A stretch of 64,000 bases of DNA from Candidatus Diapherotrites archaeon LH_S9. Lineage in GTDB: Archaea > B1Sed10-29 > WALL01 > JAGXON01. Positions 1 to 64,000 of this stretch are shown piece by piece (positions within the stretch are counted from its first letter, which is position 1; every line of letters starts with the position of its first letter). Made by a program: the position numbers and the translations under genes. Where the stretch lies: positions 1 through 64,000 of the forward strand of contig JAGXON010000004.1 in the NCBI GenBank assembly GCA_023659865.1, written 5' to 3'. The notes beneath the pieces were generated by a model that searched no databases, was not told the origin of the DNA, and was given only the letters and a program-made list of their open reading frames with translations.

Positions 1-17
1 TAGATTAAAATGTTTCC

Positions 18-539
18 GTGAGAAAAAGTAATTGCATGCCTGAGGATATAGAAGAGGAAGATTATCATCAAAGTGGAAGAGGAACCACAGAGAAAACAGC
101 TGGAAGAATAGTGAAGATGAATGAGTGGCTCGAAAGCGATAAGTGGTTGCCAGACTGGTTGGAAGAAAACGAGGAGTGGCTGAAAAACCAAGACCGGCTG
201 GACGAAGACGTAGAAGACTTGGAACCCGCAGACCTCTCTCCTGAAGACAAATTAGAGGTAACAATTAAAAAAGCACAAGAAGAGTTTGAAGGAGTGAAGG
301 ACGAAAGAATTTTAAGAAGTTATGTTCACGCTGTTTACGGTGAAGGGGAGAAAAGCGGTTACGAAAATCACCCGAGGGTTAAAGACGCTGCTGGCTCTAT
401 AGGTCGGTACCTGACGGACAAAACGTTTTTCCATAAAGTGGTTGATAAGAAGGTTTTTGATCAATTCATAGAGAACCCCCAGGAAAGATTCCTTCGCCGC
501 TGGGGCTGGAGAGAGAAATTGAATTGCCGGGTTCGCTGA
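18..539 (+). CDS. hypothetical protein, charged/helical
   Basis: 173-aa ORF; no family recognised. Confidence 0.5.
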   Translation: MRKSNCMPEDIEEEDYHQSGRGTTEKTAGRIVKMNEWLESDKWLPDWLEENEEWLKNQDRLDEDVEDLEPADLSPEDKLEVTIKKAQEEFEGVKDERILRSYVHAVYGEGEKSGYENHPRVKDAAGSIGRYLTDKTFFHKVVDKKVFDQFIENPQERFLRRWGWREKLNCRVR

Positions 540-547
540 AGGGGGGG

Positions 548-1018
548 ATGGATGAAGATGAAAGACACGAGTTCAAGAGACCAAGGATACAAAGAGCTCT
601 CTACGGAGTTAGAGACGGCTATAGGAAGTTTTTAAAGAGGTACAAAGAGAAAACGGGGAGAAAGGACATTGATGAGGAGAAGGTTAAACGCATCTTTCAC
701 CATAGTTACCTGGATTACAAAGAAAGACTATCTGATAAAGAGAAGATAGCCTTAAACGGGAAGCGGGTTGGCGCTTTCAGCAAGTTAACAGAAGTCCAGG
801 ACCTTTTGAGAGAAATGAGGGAAGAGCATCCTGGTGCTTCTAGAAAAGAAGCTATTAGCATATTGGATGACGCACTTGAAAGTGACAGAAGCACGATAAA
901 ACGAGAGGTAAAAGCTGTGAAAGGGGAGAGAGTAAGGAAAGACTACGATAAATACTCCTGGCTCTTCTCCTTGCTCTCCCCAGAAGAAAATGAAACTAAG
1001 GAAAAAGAAGCTGAGTAA
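548..1018 (+). CDS. hypothetical protein
   Basis: ORF 524..1018; internal ATG at 548 (MDEDERHEFKRP) is a more natural start; no family recognised. Confidence 0.5.
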   Translation: MDEDERHEFKRPRIQRALYGVRDGYRKFLKRYKEKTGRKDIDEEKVKRIFHHSYLDYKERLSDKEKIALNGKRVGAFSKLTEVQDLLREMREEHPGASRKEAISILDDALESDRSTIKREVKAVKGERVRKDYDKYSWLFSLLSPEENETKEKEAE

Positions 1019-1188
1019 TGTTTTGATATTAATAGTGGGAAACAGGTTCTGAAGAAAATTGAGCGTGATAAAGGTAAGGAAGGGGTTGGGGAGAAGTGAG
1101 TGAGACCTAGGACTAGTTAAGTCTAAGGCATAGGAATCAGTCTATTGATTCTTGTTGGTGCTGGTCCAGGTTTTCGTGAGAAAAGAGT

Positions 1189-1389
1189 TTATTCTTCGTT
1201 CACTTTTTTTACGTCGATGGCTTTTAGACCTCTGTCTGTTTCTTCAACTTCGAATTCTACTTCGTCGCCTTCCTCGATTGTTTCTTCTTCTGCGATGTCG
1301 TTGAGGTGGACAAATACGTCTTCTCCGTCTTCTCTTTCTATGAAGCCGTATCTTTTTTTGAGGTTGAACCATTTTACAGTTCCGTTCAT
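1189..1389 (-). CDS. cold-shock domain protein
   Basis: MNGTVKWFNLKKRYGFIEREDGEDVFVH contains the CSD RNP1 (GFI) and RNP2 (VFVH) motifs; 66 aa. Confidence 0.93.
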   Translation of the reverse strand: MNGTVKWFNLKKRYGFIEREDGEDVFVHLNDIAEEETIEEGDEVEFEVEETDRGLKAIDVKKVNEE

Positions 1390-1430
1390 TTTTTTGCTCC
1401 CATTTTATGTTAGTACTAAGTTTGTAGTGA

Positions 1431-1760
1431 ACTACCGCCACCAAAATCAAAGATTTTGGAAGCGGCTTCAAGGTTAGCTCGCACTCAATTGCGCCACAAT
1501 CCCTTTAGATATACCAAGGGGATGAGCCGTGCCACCTTCGTGTTCGACACTACCTTGTTTAGGGCGTGATCCACTGACGCCCAGATCGTCTGACATATAG
1601 CCAAACAATCTTCTTACTATGTCAACTGCTCTGAGAAAATCCGCGTTATACTCTTTCTTACAGGTTTGACAGACTGCTGTGGACTGAGAACTTCTCGTTA
1701 TTCGTCCTAAACAGTCCCTGCAAACTTGAGAGGTATATGCAGATTATCTCACGCTGATAT
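1431..1760 (-). pseudogene. decayed TnpB (IS200/IS605-type) C-terminal remnant and right end
   Basis: Minus-strand translation gives TSQVCRDCLGRITRSSQSTAVCQTCKKEYNADFLRAVDIVRR, a TnpB zinc-ribbon C-terminus; followed by an end segment with hairpin CCAAAATC-TTT-GATTTTGG. Confidence 0.65.
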
Positions 1761-1800
1761 TTAGAGTAGCATCGTATTTAAAGGTTTTGCTTCTGTATTC

Positions 1801-1828
1801 CCTCCCAAACATTTAAGTTTGGAAGGGG
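1801..1828. other. stem-loop next to the tnpB remnant (CCTCCCAAAC...GTTTGGAAGG)
   Basis: Inverted repeat visible in sequence. Confidence 0.4.
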
Positions 1829-1878
1829 TCTTAGAAGCATGAGTTCAGATAAATGTCTTTTTTAATGGTTTAGTATAA

Positions 1879-2511
1879 TCACAACTCCTTCTTAGGAAGG
1901 CCTTTTTCATCAATGTGTTTCTCGATCTCTTTCTCCAGCTCTGTTTCATGGCTTGGGAAATTCTCGGTTCCTTTCTCCTCTTTCCTGTGATACACCTTGC
2001 AGCTATTATCGCTCAAAACCCATTTAACGCCTTTTGTGGTTATAGTGAAATGATCGGCATAGAAACTAACTTCAGGCCTTTCCACACCCAGGTCCAGCTT
2101 AACGCTTGAGTGAATAGGGAAATCCTTTTCTCTTTCAAGCCTTGCGGGTATGCCTGCAGCCCTTAGAACTCCAACGAGCGTGCCTCCCCAAATATTGCAA
2201 TCGGCTTTTCCTTCCTCAAATTTTTTCAGAACATTAACTTTTTTTTCTCCTGCATCCGAAGGCATCTTTATAAACCATTTAAAATCAGCTTCACTTCTCA
2301 AATGATTTATCGCATTCAAAATATTCTTTTCTAGAGATTCATCTGGATCTATGATTTCTTCTGCATATTTCTCGAACTCCTTTGGGTCTATCTCTTCCAG
2401 GTAAGGGTCTGCGGGTCTTTCGTTCAAAAGATCCTCGTAAACGTTTTCCTTCAGGCCTCTGTCAAGCAATTCTTTCTTATGCTTTTCTCTTATTTCCTCT
2501 AGCGCCATCAA
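1879..2511 (-). CDS. transglutaminase-like domain protein
   Basis: KADCNIWGGTLVGVLRAAGIPARLE ... ADHFTI ... WVLSDNS resembles the transglutaminase-core Cys/His/Asp pattern. Confidence 0.5.
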   Translation of the reverse strand: MMALEEIREKHKKELLDRGLKENVYEDLLNERPADPYLEEIDPKEFEKYAEEIIDPDESLEKNILNAINHLRSEADFKWFIKMPSDAGEKKVNVLKKFEEGKADCNIWGGTLVGVLRAAGIPARLEREKDFPIHSSVKLDLGVERPEVSFYADHFTITTKGVKWVLSDNSCKVYHRKEEKGTENFPSHETELEKEIEKHIDEKGLPKKEL

Positions 2512-3092
2512 ACCCCTTCTTTATCTGACTTAAAGCTTGCTTCTGCTAAAGTGGAATGGAGTGACTGGATTGTTCTTTTTCCCTGGTCCTGTTTTCTTCG
2601 GAAGCCAGGAACTATCGAGTCAGGGAATGTTTGCCCTCTAAGCTTTCCGTAAACTTCCTCCATACGATCAAAGATTTGAACAGCTTTATCTGTTTTTCCT
2701 TCAATCACAAGATCCAGGGCATGTCTTTTCATTTCTCCAATAGCGTCAAGAACTCCAAGAAGATAAGGCTCTGGCGGAACATCTACTTCAGGAAGTTCTT
2801 CTTCTGCAACCTGGCTCTTAAGCACCAGTAACTCAACGTACTCCTGGAAAGGAGTTTTCATCGTCTTTTTCCTGAAGAAAGGATACTTCCCTAGCTTCTT
2901 CTCCATCTTATCCAACTTTTCCTCGATTTCGTCCTGCTTCTTCCGAGCTTGCTCGAACTCTTTTTCATGCACGTTTTTTATTGCACGACTGCACAAATTA
3001 ATTATATCTCTTCTGATAGGAAGAACCTCGTCTCTCACCCGTCTAATGTTTTCAACTTCATTAATTGCTTCATCCACGTTCATCAAGATCAC
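2508..3092 (-). CDS. translin family protein
   Basis: RRDIINLCSRAIKNVH...FQEYVELL...EPYLLGVLDAIGEMKRHALDLVIEG...FPDSIVPGFRRKQDQGKRTI is typical of archaeal translin. Confidence 0.8.
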   Translation of the reverse strand: MILMNVDEAINEVENIRRVRDEVLPIRRDIINLCSRAIKNVHEKEFEQARKKQDEIEEKLDKMEKKLGKYPFFRKKTMKTPFQEYVELLVLKSQVAEEELPEVDVPPEPYLLGVLDAIGEMKRHALDLVIEGKTDKAVQIFDRMEEVYGKLRGQTFPDSIVPGFRRKQDQGKRTIQSLHSTLAEASFKSDKEGV

Positions 3093-3094
3093 TT

Positions 3095-5797
3095 ATGTCA
3101 TTTGAGTTATTGGAACCAAAAGTTAAAAGACTAATTGAAGAAAGGTTCGACCAACCAACAGAAGCCCAGAAAAAAGCAATACCAAAGATAACGGAAGGAA
3201 AAAACACGCTCCTGATAGCACCAACAGGCCTAGGAAAAACAGAGGCCGCAATACTCCCTGTTCTGTCGGAACTGGTTAATCAAGAGTCTGAACCCATCCA
3301 AATGCTTTACATCACTCCGTTAAAGGCCTTGAACCGAGATCTCGTCGATAGGATAACCTCGTGGACGGAAGAGCTCGGCATAACTTGCGAAGTCCGGCAC
3401 GGTGACACATCAAGATCGCAGAGATCAAAACAAGCAAAAAATCCGCCGCAGATACTTATTACGACACCTGAAACCCTTCAGAACATACTGCCCGCAAAAA
3501 AGATGGGAAAACACCTCTCGAACGTTTCAAAAGTAGTTGTCGACGAGATACACGAACTTGCAGAAAGCAAAAGAGGTTTGCAGCTAAGCATAGCTCTAGA
3601 AAGACTGCAAAAAAGAGCGCAAGAAGTTCAAAGAATTGGTTTGAGCGCCACGGTTGGAACCCCGGACGAGACAGCCAAGTTCCTCGCAGGAACAGACCGA
3701 GACTACAAAGTAGTAGACGTTACATTCGCCAGAGAGATTGATCTATCCGTGGAAAGTCCTTCAGCCCAGGAACAGGACCGGAAGGACTCAAAAAAACTTC
3801 ATTTAGATCCAGAAGCTATTTCAAGACTAAGAAGACTTCACGAACTCGTTGAAGAACACGAATCTGTCCTAACTTTTGTAAACACTCGGCAGATGGCGGA
3901 ATTGCTTGGCTCCAGGTACTCTGCATGGGACTCTCAGCACGGTATAAAAGTCCATCACAGTTCCTTATCAAAAGACACGCGCGTACTAGCGGAAGAAGAA
4001 TTCAAGGAAAAAAAGATAAAAGGCGTGATCTGCACTTCCAGCCTTGAACTAGGAATAGACATAGGGAGCATCGATTTAGTAGCTCAATACACTTCCCCAA
4101 GACAGGTGAACAGGCTTCTTCAGCGAGTTGGGAGATCAGGCCACGGCCTAGGACGCGTTCCAAAAGGGGTGGTAATCTGTTCGAACCCAGAGGATATAGC
4201 TGAAGCTACAGTAGTGTGCAACAAAGGGAAAGAAAATGAGTTAGAAGCTATTGAACTCCGTAAACGAGCTTTGGACGTGCTAGCGCACCAGTTGGTCGGC
4301 ATATCACTGGATTTAGGTAGAGTGACAAAAGACAGTGTTTACGAACTCGTGAAGAAAGCTTACCCGTTCGCAGAATTAATCCGAAAGGACTTCGATGACA
4401 CTCTCGAGCAAATGGAGTCCGAAAGATTTGTCTGGATAGATGGAAACACTTACAGGAGAAGTAAAAAAGCTTTCAAGTACTACTACGGCTCCGTATCAAT
4501 GATTCCTGCAAAAGAAAAGTTCTTCGTCAACAGCACTTCTGGAGAAAGTGTTGGGACATTAGACGAAGCGTTCGTCGCAGAGTACTTGAGGCCCGGTAAG
4601 ATCTTTATAACTAAGGGAAGGCCCTGGAAAGTCGTTGACATCCGGGAAAAGAAGGTACTGGTCGAGCCAAGCACAGACATATCTGCGGCGATCCCTGACT
4701 GGGCAGGAGAAGAGCTGCCAGTACCCTTTGATATTGCTCAGGAAGTAGGAGAACTCAGGAAAAAACTTGCTGAAGGAAAGAAAATTGATGAAAGCGTGCT
4801 TCAGCCAGACGCAGCAAGAAAACTGAAGGAATCAGTTGAAAAACAACTTGAGCACGGGTTCATGCCAGACCACGAGACTATCTTCCTCGAGACCTTTCAG
4901 AACACTGTTGTCATGCACGCGCACTTCGGCACCAAAACCAACATAACGCTAAGTAAACTGCTTTCATCGCTGCTTACGTCTTTCCTCGGACAAGCGATAA
5001 GTGCGACCGCAGACCCCTACAGGATTATCTTCCAGTTTCCAGCTAAAACAAGGCCGGATCTGCTGAAAAAGCATTTGGAGGACCTCGAGCCCGATGCAGT
5101 CAGGCCAGTGCTCGACAGAACTCTTTCCAGAAGTTCTTTGTTCAAATGGAAGTTTTTACACGTCGCCAGACGATTCAGTTTGATTGGGAAAAAATCAAAT
5201 TACAAGAAGTTCCGCATAAGATCGCTTATAAACGCTGTCATAGATTCACCGATACACAAAGAAACCCTGAACTCAATCTATCACCAGAAGATGAACATAG
5301 AGAAGACGAAAGAGATTTTGGAACGAATTCACGCACAAGAAATCAAGATAAAAGAAAAAAAGACCGCTCAACCAAGCACTTTTGCTTCTTTCTCTCGTAA
5401 AGGCAAGGACTTGTTCGTCCCGGAAAAGCCCACGGCCAAGATCCTTGAACTAGTGAAGAGCAGGATACTTGACAAGAAACAAGGATTCAAGTGCATAAAC
5501 TGCGGTCACAAGTGGTATAAGAAGTTGGAAGAGCTGGAGGACAAGGTTAAGTGCCCTGAATGCGGTGGGAAAATGGTCACTTTCCTTAAAGCAAGCAAAA
5601 AGAAGAAGGTAGCATCGCTCATCAAGTCCTACGGGAAGAGAGCTGTCTGGGCTCTTAATGCTCATGGAGTCGGTCCAGTAACTGCGACGAGATTGCTCAA
5701 GAACCTTCGGGAAGACGAAAAAGACTTTTTCAAGGACTTGGTTAAAGCCGAAAGGCAATACATAAAAACAAAGCATTACTGGAAGGATAAGGAATGA
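3095..5797 (+). CDS. Lhr-like DEAD/DEAH-box helicase with C-terminal zinc-binding region
   Basis: APTGLGKTEAA, DEIHE, LSATVG, QRVGRSGH motifs; CxxC pair (CINCGH...CPECGG) near the C-terminus. Confidence 0.9.
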   Translation: MSFELLEPKVKRLIEERFDQPTEAQKKAIPKITEGKNTLLIAPTGLGKTEAAILPVLSELVNQESEPIQMLYITPLKALNRDLVDRITSWTEELGITCEVRHGDTSRSQRSKQAKNPPQILITTPETLQNILPAKKMGKHLSNVSKVVVDEIHELAESKRGLQLSIALERLQKRAQEVQRIGLSATVGTPDETAKFLAGTDRDYKVVDVTFAREIDLSVESPSAQEQDRKDSKKLHLDPEAISRLRRLHELVEEHESVLTFVNTRQMAELLGSRYSAWDSQHGIKVHHSSLSKDTRVLAEEEFKEKKIKGVICTSSLELGIDIGSIDLVAQYTSPRQVNRLLQRVGRSGHGLGRVPKGVVICSNPEDIAEATVVCNKGKENELEAIELRKRALDVLAHQLVGISLDLGRVTKDSVYELVKKAYPFAELIRKDFDDTLEQMESERFVWIDGNTYRRSKKAFKYYYGSVSMIPAKEKFFVNSTSGESVGTLDEAFVAEYLRPGKIFITKGRPWKVVDIREKKVLVEPSTDISAAIPDWAGEELPVPFDIAQEVGELRKKLAEGKKIDESVLQPDAARKLKESVEKQLEHGFMPDHETIFLETFQNTVVMHAHFGTKTNITLSKLLSSLLTSFLGQAISATADPYRIIFQFPAKTRPDLLKKHLEDLEPDAVRPVLDRTLSRSSLFKWKFLHVARRFSLIGKKSNYKKFRIRSLINAVIDSPIHKETLNSIYHQKMNIEKTKEILERIHAQEIKIKEKKTAQPSTFASFSRKGKDLFVPEKPTAKILELVKSRILDKKQGFKCINCGHKWYKKLEELEDKVKCPECGGKMVTFLKASKKKKVASLIKSYGKRAVWALNAHGVGPVTATRLLKNLREDEKDFFKDLVKAERQYIKTKHYWKDKE

Positions 5798-6519
5798 ATC
5801 CAGCACTGGTTTACTCGAAGAAAGACCTTGCAGGAAAGAACATAGCAAGGCACATCACGCAAAAAACGGATCTTCCGTTGATGGAAATAGAGCAGGATAT
5901 AATCTACGCGGAAATAGATGAACTGAAAAAAGATCACGGCTTCGACTATGCCGTAATGCTCTCCAGACACAAGAGCAAGTCAGGAAAGCCTTGCTTCACT
6001 GTTCACGCGCCCGGGAACTTTGACGAAGCAAAGTACGGAGGAGAAGAAAGAACTCTAGCGAAAACAATTGCGGAACCCATGCACAGAATTTACTTGGAGC
6101 TAAGGAAAACTAATCAAGACTATGCGGTCTGTAGAGAGGCAACGCATCACGGTCCTACTCCAGAAACTCCGTTGTTCTTCGTTGAACTAGGATCCAGTAA
6201 AACAGAGTGGAAAGACGAAAAAGCAGCAGATTTTATCGCCGGATCAGTGGTACGAGGATTGGAGTCAAGTGAAAAATTTCCCGTAGCCCTTGGGTTTGGA
6301 GGCGGGCACTACTGTCCAAAGTTCTCTGAAATGACTGGAACTGCTTTCAGCCATGTTTGTCCAAAGTACATGCTAGACGCCTTGAACAAGGATTTGATCG
6401 AGCAAATGGTTTCAAAGACTTTTGAAGAAGTTGAATTGTTTTCTTTTGACGGAAGCAATTTAAGTTTGAGACATAAAAAGCTTTTGGATGTTTGGCGTCC
6501 AAGAAAGGGATCAAAGTAG
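5794..6519 (+). CDS. dtdA: D-aminoacyl-tRNA deacylase (DtdA/GEK1 type)
   Basis: EATHHGPTPETPLFFVELGSS...ALGFGGGHYCPKFSE...FSHVCPKY family signature. Confidence 0.92.
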   Translation: MNPALVYSKKDLAGKNIARHITQKTDLPLMEIEQDIIYAEIDELKKDHGFDYAVMLSRHKSKSGKPCFTVHAPGNFDEAKYGGEERTLAKTIAEPMHRIYLELRKTNQDYAVCREATHHGPTPETPLFFVELGSSKTEWKDEKAADFIAGSVVRGLESSEKFPVALGFGGGHYCPKFSEMTGTAFSHVCPKYMLDALNKDLIEQMVSKTFEEVELFSFDGSNLSLRHKKLLDVWRPRKGSK

Positions 6520-6602
6520 AGTAGTGACGAACTTACTATCCCTAAAAAAATGTTTTTTGTCGAGATTAACCTTTTATGTTTCTTTTCAGTAACTACTATG
6601 TT

Positions 6603-7412
6603 ATGTCCTCCCACCCAGTTAGTTTTGGAGAATCTGGAGACGAAGAAAAGTTCGTCAAGTTCTCCCCGAGCCTGATGAAGGCTAACAAAAAGCTTATTTC
6701 CAGTGAAGCCAGCCAAAGGGACAAGAAAAAGGCTTTCAAGGAAATAGAGAACACTATTGAGGACTTGATTGAAGTGGAAAAGCTTCCGGAAAGGAAAAAA
6801 TTTGATTACTTGCTCACTTCCATGCACGCAGTTCATGGGGTAGTTGAAGGAGAAGAAAACGGCTGGATAGACACGGAACTTGCTGACAAGTACATAGAGG
6901 ACGTGAAAAACCGCTTAGGCGAGAACTGGAAGGAAGGACTCACTATCTTCCAAAAGTTTCACGGAAACCACGTTGAAAACATAGTAAAAAGAACGAACTA
7001 CGAAGTTGATCCCGAAATAACTTTTAAACCAGACGAAATTTCTGCCATAAGCTTCTCTGAATCAAAAGACAATGATTTTAGGCCTATACAAGAAGTGTCA
7101 ATGCTGATGAATGAAGCAGAGGAATACCTGCGCAAGCACCAGGAAGAAAACCCTAAGGGGGGCTACGATGGCAGGTACAGGCACGAGTACTTCGGAAAAG
7201 TCGAAGAAATGCTCGAAAAGTTCTTTTCAATAGATGAACTTCACGAAAAAGACTTTGAATCCGCGCTAGTGACAGCAATGTCTTTGGCCAATCACATAAG
7301 GAAAGCAGAAGAACTAGGAGGAGTGGAAAAAGACTCTGCATTTGACTATATAGAGTCCGTGAAACAGAAGATAGGCGAAGACAAGTGGAAACAAGAAGTT
7401 GAGGAAGCTTAA
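6603..7412 (+). CDS. hypothetical protein with internal domain duplication
   Basis: ORF 6576..7412; two similar segments, KYIEDVKNRLGENWKEGL and DYIESVKQKIGEDKWKQEV, each preceded by a similar helical block. Confidence 0.55.
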   Translation: MSSHPVSFGESGDEEKFVKFSPSLMKANKKLISSEASQRDKKKAFKEIENTIEDLIEVEKLPERKKFDYLLTSMHAVHGVVEGEENGWIDTELADKYIEDVKNRLGENWKEGLTIFQKFHGNHVENIVKRTNYEVDPEITFKPDEISAISFSESKDNDFRPIQEVSMLMNEAEEYLRKHQEENPKGGYDGRYRHEYFGKVEEMLEKFFSIDELHEKDFESALVTAMSLANHIRKAEELGGVEKDSAFDYIESVKQKIGEDKWKQEVEEA

Positions 7413-7500
7413 CCCTTTCGCCAGGAAGTCCACTTCCAGATAGAATAGTTGGTGGGGGATGAATTGGCACAATGTTTATATAGCAGTTGGTAATTAGAGT

Positions 7501-7910
7501 ATGTGTATCATATGCCATCAAGACCAAAAAGTTACTACGCTACAGAACACTGGCACGATCGGCAGATTCGCTAGATTTCTAACCTACAAAGCAAAAGGTA
7601 AAAAAGTAATAGAAATTAGCGAGGCAAACACGACGAAAGAGTGCTGTATCGGCGGAAAAAAGGAGGACAGGCCATTATACGGGAGGAATATCAACTGCGA
7701 TTGTGGAAACCGAGATAAAAACTCTGCTGTAAATAATGGATCGTTTCCTATCGCAAGAACGCTCTGTGGACGAGCAATCTCTCTTCATGAGAGGTTTGCT
7801 GCGACAAACAGGTTTGGAATACGCTTACAAGCCAATGTCCAAACACTCGCAGGAAGCCACTTCCCAAATCTATGATTTTGGCGGTGGTAGTTCACGACAA
7901 CTGTTCTCCA
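7501..7910 (+). pseudogene. decayed TnpB (IS200/IS605-type) C-terminal remnant and right end
   Basis: FARFLTYKAKGKKVIEISEANTTKECCIGGKKEDRPLYGRNINCDCGNRDKNSAVNN resembles a TnpB RuvC/zinc-finger C-terminus with frameshifts (second frame MDRFLSQERSVDEQSLF...YAYKPMSKHSQEATSQIYDFGGGSS); ends with the same hairpin segment as 1431.. Confidence 0.7.
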
Positions 7911-9271
7911 ACTTTTTTATCGAAAGCAGTTAAAAATTGCTCTTTCTTAGCTCTAGGTATTCTAGCGCCAGCCGCAATAGTGTGGCCGCCTCCTTCGCCA
8001 TCAAATTTTTGAGCACATTCCTCTAAAGCCTCTCCAAGGTCAAGCCCTTTTCTTACGAGTGTCCAAGTAGCTCTTGCTGAAGCCTTGTAATTTCCTTCCT
8101 TGTTTATCGCTAGAGCAACTATTGGCTTCGAGTTATTTATAGTTTTTGTACCGTAAAGCATTCCTGCGACTATGCCGATTAAAGTTTCTTTAATGTTCTC
8201 GCCAGCATCAAGCACTTGAAAGTTTTCTTTTTCGTTCACGCCATTGTTCTGAGCCCACTGCATGCCTTCTCTCAAAAGACGTCTGTGCATCTTCAGCAAG
8301 TTCTTTGCCTTCTCGTACTCTTCTTCTCGATTTCCTTTACAGACCTCTATACCTATCCTTCCTTTCTTGTGTCTACCGCAAGCGTTCAGAAGAGTTGAAA
8401 AACCTTTACAATCCTTTATTACGGTCTTGTTTCTTTCTTGTTTGAGCTCGTAAACTTCTCCAACCATGTTCTGAAGCAAGAAATCAGGCACACCGTGAGA
8501 AAGACCGTAAGTAACAAGCTCTGAAATAAGTTTTTTCTGCTGCTCTCGATCCAGATCCACATAGTAAACGTCTGAACCCGTTGGCAGACCAATTTTTTCC
8601 AGGAAACTGTAGCAATTAGCTTCGTCTCCCGTCAAGCCAGGTAGAAAAGGGTCGCTGGAATAGCTCAGGAACTGCGCTAGAGGTCGAGTGTGCCTACCGT
8701 AAAGCTTTATATCGTTTTTCACAGTAAGAACGTTGTTTTCTTTCCCGTCTTTTATTATGTCTCTATTGGTGCCGATGACTTGCCCATCTGTTTCCTGCAT
8801 GTCACCAACCGCCCCAACGATTGCTATAGCTGCAAGATCCTTATTCTTTTTGCTCATAGCTTTTGCTGCAGCGTAAGTAACTCCTGCTCCACTTATCTCT
8901 TTGTTGCCATCGATATCAAACAGGTGAGCGTTCAAATGCGGCTTATCTGTTTCGTGAAGCGTTTCATGATGGTCGCATATGGCAAATTTGTCGAAATTGT
9001 TCTCCAGGACAGGCACCTGGCCTGAACCCATGTCGAGGACGATCACTTCTTTCCCCATCTTCTTTATTTCTTTTGCTCTTTCTTCATTCAATTGTTTAGT
9101 AGGTACTATCCTATGTGGTTTCCCAATCCTGTCGAGTGCTTTACTCATTATTCCTGCAGAAGCTAGTCCATCAGCATCATAGTGAGTGACTACTGTAAGG
9201 TCTTTTGCGTTTTCCAAGAAATCTACGACTGGTTCTGATCCTTCCACTATTCGTTCCAGCATTTTTCTCAC
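7892..9271 (-). CDS. RecJ-like DHH-family phosphoesterase/exonuclease
   Basis: VVTHYDADGLASA, DMGSG, CDHHET, GAVGD and GGGHTIAAGARI motifs of DHH/DHHA1 proteins. Confidence 0.92.
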   Translation of the reverse strand: MRKMLERIVEGSEPVVDFLENAKDLTVVTHYDADGLASAGIMSKALDRIGKPHRIVPTKQLNEERAKEIKKMGKEVIVLDMGSGQVPVLENNFDKFAICDHHETLHETDKPHLNAHLFDIDGNKEISGAGVTYAAAKAMSKKNKDLAAIAIVGAVGDMQETDGQVIGTNRDIIKDGKENNVLTVKNDIKLYGRHTRPLAQFLSYSSDPFLPGLTGDEANCYSFLEKIGLPTGSDVYYVDLDREQQKKLISELVTYGLSHGVPDFLLQNMVGEVYELKQERNKTVIKDCKGFSTLLNACGRHKKGRIGIEVCKGNREEEYEKAKNLLKMHRRLLREGMQWAQNNGVNEKENFQVLDAGENIKETLIGIVAGMLYGTKTINNSKPIVALAINKEGNYKASARATWTLVRKGLDLGEALEECAQKFDGEGGGHTIAAGARIPRAKKEQFLTAFDKKVGEQLS

Positions 9272-10606
9272 TTATACTACTGCCCACTCGTCCAGACTTG
9301 GTGACTTTGCGCTGATGTCGAGTTTGTCTGCGAGCGTTTCTGCTAGTTCCACTGTCTTTGAAGCTTCTCCGTGAACTGTGAACAGTTGCTTGAAGTCCGG
9401 AAGGTCTTGCGCGTACTGCATCAGCTGCTGGTAGTCGGCGTGAGCTGAGAAATGGATGTTTTCGACATCGCATTTGACGTCAAGCTTCTTTTGGTTCCCT
9501 TTTTCATCGGTCACAACTACTTTTTGAACTCCGTCAAGCAGTTCTCTTCCGAGAGTTCCTTCAACTTGGTAACCGACGAGGATGACTCTGTTTTTCTTGT
9601 CTCCTGCCAGTTCCTCTAAGTATCCTACTGAAGGGCCTCCTGTGAGCATGCCGGAAGTAGCTAGGATCACTGAATCAGGGTATTTCAAGACATTTCTTTT
9701 GTTTCTGGTGCTAGGTATTTCAAAGTAATCTGATTCGAATGGATCGTCTGCAGCTGAAAGAATTCTGTTTATTATCTCTTCCTTCAGCCATTTAGAGTTC
9801 TGCCTGTGTATTCTTGTGGCTTTGTTGACCATCCCGTCCGTGAACCCTTTTGTTTTAGGGAGGAAACCGCTCTCGATATAGTTCTGTAGAGTGATCATTA
9901 TTTCTTGTCCTCTGCCGACAGCAAAAACAGGTATCAATGTTTTTCCGTTCCGCTTCATTGTTTCTTTTACTTTTTCCGCTAGTCTTCTCTGTGTTTTCTT
10001 GAGTGATTCGAGCCTGTCTTCTTTTGATCCGTAAGTGCTTTCCATTATCACTACGTCTGTTTCCGGTATATCAGTGTCTGCTGGGGGTAGTAAAGTTGTT
10101 TCTCTGTAATTAAGATCTCCTGAGTACAGGAGGCTTCTTCGGCCGTCATCGAGTCTTATTGAAGAAGAGCCGATGATGTGGCCTGAGTTGAAGAACGTTG
10201 TTTCTATTCCTCCGAATTTCTGAGGGTCTCTGAACTTTATGAGTTCTGTTCTCTTTAGTGCTTTCTTCATCGCTGACTCGCTGAAGATTTGTTTGCCCTT
10301 CATCTTCCCTATCTTACGATAATCGGCTAGTAATAGCTGCATCAGATCTCTTGTAGGCTTCGTTACTAAGAATTTGCCTTTGAATCCTTTTTCGACTAAG
10401 AAAGGTGCGAATCCAGAGTGATCTAAGTGAGCGTGACTGATCGCGACGTAATCTATTTTTTTTGCTAGTTTCTTGTTTATGTCGGGGAATTCTTCCCCGC
10501 TGCCTAGTTTGACTCCAGAATCTAGGAGGATCTTTTTGCCTTTAGTTTCAACTAAGACTGCAGATCTTCCTACTTCTTTTGCCGAACCTAGAAATTGTAT
10601 TTCCAT
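9272..10606 (-). CDS. beta-CASP metallo-beta-lactamase RNase (archaeal CPSF/RNase J-like)
   Basis: SHAHLDHSG, GSSSIRLDDGRRSLLYSGDLN, MESTYG, SGMLTGGPS, HFSAHADYQQL motifs. Confidence 0.92.
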   Translation of the reverse strand: MEIQFLGSAKEVGRSAVLVETKGKKILLDSGVKLGSGEEFPDINKKLAKKIDYVAISHAHLDHSGFAPFLVEKGFKGKFLVTKPTRDLMQLLLADYRKIGKMKGKQIFSESAMKKALKRTELIKFRDPQKFGGIETTFFNSGHIIGSSSIRLDDGRRSLLYSGDLNYRETTLLPPADTDIPETDVVIMESTYGSKEDRLESLKKTQRRLAEKVKETMKRNGKTLIPVFAVGRGQEIMITLQNYIESGFLPKTKGFTDGMVNKATRIHRQNSKWLKEEIINRILSAADDPFESDYFEIPSTRNKRNVLKYPDSVILATSGMLTGGPSVGYLEELAGDKKNRVILVGYQVEGTLGRELLDGVQKVVVTDEKGNQKKLDVKCDVENIHFSAHADYQQLMQYAQDLPDFKQLFTVHGEASKTVELAETLADKLDISAKSPSLDEWAVV

Positions 10607-10699
10607 TGTTATGTTATCTCGTTTGTTGATTTAAAAAAATCTCTTATTTAGTAAAGAGGGGGTTAATGAATAATTATTGGTGGAAACATATATAAAACC

Positions 10700-10764
10700 T
10701 TGACTAGAATTTTTGGGTTGAAGGAAAGTACGTGCAAATTTTTCTTTTCAACCAAAAAAGTCAA
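10700..10764. promoter_or_regulatory. long intergenic stem-loop upstream of the 10820 operon
   Basis: TTGACT...TTTTTGGGTTGAAGGAAAG...TTCTTTTCAACCAAAAAAGTCAA forms nested inverted repeats; TATA-like catatataaaa just upstream. Confidence 0.45.
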
Positions 10765-10819
10765 ATATTTTAATAGATAAGGGCACTAATTAGAAGCAAC
10801 AGTTTTTGGAGGTAGGAAA

Positions 10820-12055
10820 TTGGCAGAACTTGTGCTCCTTCTGGGAGCAGCAACCATTGGGCTCGTTGTAGGAGTCGTTATAGTCTTAGTAAAGTACTAT
10901 AAGCCTTTTTCGTTTCCTGTACCAAAAAAAGGAAAGAAAGAAGGCTGGAAACAACTTAAGAGACTATGTAAAGAACGTGCGAAGGTTAAATCAAAGCGAG
11001 ACGCACTTAAAGATAGTTATAAAGCTAAAAAAGTGGATGAGTCTACTTATGTTTCAAGGGACTCCAAGTACGAGCACAAACTAGATGCTCTTGATGCAGA
11101 GATAAATAAGTTAGTCAAAGAGCTATCGGAAGAATTCTTACCGGAAAGACTTAGCGAGGAAGCAAAAAAGTTCAAGGAAATGACCGACCTCGTAAACCTG
11201 AGAAGAAAAGCCCAGGAACTAAGCAAGGAAAAAAATAAACTCGAGAACAAATTAGACTCTCTCTCAGTTGAACTCGATGAAACGGAAAGCATGGAAGAAG
11301 AAGCCACTGAAAGAGCAAAGAAACTCGAAAAACAACTTGAAAAAGAGAGAAAGAAGAAAAAAGAACTAGAGAGCAACATAGAAGATTTAAAGAACACCAT
11401 TGAGGGGTTCAAAGAAGAAAAAGAACAAGGAGGCAAGAAAAGAAAAGCCAAGAGACTGGAGAACCTCAGAAAAGAAAACAAAATCCTCAGGGAAAGAATA
11501 GACAGAGTAAAGAAGAGACAAGATAATACATCGAAACAACTTAAAGTTCTGGAAGTGCTCATGGACAGATACGACCAAGAACTGGCCGACAAGGAATCAA
11601 AAACAGCCTCTGAACTGAAATCATTAATTAAGCCAAAATCAGAGACAGTTAAGGATCTTGTAAAAGCTCACGACAGCCCAAGAAAATCATTCGAGTTCGT
11701 TAGAGATGAAGTAGAGGAAATAAATCCAAACATAGAAATCTGGTTATCGCCAGACGATATAGACACAATAAGAGCAGCCGACCACGAAGACCGAGCCATA
11801 CTACTTTGCTCGATGCTGAAAGCGATGGGAGAAGATGCAAAAGTAATAGTAATCGAACTGATGAACGGCATGGAAAGAGCACTAGTGCTGTTCACTAAAG
11901 ATTCCTGGGACTACCTGCTCGACCTCGAAGAAATAAGAGAGTTCAGCGACTACAAAGGCAAGAAAGAAGAACTTTTAAAGGAATACTCGTATAAGAAAAG
12001 CCCAGTAAAAGAAGTTCTTTACGAATTCAACGACAAAAAATACGAGGCATCATAA
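10820..12055 (+). CDS. membrane-anchored coiled-coil protein with transglutaminase-like C-terminal domain
   Basis: N-terminal hydrophobic segment, long coiled coil, C-terminal DHEDRAILLCSMLKAMGEDAKVIVIEL. Confidence 0.55.
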   Translation: MAELVLLLGAATIGLVVGVVIVLVKYYKPFSFPVPKKGKKEGWKQLKRLCKERAKVKSKRDALKDSYKAKKVDESTYVSRDSKYEHKLDALDAEINKLVKELSEEFLPERLSEEAKKFKEMTDLVNLRRKAQELSKEKNKLENKLDSLSVELDETESMEEEATERAKKLEKQLEKERKKKKELESNIEDLKNTIEGFKEEKEQGGKKRKAKRLENLRKENKILRERIDRVKKRQDNTSKQLKVLEVLMDRYDQELADKESKTASELKSLIKPKSETVKDLVKAHDSPRKSFEFVRDEVEEINPNIEIWLSPDDIDTIRAADHEDRAILLCSMLKAMGEDAKVIVIELMNGMERALVLFTKDSWDYLLDLEEIREFSDYKGKKEELLKEYSYKKSPVKEVLYEFNDKKYEAS

Positions 12056-12056
12056 C

Positions 12057-12239
12057 ATGTCAGTCAAGATAGATCACGAGAAATGCATGCACTGCGGCGG
12101 ATGCGTATCAGTATGCCCAGTACTTGCAATGGAGCTAAAAGAAGGAAAAATCGAACACCTCCCAGAAAAATGCATCGACTGCGGAGCCTGCATAAAAGTC
12201 TGTCCAGTCGGCGCAATAAAAAAGGAGGAAGAAAAATGA
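12057..12239 (+). CDS. ferredoxin-type 2x[4Fe-4S] protein
   Basis: CMHCGGCVSVCP and CIDCGACIKVCPVGAI; 60 aa. Confidence 0.95.
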   Translation: MSVKIDHEKCMHCGGCVSVCPVLAMELKEGKIEHLPEKCIDCGACIKVCPVGAIKKEEEK

Positions 12240-13441
12240 ATTACGACAAAAAATGGGACGTAATAGTTGTTGGAGCCGGACCAGGGGGTTCAAAAACAGC
12301 AGAAGAATTTGCAAAAAGAGGAGCAAAAACACTCGTAGTGGAGAAAAAACAACAGATAGGACCCCCAAAAAGATGCGGAGAAGGCCTATCACAAAGATGG
12401 ATGGAGATAGCGAACCTTGATCCTGACCCTACCTGGACGCTTCAGAAAATAACTGGAACAGTACTTGTAGCACCTAACGGAGAAGAGGCATGGATTGACA
12501 CCGAAGACAAAGACCAAGCAGGATACATAATCGAAAGAAGCAAATTCGAAAAAGACCTCGCCTCTGATGCGATAAGAGCTGGCTCTAAGTTTATGCTTAA
12601 AGCAAGAGCAGCTGACTTAGTAAAAGAAAACGGGAAGATTGCCGGAGTCAAAGTAGTGAGAGAAGGAAAACCAATAACTCTTAAATCAGATATCGTGGTT
12701 GGAGCAGACGGAGTAGACTCAATGATAGCAAGAAAAGCAGGACTTAACTCCACCCTACCTCTATCAGAATGTGATTCAGGCTACCAATACGAGATGACAG
12801 GCGTGGACTTGAAAGACCCGCACAAAATGGAACTTTACTTCGGTTCAGAAGCAGCAAACAGAGGCTACGTCTGGATATTCCCAAAAGGAAGCGACATAGC
12901 CAATGTTGGAGTAGGAATAACAGGAGAAGACGAAAAAACAGCTAAACACTACCTCGACAGATGGATGAAACACAACCAAGAAAGATTCAAAAACGCGTCA
13001 ATAACCGAAATAAACTCAGGAGTAGTTCCCGTAACCAGTCCAATAGATCAAATGGTATCACACGGTCTCATGCTTGTTGGAGACTCTGCAAGAATGGTTA
13101 ACCCAATGCACGGAGGGGGAATAGGACCAGCACTCGAAGCAGGGATCATGGCAGCAGAAATAGGAGTTCCGGCACTAGAAAAAGGTGCTGAAAAACAATT
13201 CCTCCAGCCATACCAAGAAAAATGGGAAGAAAAAAGAGGAAAAAACTTCAAAAAAATCCTTAAAGTACGACACTTTTTCGAAAAACTTTCAGACAAACAC
13301 CTGAACCTGATAGCAGAAAATGCAGACCCAGACGTACTCCTCAACCTAGGGCACAGGAAAAGCCTTTCAAAAATAGCAAAAACGCTACTTAAATCCAGTC
13401 CACAATCAATAGGGTTCGTTAAAGACTACATAACAAAATGA
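12236..13441 (+). CDS. geranylgeranyl reductase family FAD-dependent oxidoreductase
   Basis: WDVIVVGAGPGGSKTAEEFAKRG, PPKRCGEGLS, VGADGVDSMIARKAG, VGDSARMVNPMHGGGIGPALEAG; ATG at 12236 chosen over the longer ORF start. Confidence 0.93.
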   Translation: MNYDKKWDVIVVGAGPGGSKTAEEFAKRGAKTLVVEKKQQIGPPKRCGEGLSQRWMEIANLDPDPTWTLQKITGTVLVAPNGEEAWIDTEDKDQAGYIIERSKFEKDLASDAIRAGSKFMLKARAADLVKENGKIAGVKVVREGKPITLKSDIVVGADGVDSMIARKAGLNSTLPLSECDSGYQYEMTGVDLKDPHKMELYFGSEAANRGYVWIFPKGSDIANVGVGITGEDEKTAKHYLDRWMKHNQERFKNASITEINSGVVPVTSPIDQMVSHGLMLVGDSARMVNPMHGGGIGPALEAGIMAAEIGVPALEKGAEKQFLQPYQEKWEEKRGKNFKKILKVRHFFEKLSDKHLNLIAENADPDVLLNLGHRKSLSKIAKTLLKSSPQSIGFVKDYITK

Positions 13442-14298
13442 AAATAAAAACTCCTCTAGTGACGATAGGCCTCACTCTCTTCTCAATAGTTCTTTACCTT
13501 GCTCTATCAAAAGGAGCACCCTACGTACACCCAATAACAGAAATGACGAAATTCGGCCTATACAAAGGAAACGTTCTAGGCCTAGCGGCCTATTCCTTCA
13601 CTCATATTGGTATAAGACACTTAATCAGCAACATGGTCGTGTTCTTTTCTATGGGGTCGCTCCTGGAACAACACATAGAAGGAAAACACGTACTAGGGAT
13701 ATTTGTTTCCTCCGGCGTCCTCTCAGGATTTATCTACTCTATGATATATCCTTCGGTATGGGTGGTAGGAGCAAGTGCATCAATAGCAGGGATAATAGCA
13801 GCAGCGGTAATAGCGGACTTCAAAAAAGCTGTTCCCGTGCTCATAATCTCTGTTCTATCGATATCATTCATATTTTTTCCGTTAACAAACCACTCTCTTT
13901 CTTTTCTCCAGCAAGAGAAGAAAGAAGCAAGCCTTAAATCAATGGAAGAGGTAACTAAACTTAATACATCAGTTCAATCAATCCAAGAGCAAGTAGAAGT
14001 ACTGGGGAAAAAGATAGAGGCAGGAAATGCAACCGAAGAAGAAATAATCCAGTACCAGACCCTTCAAACAAAAATGCAGAGCATTTCAACTGAAATGCAG
14101 CAAGAAGCAGCTCAAGCAGAGCAAAAACAAAAAGAAAAAAAAGCAATATCTGAAGGAATGGAAACAGAATCGATGGCTCCTGTATCAAACCTCATACACA
14201 TCTTTGGAGTACTGACAGCAGTACTTTACTTAGCTATATTGGATAAGGAACTATTCTACAAATTTAAGAGGGATATAGTTGGAATTTTCAAATCTTGA
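13438..14298 (+). CDS. rhomboid-family intramembrane protease with inserted coiled-coil loop
   Basis: FTHIGIRHLISNMVVFFSMG, VVGASASIAGIIAA (GxS), late hydrophobic segment NLIHIFGVLTAVLYLA containing His. Confidence 0.8.
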   Translation: MKIKTPLVTIGLTLFSIVLYLALSKGAPYVHPITEMTKFGLYKGNVLGLAAYSFTHIGIRHLISNMVVFFSMGSLLEQHIEGKHVLGIFVSSGVLSGFIYSMIYPSVWVVGASASIAGIIAAAVIADFKKAVPVLIISVLSISFIFFPLTNHSLSFLQQEKKEASLKSMEEVTKLNTSVQSIQEQVEVLGKKIEAGNATEEEIIQYQTLQTKMQSISTEMQQEAAQAEQKQKEKKAISEGMETESMAPVSNLIHIFGVLTAVLYLAILDKELFYKFKRDIVGIFKS

Positions 14299-15283
14299 AA
14301 CCCATGAAATCGTTGAAGAACTCCAGAAAGTTCTGGATGAAAGAGTCAAAAAAGTCCAGCTAGTCTCTGAAAAAGAATACAAGCTAAGACTCGAGAAAAA
14401 CAACATTGTAATAGCTCCTCCAGAAGCTCTTTACCTCACTAAAAGACCATACCCTGCAAAAAGACCTGACAACTTCTCCATGTATGCCAGGAAAAGACTT
14501 AGCGGAAAAAGAGTCAAAAAGATAACTCAAAACAATTTTGACAGAGTCATAACAATCCATTTTGAAGACGGCTACAAGCTCATTGCAGAACTATTCGGAG
14601 AAGGCAACCTCATCCTACTCGACAAAGCCAATCTAACTCGAAAGGCCCTTGAATACCAAGAATGGCGGGATAGAAAAATAAAAAAGAAAGAAGAATACCG
14701 CTACCCGCAACCCAGAGGCAAAGATCCCTTCAAGATGAACGAAGAGGGATTTGTTGAACAAACAAAAAACGAAAGAGCGCTCAAAGCACTAAAGAAACTT
14801 CTTAACATGGGAGAAAAGTACTTGAAAGAAATATGCCAAGCCACAGAAATTCAAGAACAGGAAAAACTCAACGAAGAAAAGTCAAAAAAACTATTTAAGG
14901 AACTTAAAGAACTTCTCAAAAAGCAAAGGAAACCAGGAATACAAACCGAACCAGTCATATTTCCATTAAAATCAGTTGAAGAAGAATTCGAAGAAAAAGA
15001 ATCCTTTAACGCGGCTGTAGATGACTACAGGGCAAAAGAAAAAAAGTCCAGAAAAAAGCAAACAAAAGAAAAAAAGCTATCAAAACTGCAGCACAGGCTA
15101 AAACAACAAAAGAACGCCAGAAAAAAATTCAAGGAACAAATAAAACAATACAAAGAGAAAGGCAACTGGATCTACAATCACTTGAATGAACTAAAGCAAG
15201 TGTTCATGCAAGAGGATTTCAATAAAAAAATAGACGGCCTCAAGATTAAAAGGAAAGGAAAAAAGCTAGTGCTCGAGGAATAA
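14279..15283 (+). CDS. NFACT-N / fibronectin-binding-A-type protein (RqcH-like), short form
   Basis: N-terminal NFACT-N-like sequence (YARKRLSGKRVKKITQNNFDRVITIHFEDGYKLIAELFGEGNLILLD) and coiled coil; ends at 334 aa. Confidence 0.8.
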   Translation: MEFSNLETHEIVEELQKVLDERVKKVQLVSEKEYKLRLEKNNIVIAPPEALYLTKRPYPAKRPDNFSMYARKRLSGKRVKKITQNNFDRVITIHFEDGYKLIAELFGEGNLILLDKANLTRKALEYQEWRDRKIKKKEEYRYPQPRGKDPFKMNEEGFVEQTKNERALKALKKLLNMGEKYLKEICQATEIQEQEKLNEEKSKKLFKELKELLKKQRKPGIQTEPVIFPLKSVEEEFEEKESFNAAVDDYRAKEKKSRKKQTKEKKLSKLQHRLKQQKNARKKFKEQIKQYKEKGNWIYNHLNELKQVFMQEDFNKKIDGLKIKRKGKKLVLEE

Positions 15284-15544
15284 TTACTGAAGAGTGCTTT
15301 CCTCAACCACTACTACATCACTAACAGCAGAAACTGCTTTAAACGGTACTGAAACAGTATCGCTACCTTTAGCTATCCCTCTCGCGAAAGAGCTTTCTTT
15401 GTTCAACTCTATGACAAAGGTCTCCAAATCCCCATTCATTTCATCTATTTCTATGTCACTAAGCCTTCCGATCGTTTCTCCTTTGTCGGTAATTACTTTC
15501 TTACCGCCTAACTGTTTTGCTATAGCAAATTTGCGGGTTACCAT
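15284..15544 (-). CDS. PRC-barrel domain protein
   Basis: GKKVITDKGETIGRLSDIEIDEMNGDLETFVIEL...VPFKAVSAVSDVVVVEE. Confidence 0.85.
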   Translation of the reverse strand: MVTRKFAIAKQLGGKKVITDKGETIGRLSDIEIDEMNGDLETFVIELNKESSFARGIAKGSDTVSVPFKAVSAVSDVVVVEESTLQ

Positions 15545-15617
15545 ATGTATCACTAACTCCAAACACTATTAGAAAGGATTCATTTAAAAAGTTTTCCATC
15601 AAAAAAACAATACAAAG

Positions 15618-15986
15618 ATGAAGATAAGAATAAACATCAACGGAATAGAGCTAGAAGGAGAGCTCAACGGAGACAACCCTGACGCCTCAGACAACATATA
15701 CTCAGTACTACCCTTGAACTCTAAGATAAGGACATGGGGAGACGAAATATACTTCCCCATACCTACAGATCTCTTTTTAGTCAACACAACAACCAATGTA
15801 AAAGTAGGGGACATAGCATACTGGGAAGGCGGAACCGCACTATGCATATTCTTCGGACCGACTCCAAAAAGCACAGGAGACCAACCCATTCCAGTTTCCC
15901 CCGTAGGAATCCTCGGGGGAGTACGGAAACCAGAAAAGCTGAAAGGAGTTAAAGAAGGGCAAAACATTCACGTGGAGGCAATATAA
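15618..15986 (+). CDS. cyclophilin-like fold protein (COG2164-like)
   Basis: WGDEIYFPIP...VKVGDIAYWEGGTALCIFFGPTP...PVSPVGILGG. Confidence 0.6.
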   Translation: MKIRININGIELEGELNGDNPDASDNIYSVLPLNSKIRTWGDEIYFPIPTDLFLVNTTTNVKVGDIAYWEGGTALCIFFGPTPKSTGDQPIPVSPVGILGGVRKPEKLKGVKEGQNIHVEAI

Positions 15987-16930
15987 TGGGTGAACACCAA
16001 GAAAAGCTGGAGACAAAAGGATACAAACTACTGGGGGATCACGGAGCTGTCAGCCTTTGTCACTGGACCAAAAAAAGCATAACAGAAAACAGGACCTGCT
16101 ACAAGCAAAAATTTTACGGTATAAACTCACACAGATGCCTCCAGATGACTCCATCTATATTCTGCCAGCAAAAATGCGTTTTCTGCTGGAGGCCGCAAAC
16201 CCTTTCAAAAACCATTCCAGAAGATATCGACTGGCTTGAACCAAAAGAACTAATAGAAAAAGCACTCAAAGCTCAGAAAAAGCTCTTGGAAGGTTACTAC
16301 GGCATGCTGGATGATTTGAACGAGCAGAAGCTTGATCAAGCCCAGGAACCTAATCAAGTAGCGATATCACTGACAGGAGAACCAACAATATACCCCTACA
16401 TGTCGGAACTGATAAAAGAATTCAAGAAAAAAGATTTCACAACTTTCCTGGTGACCAATGGGCTTAAACCAGATTTACTGGAGAACATGGAGTTACCTAC
16501 ACAGCTTTATGTTTCCCTAGAAGCATTTTCAGAGGAACTACACAAAAGAATAAACATCCCGTTTGAAGAAAATTCCTGGCAAAAGATACAGAGAACGCTC
16601 GAACTGCTTTCAGAACTCGACACTCGAACCGTGATCCGAACTACTTTGCTCAAGGACTGGAACATGGAAGAACCAGAAAAATTCGTTCCCTTGTTCGAGA
16701 AAGCTAGTCCTAACTTCATAGAATTAAAGGCCTACATGTTTATTGGCTCGTCCAGGCAAAGACTATCAATCGGTAACATGCCAAGGCACTACGAAGTCAA
16801 AGAATTCGCGGAAGAAATAGTTCCAGAACTCTCTGAATACGAGATAGAGGATGAGGACTCGCAATCAAGAGTGGTTCTACTTAGAAAAGAGGGAGCCGAA
16901 AGAAAGATTCAAACGCCTTCAGGTTCATAG
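15986..16930 (+). CDS. taw1: tRNA 4-demethylwyosine synthase (Taw1/TYW1), radical SAM
   Basis: CQQKCVFCWRP, LTGEPTIYPYMSELI, YGINSHRCLQMTPS motifs. Confidence 0.93.
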   Translation: MGEHQEKLETKGYKLLGDHGAVSLCHWTKKSITENRTCYKQKFYGINSHRCLQMTPSIFCQQKCVFCWRPQTLSKTIPEDIDWLEPKELIEKALKAQKKLLEGYYGMLDDLNEQKLDQAQEPNQVAISLTGEPTIYPYMSELIKEFKKKDFTTFLVTNGLKPDLLENMELPTQLYVSLEAFSEELHKRINIPFEENSWQKIQRTLELLSELDTRTVIRTTLLKDWNMEEPEKFVPLFEKASPNFIELKAYMFIGSSRQRLSIGNMPRHYEVKEFAEEIVPELSEYEIEDEDSQSRVVLLRKEGAERKIQTPSGS

Positions 16931-17253
16931 CCTTTCAGAGCATCTAGGGCAATATCCTGCACGTGCCTGCTTTTGTCATCCGAAAGTTTTTGAAGGCCTT
17001 CAGCCTCATCCTTTATACCCTCATCGTTAAGCAAGTAACTAAGTGATTTAGTGGGTTTGACATGACTGCCGGGAAGTCTTCTTCCGACAACTGGGGGTAG
17101 TTCACTCCTTACTTCACGATGATTGTCTTCAGTTAGTCAAAAAGATGATCTAAACCGCTTTCTTTTCTTGTTTTCAGCTCCTTAGCAGCTTTTTTCCTTA
17201 TTTTTCAACGACTGCTTCCGACTGTTTCTTAAGCTGGAAGGGTATCTCACTCA
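16914..17253 (-). pseudogene. decayed gene with HEAT-like repeat C-terminus
   Basis: Minus-strand fragments MSEIPFQLKKQSEAVVEK* ... TEDNHREVRSELPPVVGRRLPGSHVKPTKSLSYLLNDEGIKDEAEGLQKLSDDKSRHVQDIALDALKGYEPEGV* in different frames with in-frame stops. Confidence 0.5.
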
Positions 17254-17343
17254 TGTTTTCACACAATTTTTAACGGCTTTTTTTCACACACCTCGAAAAA
17301 ACTTAAGAACACAAACCATAAAAAGTAGTCAAGGTGACAAAAA

Positions 17344-18450
17344 ATGAAATACGATAAATTTGGACCACAAAAAGTAGTTCACGTTTACAACCCAAAAACA
17401 AACGTAAAAGGATTTGTAGTCATAGACAACACAGCACTCGGCCCAGGGAAAGGCGGGATAAGAATGACGCCGAGCGTAACTCCAGACGAAGTCTTTAGAT
17501 TAGCAAGAACAATGACATGGAAATGCGCTCTAGCAGAACTTCCTTTTGGAGGAGCAAAATCAGGAATAGTTGCAAACGACCGAGAACTTACCTTGGACCG
17601 GAAAGAAAAAATAGTCAGAGAATTCTCAAAAGAACTTAAGAACATCGTTCCAGAAGAATACGTGGCAGCACCCGACATGAACATGGCAGGGCAAGAAATG
17701 AAATGGTTTGCAGAAGAAAACGGAAACATGAAAGCCTGCACAGGAAAACCAAAAGAAATGGGGGGCATACCACACGAACTAGGGAGCACGGGTCTAGGAG
17801 TATTCCACTCAGGAAAAATAGCACTGGAACACATGAACAGAGACATGAATGACGTGACTGTAGCCATAGAAGGATTCGGAAACGTCGGTCACTTCACCGC
17901 AAAATTCTTTGAAGAAGCAGGAGCAAACGTTGTTGCAGCCTCGGACTCTAGCGGAGTAATCTACAACCCAGAAGGTCTTGAATACAACAAACTCAAGTCA
18001 ACAAAAGACAATCAAGGCGCAGTAACCAAGCACCCGAGCGGAAAAGTGCTCGATAACCCGAAAATCTTCGAACTAGACGTCGACCTCCTGATTCCAGCAG
18101 CAATACCGAACGTGATAACCAGCAAAAACGTTGACAACGTTAAAGCCGACTTGATAGTTGAAGGGGCTAACCTGCCGATCCCCCCAGGAATTGAGAAAAA
18201 ACTGCACGAAAAAAACGTGCTTGTAGTACCTGACTTCGTGGCTAACGCCGGCGGAGTAATCTCTTCTTACGTCGAGTACAAGGGCGGAGACGCAGACGAA
18301 ATGTTTGAAATGGTTCCAAGAAAAATCGAGAAGAACACACAACTAGTGCTCGAAAGATCTGAACGAACCGGCAACTACCCGAGAAAAGAAGCTCTTGAGA
18401 TAGCTCAGGAAAGAGTACTAGAAAAATGCGATTTCTGCGGAGAAGACTAA
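17344..18450 (+). CDS. gdhA: Glu/Leu/Phe/Val dehydrogenase (glutamate dehydrogenase)
   Basis: GGAKSGIV, PDMNMAGQEMKW, VAIEGFGNVGHFTAKF, VEGANLPI, VPDFVANAGGVISSYVE. Confidence 0.92.
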   Translation: MKYDKFGPQKVVHVYNPKTNVKGFVVIDNTALGPGKGGIRMTPSVTPDEVFRLARTMTWKCALAELPFGGAKSGIVANDRELTLDRKEKIVREFSKELKNIVPEEYVAAPDMNMAGQEMKWFAEENGNMKACTGKPKEMGGIPHELGSTGLGVFHSGKIALEHMNRDMNDVTVAIEGFGNVGHFTAKFFEEAGANVVAASDSSGVIYNPEGLEYNKLKSTKDNQGAVTKHPSGKVLDNPKIFELDVDLLIPAAIPNVITSKNVDNVKADLIVEGANLPIPPGIEKKLHEKNVLVVPDFVANAGGVISSYVEYKGGDADEMFEMVPRKIEKNTQLVLERSERTGNYPRKEALEIAQERVLEKCDFCGED

Positions 18451-19050
18451 CTAAATTTCTATTTCTTCTCCGGGCTTCAGAACAGTGTCGAACGGCAGTT
18501 CACTGTAATCGTATCTGCGGATCTGATCCAACGAATTGAAGTGCATTGGAATAACATGAGCGCCAATGTCTTCAGCAGCTTTTTCAGCGTCACCTAAACC
18601 CATTGTGTACTTCCCACCGATCGGAAGCAAGGCATAATCAACTTCTAGCTCTTTCATAAAAGGCAGTCGATCCGTGTCACCCGCATGATACACTTTTTTT
18701 CCCTCGGATTCGATCACGTAACCTACTCCTTTGCCCTGTGGATGGAAAGACTTGTTGATATTGTGTGCAGGAACCGTTCTAATTTTGACTGTTCCAAAAC
18801 TCTTTTCGTCATTCTGCTTCATTCCAACTGCATCAAACTCTTTTGCATCACACTCAGGAGCAAGAACAACAGTATCTTCTGTCTTTATCTTGTTTATCTT
18901 TTCTTTGTCCGCGTGATCGTGATGCCCGTGAGTCAAAAGCACTAAATCCGCTTTCTCACTGTAGTCACCGTCCCAGAAAGGATCTATGTAAACGGTCTTC
19001 CTGTTCGTCTTTACTCGAAAGCTCGCGTGACCAATCCACTTGATCTTCAT
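18451..19050 (-). CDS. UPF0173-type metal-dependent hydrolase (metallo-beta-lactamase fold)
   Basis: WIGHASFRV, LTHGHHDHADKEKI, YHAGDTDRLPFM, LLPIGGKYTMG. Confidence 0.92.
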   Translation of the reverse strand: MKIKWIGHASFRVKTNRKTVYIDPFWDGDYSEKADLVLLTHGHHDHADKEKINKIKTEDTVVLAPECDAKEFDAVGMKQNDEKSFGTVKIRTVPAHNINKSFHPQGKGVGYVIESEGKKVYHAGDTDRLPFMKELEVDYALLPIGGKYTMGLGDAEKAAEDIGAHVIPMHFNSLDQIRRYDYSELPFDTVLKPGEEIEI

Positions 19051-20403
19051 TCAATCACCACCGTAAAGTTGATCGTAAAGTTCTTTCATGGAAGTGTCCG
19101 TAAAACAATAGTTGCAGTCACTGCTCTCAGGGCACTCACCAAAAAGCCGTCCCTGAGGTTCAGCGTATTTACCGAGAGCTGGTTCCTCTTCTTTGATGCT
19201 CAAAGCCATTTCCATAGCTTTTTTCCTGATCTCCCACTGTGCTTCAAAGCAAGTTCTTTTTGCGATAGCGTGAGCAGCATTCCAGCCATTAACGTGAATC
19301 AAGTCATAAACCTGTAAAGCATGAGGGATAACTCCGATTGCCTCGCTTTCTTCGACACCGTCCGCCACAAGACCTTGATAAAGCCCAAGCAAGCTATTGC
19401 ATACATCTAAATACTTTTTGACTTCTCCTGCTTGTTTAACTGTTGGTGGGACGATCCAGTTCCCCCGCTCGACAGCACTGTAAATCGGTTCCACTGACTG
19501 GTTCCAGGTCCTTTGTCTTGTGGCCTGATGGAAAGCGGATAAGGACATGGGTGAAAGGAAAGTGAAGTGAACGTGCTTCAGATTGGCTAATTCTTCTTCT
19601 TTTCTCTCTTCCAGTGCTTTTTTTATTCCTTCTTCATCGATCTGGAAGGCGCTTTTATCGATCAAAACGGTTTTTTTGCTTCCTTCTTGTTTTATCAGGT
19701 CCGTTAAAGTTTTGTTTTTCCTCGCGAAAAGCTGTGAAGAAGGGAACCAGGAAAGAGTCTCGTAATTGTCGTAGTACTCGGTTTCTCTTCTCTTAAGCAC
19801 TTTCGGATTAATTTTCTTCCCTTCTTCAATCATTTGATTTATCGTGTTTTCAGTTTCTAACGGAACGTTTTGCTCCATACTCATGGAATGCAGGTGCATC
19901 AGCTCCCGGGCGTTCCCCCAGCTCTGTATGCTCGTCTTCGTGTAAAGCGGGATTGCGTTTCTAGCGTCTTCTTCAGGCACACCAGAATCAATTAATTCAT
20001 TGTAGGTTTCGAAGGATCTGTCGATAACTTTTTTTGCATTCACTGAAGAGTTTTTCAGAGCGTCAGGCAAGTGATAGTCAAGTGCTTTAACTCGTCTCAG
20101 TGACTGCTGCAAGTGCATTAAGTACTCTGGAGCACAAAGCAAAAGCGTGGTCGCCCTAGTAGTTTTTTTTATCGAGTAACAAAAAGCGTTCTGATCTAAG
20201 ACGGCTCCGTGTCCTCTTCCAGCGCTCTCCTGGATTACTTTTTCTTTTTTTTCTTCCACGTTAGAGTCTTTGTCTTCCTCGAACATTTCAAGTGAAGTGC
20301 TTGGACTGAAGCATCCTAAGGCACCGTAAACAGAGAGATCGGTTGAAGTCATTCCAGTTAAGTCTTTTCCATTGAGGGTTGCAATCAAGTTCACTTTAGA
20401 CAT
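19051..20403 (-). CDS. double-domain ThyX-like protein (flavin-dependent thymidylate synthase family)
   Basis: Two ThyX-like halves: ESAGRGHGAVLDQNAFCYSIKKTTRA... and FHQATRQRTWNQSVEPIYSAV; start MSKVNLIATL at 20403 preferred over the 20661 ORF start. Confidence 0.75.
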   Translation of the reverse strand: MSKVNLIATLNGKDLTGMTSTDLSVYGALGCFSPSTSLEMFEEDKDSNVEEKKEKVIQESAGRGHGAVLDQNAFCYSIKKTTRATTLLLCAPEYLMHLQQSLRRVKALDYHLPDALKNSSVNAKKVIDRSFETYNELIDSGVPEEDARNAIPLYTKTSIQSWGNARELMHLHSMSMEQNVPLETENTINQMIEEGKKINPKVLKRRETEYYDNYETLSWFPSSQLFARKNKTLTDLIKQEGSKKTVLIDKSAFQIDEEGIKKALEERKEEELANLKHVHFTFLSPMSLSAFHQATRQRTWNQSVEPIYSAVERGNWIVPPTVKQAGEVKKYLDVCNSLLGLYQGLVADGVEESEAIGVIPHALQVYDLIHVNGWNAAHAIAKRTCFEAQWEIRKKAMEMALSIKEEEPALGKYAEPQGRLFGECPESSDCNYCFTDTSMKELYDQLYGGD

Positions 20404-20478
20404 ACAACTTTTTTCTTTCCCGAAATTTTTAACTCTTCTGTCGGCCACTTTTTTAAGATAGAATGATAAAACAAAAAT

Positions 20479-20679
20479 ATGTTGTTTTTTACCTGGCCTT
20501 GGCAAAAAGAAGAAGAGGAAGAAGAAACAAAGGAAGAAGAAAAGCAGGAACCTGAAGAGGAAGAAGGACCTATTTGTGCTCTTTGTGGTGAACCAGGAGC
20601 AGACAAGAAATTTGGTGGCAAGAACTTCCACAAGAAATGTTTGAGGAAAGCTAGAAAGCAAGCAAAAGGAATGATGTAG
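20479..20679 (+). CDS. small acidic protein with C-terminal Cys motif
   Basis: 66 aa; ICALCGEPGADKKFGGKNFHKKCLRKARKQAK with CxxC...C. Confidence 0.5.
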   Translation: MLFFTWPWQKEEEEEETKEEEKQEPEEEEGPICALCGEPGADKKFGGKNFHKKCLRKARKQAKGMM

Positions 20680-20682
20680 CTT

Positions 20683-21336
20683 TTATTCTTCCACGATTTT
20701 CCTACTCGGTTCCTTCTCCTTGAAGATTTGTGCTCTGAAGCGATAGACTTCAGCTCCTTCCTTCCAGCAATTCATATTAAGCCCTGCTTTCCAGCAAGTC
20801 TGGTTCAAAAACTTTTCAGCAGTACTCCAACCAGCTTGCTCAGGAACCTGTGGCAACAAAAGACCTGAACGACCTCCTTTTTTTATTATCAGGCCGTGAG
20901 TGCCTAAATCAATTTTTTCCGGGTAAGGTTCATCCAATTTCTTTGGTTTCGTTAACACACTTAACTCAATCACGATGTCATTGAGTTCTTCTTTCTGCAG
21001 GTCCTTGAACCTTGGATCTCTTGTCGAGGAAACCGCTGCCTCGATCACTCCATCAACCAAAGGCTTTTTTGGATAAGGTAAACCAATACAGCCTCTGAGA
21101 ACATCTTCCGGATACGTGTTCAAGGTACAGAAAACCCCTCGTTTCTGCCTAAGTTTCTCACTGCATTCAGGAGCACTGATCTTCTTTTCTTCCCCCAGAT
21201 ATTTTTTTATAGCTTTCCTAGCAGTTTTAACCAACAGTTTTCCTTCTTCCAGAGAGAGCTTTTGTTTCATCAAAACCTTTTTGTACTTTCCTGAGTTAAA
21301 AGATTTTTGATGCTTGACCGAAAACCTAGTTCCCAT
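20683..21336 (-). CDS. AMMECR1 domain protein
   Basis: GVFCTLNTYPEDVLRGCIGLPYPKKPLVDGVIEAAVSSTRDPRF. Confidence 0.95.
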   Translation of the reverse strand: MGTRFSVKHQKSFNSGKYKKVLMKQKLSLEEGKLLVKTARKAIKKYLGEEKKISAPECSEKLRQKRGVFCTLNTYPEDVLRGCIGLPYPKKPLVDGVIEAAVSSTRDPRFKDLQKEELNDIVIELSVLTKPKKLDEPYPEKIDLGTHGLIIKKGGRSGLLLPQVPEQAGWSTAEKFLNQTCWKAGLNMNCWKEGAEVYRFRAQIFKEKEPSRKIVEE

Positions 21337-22113
21337 AAAGGAGAAAACGGAAAAATCCTCGTAGTTGGAGGAAGCAAAAAATACTCTGGAGCACCATTCC
21401 TTGCGGGAATGGCGGCGCTAAGAGCCGGCGCCGACCTCGTGACAGTAGCAACTTCAGAAAAAACAGCTCGAACCATTAACTCTCTCTCACCAGACCTCAT
21501 AACTCTGAAACTCGATGGAGAAAAACTAGAAAAAAAGCACGTGAAACAAATAGAGCCAGAAATACGGAAATATGATTGCTTGCTTCTAGGGCCAGGTCTC
21601 GACAACGCTAAAGGAACGCAGGAAGCAGTTAAAGAACTCTGCAACGAGAGCTTGCCGAAAGTCGTTGATGCTGATGCGCTTGTTAAAGGAATCAACAGAG
21701 AAGAAAGTGTTGTAACACCTCACGCAAGAGAATTTAGGGAATTCTTCGGCAAAAAACCAGTTGAAAAAAACGTTAAGGAACTTGCGTCTGAAGAACAGAT
21801 CATTTTGCTTAAGGGGCCAACAGACTTTATCAGTAATGGGAAAGAAGTCTTCAGGAACGAGGAAGGAAACGCTGGAATGACCGTTGGTGGTACAGGCGAC
21901 GTGCTGTCAGGATTAACTGCTTCTTTAGTAGCTCAAGGAAAAAACCTTTTTGATTCTGCTTGCCTGGCTGCAGAAATCAATTCAGAGGCAGGAAATAAGT
22001 TGTTCCGAGAGTTCGGTTACGGTTACATTGCGTCGGATTTGGTGTCGGTTGTGCCCGAAGCGTTTATGGATGTTGTTTCGAACGAGGCTGAAGCCTGGCA
22101 GTACTTTAGGTAA
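21307..22113 (+). CDS. nnrD: ADP/ATP-dependent NAD(P)H-hydrate dehydratase
   Basis: HKGENGKILVVGGSKKYSGAPFLAGMAALRAGADLVTV...LLGPGL...VDADAL...MTVGGTGDVLSGLTASL. Confidence 0.93.
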   Translation: MMLDRKPSSHKGENGKILVVGGSKKYSGAPFLAGMAALRAGADLVTVATSEKTARTINSLSPDLITLKLDGEKLEKKHVKQIEPEIRKYDCLLLGPGLDNAKGTQEAVKELCNESLPKVVDADALVKGINREESVVTPHAREFREFFGKKPVEKNVKELASEEQIILLKGPTDFISNGKEVFRNEEGNAGMTVGGTGDVLSGLTASLVAQGKNLFDSACLAAEINSEAGNKLFREFGYGYIASDLVSVVPEAFMDVVSNEAEAWQYFR

Positions 22114-22978
22114 GTGCTGCTATAGAGATGAATACGGCGCCAGCCAGCATTACTAAGGTACCTAAAAGTCTTTCTTTCATATGTTTTTCCTTGAAGAACA
22201 CTCCCCCCCACACTACTGTTAACATGAGACTAATTCTTTTTATGGAGATAACGTAGGGTACGAGAGCTTTTTCAATTGCCATATATTGAGATACTAACGC
22301 TAAAGTGGATACAACTCCTATTCCAATCAGTTTGTAGGGATTATTGCTGAATCCTTTTCTGACCTTGTTTCTGTGCTTCCATGCAAAAGGTAATAAGCCT
22401 AAAGCTAGAAAACCGTGTATTGCCATTGTCCAGAATAAAGGTGAAGAGGCAACTACTCCCATTTTACTGAAGTTGATGGATATGCTCCAAATTAATGCGT
22501 TCCCTAGCATTAGTAGTGCTCCCTTACTCTTAGAAAGAGCTTTTATTGGTTCTAAATAACCTTGAACTGCTCTGTCTACGTGAAGAGTGTACGCACCTGT
22601 CACAACTAAAAGCACGCCAAAGATGCCTAGAGGTGAAGGTACTTCTCCTAGAATCAAAGGACTTGTCACAAGTAAGAACACAGGAACGAAAGCTAGTAGA
22701 GGTATAACTGCAGAAATATCGCTTTTCTGGAGTGATTTCACAAAGTTGAGCGTTGCTATGACGTTCAACGGTCCTGAGACAGCTAAAGCTGTCCAGAAGT
22801 TTATCTTGATTTCAGGTATCCCTAGAAAAGCTATTACTGGCACTAACAGGAGAAAAGGGACGAGTCGAAAAAGCCATGCAACTGCGTGTCTTTCCACGTT
22901 CTTGAGACTTTTCTTTAGAACTGCGTTTTTTATAGAGTCCATAAAGGCCGTGTTTAAACTCAAGAGTAACCATAACAT
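22106..22978 (-). CDS. EamA/DMT-superfamily transporter
   Basis: About ten hydrophobic segments; PLLAFVPVFLLVTSPLILGE...GVLLVVTGAY and C-terminal GGVFFKEKHMKERLLGTLVMLAGAVFI. Confidence 0.85.
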   Translation of the reverse strand: MLWLLLSLNTAFMDSIKNAVLKKSLKNVERHAVAWLFRLVPFLLLVPVIAFLGIPEIKINFWTALAVSGPLNVIATLNFVKSLQKSDISAVIPLLAFVPVFLLVTSPLILGEVPSPLGIFGVLLVVTGAYTLHVDRAVQGYLEPIKALSKSKGALLMLGNALIWSISINFSKMGVVASSPLFWTMAIHGFLALGLLPFAWKHRNKVRKGFSNNPYKLIGIGVVSTLALVSQYMAIEKALVPYVISIKRISLMLTVVWGGVFFKEKHMKERLLGTLVMLAGAVFISIAALT

Positions 22979-23259
22979 GCCTTTTTTTATACATCAGTAC
23001 AATTAATAAGGTTTTTTCACAGTTTTGTTAACTTGGTTCTCAGGCAGTTTCAATCACACCCAACACTAGGAGGGCAAAAACCGCGAACGAGAAGACCTAG
23101 CCCTCTAAAAGAGAAGAACGAGACACCAGAACGATACCTAAATACTTACTTTTTATCAGAGAGAAAGTTCCCTCCAGCAGAACGAAGGTTTTTTGATTTC
23201 ATGAGCTGGCCGAAACCTTTTTATTTAGAACCTCAGGAAATGTAAATGGGGAGAGAGAA

Positions 23260-26200
23260 ATGAATTTCTACAAGCATTTCTTCATTATATTCTGCGTAGC
23301 CTTGCTTCTGCCAACAACAGCTCTAGCAGCTGGAGAAAACTCCGTTGACTTAACCAAAGAAAAAAACAAAGTATCTTCAGATCTTAAATCCGCTTCAGAA
23401 AGCTCGAGCACATCCTTTTCGATCCTGGACTTTGTTTTCGGAAAATCTCTTTCTTACCTAGCTGATTTAATTGAGAAAATACCAGGATACCTCGTTTACC
23501 CTACAGCTGAAAGGATAGCGAGTCAAGCAAGGCTAGAAGCGTATAAGGTACCGGTTCAAGACGTTGACGAAAAAGTGGATGCGAAGTTCAAGAAGTACTT
23601 GACAAAAGAAGACAAGAACGCCAAGTTATCCAAGCAAAAAATGGTTTCTTCATGGGAAACAATAAACTCAGCCAGACAGTCCAAAGAAGATCTTAAAAGA
23701 GTTTGCCCGGATTCTGTTTTTGATTGCGTGATGCATCTTGGGGAAATAACCAGGTTGGTTTACATGGGTAATTCTGAAGCAATATCTTCCGCGAACTTTT
23801 TATGGCAATCAAATCTTGACGCGCTCTCTGAACTAGATGCAATGGGTGCAGACCAAGTTAAGTACTCTGAAGAAAGTTCCGTGGCTTTTGAAAAAGTTTC
23901 AAAGTCTCTCGAAGACTTAAGGGAAGATCCTTCTTCTTCCAAAGAATTTCATTTCCTTGCTTCTGCGCTGACTTCCTATAACTCTGTTTTTCCGAAAGGA
24001 GAGTCTGCTGAAGTATGGAAGCCAGTTAGAAAAAGTTATTTTGTATCTGCTTGCAATGATTTCATTCGGGGAATAGATGTTTCCTTGAACTGTGCTCCTC
24101 TAAAAGCGGTTGATGCTTTCACTTTCATTCCAATGGATTACTCTAGACCGTTCAATAGGCTTGCAGGGTACACTCAAGGAACAGGAATGGTCGAGCTCCT
24201 GAAGTTAAGGAACGAACTGACGGGAATTAAGGAAAGGCTGATAAAAGAGAAAGAAGAATCGTTTAAAGAAGCTGTTTCACTTCAAGAAAAAGCTGGAAAC
24301 AAGATTAAGAGCGTGGAAGAGCAAGAACCCGAGAAAACAGATCTAGTGCTAATCAGAAAAATAGATTTATCGACTCCTAACAACTCGGAAACGCCTGAAG
24401 AAACACTGGATGAATCTAAAAAGCTTTTACAAAAATCTGAAGAACTTTACAAAAAATCTGAAGATAAATTCCAGATAATGAAGGGGTCTAAAGATCCTGA
24501 AGCAAACTACGTTACTGATTCAGTGCTTCTAGCGCAAAGATCTTCTTTCAAATCTGATAGCGCGCTGAAAAAAGCAAGAGAATGCAATAAAGATCTTGAA
24601 GAACTTCTTGAAAAAGCAGAGCAGAAGTTCCAGAAAAATCTGGAGCAAACAAAGGTAGAAGACAAAGTGACAAGGCTTTTTTTGAAGAGAGCAAAGCAAA
24701 AAACCCAAGGGAAGACCTCGAAGACAATTGGGCAATCCCTGAAGGACTATGCTACTGCAATAACTTATCTTGATTACATACATTGTTTTAACACCGGAGA
24801 ATGCCGCGAGACAAAGAAAACCTTTCCTGCACAATACCAAAAGACCAGGCAATTGCTTGAAAGAGCTGAAGAAGACGGTTTACTGGTTTCAGTTGAAGAG
24901 GAAGAGCTCAAGAAGATAAAAGAAAGGCGCGAGGAAATCAGTGAAGAAGAACCAGCTCTATTCCTCCCTGAATACGATTCTCTTACAAAAGAATTGAAAA
25001 GCATAAGGGAAAGAATTGTGATCAAGGCAACAAAAGAGTTCGGTAACCTTAACTCGCTCAGAGAAAAAGCAAGAAAAGTTTCAGAAGAAGACAAGTTCTC
25101 TCAATACTTCTCTCAACAAGAATTGATCCTACCTGAAGCAATAGGGAAACTAAAAGAAATCCAAGCGTATTACAAGAAATTGATCGAGGAATTCGAGCCA
25201 CACGTCTACTCTAAAGTAACTGGATACGAATTCCTTGAAACACCTTCATGTAACAAAGAGAAAATAACAATAATGCACGTGAGAGTGTTCAATCCGTTTC
25301 AAAAAACTCTTGAAGACATTGAAACAAATTTCGCTTCCATAAAACCAGTTTACGTTAACTCGACTACCGCTTTCTTTCACGATGGGAAAATGAACCTTTT
25401 CATCGATTCTGTGAACGGAAGACAATCAAGAAATTTCTTGATAAAGGCAAAAACAGTACCCATGGGATGCAGTTACGGAGAGCAAGAAATACGCGTGAAA
25501 GCAAAAACAGATTTAAGCAAAGCAGAGTTGTTCGTTCCCTATCACGATTTTGTTCACTCCATTGAATCACTTAACACTAGAGTTACAGAGAAAAGAAAAA
25601 CTAGCCAAGGGACTATGATGACCGTGAGGAACTTGCCAGAAGGAGAAACCACGATAGAAGTGAAAAAACTTGAAGATACTGAAGAAGATAACAGCACCTT
25701 TTCGAACGCCACCTCGCCAGAAGATCAGATAATCGAGGAAGAGTACGATTACGAAGAAAAAGAATTCAACCAAACAATGAACGAAATCGAAAACACTTCA
25801 GAAAACACTGAAGAGGCACTCAAGCACTACAAGAAAGCCATGATATACAAAGACGCTGGAGAAAACGAGAAAGCCCTTCAGGAAGTAAAGAAAGCAAATC
25901 AAGAACTTGACGAAATCAAGAGAAAAGCAGAAGAAGACAGGACGCAGAAGATATCAGAGCTCCGGAACTCTTTTTCTTCACTGAAGAAAAAGAAATTAAT
26001 CCTGCAAAAGCATGGAACCAGCGTCAGTCTTGAATCGTTTCAGGAACTGCTTGAAAAAACCGTTAACTCGAAGCAAGGTAGGAAAAAATTTTTGAAGAAC
26101 TTCAGGAAAGCAAGAGACAAGGTAGAACAACTCAATCGGTCGATGAACGAGAAAGCAGTAAAAAAAGTAGGAGAGATGAAGAAACAGAAAATCCAGTTCA

Positions 26201-26754
26201 CTAGAGCAGAAGAAAAAATTCAGGAACTTGAGAAAGCGCTTGAATTCCCGAAAGAACTTGAAGGAGAAATTTACCATCCTTTCTCCAGCGTTTCCGTTTC
26301 CGCTTACAGAAAAGAACTCAAGAAAACAAAGGAAAAGTATCAGGAAACGGAAGAAAAGTTATCCGAACCTGCTTTCAAGGCTCTTGAACAAATAAACTCA
26401 CCTCCAAATCAAATCCAGGAACAAAAACAGGATTTGGAACAAAAAATAACTCGGAAAATAGATTCCTTGAAACAATCCGCTGAAAACAAGTTAACAAAGG
26501 TATCGGACTCCGACTCTTCGCTGGCGAGGAAAGCCAGAAAAAAATTCAATCAAGCAGAGTACGTAAAAGCATACGCTTACGCGACTTACTTGAACTCCAG
26601 AGAAAAAGTTAAGAGACCTCAGTCCGGAAGCATAATCCAGGAAGACTCCTTGATTTTCGTACCTTTAGTGTTGGCGGGTGCAGTACTGTTCTTCAAGTTC
26701 GCAAAGGAACCGGAGAAAGAAACCAAAGTAAAGAAGATAATGAAAAAGATTTGA
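23260..26754 (+). CDS. large secreted/membrane-anchored coiled-coil protein
   Basis: N-terminal signal peptide MNFYKHFFIIFCVALLLPTTALA, about 1100 aa mostly coiled coil, C-terminal TM LIFVPLVLAGAVLFFKF and basic tail. Confidence 0.75.
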   Translation: MNFYKHFFIIFCVALLLPTTALAAGENSVDLTKEKNKVSSDLKSASESSSTSFSILDFVFGKSLSYLADLIEKIPGYLVYPTAERIASQARLEAYKVPVQDVDEKVDAKFKKYLTKEDKNAKLSKQKMVSSWETINSARQSKEDLKRVCPDSVFDCVMHLGEITRLVYMGNSEAISSANFLWQSNLDALSELDAMGADQVKYSEESSVAFEKVSKSLEDLREDPSSSKEFHFLASALTSYNSVFPKGESAEVWKPVRKSYFVSACNDFIRGIDVSLNCAPLKAVDAFTFIPMDYSRPFNRLAGYTQGTGMVELLKLRNELTGIKERLIKEKEESFKEAVSLQEKAGNKIKSVEEQEPEKTDLVLIRKIDLSTPNNSETPEETLDESKKLLQKSEELYKKSEDKFQIMKGSKDPEANYVTDSVLLAQRSSFKSDSALKKARECNKDLEELLEKAEQKFQKNLEQTKVEDKVTRLFLKRAKQKTQGKTSKTIGQSLKDYATAITYLDYIHCFNTGECRETKKTFPAQYQKTRQLLERAEEDGLLVSVEEEELKKIKERREEISEEEPALFLPEYDSLTKELKSIRERIVIKATKEFGNLNSLREKARKVSEEDKFSQYFSQQELILPEAIGKLKEIQAYYKKLIEEFEPHVYSKVTGYEFLETPSCNKEKITIMHVRVFNPFQKTLEDIETNFASIKPVYVNSTTAFFHDGKMNLFIDSVNGRQSRNFLIKAKTVPMGCSYGEQEIRVKAKTDLSKAELFVPYHDFVHSIESLNTRVTEKRKTSQGTMMTVRNLPEGETTIEVKKLEDTEEDNSTFSNATSPEDQIIEEEYDYEEKEFNQTMNEIENTSENTEEALKHYKKAMIYKDAGENEKALQEVKKANQELDEIKRKAEEDRTQKISELRNSFSSLKKKKLILQKHGTSVSLESFQELLEKTVNSKQGRKKFLKNFRKARDKVEQLNRSMNEKAVKKVGEMKKQKIQFTRAEEKIQELEKALEFPKELEGEIYHPFSSVSVSAYRKELKKTKEKYQETEEKLSEPAFKALEQINSPPNQIQEQKQDLEQKITRKIDSLKQSAENKLTKVSDSDSSLARKARKKFNQAEYVKAYAYATYLNSREKVKRPQSGSIIQEDSLIFVPLVLAGAVLFFKFAKEPEKETKVKKIMKKI

Positions 26755-26755
26755 A

Positions 26756-27277
26756 CTACTGAAAGAATTTACTCCAATCAAAATGCCTTTTCCCCTTTTT
26801 CCTTCCTTCTATGAACCCTTTTATCTCTTCCACGGCATCTTTAACCTTTCTTGAAGTTGTATCAATCTCGAAAACTTTTTCTTTCCCGTAATTTTTTATT
26901 GAGTGCACGACACAGTAATCAACCGCTTCAGCTTCAAGATTCTCTTCTATTTTTTCTTTATCCCAGCCCTTCTCTTCAAGTCTTCCTCGTAATTCCTCAG
27001 GGTCAGTCCTCAAAACAAAAACAAAATCGGCTTCTAGAGAAACATTGCAAAGGATTCCACCAGAAATAACTCCTTGGACTCCCTCTAGATTGTCTTTCAA
27101 GCCATTTAGATCAACTATAAGGCTGTCTTTCTTTTTTCCTGTGTACAAACCATTGTCTTTCACTAAGTCATTAGCTTCAGTGAATTTTTTTTCAAGAGCC
27201 TCTGCAAGCTTTTTTCCGATCGTGCTTTTTCCTGTTCCTGGGGTTCCAGTAACTATTATTCTTTCAGGCTTTTGCAT
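26756..27277 (-). CDS. AK6/Fap7-like adenylate kinase family NTPase
   Basis: MQKPERIIVTGTPGTGKSTIGKKLAEAL; VLRTDPEELRGRLEEKGWDKEKIEENLEAE. Confidence 0.88.
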   Translation of the reverse strand: MQKPERIIVTGTPGTGKSTIGKKLAEALEKKFTEANDLVKDNGLYTGKKKDSLIVDLNGLKDNLEGVQGVISGGILCNVSLEADFVFVLRTDPEELRGRLEEKGWDKEKIEENLEAEAVDYCVVHSIKNYGKEKVFEIDTTSRKVKDAVEEIKGFIEGRKKGKRHFDWSKFFQ

Positions 27278-28262
27278 AGGTTTCGATAACTCCCTGGAAG
27301 GCAGCAATTATTAAGGGGCCTAAAGCAAACCCTGGTGGTCCAAAAGCAAGTATACCGCCGATGAAGGCTACTAGGATCAGTGCAGGGTGGGTTTTTGATA
27401 TTCCTGAGGTTATCCATGGTCTTATGAATGAATCAACTGAGAAAAACAGGAATGCTGCTAGTAATAAGACAATGGCTCCTGCAAAATAGTTTTTGAATAA
27501 CAGTAGAGCTATTCCAAGAGGGACTAGAACCGTTTGAGATGCTACGAGTGGTAGGAACTGCATTATTCCTGTGAGTATGGCTATGAATACAGCGTAGGGA
27601 ATGTTCAGGAGGAATAGGGTTATTCCAGTGGTTACAGCGGTGAAGGATGATGTATAAACTGATCCTACGAACATGCCTTCTGCTTTTCTGTCAATGTTTT
27701 CCAGGGCTTCATTCAGTTTATCTTTGTCTTTTGCAGGTATGGAGTTTAGTATAGGTTCTTTTAATTTTCTTCCATCTTTAAGTAGGTAAAAAGCGAAAAC
27801 GAAGGACAGGAAGACAGTTACGATGAGGTTGATTACTGCCATGACAGAGGAGTATATTTTCTGCGCTAATTCTTCTGATGTTCCAGCTATGCTGCTTACT
27901 GCTGAGTTGTAAGCTTCTGTAGAGAACTTTTTAATGTCGGGGTGGTCATCGAGAAAGTGTTGGGCTGTGCTGATGGTTTCTTCAAGTTCTTTGTTTTCTA
28001 GTTTACTGATTTTTTGTGATTCCTTCACCAGTATGGAGGCAGAGTAGGCTCCTAGTGAAACGAAGAGCATGATGATTACTATTAATGTTAGGGCTGAACT
28101 AGCAGTGTACCCTATTGATTCTTTTGCTTTGTAAGCTATTGGTCTAGCGATGTAAGCTAAGGCAACTCCGTAAGCTAGGCTTTGTAGCAATGGAAGTCCT
28201 ACGATTATGCTTCCGATAAACAGTATCAGAAGGGTTATCCCGATAACTTTCTTTGTTTCCAT
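27264..28262 (-). CDS. AI-2E family transporter (PerM-like permease)
   Basis: LIVTVFLSFVFAFYLLKDG, IPYAVFIAILTGIMQFLPLVASQTVLVPL, KTHPALILVAFIGGILAFGPPGFALGPLIIA. Confidence 0.9.
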   Translation of the reverse strand: METKKVIGITLLILFIGSIIVGLPLLQSLAYGVALAYIARPIAYKAKESIGYTASSALTLIVIIMLFVSLGAYSASILVKESQKISKLENKELEETISTAQHFLDDHPDIKKFSTEAYNSAVSSIAGTSEELAQKIYSSVMAVINLIVTVFLSFVFAFYLLKDGRKLKEPILNSIPAKDKDKLNEALENIDRKAEGMFVGSVYTSSFTAVTTGITLFLLNIPYAVFIAILTGIMQFLPLVASQTVLVPLGIALLLFKNYFAGAIVLLLAAFLFFSVDSFIRPWITSGISKTHPALILVAFIGGILAFGPPGFALGPLIIAAFQGVIETYAKA

Positions 28263-28341
28263 ACCTGATTAATTAGATTGACCTCGAGTTTTTAATTGTT
28301 TTTATTTGATGGAGATGTCGCTAAGGAAAGCTAGAGGTAGT

Positions 28342-29223
28342 TCACTCTTTTATCTCAGCTGAATCTGCTACTCCATCTCCATCGAGATCAAGAGCCTGAA
28401 AGACTTTTTCAGGTTTCTCGCCAAAAGATTCCCCGTAGTTTGTTAAACCAATAATTGCTCCTTTTGTTCCGTTTATAGAATTTCCTGCAACCACCAGAAT
28501 GCTTTTATCGTAATTCCATGGATTAACTTCCTTAACCAAAAGCCCGTGGTCCTCCCGATATTCTTCTCCCGTGTTACTGGAACTTATTTTGTTCACAGCT
28601 CCTTCCACGATCTTTATCGGGAGGTCATCGTTCACTTCCGCCATCACTCTGTTTACTATTGGTCCGCCGAGTAGTACAAGATTTTTCTCAAGTTCTTTTT
28701 CCCGCACCTCGGTATCTAACCTAGTGCAAAGATCTGTTTCAGACGCAAGAGAACCCAGGTACATAGCCAGATCCCCAACATAGTAGCCGTCTCTTGCACG
28801 AGCATTATGCGGCCCGTGAGGGTCAGGAGAACCCACAACTATCTTTGCGTCAAATTCTCCCTTGCTGTAAAAGTCTTTTAGGAATTCAGGCACTACTATT
28901 TCCTTCGAACTCTTCTCCTGCCAGTTTTCTTTTGCTACAACGCTCATAGCTGGAGCTACTGATCGGTAGATTCTTGCAGTTGCACCCCTAATGTCCTTAG
29001 TTCTAACTACTTTTATCAAACCAGTTTTTCGGAGCTCGTTGATATGATAATATACTTTCTGCGGGTCCATACCCATTCTTCTTGCTATATTTGCCGGATA
29101 ATCTTGTTTTTCCAAGATTTCCTTAAGTATCTCCCATCTTGTCGGATTCAAGGCTTTTCTGAGTGCTTCAGGGTCCTTGAACAATTTTGTTTTCGTGCTC
29201 TTGTTTTTTCCAACTAATCTCAT
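28342..29223 (-). CDS. ArsR-like winged-helix protein fused to S-layer-like domain with EF-hand-like tail
   Basis: NPTRWEILKEILEKQDYPANIARRMGMDPQKVYYHINELRKTGLI; KNLVLLGGPIVNRVMAEVN...DKSILVVAG; C-terminal DLDGDGVADSAEIKE. Confidence 0.7.
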   Translation of the reverse strand: MRLVGKNKSTKTKLFKDPEALRKALNPTRWEILKEILEKQDYPANIARRMGMDPQKVYYHINELRKTGLIKVVRTKDIRGATARIYRSVAPAMSVVAKENWQEKSSKEIVVPEFLKDFYSKGEFDAKIVVGSPDPHGPHNARARDGYYVGDLAMYLGSLASETDLCTRLDTEVREKELEKNLVLLGGPIVNRVMAEVNDDLPIKIVEGAVNKISSSNTGEEYREDHGLLVKEVNPWNYDKSILVVAGNSINGTKGAIIGLTNYGESFGEKPEKVFQALDLDGDGVADSAEIKE

Positions 29224-29363
29224 TCAACCACTATAATATTCGTTTTAATGGTTTTTTGTTTTTTGCTGTTTAATAATGTTTCTGAAGCATTTTTGCTGGA
29301 GAAGGTGTAACGAGTTTTTTAATAATCCTTTTTAAATAAGATCGCGAAAGTCTTTAATGTTTC

Positions 29364-31079
29364 ATGTGTGGCATAATAGGATACAAAGGAACTGAAAATG
29401 CTCCAGAAGTAATTTTCAACGGGCTGAAAAGACTAGAGTACAGAGGGTACGACTCATGGGGGATGGCCACAGCCAATGGATCAGGCCTGGATATAGTGAA
29501 GCAAGAAGGAGAACTGGAACCAAGTAAAACAACTGAAGAAAGTAATATTGGCATAGGTCACAACAGATGGGCGACACACGGAAAAGTTTCCAAGACGAAC
29601 GCTCATCCACACGTTTCTTGCGATAATCGGTTTGCAGTAGTCCATAACGGCATAATCGAGAACTGGAAGGAGCTCAAAGAAGAGCTGAACGGCCACGAAT
29701 ACGTTTCTGGAACCGATTCAGAAGTAATAGTTCACTTCATCGAGGAAAAAACAGGTACTGAAACTGTTGAAGAAGCTATAAGAGACTTCCTGAACTCAGC
29801 CAAAGGAAGTTTTGCGGTCGGGCTCTTGGACTCGAAAGAAAAAAATCTTTTTGCGTTCAAAAGAGGTTCTCCACTAGCCTTAGGGGTCGATGGAGAAGGA
29901 ATTTTTTTCGGATCCGACATATACGCGTTTTCAGGGTACACTAACGAATCACTTTTTCTGGAGGACAATGAATACGTTGTCATAGAAAACGGAGGATTTG
30001 TTCTAAAAGACGTTTCAGGAAAGAGGATACAAAGAAAAACCAGGAAATTCGAGTGGAAAGAAGAAGAAATAGATCAAAAAGAATTTGACCACCACATGAT
30101 AAAAGAAATCAAGTCGATACCTAGAACAATCCAAAAACTGAGAACATCTCTGCATTCAGAACAGCGTGAAAGTTTGAAAGAACTAAAAAACCTGATTCAG
30201 GAACATGAAAAAGTCATATTCACCGCATCCGGAACAAGCTACCACGCATCGCTCCTTGGAGTGTTCTTACTTCAAAAAGCAGGCGTAGAGGCTCAGACAC
30301 TGATTGCCTCAGAATTTGAGAACTATGAAAGAGCTGACGAAAACACTCTTGTCGTAGCTGTCTCTCAATCCGGAGAAACAAAAGACGTTCTCGATGCAAT
30401 AGAACACTCCAAGGGGAAAGGAGCAACAATAGCTTCTATTGTCAACGTCCCGCACTCTTCTATAGAAAGAAAGTCCACGGTTTCAGTTAGAGTAAAAGCA
30501 GGACAAGAAATCTGTGTCGCAGCAACCAAAACATTCGCGAATCAGGTAGCATTATTCCTAGAACTCGCTAGAGAAACAGGAATCGATCTCAAGACCAGTG
30601 AACTCGCGGAAAAAATCTCTGAAACTATTGAAAAAAACGAGGGAAAAGCAAAGAAACTAGCAAAAGAACTTAAAGACAAGAAAGACATTTACATAATTGG
30701 AAGAGGACCAGCTTACCCTGTAGCCAGAGAAATAGCCTTGAAACTAAAAGAAATCGCTTACATTCATGCAGAGGGAATGATGGGAGGCGAATTAAAGCAC
30801 GGGACACTAGCGCTCATAGAAGAAGGAACACCCGTAATTTCTTTGATCCCTGAAAACAGTTCAGAAATCGAGTCAAACGTAAAAGAAGTCGAGGCCAGAG
30901 GCGCAAATTCCATCCGAATCGCAAGTTCGGGCGACTTCGAAGTACCGGAATGCACTCCAGAAGAATTCACTTTCCTTGCAACAGTGATTGGGTTCCTTTT
31001 AACGTACTACACTGCAAAAGAAAAAGGTTTACCGGTCGACAAGCCCAGGAACCTTGCAAAATCAGTTACCGTTCGATGA
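29364..31079 (+). CDS. glmS: glutamine--fructose-6-phosphate aminotransferase
   Basis: MCGIIGYKGTENAPEVIFNGLKRLEYRGYDS; GTSYHASLLG; KHGTLALIEEGTPVI; C-terminal KPRNLAKSVTV. Confidence 0.97.
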   Translation: MCGIIGYKGTENAPEVIFNGLKRLEYRGYDSWGMATANGSGLDIVKQEGELEPSKTTEESNIGIGHNRWATHGKVSKTNAHPHVSCDNRFAVVHNGIIENWKELKEELNGHEYVSGTDSEVIVHFIEEKTGTETVEEAIRDFLNSAKGSFAVGLLDSKEKNLFAFKRGSPLALGVDGEGIFFGSDIYAFSGYTNESLFLEDNEYVVIENGGFVLKDVSGKRIQRKTRKFEWKEEEIDQKEFDHHMIKEIKSIPRTIQKLRTSLHSEQRESLKELKNLIQEHEKVIFTASGTSYHASLLGVFLLQKAGVEAQTLIASEFENYERADENTLVVAVSQSGETKDVLDAIEHSKGKGATIASIVNVPHSSIERKSTVSVRVKAGQEICVAATKTFANQVALFLELARETGIDLKTSELAEKISETIEKNEGKAKKLAKELKDKKDIYIIGRGPAYPVAREIALKLKEIAYIHAEGMMGGELKHGTLALIEEGTPVISLIPENSSEIESNVKEVEARGANSIRIASSGDFEVPECTPEEFTFLATVIGFLLTYYTAKEKGLPVDKPRNLAKSVTVR

Positions 31080-32141
31080 ACCTTCAGCCATGAAGTTAGA
31101 GAGTTTCTTCAACGCTTTTTTCTTTTCTTTTCTCCCGATTTCAGCTTGCTTAACTGTTTCCTGCATAGTTTTTATTGTCTGTCCATAAACTTCTTCGTCT
31201 ACAGGATGAGGATGACCGTCTTTCCCGCCGTGAGCAAAAGAGTAAGTTGCCGGGTCATCAAAACTTGGTTTCTCGTTGTACACAAGATCAGAAACCAGTG
31301 CCAGGGCTCTCAAACTTTTTTTACCCAACCCCTCCACTTCAACTAACTCTTGATAGTCCTTTGGCTGAAGTTCCTCAGCTTTCTTCAAAGCCTTTTTCAC
31401 CTGCGGACTGATTTTAACGTCGTGATGAGCTGGCATTCCACTCAAACTCGTCTGTCCTTTCGGCCGGAAGTACTTCTGAATGTTTTTACCATCTTGCACC
31501 AGATCCACGCTGATGTCCCGGACTTTACTGCTTTCTCTCGCAGTTAAGTCAAGAGCTTCTCCTTTCTTTTCCGCGCAGATACCGGTGTGCGGTTCCTCAA
31601 TCAGCTCGTCTGTTGAAAACCAGTGGTATCGCCTGGCCCATTTTTCTTTCATCCCCTGCTGGATAACGCACCAGTCCCCTTTTTCCGTGAACAGAAAAGA
31701 GTGATGGTAAAGGCTGTGACCGTCCTGTACGCAGTTCGAGTCGACTTTAGCGCTTGTACGGCTTCTTTGCTCTAGTGCATCAGCTCTAGATGGTTTCACA
31801 TCAAGCAAGTCCGCATTCTTCTTTATTTCTTCCGGAGCCTTTTTCGAGGTTTTCCCTTTCCCACCGCATACGGCTATTCCTGTTTCTTCTGGATCTATGG
31901 CTTCTTTGAGCACGCCGCAGGTTACTGTGGTGACTCCTGAGCTATGCCAGTCGAAGCCTAGAACAGAGGAAAAAGACTGGAACCAGATTGGGTTGCTTAA
32001 ACGTTTCAGGAGCTCTTTCTCTGAGTTTTCTTCTACTATTACTTGTGTCAGTGGCTTGGCTAGCTTCCGCATTTTTTTGAAAAGCCATTTCGGGCAGTGT
32101 CCTCCGTGCAGAGGAAGGTTCATCGACTTTTTTTTGATCAT
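31062..32141 (-). CDS. DUF763 domain protein
   Basis: MNLPLHGGHCPKWLFKKMRKLAKPL...FWFQSFSSVLGFDWHSSGVTTVTCGVLKEAI...CVQDGHSLYHHSFLFTEKGDWCVIQQGM. Confidence 0.9.
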   Translation of the reverse strand: MIKKKSMNLPLHGGHCPKWLFKKMRKLAKPLTQVIVEENSEKELLKRLSNPIWFQSFSSVLGFDWHSSGVTTVTCGVLKEAIDPEETGIAVCGGKGKTSKKAPEEIKKNADLLDVKPSRADALEQRSRTSAKVDSNCVQDGHSLYHHSFLFTEKGDWCVIQQGMKEKWARRYHWFSTDELIEEPHTGICAEKKGEALDLTARESSKVRDISVDLVQDGKNIQKYFRPKGQTSLSGMPAHHDVKISPQVKKALKKAEELQPKDYQELVEVEGLGKKSLRALALVSDLVYNEKPSFDDPATYSFAHGGKDGHPHPVDEEVYGQTIKTMQETVKQAEIGRKEKKKALKKLSNFMAEGSSNGN

Positions 32142-32226
32142 CTAACAAAGTGTTAACTTCATCTAAATTAAATAGTTTGGCAGTGTTTTTCCGAAGGATT
32201 TTATTTCCTTGTGTTCATAGTTTTGG

Positions 32227-32913
32227 TTGGTGGCTAGGATGAAAGAGAATTTGGATTCGGGTGAAAAAAACCGTTCTCTTAAGGAACATATGGTTTTTTC
32301 AGTTGGTGGCATCAGTGACCGCAGGATTCACAATATCTTGGGAAACTACTTGAGGAGGAACCCGATTTCTCTGAAGGAAGAGATAGAAGGAGGAGAACTA
32401 GGGGTAGGGGTGGAAGAGTATTTCAGTAAGCCTGGTTCTCAGATGTTGGAAGAGAAAGAGGCACACAAGTTTTCTTCAGGATTCAGAAAAGATATTGCCG
32501 AAGGGGTTATGAAAGCCTTGAGGTATGAGAGCGCTCAAGAAGCTGCCGAAGAGTACGGATCTAGGTTTCAGAGGAGAGAAGATCTTTTGCTAGGAGAGGG
32601 CGAAGAGACTGAAGAAGATTTGGAAAAAGAGGTTGAGAAAAAGAAGGTGGTGAATCTTTCCTTTCTTCGGTCGAGTTTACACGACCTTTTTGAGGAAAAG
32701 GGGTATACACTGAACGAAAATGTGGTAAGAAATCATCTAGGGAGAGTAGGATTCAATCTAGGCAAATTCGATCAAGAAGCTTCTCTTCCCGACAAAATTT
32801 CTTTGCCCCGAGCTCACGATTTTCTTGAAGAACTACAGGATACTTTTGGTTTAGAGGACGAGGAGATAGGTAGCGTGAAAAACGAGTTAGACATTCAAGC
32901 AGAAGAAATCTAA
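32227..32913 (+). CDS. hypothetical protein
   Basis: 228-aa ORF, charged, no family recognised. Confidence 0.5.
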   Translation: MVARMKENLDSGEKNRSLKEHMVFSVGGISDRRIHNILGNYLRRNPISLKEEIEGGELGVGVEEYFSKPGSQMLEEKEAHKFSSGFRKDIAEGVMKALRYESAQEAAEEYGSRFQRREDLLLGEGEETEEDLEKEVEKKKVVNLSFLRSSLHDLFEEKGYTLNENVVRNHLGRVGFNLGKFDQEASLPDKISLPRAHDFLEELQDTFGLEDEEIGSVKNELDIQAEEI

Positions 32914-33263
32914 TCCTGGTTGATGTCCTCAATAACTTTCTTCAAGATAACGCTCAAAACTTTCTGCTCCCCAGGATTCAACGCTTTTGTCACATCATTA
33001 ACTTTAAAGAAAACGGTTCCCTCGTTCTTGTTAACCCATATCTTGTTTTGATTTCCTTGGAACTCGTGCACCGTGCTCCAGGAACCAGTTTCATCTTTCA
33101 GAACCCTGAGTATATGGCCTAATTCGACGTCGCTCATTTTTAACTTGGTCCAGTCCCACTCTTCTTCTTTTTTTTTGCCGATGTGGATGTAGGCATCGCT
33201 TTCACTGGTCTGGATCTTCAGGCAGGTGTTCTTCCCGAAAAAAGGCTTGTTGTACATCTTCAA
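32910..33263 (-). CDS. hypothetical protein, possible PC4-like fold
   Basis: 117 aa; beta-rich then helix VTKALNPGEQKVLSVILKKVIEDI; overlaps 33260 gene by 4 nt. Confidence 0.5.
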   Translation of the reverse strand: MKMYNKPFFGKNTCLKIQTSESDAYIHIGKKKEEEWDWTKLKMSDVELGHILRVLKDETGSWSTVHEFQGNQNKIWVNKNEGTVFFKVNDVTKALNPGEQKVLSVILKKVIEDINQD

Positions 33264-33550
33264 TCGTATTCTTTTATCTCTTCGTCCAAAGCTTTCTGAA
33301 GCAAGACGATAGCGTTACCTAGATCTCTTTTGTTCAAACTGTTCGTGTACTTCCAGTTACCGTCATCGTCTCGGTAAGCTCTTTGCAGAACGTAACTGTT
33401 CCACTTGTTACCTTTTTTCTCGTGCTTGAAGACGCTTAAAGTCGTGGTTCCGATATTATACTTTTTTTCAGGCTTTTTTCCTTTCCGTTTTATGTCTTTG
33501 ACTTCTTCTTCGATCTCGATTTCCTCCAATTTTTTTTGTTCATTCATCAT
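33260..33550 (-). CDS. hypothetical protein, possible PC4-like ssDNA-binding fold
   Basis: 96 aa; NSYVLQRAYRDDDGNWKYTNSLNKRDLGNAIVLLQKALDEEI. Confidence 0.5.
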   Translation of the reverse strand: MMNEQKKLEEIEIEEEVKDIKRKGKKPEKKYNIGTTTLSVFKHEKKGNKWNSYVLQRAYRDDDGNWKYTNSLNKRDLGNAIVLLQKALDEEIKEYD

Positions 33551-33597
33551 ATCACGATAATAAACTTTGTGACCTGTTCATAAATAATGGTTTCTTT

Positions 33598-34362
33598 TCA
33601 ACCATCAAAATCCTTCAGCATTCTCTGCTTTCCTTTCAAACCTTTTATCTCGCTCCCAGGATTATGAACCTCGTAATCCATTTCATAGAACTCGAAACCC
33701 TCTTCCTCAAGAAAATCACATGCATTTGGAGTGATTCCTGGCGCGCAAATAATCCCTCGAGTGTTTTTTTCCTTTCTCTTATCAACTTCTTCCACGTAAC
33801 GCTTTAACTGAGTCACTGCATCCAGTCCTGCTTTACGTCTCTTAACTTCGATGACCACGTTATTTCGTTCCTTGTCTCGAGCAAAGACGTCAATTTTTCC
33901 TTTGCTCAAAGGACTCTCGTTCTTTATTGGTCTCAAACCTTTCTCTATGTGCTCCAGGTCCTGCATCAGCAAGTTCGATAATTCTTCCTCGGTTCCGAAC
34001 ATCTTCAACGAGTTATCGTCATCCATGTCGAAACTCTTGGCTTCCTTAACTTCGCTGAACTTTGCTTCAAGAACCTCCTCCGGATTGCGTCTGCTAGCTC
34101 GAACTACTAGTTGATCATCATTTATTTCAGTGGTTATGACGCCGTCAGGCGGCTGGTAATTGATTGCTTTCAAGTTCTTGTTCTGGTGCACTAGGAAGGA
34201 ACCGTCTCCTTTAACGATCACGGCTCGCTCTCCTTCAGCTAGCTTTGAGACTGCTCGGCCAGTGTACTTGACTCTGCAGGTGCCAATAACTATCAGAAAT
34301 TCTTCACTAGAAACAGCTTTGTCCACCGCTTGCTTTGCTTCCTGCAGTTCCATACAGATCAC
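33598..34362 (-). CDS. nucS: endonuclease NucS
   Basis: VIGTCRVKYTGRAVSKLAEGERAVIVKGDGSFLVHQ...GKIDVFARDKERNNVVIEVKRRKAGLDAVTQLKRYVEE. Confidence 0.93.
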   Translation of the reverse strand: MICMELQEAKQAVDKAVSSEEFLIVIGTCRVKYTGRAVSKLAEGERAVIVKGDGSFLVHQNKNLKAINYQPPDGVITTEINDDQLVVRASRRNPEEVLEAKFSEVKEAKSFDMDDDNSLKMFGTEEELSNLLMQDLEHIEKGLRPIKNESPLSKGKIDVFARDKERNNVVIEVKRRKAGLDAVTQLKRYVEEVDKRKEKNTRGIICAPGITPNACDFLEEEGFEFYEMDYEVHNPGSEIKGLKGKQRMLKDFDG

Positions 34363-36476
34363 TAAGTTGTGGTAGTTGTGTTAAAACTATAGCAATTGCC
34401 CGCCGAATTCTTATCTACTGCTAGATTTCCTGCTCTATCCTCTGATTTTACTTCGAAGTAGTACGTTGTCCCAGCTGAAAGTCCGCTTAAACTAATAGAA
34501 TGGCTTTCCACATATGTGTCGTCAAAGGTTGAATTATTCAACGTATCGCAGTTTGTTCCATTTTTTCCATAGTTTACTTCACTCCTGGCACTTTCATTAG
34601 TATCCCAGGTTACATCGGCTGAACTGTTTGTGGTACTACTAGGGGATACCCCCTTTTTGGTTGTTGTGGCGTCTATAGTGAAGCTCTTGCTTTCGTTTCC
34701 TATGTTTCCTGCTGGATCAGTGCATGAGAAGTTTGCAGTATAACTTCCATTGTCCACTGGACTGAATTCCTTATACCAATAACTACTGTTTACACTGTTC
34801 ATGTTCCCGTCAGTGGTGATCCCCCCGTTAATGGAGATGTTCGACTCATACCTGCAGTTGTCCACGGTTTCGTTAGTGGAGACGTTCAACCATACTGTGT
34901 TTTCGGATAGGGGAGAATTGGAGGGCGATTCCACAGTAAGATTTGGAGCAGTGGTGTCTATAGTGAAGCTCTTGCTTTCGTTTCCTATGTTTCCTGCTGG
35001 ATCAGTGCATGAGAAGTTTGCAGTATAATTTCCATTGTCCACTGAACTGAAGTTCTTATACCAATAAGTACTGTTTGTACTGTTCATGTTTCCTTCCTCG
35101 GTAGTGAACTCATACCTGCAGTTGTCCACGGTTTCGTTAGTGGAGACGTTCAACCATACTGTGTCATTGGATAGGAAAGAATTGAGGGGTGATTCCACAG
35201 TAAGGGTTGGAGCAGTGGTATCAGTAGTTTCAACGTCAAAATCCCAGGTTTCGAGATCGCTTGCCAGGCCGTCTTCGTCCTCGCAAATAACGTAAACAGT
35301 GTACTCCGTGTTGTTGGAGAGGCCTGAATGGGATTCCGAGTGACTTGTCTTGTAGTCAGTTGAAACGTCATCCAGGTCATCGTCATCGAAATCAAACTCT
35401 AAGTCATCGTCTTCGTCCACTGCGTATTTGCATACAGCGTCTTCATCTGTCTCAAAACTGATTGTTATAGAGCTGCTATCTACCGTGCCATCTGGTTCCG
35501 TGTCACTTATTTCTGGAGCTGCATTAACCATGGCGCAGGCGTCGGTCACATCTGATTTTCTTTCGTTACTTGTTTTGTCAACTGCTGTCACAACAAAACA
35601 GTATTCCACGCCTTCACTCAAGCTACTTATTGTGCGGCTGGTTGAGCTCTTTGAAGCTACGGATTTTATTGCAGTGAGGCCTATAACGGTGTTCAGTTCG
35701 TTGTCGCTTTTGTATATTTTGTATTTGTCGAAGTCTGAAGCTGTTGACTTGTCCCACGAGAGTTTGATGCTGTCTCCTTCTCCAGTGTTCTCTGCAGTCA
35801 GTCCAGTTATTTTGTTCGGAGGAGTTTCATCTACTTCCGTGTCGATTTCAAGATCTCTTGTTATCTTTTTTTTGTTCCCTGCTTTGTCTACCGCTTTTAT
35901 CCTTATCTCGTAGTCACCGTCTTCCAGATCTTCTAAGGTCGTGGTGAAGGTCTTGTTGTCATCTGTTTCCAGGTCCAGGTATTCACCGCTCAAGCTTGAT
36001 CCAGGGATCTCTATCTCTTCGTTTGAGTTTATTTCTATGTCTATTGTGTTTTTGTTAAAGGTTTTTCCATCTGTTATGTTGATGTCGAGTTCAGACGGTT
36101 CTGAGTCTACAGTGAAAGAAAAGTTTTTTTCCGCTTGATTTTCTACTTTGTCTTCAGCCTTCACGTAAACGCTGTGGTCTCCTTCTTCTAATTCAGTTAA
36201 GCCAGCTGAGAAAGTTTTTTTGTCTGATGAATTTAGTGCAACGGTTTCTCCGTCCACGCTGAAGTTCAGAACAATCACTTTTTCGCTGAATTTTATTGAG
36301 AAGCTCGGTGAACTGTTGTTAATCAGTCCTAATGGTTCTGCTTCAGGTACTTCAAGATATATGTCTTCTTGCGGAGTCACTGTGTCGTTGGTCTTGTTCT
36401 GTTCTTGATTGGATGTTATGCATCCGGCTGAAAGTAGTGTTATAGCTATTAGTAGTACGGGAACGAATTTTTTCAT
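34362..36476 (-). CDS. surface lipoprotein with tandem Ig-like and FN3-like domains
   Basis: Lipobox LLSAGC; Ig-like VESP...NETVDNCRYE...FSCTDPAGNIGNESKSFTID repeats; FN3-like IKLSWDKSTASDFDKYKIYKSD. Confidence 0.8.
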   Translation of the reverse strand: MKKFVPVLLIAITLLSAGCITSNQEQNKTNDTVTPQEDIYLEVPEAEPLGLINNSSPSFSIKFSEKVIVLNFSVDGETVALNSSDKKTFSAGLTELEEGDHSVYVKAEDKVENQAEKNFSFTVDSEPSELDINITDGKTFNKNTIDIEINSNEEIEIPGSSLSGEYLDLETDDNKTFTTTLEDLEDGDYEIRIKAVDKAGNKKKITRDLEIDTEVDETPPNKITGLTAENTGEGDSIKLSWDKSTASDFDKYKIYKSDNELNTVIGLTAIKSVASKSSTSRTISSLSEGVEYCFVVTAVDKTSNERKSDVTDACAMVNAAPEISDTEPDGTVDSSSITISFETDEDAVCKYAVDEDDDLEFDFDDDDLDDVSTDYKTSHSESHSGLSNNTEYTVYVICEDEDGLASDLETWDFDVETTDTTAPTLTVESPLNSFLSNDTVWLNVSTNETVDNCRYEFTTEEGNMNSTNSTYWYKNFSSVDNGNYTANFSCTDPAGNIGNESKSFTIDTTAPNLTVESPSNSPLSENTVWLNVSTNETVDNCRYESNISINGGITTDGNMNSVNSSYWYKEFSPVDNGSYTANFSCTDPAGNIGNESKSFTIDATTTKKGVSPSSTTNSSADVTWDTNESARSEVNYGKNGTNCDTLNNSTFDDTYVESHSISLSGLSAGTTYYFEVKSEDRAGNLAVDKNSAGNCYSFNTTTTT
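34671..34950. repeat. intragenic direct repeat unit (offset about 285 bp)
   Basis: gtctatagtgaagctcttgctttcgtttcctatgtttcctgctggatcagtgcatgagaagtttgcagtata recurs at 34956..; encodes tandem Ig-like domains. Confidence 0.8.
34956..35236. repeat. intragenic direct repeat unit, second copy
   Basis: See 34671..34950; same gene and frame. Confidence 0.8.
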
Positions 36477-36510
36477 GTTTTGTTTTTGGTTGAAAGATCA
36501 ATAAAAAGTT

Positions 36511-38025
36511 TTAGACTAGCCGCTTCACGATGTTCGCGAATGCTGGTCGAGTTATTGTCACTCCTACCGTGACTCCGAGTGCAGTTGTTATCGCGAATCC
36601 TTTGAGCATTCCTAGGCCCATAGTCATCAGCGGAAGCATGGTAGCTATAGTGGTTATTCCTGCTGCTAGAACGATTCCGAACGCTTTTTTGATTCTTTCC
36701 AGTAAGCTTTCTGCTTCTTCTTCTGTTTTTCTGAGTGCTCCGTCAGTTACAATGATTTGCTGGTCTATTCCTGTTCCTAGTACTGCGATTATTCCTGCTA
36801 TTGCCGGGAGATCTATTTCCCAGTGAATCAGTGAGGCTACTCCAAGGACGAGTATGACTTCACAGAGGTTGGTCCCAAGCATTGCGAGTGTTATCTTTGG
36901 TTTCCTGTACCTGGCGAAAACTATTAATGAAACAACTACTAATGCTAGCACGCCCATCAGTAGAGCGCTGTTTATGAAGTTTTCTCCGAGCGTGGCAGAG
37001 ATTGTGTTCGTGCTAGCGATTTCTGTTGACACAGGTAGTCTTCCTGATCTGAGTATGACAACCATCGAGTTCATTTCGTTCTGAGCTTCCTTGAAGTTTG
37101 GTGCACCGCCTGTAATAACTGCTTGTCTTATGGTTTCTCCGCTTGTGACTCCTGGCGTTAGCGAGAGAACTGACTTAAGCCCTAGTGCGCTCCAGCTCCA
37201 GTAATCTTCTGTTTTCAGGGCTTCTGTTACTGAAGCGTTTTCGGGGATCGTGTAATTGTTATTTTCAGGCACTACGACTTTTTCTGATGTTTCTAGAAGT
37301 GTTTTGTTGAAGGTGTCTGAAACGACTATGTTTGTTTTTGAGTTTTTTTCCAGTTCTTCGAAGCTTATTTGTCTGCTGTTTGGGCTGGCAGGGTCCACAT
37401 GCATTGTTTCTTCTTCTTCCGCGATTTTTTCTGGGAGTAGGATAGTTGCGTTTCTCGGGCGGTCGATGAACATGTAGATCATGTCGCATTCTGTTACTCC
37501 TCCTTCTTTCTTGCATCTTCCTTCAGCTTCTTCAGCAAATTTTTGTGCTCCGTCTTTTGAGATCTTGAACGGGACTTTCCATTGCTGGGTTGAGGACAAG
37601 TAACCGTACCCTTTTTGCGGGTTAGTGATTATTTGATCCAGGTCATCAGATTCAAGCACTGTGGTTCCGTCTATCGAGGCTTCGAACCGTCCTTGTTTTG
37701 ACAAAATGTTTTTTATCGAGTCCACGTCCTGTTCTTCTTTTGAAGAAACTTCCACGAGTATGTGCTGGTTACCTCTTCCCTTCACCGAGATGTCTTTAAG
37801 TCCAAAACTGTTTAATCGGTTTTGAAGTATTGTGGTCATGGTGCTCATCTTGTTCTCTCCAACTGATTCTTCTAGCCGGATTGTTATGAGCGAACCGCCT
37901 TTCAAGTCCATTCCGTAGTCCAATCCGATGGTGAAAAGTGGAACTATTCCTACGACTATAACTGCTGTGATGAGCAGTAGTATTCTCCAGTCTTTAGTCC
38001 ATTTTTTCATTTTCTTTCCACCCAC
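36511..38025 (-). CDS. secD: preprotein translocase subunit SecD
   Basis: GLDYGMDLKGGSLITIRLEE; GIDQQIIVTDGALR; six-TM C-terminal block. Confidence 0.92.
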   Translation of the reverse strand: MGGKKMKKWTKDWRILLLITAVIVVGIVPLFTIGLDYGMDLKGGSLITIRLEESVGENKMSTMTTILQNRLNSFGLKDISVKGRGNQHILVEVSSKEEQDVDSIKNILSKQGRFEASIDGTTVLESDDLDQIITNPQKGYGYLSSTQQWKVPFKISKDGAQKFAEEAEGRCKKEGGVTECDMIYMFIDRPRNATILLPEKIAEEEETMHVDPASPNSRQISFEELEKNSKTNIVVSDTFNKTLLETSEKVVVPENNNYTIPENASVTEALKTEDYWSWSALGLKSVLSLTPGVTSGETIRQAVITGGAPNFKEAQNEMNSMVVILRSGRLPVSTEIASTNTISATLGENFINSALLMGVLALVVVSLIVFARYRKPKITLAMLGTNLCEVILVLGVASLIHWEIDLPAIAGIIAVLGTGIDQQIIVTDGALRKTEEEAESLLERIKKAFGIVLAAGITTIATMLPLMTMGLGMLKGFAITTALGVTVGVTITRPAFANIVKRLV

Positions 38026-38969
38026 GCCTTCAGTATTACTGCGTTCATTAACCAGGTTGCTATCAGGTCACCGATTAATCCTATGAACAGCACTAAACCA
38101 ATTTGGAAGATCGTGTTTATTTGAGCGAAGTAAGACACGAGAGTGATTACCGATACAACGCCTAGAGTGGTTCCGGCCATTGTTAAACCTGTTTTCATTG
38201 CATCCAGTAGCTTTTTACTGGTTTCTCCAGTTCTTTCGAGCACGTTACTGGTGAGCATTATGTCTGTGTCTACAGAGTAACCGATAAGCAGTAGTAATGC
38301 TGCGATCGTGGGCATGGTTAAGTGAATTCCGAATGTGCTCATGACTCCTATTGTGAAAAGTATGTCAAATATTGCTGCGCCTATGACGTAGGATGAAGGA
38401 GCTATTTGCCTGAATTTTATGAACACGATTGCTGCCATGAACAAGAACCCGACAATGAGTGCTCTTATCGAAGTGTCCCAGAACAATTTACTTAGTTCTG
38501 CTCCTACGTGTTTAAGGCTTATTTCTTCTTTGTTCACGCCTAGCACGGTTGTTAAGTCTTCTCTTAAGTTGCTGTAAAAGTTGTTTTCTGCTGCTTCAAC
38601 TACTTGAGAGGCTTCTCCAGTTTTGTTTGTGTACTTGCTGGCGATTTGTTTTGCTTGAGCCGGATCTGAATCTACTATCTCTTTTGCTTTTGCTATGTCT
38701 TCCTGGTCTTTGAACTCTATTATAACTCCTTTTTCTTCAGAAACAGGGTTTTTGGTTAGCCTGACCGAGCTTTCCTTTATTCCTTTTGTTCCAAGGAAAT
38801 TTTGGATATCTCCAATCGTTTTGTCGGTGTTCATCGGAGCTATTATGCTTGCTCCGCCGGTAAGGTCAATACCTCGCGGTAGTTGCGGAGCCATCAATGC
38901 GCTGACTATCGCTAGGATAATTGGAATGAGTAAATAGTACTTGTATTTTTCGTTTTCATATATGTTCAA
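38007..38969 (-). CDS. secF: preprotein translocase subunit SecF
   Basis: GIDLTGGASI; GYSVDTDIMLTSNVLER; adjacent to secD. Confidence 0.92.
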   Translation of the reverse strand: MNIYENEKYKYYLLIPIILAIVSALMAPQLPRGIDLTGGASIIAPMNTDKTIGDIQNFLGTKGIKESSVRLTKNPVSEEKGVIIEFKDQEDIAKAKEIVDSDPAQAKQIASKYTNKTGEASQVVEAAENNFYSNLREDLTTVLGVNKEEISLKHVGAELSKLFWDTSIRALIVGFLFMAAIVFIKFRQIAPSSYVIGAAIFDILFTIGVMSTFGIHLTMPTIAALLLLIGYSVDTDIMLTSNVLERTGETSKKLLDAMKTGLTMAGTTLGVVSVITLVSYFAQINTIFQIGLVLFIGLIGDLIATWLMNAVILKAWVERK

Positions 38970-39032
38970 AGTAATTCACCGTAGAACATAGCATAAGCTG
39001 AGCTTGATGAGGTCGTTAATGTGTTCTCTTTT

Positions 39033-39194
39033 CTACCTTCTACCTACTGTTAGTCTAGTTTGGTTCCTTGCTGTTTTTCTTCTTGCGTTACGCGTCCTAT
39101 TCCTCACCTGGGTTCTTTTGTTCTTACTTCTTTTTTTGATTGCTTTCTTCCCTTTTTTTGGCGTTTTGTAGGTTCTTTTGGTTAGTTTTGGCAT
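39033..39194 (-). CDS. 53-aa very basic protein (not in supplied ORF list)
   Basis: Hand translation MPKLTKRTYKTPKKGKKAIKKRSKNKRTQVRNRTRNARRKTARNQTRLTVGRR*; RBS-like gagg and TATA-like actatttaaagtt upstream. Confidence 0.65.
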   Translation of the reverse strand: MPKLTKRTYKTPKKGKKAIKKRSKNKRTQVRNRTRNARRKTARNQTRLTVGRR

Positions 39195-39272
39195 ATTTTG
39201 TTCCTCTTTAACTAAGTAATTAAAACTTTAAATAGTTTAACCTCATTTTATTATTAAGTCTTTTGGGGAGAG

Positions 39273-40058
39273 TTGAAAATGAAGAAATATGTTTTAATAG
39301 CCCTGCTATTGCTGTCGAGCGTTTGGTGCTATTCTACTACTGGAGTAGAGCACTTAAATGTTTCTGTGGATAATCCAGCTTATTTGGAAGTGAGTACTTT
39401 ATATAGAAAACCTTTTTCAGCAAAAGCTATTTCTTTTGATGGTGGAGACGTCTTTATGGGGTTCTCTTCTCCTGCCGGAGGTTTTTTCACCGCGGACGAT
39501 AAAGAGGATCCGGGAGAGATCGACAAAGAAATTTTCTTTGGACCGGATCCGGCTGAAGGAAACTGGCTGATGAAACTAGGGTTACGTGACGATCCAGGAG
39601 ACGCTTTGAAATCCGAATTAGCTCTGGAACTGGACGATGCATTCATTCTACCGCTGGAAAAAAAGGAATGGCAAAGAAAAACAGATTTAAGGGGTTTGAA
39701 AGAACCGGAAGCAATAATAGAAGTGAACTTAACAGTTACTTCTAAGGGTTCTCCTTTAAGCAACGTGAGCATTTCCTTAGACAACGAGTTCGCTGGAAGA
39801 ACGAGTGCAACTGGCTCGAAAAATGCTTTATTAGCCTGCGGTCAAAATCATGCTATCAAGTTAACGAAGCAGGAGTACGAGACTAGGCTAACTCAATTTC
39901 GTTTGAAGTGCTTCGAGAAAAAGAAAAAGTTTTCTTTGAACAAGAAAGATCGTTTCACAGACGAAGAAGAAAGCTTACCAGTTTCCGAGAGAATAGAGGG
40001 AAAGAAAAGTTTTCTGAACTGGATCAAGAGCTTCTTCACTGATCTTCTTGGTCTCTAG
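39273..40058 (+). CDS. secreted protein, hypothetical
   Basis: Signal peptide MKMKKYVLIALLLLSSVWCYS; internal Ig/CNA-B-like segment LTVTSKGSPLSNVSISLDNEFAGRTSATGSK. Confidence 0.6.
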   Translation: MKMKKYVLIALLLLSSVWCYSTTGVEHLNVSVDNPAYLEVSTLYRKPFSAKAISFDGGDVFMGFSSPAGGFFTADDKEDPGEIDKEIFFGPDPAEGNWLMKLGLRDDPGDALKSELALELDDAFILPLEKKEWQRKTDLRGLKEPEAIIEVNLTVTSKGSPLSNVSISLDNEFAGRTSATGSKNALLACGQNHAIKLTKQEYETRLTQFRLKCFEKKKKFSLNKKDRFTDEEESLPVSERIEGKKSFLNWIKSFFTDLLGL

Positions 40059-41715
40059 TCCACCTTGTGCTCACGGCAACCCCTCTATCGAAGTCCCGTA
40101 TCTCTTTTGCGCTAAGCTCTGCCGTTCCACTACCAAGCAGTTTCCCGTCCAGATTCTCTATCAATACTTCTTTTCCTGCACGGACATCGCTAGAGCACTC
40201 TTCAACGAACTTCGCGAAAACGCTTTTCCCGTCCTTCACAAAAGGCTCGGAATCCCGATCCACGACCACCGTATTCCCCTCGGTTTCTTCATGGATCTTT
40301 TCCGACAACTTATGCGGAATCAGAGTCCCGTCAGAGCACCGTACGCTCGCCAGCACTTCATCATCCTTGTGAACGCTTCTGATTCTTCCAGTGTTCCCGG
40401 TCTTTATCTGGACGTCTTCATCAAAAGCGTTTCTCAGGCTATACATGTACTTGGCCAGGCCATTGATTCTCTCTAGGTCGGTGACTTCAGGAAAATCTTC
40501 TTCAGGATTTTCTGGTAGGATTCTCTGGCCGAACGGGTACATTTCAAGAACTTCTGCTGGAACGTCTTTGAACGGGAACGCTTCAACAAGTTTCTTTGAA
40601 TTCATAGGTTCCTGCATTCTTCTCTCGTGCCTCAGGAGCTCTGGCCTGTTTTTACTTTGCTCTGAGAGCCAGAAGAACCTTTTTTTTGTGAACACGTCGA
40701 GTTCTTCTAGGTATTCTTGATAGTTCTTCATCTTCTTGAACGCCTTTAAGAGCGCGGGATGGGTTCTGGCCCGTGTTTCCAGCAGCTCCCATAAAGTGTT
40801 CCGCCTTATGTGTTCCTTTATTCTCTTTATTTCTTCCAGGCATTTCCAGAGGTTGTGCTCAGCTAACAGTTTTTCGTTTAGTTCGCTTGCCTTGTATTTG
40901 GAGCACACTGGACATGAGCAAGGCAGCTCTTCTAGGTCTTCTAGTCCGATGGTTCCGGTTTCGGTCAAGTACTTTTTTCTTTCCGCGAACAAAGCGTAGG
41001 ACGCGGAATCAAATATATCTGCTCCGAGTGCCACGGGAAAGCAGAAGAACATAGGATGTCCTGCTCCGAACACGTGCACTGGCTTGTTCTGAGGTAAGAT
41101 CTGTTTGACTACGTGAAGCTGATCGAGGACGTTACTGAACTCGTAAGCGTTCATCTGAGGTACTATCGAGCCAAGAGCATAGAAATCGAAATCCATTTCT
41201 GCTAGTTTTTCTGCAGATTTTTTCCGTAGGTCGAGGTACTTCCCTCCTTGCAGTGGCCCGGCCCAGCGCACGTTTCCTTCGAAAAGTTCTTGTGCTTCCT
41301 TGCATCTTTCTAGTGTCTTGTCTAGGTTTTCTTCTATCTCTCTTTTTTTCCCGGTTCCAGGGATGTCTAATGGGACGCCTGCGTCTGCACCTATTTTTTT
41401 CTGGAATTCAACGATTTCTTTGTTCGACACGTCGATGTCTCCGTACTCCATCAGCTGATAGGCTCCGGAATCCGTCATAACGAATCCGTCAAAACCAATG
41501 TAGTCGTGCACGCCTTCAGAAACAACTTTTTCCCTGTCTTTTTTCCTTAGTATGTATGAATTGGTTATCAGTGACTTTACACCCATCTCCTGCATTCTTT
41601 TCGTTGATATTGATGGCTTGTTTGGGTTGTAAACAGGGAGAAGAAAAGGGGTTTCCAGTCCAGCGAATTCACTGATTCTTCCGCCCAGATCTTTTTCCTT
41701 TAATTCCATGTTCAT
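40036..41715 (-). CDS. tgtA: archaeosine tRNA-guanine transglycosylase
   Basis: MTDSGAYQLMEYGDIDVS, VPLDIPGTG, VHVFGAGHPMFFCFPVALGADIFDSASYALFA, CSCPVCSKY; PUA-like C-terminus. Confidence 0.95.
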   Translation of the reverse strand: MNMELKEKDLGGRISEFAGLETPFLLPVYNPNKPSISTKRMQEMGVKSLITNSYILRKKDREKVVSEGVHDYIGFDGFVMTDSGAYQLMEYGDIDVSNKEIVEFQKKIGADAGVPLDIPGTGKKREIEENLDKTLERCKEAQELFEGNVRWAGPLQGGKYLDLRKKSAEKLAEMDFDFYALGSIVPQMNAYEFSNVLDQLHVVKQILPQNKPVHVFGAGHPMFFCFPVALGADIFDSASYALFAERKKYLTETGTIGLEDLEELPCSCPVCSKYKASELNEKLLAEHNLWKCLEEIKRIKEHIRRNTLWELLETRARTHPALLKAFKKMKNYQEYLEELDVFTKKRFFWLSEQSKNRPELLRHERRMQEPMNSKKLVEAFPFKDVPAEVLEMYPFGQRILPENPEEDFPEVTDLERINGLAKYMYSLRNAFDEDVQIKTGNTGRIRSVHKDDEVLASVRCSDGTLIPHKLSEKIHEETEGNTVVVDRDSEPFVKDGKSVFAKFVEECSSDVRAGKEVLIENLDGKLLGSGTAELSAKEIRDFDRGVAVSTRWTRDQEDQ

Positions 41716-42339
41716 TCATTTCTCTTTTTTCTCCAGCTGGATCAGCATAATGCCTATACCTACGAAGGCGACCCCACCCATACCAAGAATTAGGAAATTC
41801 TGGTTGTAAGTTTTTACTTCCTGTTCTTTTTCCAGTCCTTGGGATTTTCCTTCAAGAATCAGCAGTGCTTTGTGTACTCTTTGCTTTCCTTCAAGGTATT
41901 TGGCGCTCGAGAAAGCTCCTAATGCTTTCTGGTAATTGCCCTCGCTTTTTTTGCGGTAACCTGTTCGCATGTACAGCCCTGCAGCGCTCTCGTAAAGGTT
42001 TCCTTTTATCCTGTAATCCGATTTTGCAGGTGCTTTCATCTTGTCTGCTGCGTCCTCGTAGTATCCTGCAGCTTCAAGATAGTAAGTGTTTCCCTCGAGC
42101 GTGTATCCTTCTTCAATCAAACAAGAACCTGCTTTCTTGTAAGCCTCTCCTTTTTTGGCAAGGACAGAGTAACCAGTTTCGTTTCCGTACTGTTGCTGGA
42201 AATCAGTGATTATTCTCATACAGTTCTGAGTGTCTGCTGCCTGAACTGCTAGCGTGAACAAAATCAGTAATAGTGGGATCAAAAACTTCTTTTTCATCAA
42301 ACTATTTTTTCTCAGGAATACATTAAAAGTTTTCATCAA
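41716..42339 (-). CDS. exported membrane protein, TPR-like helical
   Basis: Signal peptide, repeated helices (YYLEAAGYYEDAADKM...LYESAAGLYMRTGYRKKSEGNYQKALGAFSSA), C-terminal TM. Confidence 0.6.
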   Translation of the reverse strand: MMKTFNVFLRKNSLMKKKFLIPLLLILFTLAVQAADTQNCMRIITDFQQQYGNETGYSVLAKKGEAYKKAGSCLIEEGYTLEGNTYYLEAAGYYEDAADKMKAPAKSDYRIKGNLYESAAGLYMRTGYRKKSEGNYQKALGAFSSAKYLEGKQRVHKALLILEGKSQGLEKEQEVKTYNQNFLILGMGGVAFVGIGIMLIQLEKKEK

Positions 42340-42417
42340 AAGTTTTCATCTATATAAAAGAAGTTGCATAAAAATAATAATAAGTTTTCTGAAATTCAGT
42401 GCCTGACAGGTGATTTC

Positions 42418-42666
42418 ATGAGCAAAGATTTAGAACAACTAAAATCAAGGATGGACAAAGTAATAGACGATAATTCGGTCCCAAAAAACATAAGAGAGGC
42501 AGTGAAGAAATCCAAACAAAAGATTTCGCAAGATAACAAAGAAGTAAGCTTTACCAACGCCATTTACATGCTTGATGAAGCTTTAAACGATATAAACGTT
42601 CCATTTCACACCAGAACCGAGATGATGGGATTGATCTCGGAACTAGAAAGGCTTAAAAATGAATGA
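42418..42666 (+). CDS. UPF0147 family protein
   Basis: MDKVIDDNSVPKNIREAVKKSKQKI...AIYMLDEALNDINVPFHTRTEMMGLISELE. Confidence 0.9.
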   Translation: MSKDLEQLKSRMDKVIDDNSVPKNIREAVKKSKQKISQDNKEVSFTNAIYMLDEALNDINVPFHTRTEMMGLISELERLKNE

Positions 42667-43669
42667 AGAACGAAAAATCGATTTAATAACGGAAAGGACC
42701 GAAGAAGTCGTTAAGGAAGAGGAACTAAAGAAACTCTTCCAAGAAAAAGACCAGCCAACGGCATACCTTGGATTTGCACCAACAGGAAAACTTCACATAG
42801 CTCACTTTGCTTACCCGCTCAAAATATCTGACTTCCTTGAAGCAGGATTCGAATTCAAGTTCTTGATAGCTGACCTGCACGCTTTCATGGACAGCCAGAA
42901 AACCCCTTGGGATCTTCTAGATTCTAGAGCAGAATACTACGAAAGATGCATAAAAGCAATGCTGAAAGCAGTAGGCGAAAAAAGAAAAATCGAGTTCATA
43001 AGAGGGTCGGACTACCAGGAATCCGAAAAATACGTTATGGACCTGTTCAGACTGCTGGGAGAAACCACGGTAAACAGAGCAAGAAGAGCAGCATCTGAAG
43101 TAGTCAGATTCGAAGAAAACCCAAAGCTCGGAGGCTTCGTATACCCGCTGATGCAGGTTAACGACGTCAAAGCACTGGACGCTGATGTCGCACTAGGTGG
43201 AATAGACCAGCGCGGAATATACATGCTTTCAAGAGAAACGCTTCCAGACATAGATTACAGAAAACCTATCTCGGTCTTCATGCCTCTCCTGCCAGGACTT
43301 TCAGGCAAAAAGATGAGTGCTTCAGACAAAAAATCCAAGATAAGTCTACCAGCAACAGAGAAAGAGATCGAAGAAAAAATAAAAGAAGCTTACTGCCCGG
43401 CAGGCAACCCTCGAAACGTTTTAGTTCAGTTCACAAGAGACGTTCTCCTACCAGTGAACAAAGAAATAAACGTTTACCGGCCAGACAAGTACGGTGGAGA
43501 CAAGAAGTACACTAGCTTCCAGGAGCTGGGGAAAGACTTTGAAAAAGAGGACTTGCACCCACTTGACCTGAAGAAAGCAATAGCAAGACAGGTTAACGAG
43601 CTGTCGGAGCCGGTTAGGAAAGAGTTTGAAGGAGAAGAAGACCTTCTCAAGCAAGCTTATCCTGAATAG
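42659..43669 (+). CDS. tyrS: tyrosyl-tRNA synthetase
   Basis: AYLGFAPTGKLHIAH, LGGIDQRGIYMLSRE, LPGLSGKKMSASDKKSKISL (KMSxS). Confidence 0.95.
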   Translation: MNEERKIDLITERTEEVVKEEELKKLFQEKDQPTAYLGFAPTGKLHIAHFAYPLKISDFLEAGFEFKFLIADLHAFMDSQKTPWDLLDSRAEYYERCIKAMLKAVGEKRKIEFIRGSDYQESEKYVMDLFRLLGETTVNRARRAASEVVRFEENPKLGGFVYPLMQVNDVKALDADVALGGIDQRGIYMLSRETLPDIDYRKPISVFMPLLPGLSGKKMSASDKKSKISLPATEKEIEEKIKEAYCPAGNPRNVLVQFTRDVLLPVNKEINVYRPDKYGGDKKYTSFQELGKDFEKEDLHPLDLKKAIARQVNELSEPVRKEFEGEEDLLKQAYPE

Positions 43670-43713
43670 GCTCGGACCAAAAACTTCTTTAGAGCCCTCA
43701 ACCCTAATTATTC

Positions 43714-45219
43714 TTGAGAACTCTTCCAGGTGAAAACTTCTTGAAACAAGAGATAATACAAAAATTTGAAGAAAAAAGGAAGATAATCACTTCAGAAGCC
43801 CTAGAGTATCTTCTTGGATGCGCTGAACCAGAAAAAATCGCGGAAAAGACCTTGGAAGAAACAGATGGTTCTTTCATAGAATTAGACGATGTTAAAAGGA
43901 AGAAAAAGAAGTTCAAACCAGAGAAAGTGGAGATAAAAAAAGGAAAGAGCTTTAAGCCAAAAGCAAAAGACATAGAGCCTGATATCAAAATATTTAGAGA
44001 AAAAGAGGTTACGGGCAACTCTTTATCTGAAGGAACGGAAAAAGACTTCCATAAACACTTTCTGGACCGATTTCAAAGACTCTCCAAAATCCTCCGGAAG
44101 AGAGGAAAAGCAAAAAGAGATTTGGCGTCAGTAAAAAAAGCAGGATCCTCCAAAGACACTCAAGCAATTGGGATGATAAACACTAAGCGCAGAACAAAAA
44201 ACAATCACTACTTCATGGAAATAGAGGATGAAACAGGAACACTTAACGTCCTAGTCCCGAAAAACAACAAAAAACTCATAAGGTTCTCTCACTCCATCAT
44301 AGAAGACGAGGTAATAGCAGTAGAAGGAACGCTTAAAAACGATTTGTTCATAGCCAACAAGATAATTCGACCGGACATACCGCCAAAAGGTCATAAAACA
44401 CCTGACGAAACCGTGAGAGTGGCGATGATATCTGACACTCACTTCGGAAGCAAGTACTTCATGAAAAACAAGTTCAAAAAGTTCTTAAGCTGGTTGAACG
44501 GAGAGAAAGGAAACGGAGACCAAAGAAAGGTAGCTGGAGAAGTGAAGTACCTGATTATAGCTGGAGACATTGTTGACGGAATAGGTATATACCCCGGGCA
44601 AAACAAAGAACTCGAGGAAACAGACGTATTCGATCAATACGAAATGGCAGAAGAATACCTCAAAAAAGTTCCAGAACACATACACATAATCATATCCCCC
44701 GGAAACCACGATGCAGTAAGAACAGCAGATCCACAGCCAGCACTACCAGAAAAATTCATGCCAGAACTATTCCAGCAAGATAACGTCCACAGAATCGGTT
44801 CCCCAGGATACATCTCTCTTCACGGCGTAGAAATACTTGTGTACCACGGAGCATCGATTCACAGCATGGTCCCTCATATCCCTAACCTGACTTACAGGGA
44901 ACCAGAAAAAGTCATACCTGAATTCCTGAAAAGACGGCACATGCACCCATTGTACGGCGGAAAACCCCCCATATCGCCGGAACCAAAAGACTACCTTGCA
45001 ATAGACCGAGTTCCAGACATAGTTCAAGTAGGAGACGTTCACAGAAACGGATACGAGACATACCGAGGAGTTCTAGGGGTTAACTCCGGTACCTGGCAAG
45101 CAGAAACACCTTTCCAAGTAAAGCAAGGGCACGAACCCACACCAGGAGAACTTCCAGTTATTGACCTCAGTTCACTGAAAATAAATGTGATTCACTTCAA
45201 CAAAGGAGAGAAAAAATGA
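43714..45219 (+). CDS. polB: DNA polymerase D small subunit DP1
   Basis: MISDTHFGSKYF, IAGDIVDGIGIYPGQ, ISPGNHDA, YHGASIHSMV, GDVHRNGYETYRGVLGVNSGTWQAET; followed by DP2. Confidence 0.96.
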   Translation: MRTLPGENFLKQEIIQKFEEKRKIITSEALEYLLGCAEPEKIAEKTLEETDGSFIELDDVKRKKKKFKPEKVEIKKGKSFKPKAKDIEPDIKIFREKEVTGNSLSEGTEKDFHKHFLDRFQRLSKILRKRGKAKRDLASVKKAGSSKDTQAIGMINTKRRTKNNHYFMEIEDETGTLNVLVPKNNKKLIRFSHSIIEDEVIAVEGTLKNDLFIANKIIRPDIPPKGHKTPDETVRVAMISDTHFGSKYFMKNKFKKFLSWLNGEKGNGDQRKVAGEVKYLIIAGDIVDGIGIYPGQNKELEETDVFDQYEMAEEYLKKVPEHIHIIISPGNHDAVRTADPQPALPEKFMPELFQQDNVHRIGSPGYISLHGVEILVYHGASIHSMVPHIPNLTYREPEKVIPEFLKRRHMHPLYGGKPPISPEPKDYLAIDRVPDIVQVGDVHRNGYETYRGVLGVNSGTWQAETPFQVKQGHEPTPGELPVIDLSSLKINVIHFNKGEKK

Positions 45220-48200
45220 AAGCATCTGAACAAATCCAGGATTACTTCGAGTCCTTAAGACAGAAAACAAGCAAGGCGTACGATGCAGCCGAAAAAGCAA
45301 GAGCTAAAGGCCTCGACCCATCTACAGAAGTGGAAATCCCGATAGCGGAAGGAGTAGGAGGCAGAGTCGAGAAACTAATCGAAGAAGAAGGGCTAGCGGA
45401 ACGCATAAATCAGTTAATGGAAGAGAACTCAAGAGAAGAGACAGCGCTCAAGCTCATAAAATTCATAATCAACAAGACAGACGACAGAGAAGAAGGAATA
45501 GATAAAGCACTAAGAGCCGCATTAGCCCTTTACACAGAAGGCGTTGTAGCCGCACCAATAGAAGGAATATCAGATATAAACATAGAAGAAAACCCTGACG
45601 GAAGCGAACACCTCTCCCTATATTTCTCAGGACCAATAAGAAGTGCAGGAGGAACCGCGCAAGCCGTTACAATGCTTTTCGCTGACTACGCACGACAATT
45701 GATTGACTTAGAGGAATACAGGCCAACCAAAACCGAGGTAGAGAGGTACGTGGAAGAAATAGAGATGTACGACCAGCAAGTATCAAGACTGCAGTACACG
45801 CCTTCAGGAAAAGAAATAAGAGGGATAGTTAACAACTGCCCTGTCTGCGTGACTGGCAGGCCAACAACCCAGGTGGAAGTGCAGCTTCACAAAGACCTTG
45901 AAAGAGTTGACACGAACCGAGTAAGAGGTGGAATGTGCCTTGTGATTGGAGAAGGAATAGCCCAGAAAGCAAAAAAAGTGCAGAGGTACGCAAAAGAATT
46001 TGGATTAGACTGGAGCTGGCTTCAGTCCCTGATAAAAATCGGGAAAGCGTCTTCTTCATCAGAAGAAAAACAAAAAAAGAAAATAGAACCGTCATTCAAG
46101 TACTTGAGAGACGTCGTGGCAGGAAGACCTGTGTTCTCCCACCCATCAAGAGAAGGAGGATTCCGCTTAAGATACGGAAGAAGCCGAAACAACGGCTTGA
46201 TGGCGAAAGGAATGCATCCAGCGTCCATGTACATTCTTGGCAAGTTCCCTGCAATAGGAACGCAGCTGAAGGTTGAAAGACCTGGAAAAGGAATGGTAGT
46301 CGTACCGTGCGACTCGATAGAAGGACCTGTAGTACGTTTAGCGGACGGATCCGTTGAAAGAGTTAAGTCAGTGGAACGCGCGAAAGAAATCGAGAGACAG
46401 GTGAAAGAAATAATTTTCCTCGGAGACTTATTGGTGTCTTTCGGCGACTTCCTTCACTCAAACCACTCCATTATACCTTCAGGCTACGTGGAGGAATGGT
46501 GGGTAAAAGAACTGGAAGGAGAAGGAGGAGAAGTGGACGATCCTTCAGACGTTTCAGCTCAGGAAGCAGTAAAACTTTCAGAACAATACGATATACCTCT
46601 GCATCCAAAGTACACGTCTCCATTTAATGACGTGAAACTAGAGGGACTGAAAAAACTCATTAAATGGCTTGACTCGGAAAGAAAAAACTCGGAAGAAAAA
46701 AGAACTCTGGAAAAACTACTCATACCTCACGAAACAGAAGAAAACAAGATCATCATACCTGAAGACTGGGAGCACATCCTGAAAAAAGTCTTGAACTACG
46801 AAAAAACTGCTGAAGTAGTTGACAGACTCCAACCAGACTCGACAATGGAACTCGTAGAAGAAATCTCGAACATAAAAATAAGAGAAAAAGCACCAGTCTA
46901 CATCGGAGCCAGGATGGGAAGACCAGAAAAAGCACGAGAAAGACATATGCAGCCTTCACCCCACATACTTTTCCCAGTAGGCAACTACGGAGGTAAGACT
47001 CGGTCAGTACTCAAAGCAGCTAGAAAAAAGAACATCTCAGTTGATCTAGCGAGATTGAAGTGCCCGAACTGCGGGAAAATAGTTGCTGCTTACAAGTGCC
47101 CGGACTGCGGTGAAAGAACTGAAGTAGTTAAAGTATGCCCTAAATGCGGAACAGAAGCAGAAGAAAAGTGCCCAAAGTGCGGGAAACGGGTCTCTGGATA
47201 CGAAAGAAGAACAATAAACATCAAAAGACTTATGAGATCAGCCAAAAAAAATGTTGGCTCACCGCAAGAAGACCTAAAAGGGGTTAAGATGACCATGAGC
47301 CGGAACAGATGCTTCGAACCGCTGGAAAAAGGCATAATTCGATCAAGACACGACGTACACGTATTCAAAGACGCTACCTCACGGTTCGATGCCACGAACC
47401 TGCCTTTAACCCACTTCAAACCAGGCGAAATCGGAACCTCTGTAGAAAGACTCAGAGAACTTGGTTACGAAAAAGACGTGAACGGAGAAAAACTCGAAAG
47501 ACCGGAACAAGTAGTTGAACTCAAGCCACAGGATGTAGTGCTTCCGAAAGAAGCAGGAGAGCACCTGCAGAGAGTCGCTGGATTCGTGGACGAGCTGCTG
47601 GACAGGTTCTACGACCAAAAGATGTTTTTCGAAGCCGATAACAGAGAAGACCTGATAGGCGAACTACTCTTATTCCTCGCACCACACACTTCAGCCGGAG
47701 TTCTTGGCCGAATAATTGGCTTCTCAACCGTTAGAGGTATTTACGCTCATCCTTACTTTATTGCTGCATCGAGACGTGACTGCGACGGAGACGAGAACGG
47801 TGTAATGCTTTTGATGGATGGATTGCTAAATTTCTCGAAAAGCTATCTTCCTTCAAGCAGAGGAGGGAAGATGGATGCGCCGCTCGTGCTGACGCAGATT
47901 CTGGACCCGTCCGAAGTCGATGACCAGGTTCACGAGCTCGAGACTATCGACGAAATACCTTTATGGTTCTTCAAACAATCCATGAAATTCAAGAAACCGA
48001 AAGAAATTGATCTGGACATAGTTGAACAAAGACTAGGTCAGGAAAACCAGTACGATGGATTCGGTTTCACGCACTCGGTTTCAGATATTTCTGAAGGCGT
48101 GACTCAATCTTCTTACACGTCTTTAGGGAACATGAAAGAGAAAGTGAACGCGCAACTAGGGTTAGGGAGGAAGATAAGGTGTGTTGACGAGAAAGATGTG

Positions 48201-48527
48201 GCCAGCAGGCTTCTGGACTGTCATTTCATGAGAGATATTTACGGTAATCTCAGAGCGTTCGGTGAGCAAAAGTTCAGGTGCGTTGACTGCAACAAGAAGT
48301 ACAGGCGGTACCCGCTTCCTGGTGAGTGCAGTAATTGCGGTGGAAGAGTTATTCTAACAATTTCTAGAGGCTCGGTGGAGAAGTACTTGAAGTTATCGAA
48401 AGAGATTGCTCGAAAGTACGGGTTATCTGACTACGTGAAACAAAGGCTCGAGCTCGTTGGAGACGAGATAGAATCCGTTTTCGTGAACGAGAAAAGCAAG
48501 CAATACGACTTGACTGAATTCTTCTGA
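45216..48527 (+). CDS. polC: DNA polymerase D large subunit DP2
   Basis: 1103 aa; FSGPIRSAGGTAQAVTMLFADYAR, NNCPVCVTGRPT, RCDGDE-like RRDCDGDENGVMLLMDGLLNFSKSYLPSSRGGKMDAPLVLT. Confidence 0.97.
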   Translation: MKASEQIQDYFESLRQKTSKAYDAAEKARAKGLDPSTEVEIPIAEGVGGRVEKLIEEEGLAERINQLMEENSREETALKLIKFIINKTDDREEGIDKALRAALALYTEGVVAAPIEGISDINIEENPDGSEHLSLYFSGPIRSAGGTAQAVTMLFADYARQLIDLEEYRPTKTEVERYVEEIEMYDQQVSRLQYTPSGKEIRGIVNNCPVCVTGRPTTQVEVQLHKDLERVDTNRVRGGMCLVIGEGIAQKAKKVQRYAKEFGLDWSWLQSLIKIGKASSSSEEKQKKKIEPSFKYLRDVVAGRPVFSHPSREGGFRLRYGRSRNNGLMAKGMHPASMYILGKFPAIGTQLKVERPGKGMVVVPCDSIEGPVVRLADGSVERVKSVERAKEIERQVKEIIFLGDLLVSFGDFLHSNHSIIPSGYVEEWWVKELEGEGGEVDDPSDVSAQEAVKLSEQYDIPLHPKYTSPFNDVKLEGLKKLIKWLDSERKNSEEKRTLEKLLIPHETEENKIIIPEDWEHILKKVLNYEKTAEVVDRLQPDSTMELVEEISNIKIREKAPVYIGARMGRPEKARERHMQPSPHILFPVGNYGGKTRSVLKAARKKNISVDLARLKCPNCGKIVAAYKCPDCGERTEVVKVCPKCGTEAEEKCPKCGKRVSGYERRTINIKRLMRSAKKNVGSPQEDLKGVKMTMSRNRCFEPLEKGIIRSRHDVHVFKDATSRFDATNLPLTHFKPGEIGTSVERLRELGYEKDVNGEKLERPEQVVELKPQDVVLPKEAGEHLQRVAGFVDELLDRFYDQKMFFEADNREDLIGELLLFLAPHTSAGVLGRIIGFSTVRGIYAHPYFIAASRRDCDGDENGVMLLMDGLLNFSKSYLPSSRGGKMDAPLVLTQILDPSEVDDQVHELETIDEIPLWFFKQSMKFKKPKEIDLDIVEQRLGQENQYDGFGFTHSVSDISEGVTQSSYTSLGNMKEKVNAQLGLGRKIRCVDEKDVASRLLDCHFMRDIYGNLRAFGEQKFRCVDCNKKYRRYPLPGECSNCGGRVILTISRGSVEKYLKLSKEIARKYGLSDYVKQRLELVGDEIESVFVNEKSKQYDLTEFF

Positions 48528-48570
48528 AAAACCTCAATCTTTTAAACTTATTACGGGATTAAATGATGCA

Positions 48571-49356
48571 ATGTCTTCAGAGAAAACAAAACTAAGGAAA
48601 TCCAATTCCTACGTCAAGAAAAGACAGAGGATAAGGAAAGTGAAGTTCTTGAGCGCAGGACTGTTTTACCTGCTTTTCCTAGCTTCAGCATTAGTTGAAC
48701 AAGGAATAAACTCGTTGTTGCTTGGAATATCTGCTCTTCCTATGGCAGTAGCGTCAGTCGCAGCCTACGTGGATTTCGAGCACTCGATACAGAAACTTGA
48801 TTCGCTCGCGTTCCATTTATTTGAAGCAAAAAGAAAAGTCATCCTCTTCCGCGTGAGGCAAGACGAGAAACTCAAAGAAGAAGCTATTTCGGAACTGGTA
48901 AGTGCCGTGATCTGTTTGAAGAAACTTGAAGTCGAGTCAAGACAAAGATTCTTGCTTAAAAGCTGTTTCGTGAACGATCACATCACGAAAACACTGAAGA
49001 CTCTTGAAGAATACGTGCTTCCGTCACTTGAATCCGAACGAGAACTAAGAAAAATAGAGGAGATCCTAGGGGGCTTGCTGCAGAAAATACTTACAGGAAA
49101 CTTCAGAAAAGTAGAGGAAGCAAAGGAAGAAGCAGCAGAAAACCTGGAGAAACAAAAAATGGTTTACCCAATCAAAAGCAAGATCCGGATGAACCTAGCG
49201 AGAAAAAAGTTCAGATTTTACTTCACGTTCGTGCTCTCCTTAATTGCCTTATCTCTTTTTATTTACTCTATAATGCCAGGGATAACAGCAATAATCTTAA
49301 GTGGTTTCGTTTCACTGACAATAGCTTCAGTGATCCTGAAATCAGAATTCAGGTAA
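48571..49356 (+). CDS. membrane protein, hypothetical
   Basis: Hydrophobic segments at both ends flanking a helical soluble region. Confidence 0.6.
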   Translation: MSSEKTKLRKSNSYVKKRQRIRKVKFLSAGLFYLLFLASALVEQGINSLLLGISALPMAVASVAAYVDFEHSIQKLDSLAFHLFEAKRKVILFRVRQDEKLKEEAISELVSAVICLKKLEVESRQRFLLKSCFVNDHITKTLKTLEEYVLPSLESERELRKIEEILGGLLQKILTGNFRKVEEAKEEAAENLEKQKMVYPIKSKIRMNLARKKFRFYFTFVLSLIALSLFIYSIMPGITAIILSGFVSLTIASVILKSEFR

Positions 49357-50169
49357 TCACTTGAAGTAAAGAATGTAGATAACTAAAACAAGTATCAGCA
49401 CTGCAAGAAAAGTGTACCTGCCAGCTCTCGTGCCAGAAACCCAGCCAAACAAGTTCTTCAAGGCCTCACCACTCTTGCTCTTTCCTCCGTGACCTTTGCT
49501 CATTTTCTTTATCCCGGAAGAGGTTACTCTGAAAACTTTTTTAGAGTAATCAACCCATCCTTCAGGTCTCTTGAGATCGCTTAAAGTGTCTTCTGTTACT
49601 TCAAGGAACCCTCTTTCTCTTTCAGGTACTTTCTGGATGTTGAAAGGGCTTCCGGATATTCCGTCAATGTCGATTCTTTGGGTTCGACCGCCTTTCAGGT
49701 CAACCCAGATTCTCCACATTGGAACGTAACGCAAGTCGAATCCGGAGAGAACTATGTCGTCTCTTGAGATGCTTTTCATCTCTCCAGCTAATTTCACTTT
49801 CGCGATTTTTCTTCCTTCTTCTTCAGAAACTGTTTGCTTGAGCATGTCGTGTTCTACATCGTGCTCGATTTCTTTACGGCTCTCCACTGGAATCTCGTTC
49901 AAGATCTGCATCAGCATTGGCTCTAAATTGCTTTTCCGAGCGTCTAGAACCATCTGCGAACCGTATTCTTGGGTGACTTCTCCTTTTCCTGGAACTTCTT
50001 GTTCCTTGTAGACGTCGTAGTTGAAGAACCAGTACGGCTTGTAAATAAGTTTTACATTAGCTAAATCAAAGTCCTTCCAGTGGCGTTCTTCCAGAAGAGT
50101 TTCCAGAATGCCTAGAATCTGTTTAGATGTTAGATTCAGTTGATAGGCAGGGTGGTCGAGCCTAGCCAT
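49357..50169 (-). CDS. tail-anchored hypothetical protein adjacent to sepF
   Basis: YKPYWFFNYDVYKEQ...; C-terminal TM YTFLAVLILVLVIYILYFK. Confidence 0.65.
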   Translation of the reverse strand: MARLDHPAYQLNLTSKQILGILETLLEERHWKDFDLANVKLIYKPYWFFNYDVYKEQEVPGKGEVTQEYGSQMVLDARKSNLEPMLMQILNEIPVESRKEIEHDVEHDMLKQTVSEEEGRKIAKVKLAGEMKSISRDDIVLSGFDLRYVPMWRIWVDLKGGRTQRIDIDGISGSPFNIQKVPERERGFLEVTEDTLSDLKRPEGWVDYSKKVFRVTSSGIKKMSKGHGGKSKSGEALKNLFGWVSGTRAGRYTFLAVLILVLVIYILYFK

Positions 50170-50178
50170 CTACAGCAC

Positions 50179-50541
50179 TTACTTAGCTATTTTAACTCCT
50201 TGCGGAGCAATTAGCAACTTGTACTCACTTAGTCTGGCGATGTCTCCATCAATCCCTTTTGCGTTTCCCTTTATCTTGGAGACAGCTTTCTTCAGCTTCA
50301 TCGTGTTCCTTTCGAAGAGAGGCTTGATGTTCAAAAGCACTATGTTCCCGTCTTTCACTCGATCATTCACTTTCTTTGTGTCCGGAGATTCCTCTAAGGT
50401 CATAGGCCTTATCCACATGTCTGCTTCTTCTTCAAGCAAGTCTTCTTCCTCTAATCCAAGAGTATCGAGATACTCTTCGATTTCGGTATCTTCTTCTGAA
50501 CTACCAATTTTTTTTGAAAATTTGTCAAGAATTCCTGGCAT
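50179..50541 (-). CDS. sepF: archaeal SepF-like cell division protein
   Basis: MWIRPMTLEESPDTKKVNDRVKDGNIVLLNIKPLFERNTMKLKKAVSKIKGNAKGIDGDIARLSEYKLLIAP. Confidence 0.88.
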   Translation of the reverse strand: MPGILDKFSKKIGSSEEDTEIEEYLDTLGLEEEDLLEEEADMWIRPMTLEESPDTKKVNDRVKDGNIVLLNIKPLFERNTMKLKKAVSKIKGNAKGIDGDIARLSEYKLLIAPQGVKIAK

Positions 50542-50628
50542 ATTTTTTTACCTCTAATATTTATTTAGGTGGAGGATTAAAATCATTATCGCCTGACCAA
50601 AGTTATGTTTCTCTATTAATATAACCTT

Positions 50629-51858
50629 TTGGATAATGGGGGAATACTATTGAGTGACGATATTTTTGAGACAGAGGTTACAAGGGAGACCATTTTTGAG
50701 GACAGAGACGTACTAAGCCCTCACTACATACCCGACAAACTACCTCACCGAGAAAAACAGATAGAAAGAATAATGGAAATACTTGCGCCAGCACTGTCGC
50801 ACAAGAGGCCTAGTAACTTGTTCATTTACGGAAAAACAGGTTCTGGTAAAACAGTTTGCAGTAAAAGAGTTCTGCAAAAACTTAACTCGGTTAAAGAAAA
50901 GTACGATGCAGACGTGGAAGACGTTTACACCAACTGCCGAGTTCACAACACCAGGTACCAGGTGTTCACAAAAACTGCTGAAGCAGTGTTCCCGGACGAG
51001 GACTTCCGAGGCTATTCCTCAACGCACCTGTACGACAAGATGCTTGACTACATCGAGGACAAGAACCTCACCTTCATATTCGTTCTGGACGAACTTGACA
51101 AAGTCAAAGACCTCGACGACCTCATCTACACTTTGACCAGAGCTAACGATGACCTGAACCAAGGAAGAGTAGTGATAATCGGGATTTCGAACAGAGTCAC
51201 GTTCAAGGAAAAACTTGACCCGAGAAGCAAAAGCACTTTATGTCAAGAAGAAATGGTTTTCCCACCGTACAACGCGGAAGAACTTCACTCAATCCTCGAA
51301 GAAAGAGCTGAAGAAGGATTCAAACAAGGAATGTTCAAAGACTCAGCCATAGCTTCTGCATCAGCTTTCGCAGCTAACGAGTCAGGCGACGCCAGGTACG
51401 CTCTAAAGCTGTTGATTAAAGCAGGTGAAATAGCTGACAAGAAAGCTGAGCCAGTGACCGACGATCACGTTCAGGAAGCTCGTAGCGCAGTAGAAAAAGA
51501 AATCGTTTTCGACTTGATCGAATCACTTCCCGAGCACCAGGGAATCGTTTTGCAGGCCGTGGCCTCTCTTTCCAAGGAGGGCGGTAAGTACTCGAAGCTC
51601 GTTAAAACTGACGAGGAGGATGCGGACAAAGTTCTTTTTTCAGGAGAAGTCTACGATCGTTACGATAAACTGTGCAGGGACTGGAGCAAAAAGCCTCGTA
51701 GCTCAAGATGGTTCAGAGAGTACTTGAATGAACTGGAAATGCTTGGATTGATAACAACCAACATCTCAGGCAAAGGCGTTCGAGGCAACACTAGACTCAT
51801 CAGATTGTCTTTTCCTCCGGACGAGGTAAAAGAAGCCGTGGAAGAAAAGTTCAAGTGA
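50629..51858 (+). CDS. cdc6: Orc1/Cdc6 replication initiator
   Basis: FIYGKTGSGKTVCSKRVL, FVLDELDKVKD, C-terminal winged-helix region. Confidence 0.95.
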   Translation: MDNGGILLSDDIFETEVTRETIFEDRDVLSPHYIPDKLPHREKQIERIMEILAPALSHKRPSNLFIYGKTGSGKTVCSKRVLQKLNSVKEKYDADVEDVYTNCRVHNTRYQVFTKTAEAVFPDEDFRGYSSTHLYDKMLDYIEDKNLTFIFVLDELDKVKDLDDLIYTLTRANDDLNQGRVVIIGISNRVTFKEKLDPRSKSTLCQEEMVFPPYNAEELHSILEERAEEGFKQGMFKDSAIASASAFAANESGDARYALKLLIKAGEIADKKAEPVTDDHVQEARSAVEKEIVFDLIESLPEHQGIVLQAVASLSKEGGKYSKLVKTDEEDADKVLFSGEVYDRYDKLCRDWSKKPRSSRWFREYLNELEMLGLITTNISGKGVRGNTRLIRLSFPPDEVKEAVEEKFK

Positions 51859-51860
51859 AT

Positions 51861-52214
51861 CTAGCAAGTTGAGTGAATCACGGCGGTCACAACGGACTTG
51901 TCTTCTTGATCGTTGTATAACTGGATTGCTTTCGGTGACTTCGCAGTCAATAAATTTATTTCTTTTCCTTCCAATAGTTTTTTCGAGTCTTCACTAACTT
52001 CCAGTTTACCGTACTGGCCGGTGCCAACGATCAGCAGTTCGGTGTTGTCGTCGATGTGTCTGTTTGTTTCTTTTGTTTCAATCAGGTGGTTTTCTGGTCT
52101 GTAGCCTCTTTCTTTTGCTTTTCCGTTGGTTCTGATTTCGAGGTCTTCGTTCCATTCTTTGTTGTTGAACACGATTTTTCCGAAGCTTGCTTCCTGGAAT
52201 TCAGGCATTTTCAT
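51861..52214 (-). CDS. Mth938-domain (DUF498-like) protein
   Basis: FGKIVFNNKEWNEDLEI...ELLIVGTGQYGKLEVSEDSKKLLEGKEINLLTAKSPKAIQLYND. Confidence 0.82.
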   Translation of the reverse strand: MKMPEFQEASFGKIVFNNKEWNEDLEIRTNGKAKERGYRPENHLIETKETNRHIDDNTELLIVGTGQYGKLEVSEDSKKLLEGKEINLLTAKSPKAIQLYNDQEDKSVVTAVIHSTC

Positions 52215-52305
52215 CCTCTACTCCTTAAATTCTTTTCTTCCTTTTAACTTTTCGTTTTTTCGAAATGAAAGAGTGCAATGTGGTGCATCATAACGATGGA
52301 CACCT

Positions 52306-52794
52306 CTAAAGACTGATTTTGCTCTCTTCTTTAAGCGTAGAAAGAGCGGCTATACCATTCACCTTGATGACTCTTCCTTTACCAGTCTTTATTATACCTT
52401 CTCTAGCAACTTCATAGTACTCATCCTGATCCTTGGCTTTTATCTTGACCAGAAGCTCCCACTCGCCGGTAAGAGTGTGCACTTCCTGGATTGCTGGATG
52501 GCTGAACGCGATTTTTTCTCCCAGATCCTCATCGAATTCGAAGTCTTCCTCCTTCTCAGGATACTTCAGCTTCACTAGCGCAAAATAAGTCATTCCCTTG
52601 CCTGCTTTCTTTGGATTAACTTTTGCATTGTAGCCTTCAATCACATTTTTTTCCTCCAACTTCTTTATTCTGGAATGCACTGTAGATGAAGGGACGTCAA
52701 GCGCTTCAGCGATCTTTTTAACTTTCGGGGAGCACGTGTCCCCATTCTGTGCTAGGTTCAAAATACTTTTATCTAAGTCATCAAGCTCCGTCAT
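52306..52794 (-). CDS. Lrp/AsnC family transcriptional regulator
   Basis: DDLDKSILNLAQNGDTCSPKVKKIAEALDVPSSTVHSRIKKLEEKNVIEGYNAKVNPKKAG; RAM-like C-terminal domain. Confidence 0.92.
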   Translation of the reverse strand: MTELDDLDKSILNLAQNGDTCSPKVKKIAEALDVPSSTVHSRIKKLEEKNVIEGYNAKVNPKKAGKGMTYFALVKLKYPEKEEDFEFDEDLGEKIAFSHPAIQEVHTLTGEWELLVKIKAKDQDEYYEVAREGIIKTGKGRVIKVNGIAALSTLKEESKISL

Positions 52795-52851
52795 AAAATC
52801 ACTTTATTGTTTTTTATTCAGGAAGTATATAACTTTTTGGATATCGTCCTT

Positions 52852-52929
52852 GTGATCGTAAATCCTACTGGATCACGATGATTTCTGAATTTTGTTTCCA
52901 CCTTATTTAGGACATTTGTCGAAACAAAA
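52852..52929. promoter_or_regulatory. inverted repeats in AT-rich intergenic region
   Basis: GTGATC...GATCAC (52852-57 / 52871-76) and TTTTGTTTC...GAAACAAAA (52890-98 / 52921-29). Confidence 0.4.
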
Positions 52930-53003
52930 AAATATAATCCGAATAATTTCTATTATAGTGTATGACATATGATTTTGAATGCTTATCGTATATTTCTGTC
53001 AGG

Positions 53004-53063
53004 AATTGATTTATTTTCTGGATGATACTCAAAAATTGATTTGTTTTTTGGATAACACCCAAA
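53004..53063. repeat. tandem imperfect 30-bp direct repeat (2 copies)
   Basis: aattgatttattttctggatgatactcaaa / aattgatttgttttttggataacacccaaa, 25/30 identical. Confidence 0.75.
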
Positions 53064-53084
53064 CCTTTTTAAGTATGGGGTAGC

Positions 53085-53195
53085 GTAATGAGTATTGCTG
53101 GGTGGGCTTTTGACTAAGCCTCATTGGTGGAACCAGTTTGGGGGAAGAAAAGCTGTTTTCATGGTTTTTCTTCCCTCCGCTTTCTCAATTTTTTG
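53085..53195 (+). ncRNA. candidate structured small RNA
   Basis: TATA-like cctttttaagta at about 53054-53065; stems GGCTT/AAGCC, ATTGGT/ACCAGT and GGGAAGAAAA/TTTTCTTCCC; ends at T6 run 53189-53194. Confidence 0.4.
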
Positions 53196-53200
53196 CTCGT

Positions 53201-54292
53201 TCAGCTTAGTTTCTCTTTCTTTATCTGTTCCTTTAATTGTTTTTTAAGGACGCTCACGTAGTTCTCGAGCAAGGTGCTTTTCATTCCTCCAGGCAGTTTA
53301 TGGAGAGGTTCATCGATTTCATCAATTTTTTTCATGTACTTCTTTTCTCTTTCTTTCATTTGTTTTTTCCAATCTTCTTTTTTAGATAATCTTCCCGCCT
53401 CTTTTTTGATGAAATCCTGGAACTCTGGGTCTCGCTCAATAACTTCCTCCCAAACTTCTTTCAATTGTATTACTGCTGCTCTTCCGCCTCCTCCTCTTCC
53501 GTACTTCTTAAGCAATTTCCTTTCCTTTTTCCTAAGTTTCTTCAATTCTTTCTCAGTCAATTCATGCTTGGTCTCCCCAATCTCTTTCTCCGTGCTTTTC
53601 TTCACGATCAAGCCAACAATTACTGCAGCAAAAAGCGCTAGAAGGATGCCAGCTCCAATCAAAGGCCACTGATACTTCCGGTAAAACGGAACCATGTAAC
53701 TCGTGGTCAGGGTCTGAATGTTCTTGTTGTCTCCAGGGTCTTTAGCCACGATTTTTAGTTGGTTTTCTCCTTCTTTTAACTCGTAGTTGAATGTGAAGCT
53801 CCCGTCTTCATCAGCCTTGCCAAGTTCTTTTTCGTTCACAAGGATGGTTGTCCGGCATTTTTTGGATTGATTGCACTCAATCGCAGGGTCCGTCCGGCCG
53901 CTGATTTCTATTATTTTCTGATTGTTCTCGTCTGGAATAGGGTCCGGCTCTAGTTGTGTAGTGTTGTCCCAGGACACGACTTTAAAGGTGTTCGGGAGAT
54001 CGTAGCCTGACGGTAGGCTTCCCGTTATCCCCCATATATTTTTGCTTTTCTCTTCTTGGAGAACTAGGAGTTTTTGGGAACTAGGAGTTAAATTGAATTC
54101 TTTTTCATGGGTTTTAGCGTTTATAGTGACATTGAAAGCACTATGACCTCTTGCGCTAGTTTGAGTCCTGATGCTGTCAGGTCTTTGTCGTACGGTGATT
54201 GAAAAATCGTTTTTTTGGAGTGCGGGTTCTTGCACTGCTAGGGCTGAAGGTATTAGTATTAGTGCTGTGAGTAGTAGCCAGGCTTTTTTCAT
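53201..54292 (-). CDS. exported membrane protein with Ig-like domain and cytoplasmic helical tail
   Basis: Signal peptide MKKAWLLLTALILIPSALA; IEISGRTDPAIEC...GSFTFNYELKEGENQLKIVAKD; TM WPLIGAGILLALFAAVIVGLIV; charged C-terminus. Confidence 0.7.
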   Translation of the reverse strand: MKKAWLLLTALILIPSALAVQEPALQKNDFSITVRQRPDSIRTQTSARGHSAFNVTINAKTHEKEFNLTPSSQKLLVLQEEKSKNIWGITGSLPSGYDLPNTFKVVSWDNTTQLEPDPIPDENNQKIIEISGRTDPAIECNQSKKCRTTILVNEKELGKADEDGSFTFNYELKEGENQLKIVAKDPGDNKNIQTLTTSYMVPFYRKYQWPLIGAGILLALFAAVIVGLIVKKSTEKEIGETKHELTEKELKKLRKKERKLLKKYGRGGGGRAAVIQLKEVWEEVIERDPEFQDFIKKEAGRLSKKEDWKKQMKEREKKYMKKIDEIDEPLHKLPGGMKSTLLENYVSVLKKQLKEQIKKEKLS

Positions 54293-54318
54293 TGGTTCAC
54301 TAAAAACAGTTGTTTGTT

Positions 54319-55767
54319 TTAAAGTTTTTTTCTGGTTATGGTGTAGAGGGTTGCGAGAAGTATTGTTAGTGTTGTTAGTAGGATTGTTGGTGTGTTTGTT
54401 TTTTGTTTTTGGGTTGTTTTGCCTGTGATGCTTGCTTTTTGTTTTTCTTGTTTTTGTTTTATTTGTTGTAGTTTTTGTATGGTTTTTTGTTTTGTTTTTG
54501 GTTTTTCTGTTTGTTTGGTGGTTTGTTTGTTTTCTTGTGTTTTTTCTTGTGTTGTTGTTTTGTTTTGTTTGGGTTTGTGGTTTGTTTGTTTTTGGGCTTC
54601 TTCACTTGTTGTTTTGTTTGGGTTTGTGTTTGTTGGTGTTCTGCTTGTGCTGCTGCTTGTGCTTGTGCCGCTTGTGCTGGTTGAGCTTGTAGTGGTTGTG
54701 CTTGTGCTGCTTGTGCTTGTGCTGTTGCTTTTGGTGCTTGTTTTTGTGTTGGTTTCAGTGTTTTCTTCTGTCTCTGTGTGTTTTTGTGGGGGTTTGACTG
54801 GGTTGGTTAGTGGGATTTGTTTTTTGTTTTTTGTTTTGGTTGTGTGTTTTTTGTAGCATGGGAATACTATTTTGTTGGTTTTGGTGAATGTTCCGTTGTT
54901 TAGGCGTTTGTAGCAGGTGCCGCGTTTTGGCATGTGTTTGCATGGTCCTTTTGTAGAGGTTTTTGTGGTGAGTTTGTTGTTGTAGCATTGTTGTTTGGCT
55001 TCTGTTGCTGTGAGGTCGGTTGTGTATATTTCTCCGTATTTTTTTTGTTGTCTGTTGTCTGTCGCTCCTAATATTTCTGGCGGTCGATACGTCATATTCA
55101 GGTTCCATTTGTATGTGGTTCCCGAGTTTTGGTCCCAGATGTCCCAGGTGTAGTCGTCGTAGTTCCCTGCTGAGATGTTCCAGAAGTATGCTGGTAGATC
55201 GTCTGGAGTTACTAGTTCTGTCCAGGGGTAGTCTTTCCATCCTTTTGCCCACATTGTGAGGTTGGTTCTTACTGTGTCTGGTTCTAGGTCTTCTTCGTTG
55301 AGGTTGCCTACTTCTGATATGATGTGGAATGTTGTTCCTGTTGTGATTGTGTCTGGTGCGTATACTCCGTGCCATAGCCATGTGTAGGTGGAGTTTATGT
55401 ACGCGCTTGTGTTGTCTTCTTCTCCGGAGTTGTCGTTGTCGTCTTGTGCTTTTATGTGTAGGGTTTGGTTTGTTTCGGGTATGTTTGTGAATGTTAGGAT
55501 CCATTTCGAGTTGTTTTCTGTGCTTGTTAGGTTGGAGATGTTTATTGATTGCCAGTTGCTTTCGTCGTAGGCGTAGTCTACTTGTGCCATTGCTGAGTCG
55601 TTTGTGAAGGTGACTGTGATGTTGTCGTCGTAGTAGTAGTTGTCGTTTGGATTCGTGTCGTTTTCGTAGTTCCAGTTCCCGTACCCTCCGTTTTCTATAA
55701 AGTTTTGAGTGTAGTTTGCGTCCAAAATCGTGATGTTTGGTCCAACAGAGTTTTCAATAAAGTACAC
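54319..55767 (-). CDS. C-terminal part of large surface protein, split by duplication; Ser/Thr-rich stalk and C-terminal TM
   Basis: 482-aa ORF starting at an internal GTG inside repeat copy 1; STSSTSTTTTSSTSTSGTSTSSSTS linker; TPTILLTTLTILLATLYTITRKKL tail. Continuous with 56871..60218 when 1241 bp is removed. Confidence 0.75.
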   Translation of the reverse strand: MYFIENSVGPNITILDANYTQNFIENGGYGNWNYENDTNPNDNYYYDDNITVTFTNDSAMAQVDYAYDESNWQSINISNLTSTENNSKWILTFTNIPETNQTLHIKAQDDNDNSGEEDNTSAYINSTYTWLWHGVYAPDTITTGTTFHIISEVGNLNEEDLEPDTVRTNLTMWAKGWKDYPWTELVTPDDLPAYFWNISAGNYDDYTWDIWDQNSGTTYKWNLNMTYRPPEILGATDNRQQKKYGEIYTTDLTATEAKQQCYNNKLTTKTSTKGPCKHMPKRGTCYKRLNNGTFTKTNKIVFPCYKKHTTKTKNKKQIPLTNPVKPPQKHTETEENTETNTKTSTKSNSTSTSSTSTTTTSSTSTSGTSTSSSTSRTPTNTNPNKTTSEEAQKQTNHKPKQNKTTTQEKTQENKQTTKQTEKPKTKQKTIQKLQQIKQKQEKQKASITGKTTQKQKTNTPTILLTTLTILLATLYTITRKKL

Positions 55768-56919
55768 CCATGCTTTATCCCCTATGTTTCCTGCTTTGTC
55801 TACTGCTTTAACTTTTGTGGTGTGGTTCCCGTCTCTAAGTGATACTGGGTATGGTTGTAGGCAGGGGAAATCACTGTTGTTTGCCCAGCTTCCGTTATCT
55901 CTTTTTACTAGGTAGTATGCTAGGTCAGGATCGTTCCTACTTTTGTTACACTCTCCTCCTGCAAGAGAGTCAGTGCTATTCCAGTTAGGGTCAGCACTTG
56001 AATATGTACTTCCATTCTCTGGATCGATGATTGTTACGTTTATAGTGCTGGAATCTTTTTCGTAGTTGTATGGTTTTGTTGTGTTGGTTTGGGGTTGTGT
56101 GGGGATGTCGTTTGTGGCTTTGAGTTTTATTGTTCCTGTTGGGTTTATTGTGATGTTTGTTGCTGTGCAGTTTCCGTTTGTGTAGTTTGTGTTGTTCCAT
56201 GTGCTTTCGTTGTCTACTGTGTATTCGCATGATTTTATTCCGGTTTGTGGGTCTGTGGTTTTTGCTGTGATGTTTAGTTGGGGTGAGTGTTGTGGGTCTG
56301 GTAGTATCCAGGTGGTGTTGTTTTTGTAGCCTTCTGAGAATTGTATGTTTTGGAATTGTGGTGGTGTTTCGTCTATTTGGAATTTTCTTGTTCTGTTTCC
56401 CCAGCCGTTTGTGTTGTTGCATGCTATATGGATTTCGTGTTCTTCTGGTGGGGTGTAGTCGATTGGGTTTGTTAGTTGGGTGGTGTTGCTTGTGTTTGTG
56501 TTTATTGTTCCTATTTCTGTCCAGTTGCCGTTGTTAACTTGGTATTGGCAGTAGGTTGTGTTTGAGTTGTCGTCTGTTGGTGTGAAGGTGAAGTTGGTGA
56601 CGTTGCGGTACCATTGGTTTTTTGGGTGGTCTATGGTGATTGTTGGTGTTGGTGCGTTGATTGAGACGGTGATGTTGTCTATTAGTATTCTTCCTCCTTT
56701 TTTGTAGGTGTCTCCGCATTTTCCTTCTGTGTCGCAGGCTCTTGCGTATAGTGTGTGGTTTCCGTTGTTTAGTTGGGTGAAGTTGTGTGTTTTGTTTGTG
56801 GTGTTTTCCCAGGTTGTGGTGTCTTTTTTGGTTTGGTAGTGTTGTATGTCGTTTGCTGTTGAGTTGTATTTTATTTCGATCCATGTTTCATTGGTTTTGT
56901 AGTTGTTTGTTGGTGAGGT
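55742..56919. repeat. 1178-bp direct repeat, copy 1
   Basis: Starts ccaacagagttttcaataaagtacaccc and ends gttggtgaggt; matches 56983-58160 at constant offset 1241 with no difference seen. Confidence 0.93.
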
Positions 56920-59900
56920 CTTAGTACGTCTCTGTCCTCAAAAAACCAATGGTACCGCAACGTCACCAACTTCACCTTCACACCAACAGAGTTTTCAATA
57001 AAGTACACCCATGCTTTATCCCCTATGTTTCCTGCTTTGTCTACTGCTTTAACTTTTGTGGTGTGGTTCCCGTCTCTAAGTGATACTGGGTATGGTTGTA
57101 GGCAGGGGAAATCACTGTTGTTTGCCCAGCTTCCGTTATCTCTTTTTACTAGGTAGTATGCTAGGTCAGGATCGTTCCTACTTTTGTTACACTCTCCTCC
57201 TGCAAGAGAGTCAGTGCTATTCCAGTTAGGGTCAGCACTTGAATATGTACTTCCATTCTCTGGATCGATGATTGTTACGTTTATAGTGCTGGAATCTTTT
57301 TCGTAGTTGTATGGTTTTGTTGTGTTGGTTTGGGGTTGTGTGGGGATGTCGTTTGTGGCTTTGAGTTTTATTGTTCCTGTTGGGTTTATTGTGATGTTTG
57401 TTGCTGTGCAGTTTCCGTTTGTGTAGTTTGTGTTGTTCCATGTGCTTTCGTTGTCTACTGTGTATTCGCATGATTTTATTCCGGTTTGTGGGTCTGTGGT
57501 TTTTGCTGTGATGTTTAGTTGGGGTGAGTGTTGTGGGTCTGGTAGTATCCAGGTGGTGTTGTTTTTGTAGCCTTCTGAGAATTGTATGTTTTGGAATTGT
57601 GGTGGTGTTTCGTCTATTTGGAATTTTCTTGTTCTGTTTCCCCAGCCGTTTGTGTTGTTGCATGCTATATGGATTTCGTGTTCTTCTGGTGGGGTGTAGT
57701 CGATTGGGTTTGTTAGTTGGGTGGTGTTGCTTGTGTTTGTGTTTATTGTTCCTATTTCTGTCCAGTTGCCGTTGTTAACTTGGTATTGGCAGTAGGTTGT
57801 GTTTGAGTTGTCGTCTGTTGGTGTGAAGGTGAAGTTGGTGACGTTGCGGTACCATTGGTTTTTTGGGTGGTCTATGGTGATTGTTGGTGTTGGTGCGTTG
57901 ATTGAGACGGTGATGTTGTCTATTAGTATTCTTCCTCCTTTTTTGTAGGTGTCTCCGCATTTTCCTTCTGTGTCGCAGGCTCTTGCGTATAGTGTGTGGT
58001 TTCCGTTGTTTAGTTGGGTGAAGTTGTGTGTTTTGTTTGTGGTGTTTTCCCAGGTTGTGGTGTCTTTTTTGGTTTGGTAGTGTTGTATGTCGTTTGCTGT
58101 TGAGTTGTATTTTATTTCGATCCATGTTTCATTGGTTTTGTAGTTGTTTGTTGGTGAGGTGATGTTTATGTCTGGTGCTTGTGTGTTTACTGTGATTGTT
58201 ATGTTTTTTTCGGGTCCTGTGTTTCCTGCTTTGTCTGTTGGTTTTGCGTGGATGGTGTATGTTCCGTCTGCGAGTGTTATGGTGTGTGTTCCGTTTCCTG
58301 TTGTTTCGTTTGCTGTGTTTTTTTGCCATTCTGAGTTGTTTATTTTGATTTCTGCGTAGTCTGGGTTTTCGTCGTTTATTGTGTAGTTTGTTTTTATTGT
58401 GTTGGTTGTGTTGAATTTGGTTCCGTCTTTTGGTGCGGTTATGTTGATTGTTGGGGGTGTGAGGTCTACTTTTTGTTCTATTTTTGTTGTGTTGAATGCG
58501 TAGATGAGTCCTCCTTGGGTTGTTGATATGTAGAGTTTGTTTTTGTTTATTATTGGTGTTTGTTGTGTCCATCCGTCTAGTGGGTGTTCCCAGAGGTTTT
58601 TCCCGCTGTTTTGGTTTATTGCTTGTAGTTTTCCTTGTCCGTTGGTTATGTAGATTAGTTGGTTTTTGATTTTTGGTGTGGATAGGATCCAGTTGTGGTT
58701 TCCGGTGTTTTCCTCGGTGTAGTTCCAGATTTGTTTGTGGGTTGTCATGTTGATGGCGTGGAGTTTTCCTCCGTTTTGGGTTGGGTTGCCTTTGGTTCCT
58801 ATGTAGAGGGTGTTGTTGGTTATGGTTGGGTTTCCGAGGATTGATCCGGTTTTGTATTTCCATAGTTTTTTGCCGTTGGTTTTGTTGAATGCGTATACTC
58901 CGTCTGCGCATGCGATGATTGTGTTGTTCAGTACTATTGGTTTTGCGTCTATCCAGTTATAGTCTGTTTTTCCGTTCCAGATTGTTTCTAGTGTTGTGGC
59001 GTTTAGGGCGTGGATTTTGCTTCTTCTTCCTCCTACGTACACTATTCCGTTTTCTACTACGGCTTCTGAGTATCCTCTGATTCCTTTTCTTGTTTTTAGT
59101 TTTTCTCCGTTGGTTTTGTTTATTTTGTAGAATTTTGGTGCGGTTCTTGATGCGGTTTCAATGTATAGGTTGTCTCCGTTTATTGTGGGGCGTGTTTTTC
59201 CTTTTGAGAGGGTTGTGTTCCATAAGTATTTTTGGTTGGTTAGGTTTAGGGCGAATAGTATTCCGTCTGAGGTAGATTGGTATAGTACTCCTTCTTCTAT
59301 CAACGGGTTGCCGTTTACTCCATCTGGTAAGTTGGTGGGCGCGCTTTTGTTCCATATGGTTTCTCCGTTGGTTTTGTTCAGGGCGTGTATGAGGTTGCTG
59401 TCTATTCTGGTTCCTACGTAGATTTTTTCTCCGTCGGACCCGAGATCGGGTTCTATTCTTCGTTTTATGTCTAGTTGTCTTCTCCATGTGATTGCGTCGC
59501 TTGATTCGTTGAGGGGTCGGGTCGTCGCGATTGCTATTGGCTGGCTTGTTTGTCCTCCTTCGTTGTCTATTATTCTTACAACGGCTCCGATTCCGTGACT
59601 GGAGTAGTCGGGTGTGGGGTTGTATTCGTGTGTTATTGTTGGTTCTGTGGTTGTTGTGGTGTTGTTTGGTGTTAGTTCCCATTTGTATTTGGTTATGTTT
59701 CCGTCTGTGTCGTGTGAGTTGGTGGCGTTGAATAGGATTTTTTTCCAGGTTTTTTTGGTGGTTGTTATGTTTGGTATGGGTTTTATGTTTATGTTGTATG
59801 TTCTGTTTTCTGTGGTTTCGGTGGTTTGGTTTGTGTCGTGGCATTTGATGTTCCATTTTGTTGTGGTGTTTATTGTGGTGTTGTGGAAGATTTTGTTGTG

Positions 59901-60218
59901 TCCTTGTGTGGGGTTGGTTAGGGTTTTTTGGGTTTGTAGTGTGTTGTTGGTTTCGTTGGTTTGGAGTGTGCAGTTTTTGAGGGTTGTTTGGTTTGTTATG
60001 TTGAATGAGTATCTGGTTTGGTAGGTGTTGTTGTTTTTTAGCCATTGGTGGTTGATGTGTCTTGTGGTGTTGTTTTTTGGGTTTTTTAGGGTTATGTTGA
60101 GGTTGTTTGTGTTTGTTATTGTGTTTTTTGTGGTTTTTGCGGTTGCTGTTGCTGTTAGTGTTGTGAGAATGAGTACAACGGTTAGTACCAGGGTTTTCCC
60201 CCAGGACTTTTTCAGCAT
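56871..60218 (-). CDS. N-terminal part of large surface protein: signal peptide, PQQ-like beta-propeller, Ig-like repeats
   Basis: Signal MLKKSWGKTLVLTVVLILTTLTATATA; repeated ALNKTNGETIWN / ALNATTLETIWNGK / AINMTTHKQIWNY blades; Ig-like DNAs; last 36 residues after VYFIENSVG come from the repeat junction. Confidence 0.8.
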   Translation of the reverse strand: MLKKSWGKTLVLTVVLILTTLTATATAKTTKNTITNTNNLNITLKNPKNNTTRHINHQWLKNNNTYQTRYSFNITNQTTLKNCTLQTNETNNTLQTQKTLTNPTQGHNKIFHNTTINTTTKWNIKCHDTNQTTETTENRTYNINIKPIPNITTTKKTWKKILFNATNSHDTDGNITKYKWELTPNNTTTTTEPTITHEYNPTPDYSSHGIGAVVRIIDNEGGQTSQPIAIATTRPLNESSDAITWRRQLDIKRRIEPDLGSDGEKIYVGTRIDSNLIHALNKTNGETIWNKSAPTNLPDGVNGNPLIEEGVLYQSTSDGILFALNLTNQKYLWNTTLSKGKTRPTINGDNLYIETASRTAPKFYKINKTNGEKLKTRKGIRGYSEAVVENGIVYVGGRRSKIHALNATTLETIWNGKTDYNWIDAKPIVLNNTIIACADGVYAFNKTNGKKLWKYKTGSILGNPTITNNTLYIGTKGNPTQNGGKLHAINMTTHKQIWNYTEENTGNHNWILSTPKIKNQLIYITNGQGKLQAINQNSGKNLWEHPLDGWTQQTPIINKNKLYISTTQGGLIYAFNTTKIEQKVDLTPPTINITAPKDGTKFNTTNTIKTNYTINDENPDYAEIKINNSEWQKNTANETTGNGTHTITLADGTYTIHAKPTDKAGNTGPEKNITITVNTQAPDINITSPTNNYKTNETWIEIKYNSTANDIQHYQTKKDTTTWENTTNKTHNFTQLNNGNHTLYARACDTEGKCGDTYKKGGRILIDNITVSINAPTPTITIDHPKNQWYRNVTNFTFTPTDDNSNTTYCQYQVNNGNWTEIGTINTNTSNTTQLTNPIDYTPPEEHEIHIACNNTNGWGNRTRKFQIDETPPQFQNIQFSEGYKNNTTWILPDPQHSPQLNITAKTTDPQTGIKSCEYTVDNESTWNNTNYTNGNCTATNITINPTGTIKLKATNDIPTQPQTNTTKPYNYEKDSSTINVTIIDPENGSTYSSADPNWNSTDSLAGGECNKSRNDPDLAYYLVKRDNGSWANNSDFPCLQPYPVSLRDGNHTTKVKAVDKAGNIGDKAWVYFIENSVGVKVKLVTLRYHWFFEDRDVLRPHQQTTTKPMKHGSK
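56920..56982. other. 63-bp mosaic junction between repeat copies (cdc6 fragment plus inverted self fragment)
   Basis: 56920-56944 = reverse complement of 50693-50717 in cdc6; 56939-56990 = reverse complement of 56573-56624 (and 57814-57865). Confidence 0.92.
56983..58160. repeat. 1178-bp direct repeat, copy 2
   Basis: See copy 1. Confidence 0.93.
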
Positions 60219-60316
60219 TTTTTCCCCCTCAACCTCATTTTTTTCCTTTAACCCTTATATGTGTTTATATTAGTTTAAAAACTTAGGGGGGAAATTAGAA
60301 ACTGAAGAGTTACAAC

Positions 60317-61144
60317 TTAATTAGTTTCCCACACTGTTACGTTGGGGGGATCGATAGAATGTAGCGAACAAATGTAACACTCTTTGTTTAGGTCACTAGA
60401 GAAGTTTAACCTTATCTTTTTTGGATCACTTATCTCATCAGCTAATCCAGATATATTTAACTCATTAACTCCTCCTTTAATACTTTTAATACTACTGTTT
60501 ATTAGTATATCGCAATATTCTCCTTCGCAATATTCATCCGTAACATTAACACTTACGTTCATTCTATCAAACTGTGTTCCGAGTGGTATTGTGGACGTGT
60601 TCTTAAACGTAAGGAGCCTATCACCTTCATAGGGATCTATTTCTCCTCCCCCACAGCTATATCTATCCGTTCCGCTTGCAGCGGTTAAAGTATAATTATA
60701 GTAAATTGTTTCTGTTTCACCGTTCTCTAAAGGAGTGCCGTATCGGAACCAGGCGTTATCAGTACTGTTGTTCAAATAAGCGGTCCGGCCTCTGTTAGTT
60801 ACTTTCAGCTCGAACTTCTGCTTACCGATCTCGCAGGAAGCAGAAGCAGGCTTCTCGCTTGTGGATTCGGTTCCGCCGTTCCGTTCAAGTTCTTCTCCAG
60901 AGTTAGTTAAAGAAATCGAGTCCGGAACAGTTTCACTCGTTCCATCATACCTGGAATCATAGCCGTTAAGTTCTATACCAGCTAAACTGCACTTGTGCTT
61001 ATCTTCACTGATCTTCCCTCTTTCTTCGGCTGGGGTCATCATCTGGTTCGCGACCAACACGACAGCTACTGCAATCGCCAGTATAGCGGCCAGTATCAAC
61101 AAGTACTCGAGTGAGCCCTGTCCTTTTTCCATTAGTTTAATCAA
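60317..61144 (-). CDS. type IV pilin-like protein with class III signal peptide
   Basis: MIKLMEKGQGSLEYLLILAAILAIAVAVVLVANQM (class III QGSxEYLL motif). Confidence 0.8.
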   Translation of the reverse strand: MIKLMEKGQGSLEYLLILAAILAIAVAVVLVANQMMTPAEERGKISEDKHKCSLAGIELNGYDSRYDGTSETVPDSISLTNSGEELERNGGTESTSEKPASASCEIGKQKFELKVTNRGRTAYLNNSTDNAWFRYGTPLENGETETIYYNYTLTAASGTDRYSCGGGEIDPYEGDRLLTFKNTSTIPLGTQFDRMNVSVNVTDEYCEGEYCDILINSSIKSIKGGVNELNISGLADEISDPKKIRLNFSSDLNKECYICSLHSIDPPNVTVWETN

Positions 61145-61165
61145 TTCATCCGAAACTTAAATAGT

Positions 61166-63337
61166 TTACCAGTTCTGTAAAGTTGTCTGAGGCTGATCTG
61201 TTTTCCGCACTTTCTCAAGCTCTTTTTCATCAACTTCCTGGCCTAGTTGTTTCTTGATTTTAGCGGCTAGTTTCCCGCCAAGAATCCTTGCCAAATCCTT
61301 TGAATTCGTTTTCTTCAAGCCATTCACGGTTTTCACCTGGTTTTCAAACAATTTTCTCGCGCGAACTCGGCCGATTCCCTTTAATTCAGCTAGCGGCAGC
61401 AGCTCGGATTTAATACCGTGCTTTATTCTTCGACGAAGTTTCTTCAATCCCGAGAAATCGAGTTCTCTGACCTTGCACAATTCTTTTGCAGAGTAAGCCA
61501 TCCACTCAGCGTTACTCATTATCCCTCTTAATGTCCCGGGCTTCACGTTAAATTCCTCGAGTATTTCTTCGTCAGTTTTTTCACTGATCCATGCTTCCAT
61601 GAGCTTCGCGGTCTTGAATTTTTTCAGGAACTGGTATTCCTCGAAACCAATGCTCACGACATCGAAACCAAGTTCGTTGTCACGAGAGTGCGCTTCACTC
61701 CACAGATCGTCTTCTTCTCCTTTTCTCACTCGCAGGTACGGCTTCATTTCCTCTGTGTCAACCAGAGCGTAAAGCAATCCAAGGACCTTGAAATCTCTTT
61801 CCTGGAACGCTTCAAGCATCGAGTGAGAAGAGTAAGGATCCAGGTAAAGCTCGGAAGTTCGTTTACCTAGCTCGGTAGCAACAAGCTTTCCATCAGTTTT
61901 TTCCACGAAACCTTTTTCGTCAAGCTCGTTCAGAATGCGATCAACTTTGTTCTTCAGCACACGACTTTCTCCGTACTGATGAGCGTGGAAACTGCTCATC
62001 AAAAACTCTTCCAGGCCTTCCTCGGTTCCAACGAATCTAGCGGCAATGCTTGCGAGCAACTGGGTTCTTAGCACTGGCTCCAGCGCTAGCTGCGAGTCAA
62101 CTGGTTCAGGGGTTCCTTTCACGTACTTGTCCCAATACTTTTTCTTCTTGTTCTTGTTCTTCACGGCAATGATGGCTTCTCCTTCGTCATTGTACTGTGG
62201 TCTAGCGATTCGGCCGCTTTTTTGCTTGTATTCTCTGACCGGGATCTCCTTGATTCCAGCGGAAGTGTACCGAGTCATGGATTTGTGCACTGCTCTCTCA
62301 GCCGGCAGGTTCACACCCATCGCTACTGTAGGGGTTGCAGCAATAGTGGATAATTCTCTTTCCTTAAATGCTTTTTCCACTATGGTTTTCTGCTCGTGCA
62401 CTAGTCCAGCGTGATGGAATGCCGAGCCTTTCCTGATGCAGTCCGCGAGTTTCTTGCATTGTTTTGTAGGTTGCTCTAGCGCGCTTAAGACCTTTTCAGC
62501 TATTTTGTTTAGTTTTCCTTTGTTTTTCGGATTCGATAAGCCTGCTACTTTTTTTGCAGTGGATTCAGCGCTTCTTCTGGTTGACGTGAACACTGCTGTT
62601 TGCTCGTTTTCTTTGAGAGAGTCTTCGATTAACTGCATTGTTGGTGAGGACTGGTTTGACTGGATTTTTCTTGTTCCTTCGGTTGTTTTGATGGTTCCGT
62701 TGAAGTAAACGCCTTCCACGAGTTTTGTAGGCCGCCAGTCGGAGCTTACTAGTTCGGAGTCAAGCCAGTCAGCGATTTCTTCTGCGTTCGGTATCGTGGC
62801 GCTTAATGCGAGTATTTGTACGTCCTGGAAAAGTTGCTGGAATCTGGTGACGAGTACTTCAAGGGTTGGACCTCGATCTGAGTCAAGCAGGTGTACTTCG
62901 TCGACTATCAGGAGTTTTATGTCTGGAATCCATTTTGTTTTATGTCTCATGAGGGAGTCAAGTTTTTCGTTACTGCAGAAGATTGCGTTTTTTTTCTTGA
63001 GCCATGAGTCTTTTGAGTCAAGGTTCCCGAGCGATAGACCTGGTTTGAGTCCTATTTTTTTGTATTTCTGGAAGTTTTTGTGTTGTTCGTGGGCTAGGGA
63101 GCGCAGGGGGCAGGTGTAAGCGGTTTTCTTGTTTTTTTCCAGGTTTTTGAGTGCTGCTAGTTCTGCAACAAGGGTTTTTCCTGATCCGGTCGGGCTTGCT
63201 ATAACGAGGTTCTTTTTTTCTTCAAGAAAATTGGTTTCCAGTGCTTGTTTTTGCACTGGGTTGAGTTCTTTTATGCCTTGGTCTAGGAGTATTTGTTTTA
63301 CTTCTTGTTTGAATCCGTGTTTTTTGAGTTCTTCCAT
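61166..63337 (-). CDS. hel308: Hel308-type Ski2-like DNA helicase
   Basis: IASPTGSGKTLVAELAAL, VDEVHLLD, LSATIPNAEEIADWL, TPTVAMGVNLPAERAV, QKSGRIARPQYNDEGEAII, C-terminal HhH; start set at MEELKKHG (63337). Confidence 0.92.
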   Translation of the reverse strand: MEELKKHGFKQEVKQILLDQGIKELNPVQKQALETNFLEEKKNLVIASPTGSGKTLVAELAALKNLEKNKKTAYTCPLRSLAHEQHKNFQKYKKIGLKPGLSLGNLDSKDSWLKKKNAIFCSNEKLDSLMRHKTKWIPDIKLLIVDEVHLLDSDRGPTLEVLVTRFQQLFQDVQILALSATIPNAEEIADWLDSELVSSDWRPTKLVEGVYFNGTIKTTEGTRKIQSNQSSPTMQLIEDSLKENEQTAVFTSTRRSAESTAKKVAGLSNPKNKGKLNKIAEKVLSALEQPTKQCKKLADCIRKGSAFHHAGLVHEQKTIVEKAFKERELSTIAATPTVAMGVNLPAERAVHKSMTRYTSAGIKEIPVREYKQKSGRIARPQYNDEGEAIIAVKNKNKKKKYWDKYVKGTPEPVDSQLALEPVLRTQLLASIAARFVGTEEGLEEFLMSSFHAHQYGESRVLKNKVDRILNELDEKGFVEKTDGKLVATELGKRTSELYLDPYSSHSMLEAFQERDFKVLGLLYALVDTEEMKPYLRVRKGEEDDLWSEAHSRDNELGFDVVSIGFEEYQFLKKFKTAKLMEAWISEKTDEEILEEFNVKPGTLRGIMSNAEWMAYSAKELCKVRELDFSGLKKLRRRIKHGIKSELLPLAELKGIGRVRARKLFENQVKTVNGLKKTNSKDLARILGGKLAAKIKKQLGQEVDEKELEKVRKTDQPQTTLQNW

Positions 63338-63738
63338 TTTTTGATCATTTTCTCGTGGTCGAACGCTAGTTCCGGCAGTTTTTTTTCTTCGAATGCTTTT
63401 ACAGAGGTGGTTTCGGTTGTTTTGTCGGTAATTTTTTGTTTTGCCTTGCATTTAAAGCATATTGATATTGCTCTGCCGCGAGGATCGCGCTCAGGATCGT
63501 CGAATACGCCGATTAGTTTTTCTGGTTTGCATTCGTAGCCTGTTTCTTCTTTGACTTCTCGTTTCAGTGCGTCTTCAGCGGTTTCATTGATTTTTATTAT
63601 GCCGCCGGGCAGCGCCCATTTTCCTTTTTCTGGTTTCCATTTTCGTTTCACGAGCACTAGTTTCTTGTTTTTTTTGAGTATTGCGTCTACGGTGAGCAAG
63701 AAGTTTGTTTTGTTTATTTGAGTGTTTATGTCCGTCAT
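63298..63738 (-). CDS. NUDIX hydrolase
   Basis: GGIIKINETAEDALKREVKEETGYE matches the Nudix box (GX5EX7REUXEEXGU). Confidence 0.95.
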   Translation of the reverse strand: MTDINTQINKTNFLLTVDAILKKNKKLVLVKRKWKPEKGKWALPGGIIKINETAEDALKREVKEETGYECKPEKLIGVFDDPERDPRGRAISICFKCKAKQKITDKTTETTSVKAFEEKKLPELAFDHEKMIKKWKNSKNTDSNKK

Positions 63739-63995
63739 GTTCTTTCCTTCAGCCAGTTCAGGAGGGTTTGCATTGCTTTGTTCTGTTTTTCGAGTTCCTT
63801 TATTTTTTTGTCTGTTTCCTGTTTTTTTCTTCCGATCATTTCCATGTTGAAGTCCTGGGTTTGCTTCAGGTGCTTGTTCATTCCTGTGAGTTTTTTTCCT
63901 ATCTTGCTTGTTTTTGCTTCGTGAAGTCTTTCTCTGTATTCCTCGCTTTTTACGAACATTTTAAGTCTTTTCCGCCACTTTGGCTTGTGGAGCAT
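63735..63995 (-). CDS. hypothetical protein, possibly truncated by window edge
   Basis: 86-aa ORF reaching the window end, overlaps nudix gene by 4 nt. Confidence 0.45.
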   Translation of the reverse strand: MLHKPKWRKRLKMFVKSEEYRERLHEAKTSKIGKKLTGMNKHLKQTQDFNMEMIGRKKQETDKKIKELEKQNKAMQTLLNWLKERT

Positions 63996-64000
63996 GTGCA

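Follow-up and report, generated by a model that had tools for sequence, protein, structure and literature searches.

The junction between the two copies of a direct repeat in a surface-protein gene is very probably an in vitro chimera of the phi29/MDA type, formed by three template switches, that a de Bruijn assembler working at k=55 then wrote out as a tandem duplication. The analysed window, a stretch of 64,000 nucleotides, is part of a contig of 74,933 bp (C33) from an archaeal genome of 670,822 bp in 38 contigs, which is 66% complete. The reading draws on the anatomy of the sequence, the equivalence of the assembly graphs, a restored open reading frame and the presence of other chimeras in the same assembly, each of which was observed directly. 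It implies that the source DNA underwent whole-genome amplification, presumably carried out by phi29.

Anatomy of the repeat and insert

The surface-protein gene as assembled occupies 54319..60218 on the minus strand and gave Pfam matches to PQQ_2 and Big_13 together with a weak PKD match. A Hel308-like helicase gene (61166-63451) lies directly upstream of the region. Within the surface-protein gene a direct repeat of 1,178 bp was found with a spacing of 1,241, the first copy at 55742..56919 equalling the second at 56983..58160 at each base, with zero differences. The copies are separated by a chimeric insert of 63 bp (56920..56982), the limits of which were set by the extension of the repeat.

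The first-pass annotation had described this junction as a mosaic of a cdc6 fragment and an inverted fragment of the surface gene itself, and the comparison of the sequences confirmed that description. The first patch (56920..56944, minus strand) is the exact reverse complement, over 25 nt, of positions 50693-50717 in the cdc6/orc1 gene, which is itself intact (50629..51858, plus strand; Pfam Cdc6_C, Cdc6_lid and AAA). The similarity reported to run on into gtgagg extends the match to 32 nt with one mismatch (56913-56944 against cdc6 50693-50724). The second patch (56939..56990, minus strand) is the exact reverse complement of surface-gene positions 56573-56624 over 52 nt, overlaps at both ends included, and matches the second copy (57814-57865) equally well, a match absent from the earlier description. 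The copied cdc6 segment can also be seen in the translation of the split open reading frame (60218-56871, ...ENSVG-VKVKLVTLRYHWFFEDRDVLRPHQQ...), which encodes FFEDRDVLRPH where Orc1 has IFEDRDVLSPH.

The short homologies that had been named at the joints were all present on the plus strand when the sequences were compared. At the joint J3 (56913..56919) the 6-nt motif GTGAGG is common to the surface gene and cdc6 and is followed by one mismatched base (T vs G). The joint J2 (56939..56944) consists of CAAAAA, 6 nt common to the cdc6 patch and the inverted gene patch, and J1 (56983..56990) consists of CCAACAGA, 8 nt common to the inverted gene patch and the start of the second copy. Two of the three switches are inverted, and the distances between templates are 6.2, 5.9 and 0.8 kb. 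When these templates are joined at random, an overlap of 6 nt is reached with p = 0.0005-0.0024, so homology very likely primed the joints of 6, 6 and 8 nt. An alternative template for J3, the joint with the mismatch, was also sought, and the best match elsewhere was of 12 nt, in contig C6.

The genome-wide match searches covered the 642 kb that could be read of the 670,822 bp, 20 small contigs being read as N. Inverted exact matches longer than 18 nt within 20 kb were found across these 642 kb only at this junction (52 and 25 nt) and in contigs C4 (55 nt), C5 (55 nt) and C6 (33 nt), and a threshold of at least 25 nt returned the same four places. In 15 dinucleotide-preserving shuffles (2-kb blocks) the longest match had a length of 16-20 nt. 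The comparison stretches from three other archaeal genomes were nominally 800 kb, with part of one reading as N; among the matches listed for them, the longest local palindromes did not exceed 22 nt and spaced matches did not exceed 19 nt. Since long inverted matches are confined to the junction, C4, C5 and C6, and the shuffles reached at most 20 nt, a chance origin of the junction is excluded. No similar junction was found elsewhere in the readable contigs (642 kb) beyond those of C4, C5 and C6.

A 414-nt exact inverted match was also seen between window positions 1438-1851 and contig C36 (9729-10142), a longer element common to the two contigs. Contig C35 holds a near-identical tandem repeat with a period of 275 (16390-16658 and 16665-16933; exact stretches of 239 and 29 nt), which is either a true tandem duplication or a further assembly product. 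Contig C11 contains a 280-nt exact direct repeat (13895-14174 and 14670-14949, 775 bp apart) with shorter exact matches close by, and this looks like a duplicated coding region undergoing divergence. Rfam and tRNA scans of the window gave no matches.

Assembly graph and the surface-protein gene

Several contig ends share exact 55-mers, the signature of de Bruijn assembly at k=55. The order of the contigs is that of a text-sorted series NODE_1 to NODE_38 ranked by size with every rank present, suggesting a stand-alone assembly of the SPAdes type and not a metagenome bin, although renaming could mimic such an order. The k-mer set of the contig at k=55 is that of a single-copy locus plus a 663-bp junction fragment, and no more than two branch vertices come from the junction. 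The resulting graph is a simple loop, and the sole walk that uses all of its edges passes through the 1,178-bp stretch twice, which reproduces the assembled contig. Read support is not required for the second copy, nor would any read have to cover both copies, because the all-edge walk of the loop already writes the stretch twice and the k-mer content is satisfied without that copy. One of the two 1,178-bp copies is thus probably a product of the assembler, a possibility that the first-pass annotation had not raised. With lengths of 25 and 52 nt, the two patches stay below k and so leave the graph untangled at k=55, whereas longer patches would break the contig. An assembler of the SPAdes type would traverse a simple loop of this kind once, and the assembler used here presumably behaved in this way.

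Removal of one copy together with the insert, by joining 54319-55741 to 56983-60218, gave an uninterrupted open reading frame of 1,552 aa. Inspection of this frame by eye revealed a signal peptide at the start and, at the end, a Ser/Thr-rich stalk, a hydrophobic segment and a TRKKL tail, while Pfam identified a PQQ propeller and an Ig-like domain, a PKD domain scoring under the cut-off. With both copies in place only 1,115 aa are encoded before a stop, and the C-terminal anchor is cut off. Among order-level relatives, the frames of related surface proteins run without interruption, for example over 1,098, 1,143, 1,515 and 1,744 aa. A scan of genome contigs with cdc6 found no relative, and one with DP2 found only relatives of at most 57% identity, in MAGs labelled Diapherotrites, Micrarchaeota and 'archaeon'. 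The intact 1,552-aa frame, the loss of the anchor in the two-copy form and the uninterrupted frames of the relatives together indicate that the single-copy form is likely to be the functional one. The chromosome most likely carries one copy of the stretch and one intact gene for a surface protein of 1,552 aa.

Inverted chimeras elsewhere in the assembly

The same 55-mer stands at both ends of contig C4 in opposite orientation (1-55 and 5935-5989) and at the end of contig C8 (3490-3544). The forward join of C8 to C4 encodes a radical-SAM/DUF5591 protein, which in 15 relatives is colinear almost from end to end, so that the inverted join of C4, between segments 5.9 kb apart, is chimeric. An S-layer-like gene in contig C6 (Pfam S_layer_C) has no start, and what remains of it follows a stop codon immediately, from 1886 onward. 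Its start, MKSMNVKK, was found at the left end of the contig, next to positions 1-33 and on the other strand, and rejoining across the 33-nt match gives a protein of 842 aa. As this restores the S-layer-like gene, the join at 1885/1886 is an inverted chimera, between segments 1.85 kb apart, that lies inside the contig. The 33-nt match was also considered as a plain paralogous signal peptide, which is disfavoured because rejoining yields a complete S-layer-like gene; a chimera is preferred. Contig C5 has hairpin ends of exactly 55 nt (1-55 and 5652-5706) and is probably a third inverted chimera.

Origin of the junction and known systems

Template switching through short-homology joints, as proposed in the first-pass annotation, is well supported by these data. 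The choice between an event in vivo and multiple displacement amplification had been left open there. An in vitro origin is now favoured by the inverted chimeras within the same assembly, by overlaps at the published mode for MDA, by the intact gene obtained on removal of one copy and by the assembly loop. Other routes, in vivo or during library preparation, could yield the same joints.

In the proposed course of amplification, a strand copied from the surface gene would have its 3' end displaced, and this end would re-prime on cdc6, about 6.2 kb off and in the opposite orientation. After about 25 nt of cdc6 had been copied, the strand would re-prime on the surface gene, inverted, for about 50 nt, and a third re-priming 824 nt away would return it to the first orientation, with each joint primed by 6-8 nt of homology. 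The mismatch at J3 would fit best with a nascent strand growing in the plus direction, in which GTGAGG was base-paired and the last base, T, was not. The junction would then route the path to the start of the 1,178-bp stretch, creating the simple loop in the k=55 de Bruijn graph, and an assembler walking this loop once would write the stretch twice.

The best of the alternatives is a real and very recent tandem duplication in vivo with a templated insert, splitting the surface gene through either MMBIR/FoSTeS-like replicative template switching or iterative microhomology end joining, and it appears improbable. The anatomy of the joints is as expected for such an event, with short homology, nearby templates and switching orientation, but these features are not specific and are common to MDA chimeras. 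A biological precedent exists in HELQ-deficient C. elegans, which yields patchwork insertions together with tandem duplications, HELQ being a helicase of the Hel308 family that suppresses tandem duplications in that animal (PMC8654963); here, however, the Hel308 gene (61166-63451) is present and full-length. A duplication in vivo would also break an otherwise intact surface gene and leave copies that are perfectly identical, whereas the contig is explained without any duplicated molecule, and at least two further inverted chimeras in the assembly break genes that are intact by an alternative join.

A chimera arising in library preparation or PCR instead of MDA, followed by the same assembly loop, is rated as less probable again. 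Short-homology joints in single molecules and an identical graph would be expected from this route too, but several near-range inverted chimeras, each shaping contigs, are the known pattern of MDA (PMC1855051). Late library chimeras would, moreover, have very low depth. Programmed variation of the surface protein by rearrangement is scarcely credible. Large surface proteins, such as the one encoded here, often vary, but the locus has no recombinase-type repeat and no second cassette, the donor is a fragment of a replication initiator, and the three joints are unrelated and bring in a premature stop.

An amplification chimera resolved by the assembler would most likely make the junction immaterial biologically, as the surface gene is probably single and intact in the cell. 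For data hygiene it is of consequence, in that a triple-switch chimera with patches shorter than k can survive in a 75-kb contig and emerge as a perfect, gene-splitting tandem duplication. The gene breaks, inversions and identical repeats of this assembly call for caution, since further inverted chimeras are present in it. If the duplication were real in vivo, its junction would document, base by base, an MMBIR-like event in a surface-protein gene of an archaeon.

Tandem duplications with templated insertions of the MMBIR/FoSTeS type have been described mainly in human genomes. The junction resembles them in its serial short-homology switches and in the small templated patches at the junction of a duplication. 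It differs in that the chimeras of the same assembly and the loop suffice without an event in vivo, and in that the duplication is known from the contig alone. The patchwork insertions made by polymerase-theta end joining in helq-1 mutants of C. elegans (PMC8654963) likewise contain short patches from multiple templates and are accompanied by tandem duplications. They differ in coming from an animal and in having patches mostly from the flanks of the break, whereas one patch here comes from 6 kb away and Hel308 is present in the window.

The comparison with MDA chimeras shows differences as well as likenesses. One joint of the junction keeps a mismatch; a proofreading polymerase would often remove a terminal mismatch, and its retention at J3 counts against an origin by MDA. 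Three switches within about 60 nt are rarer than a single switch and would be an uncommon outcome of MDA, which also counts against this origin; multi-switch (higher-level) read pairs make up a few percent of chimeric pairs (Tu et al., 2015, PMC4595205). The likenesses concern orientation, distance, overlap and recurrence. MDA chimeras are inverted in 85% of cases, mostly have less than 10 kb between their segments and arise from priming at 2-21 complementary nt (Lasken and Stockwell, 2007, PMC1855051), and their overlaps have a mode of 6 nt, most being 5-8 nt (Tu et al., 2015, PMC4595205). Correspondingly, two of the three switches at the junction are inverted, as are the chimeras of C4 and C6, and the templates fall within about 10 kb of each other (6.2, 5.9 and 0.8 kb at the junction, 5.9 kb in C4 and 1.85 kb in C6). 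The overlaps at the junction are 6 nt (then one mismatch), 6 nt and 8 nt, and, as in MDA data sets, more chimeras are found in the same data, here C4/C8 and C6 as judged by the genes that are restored.
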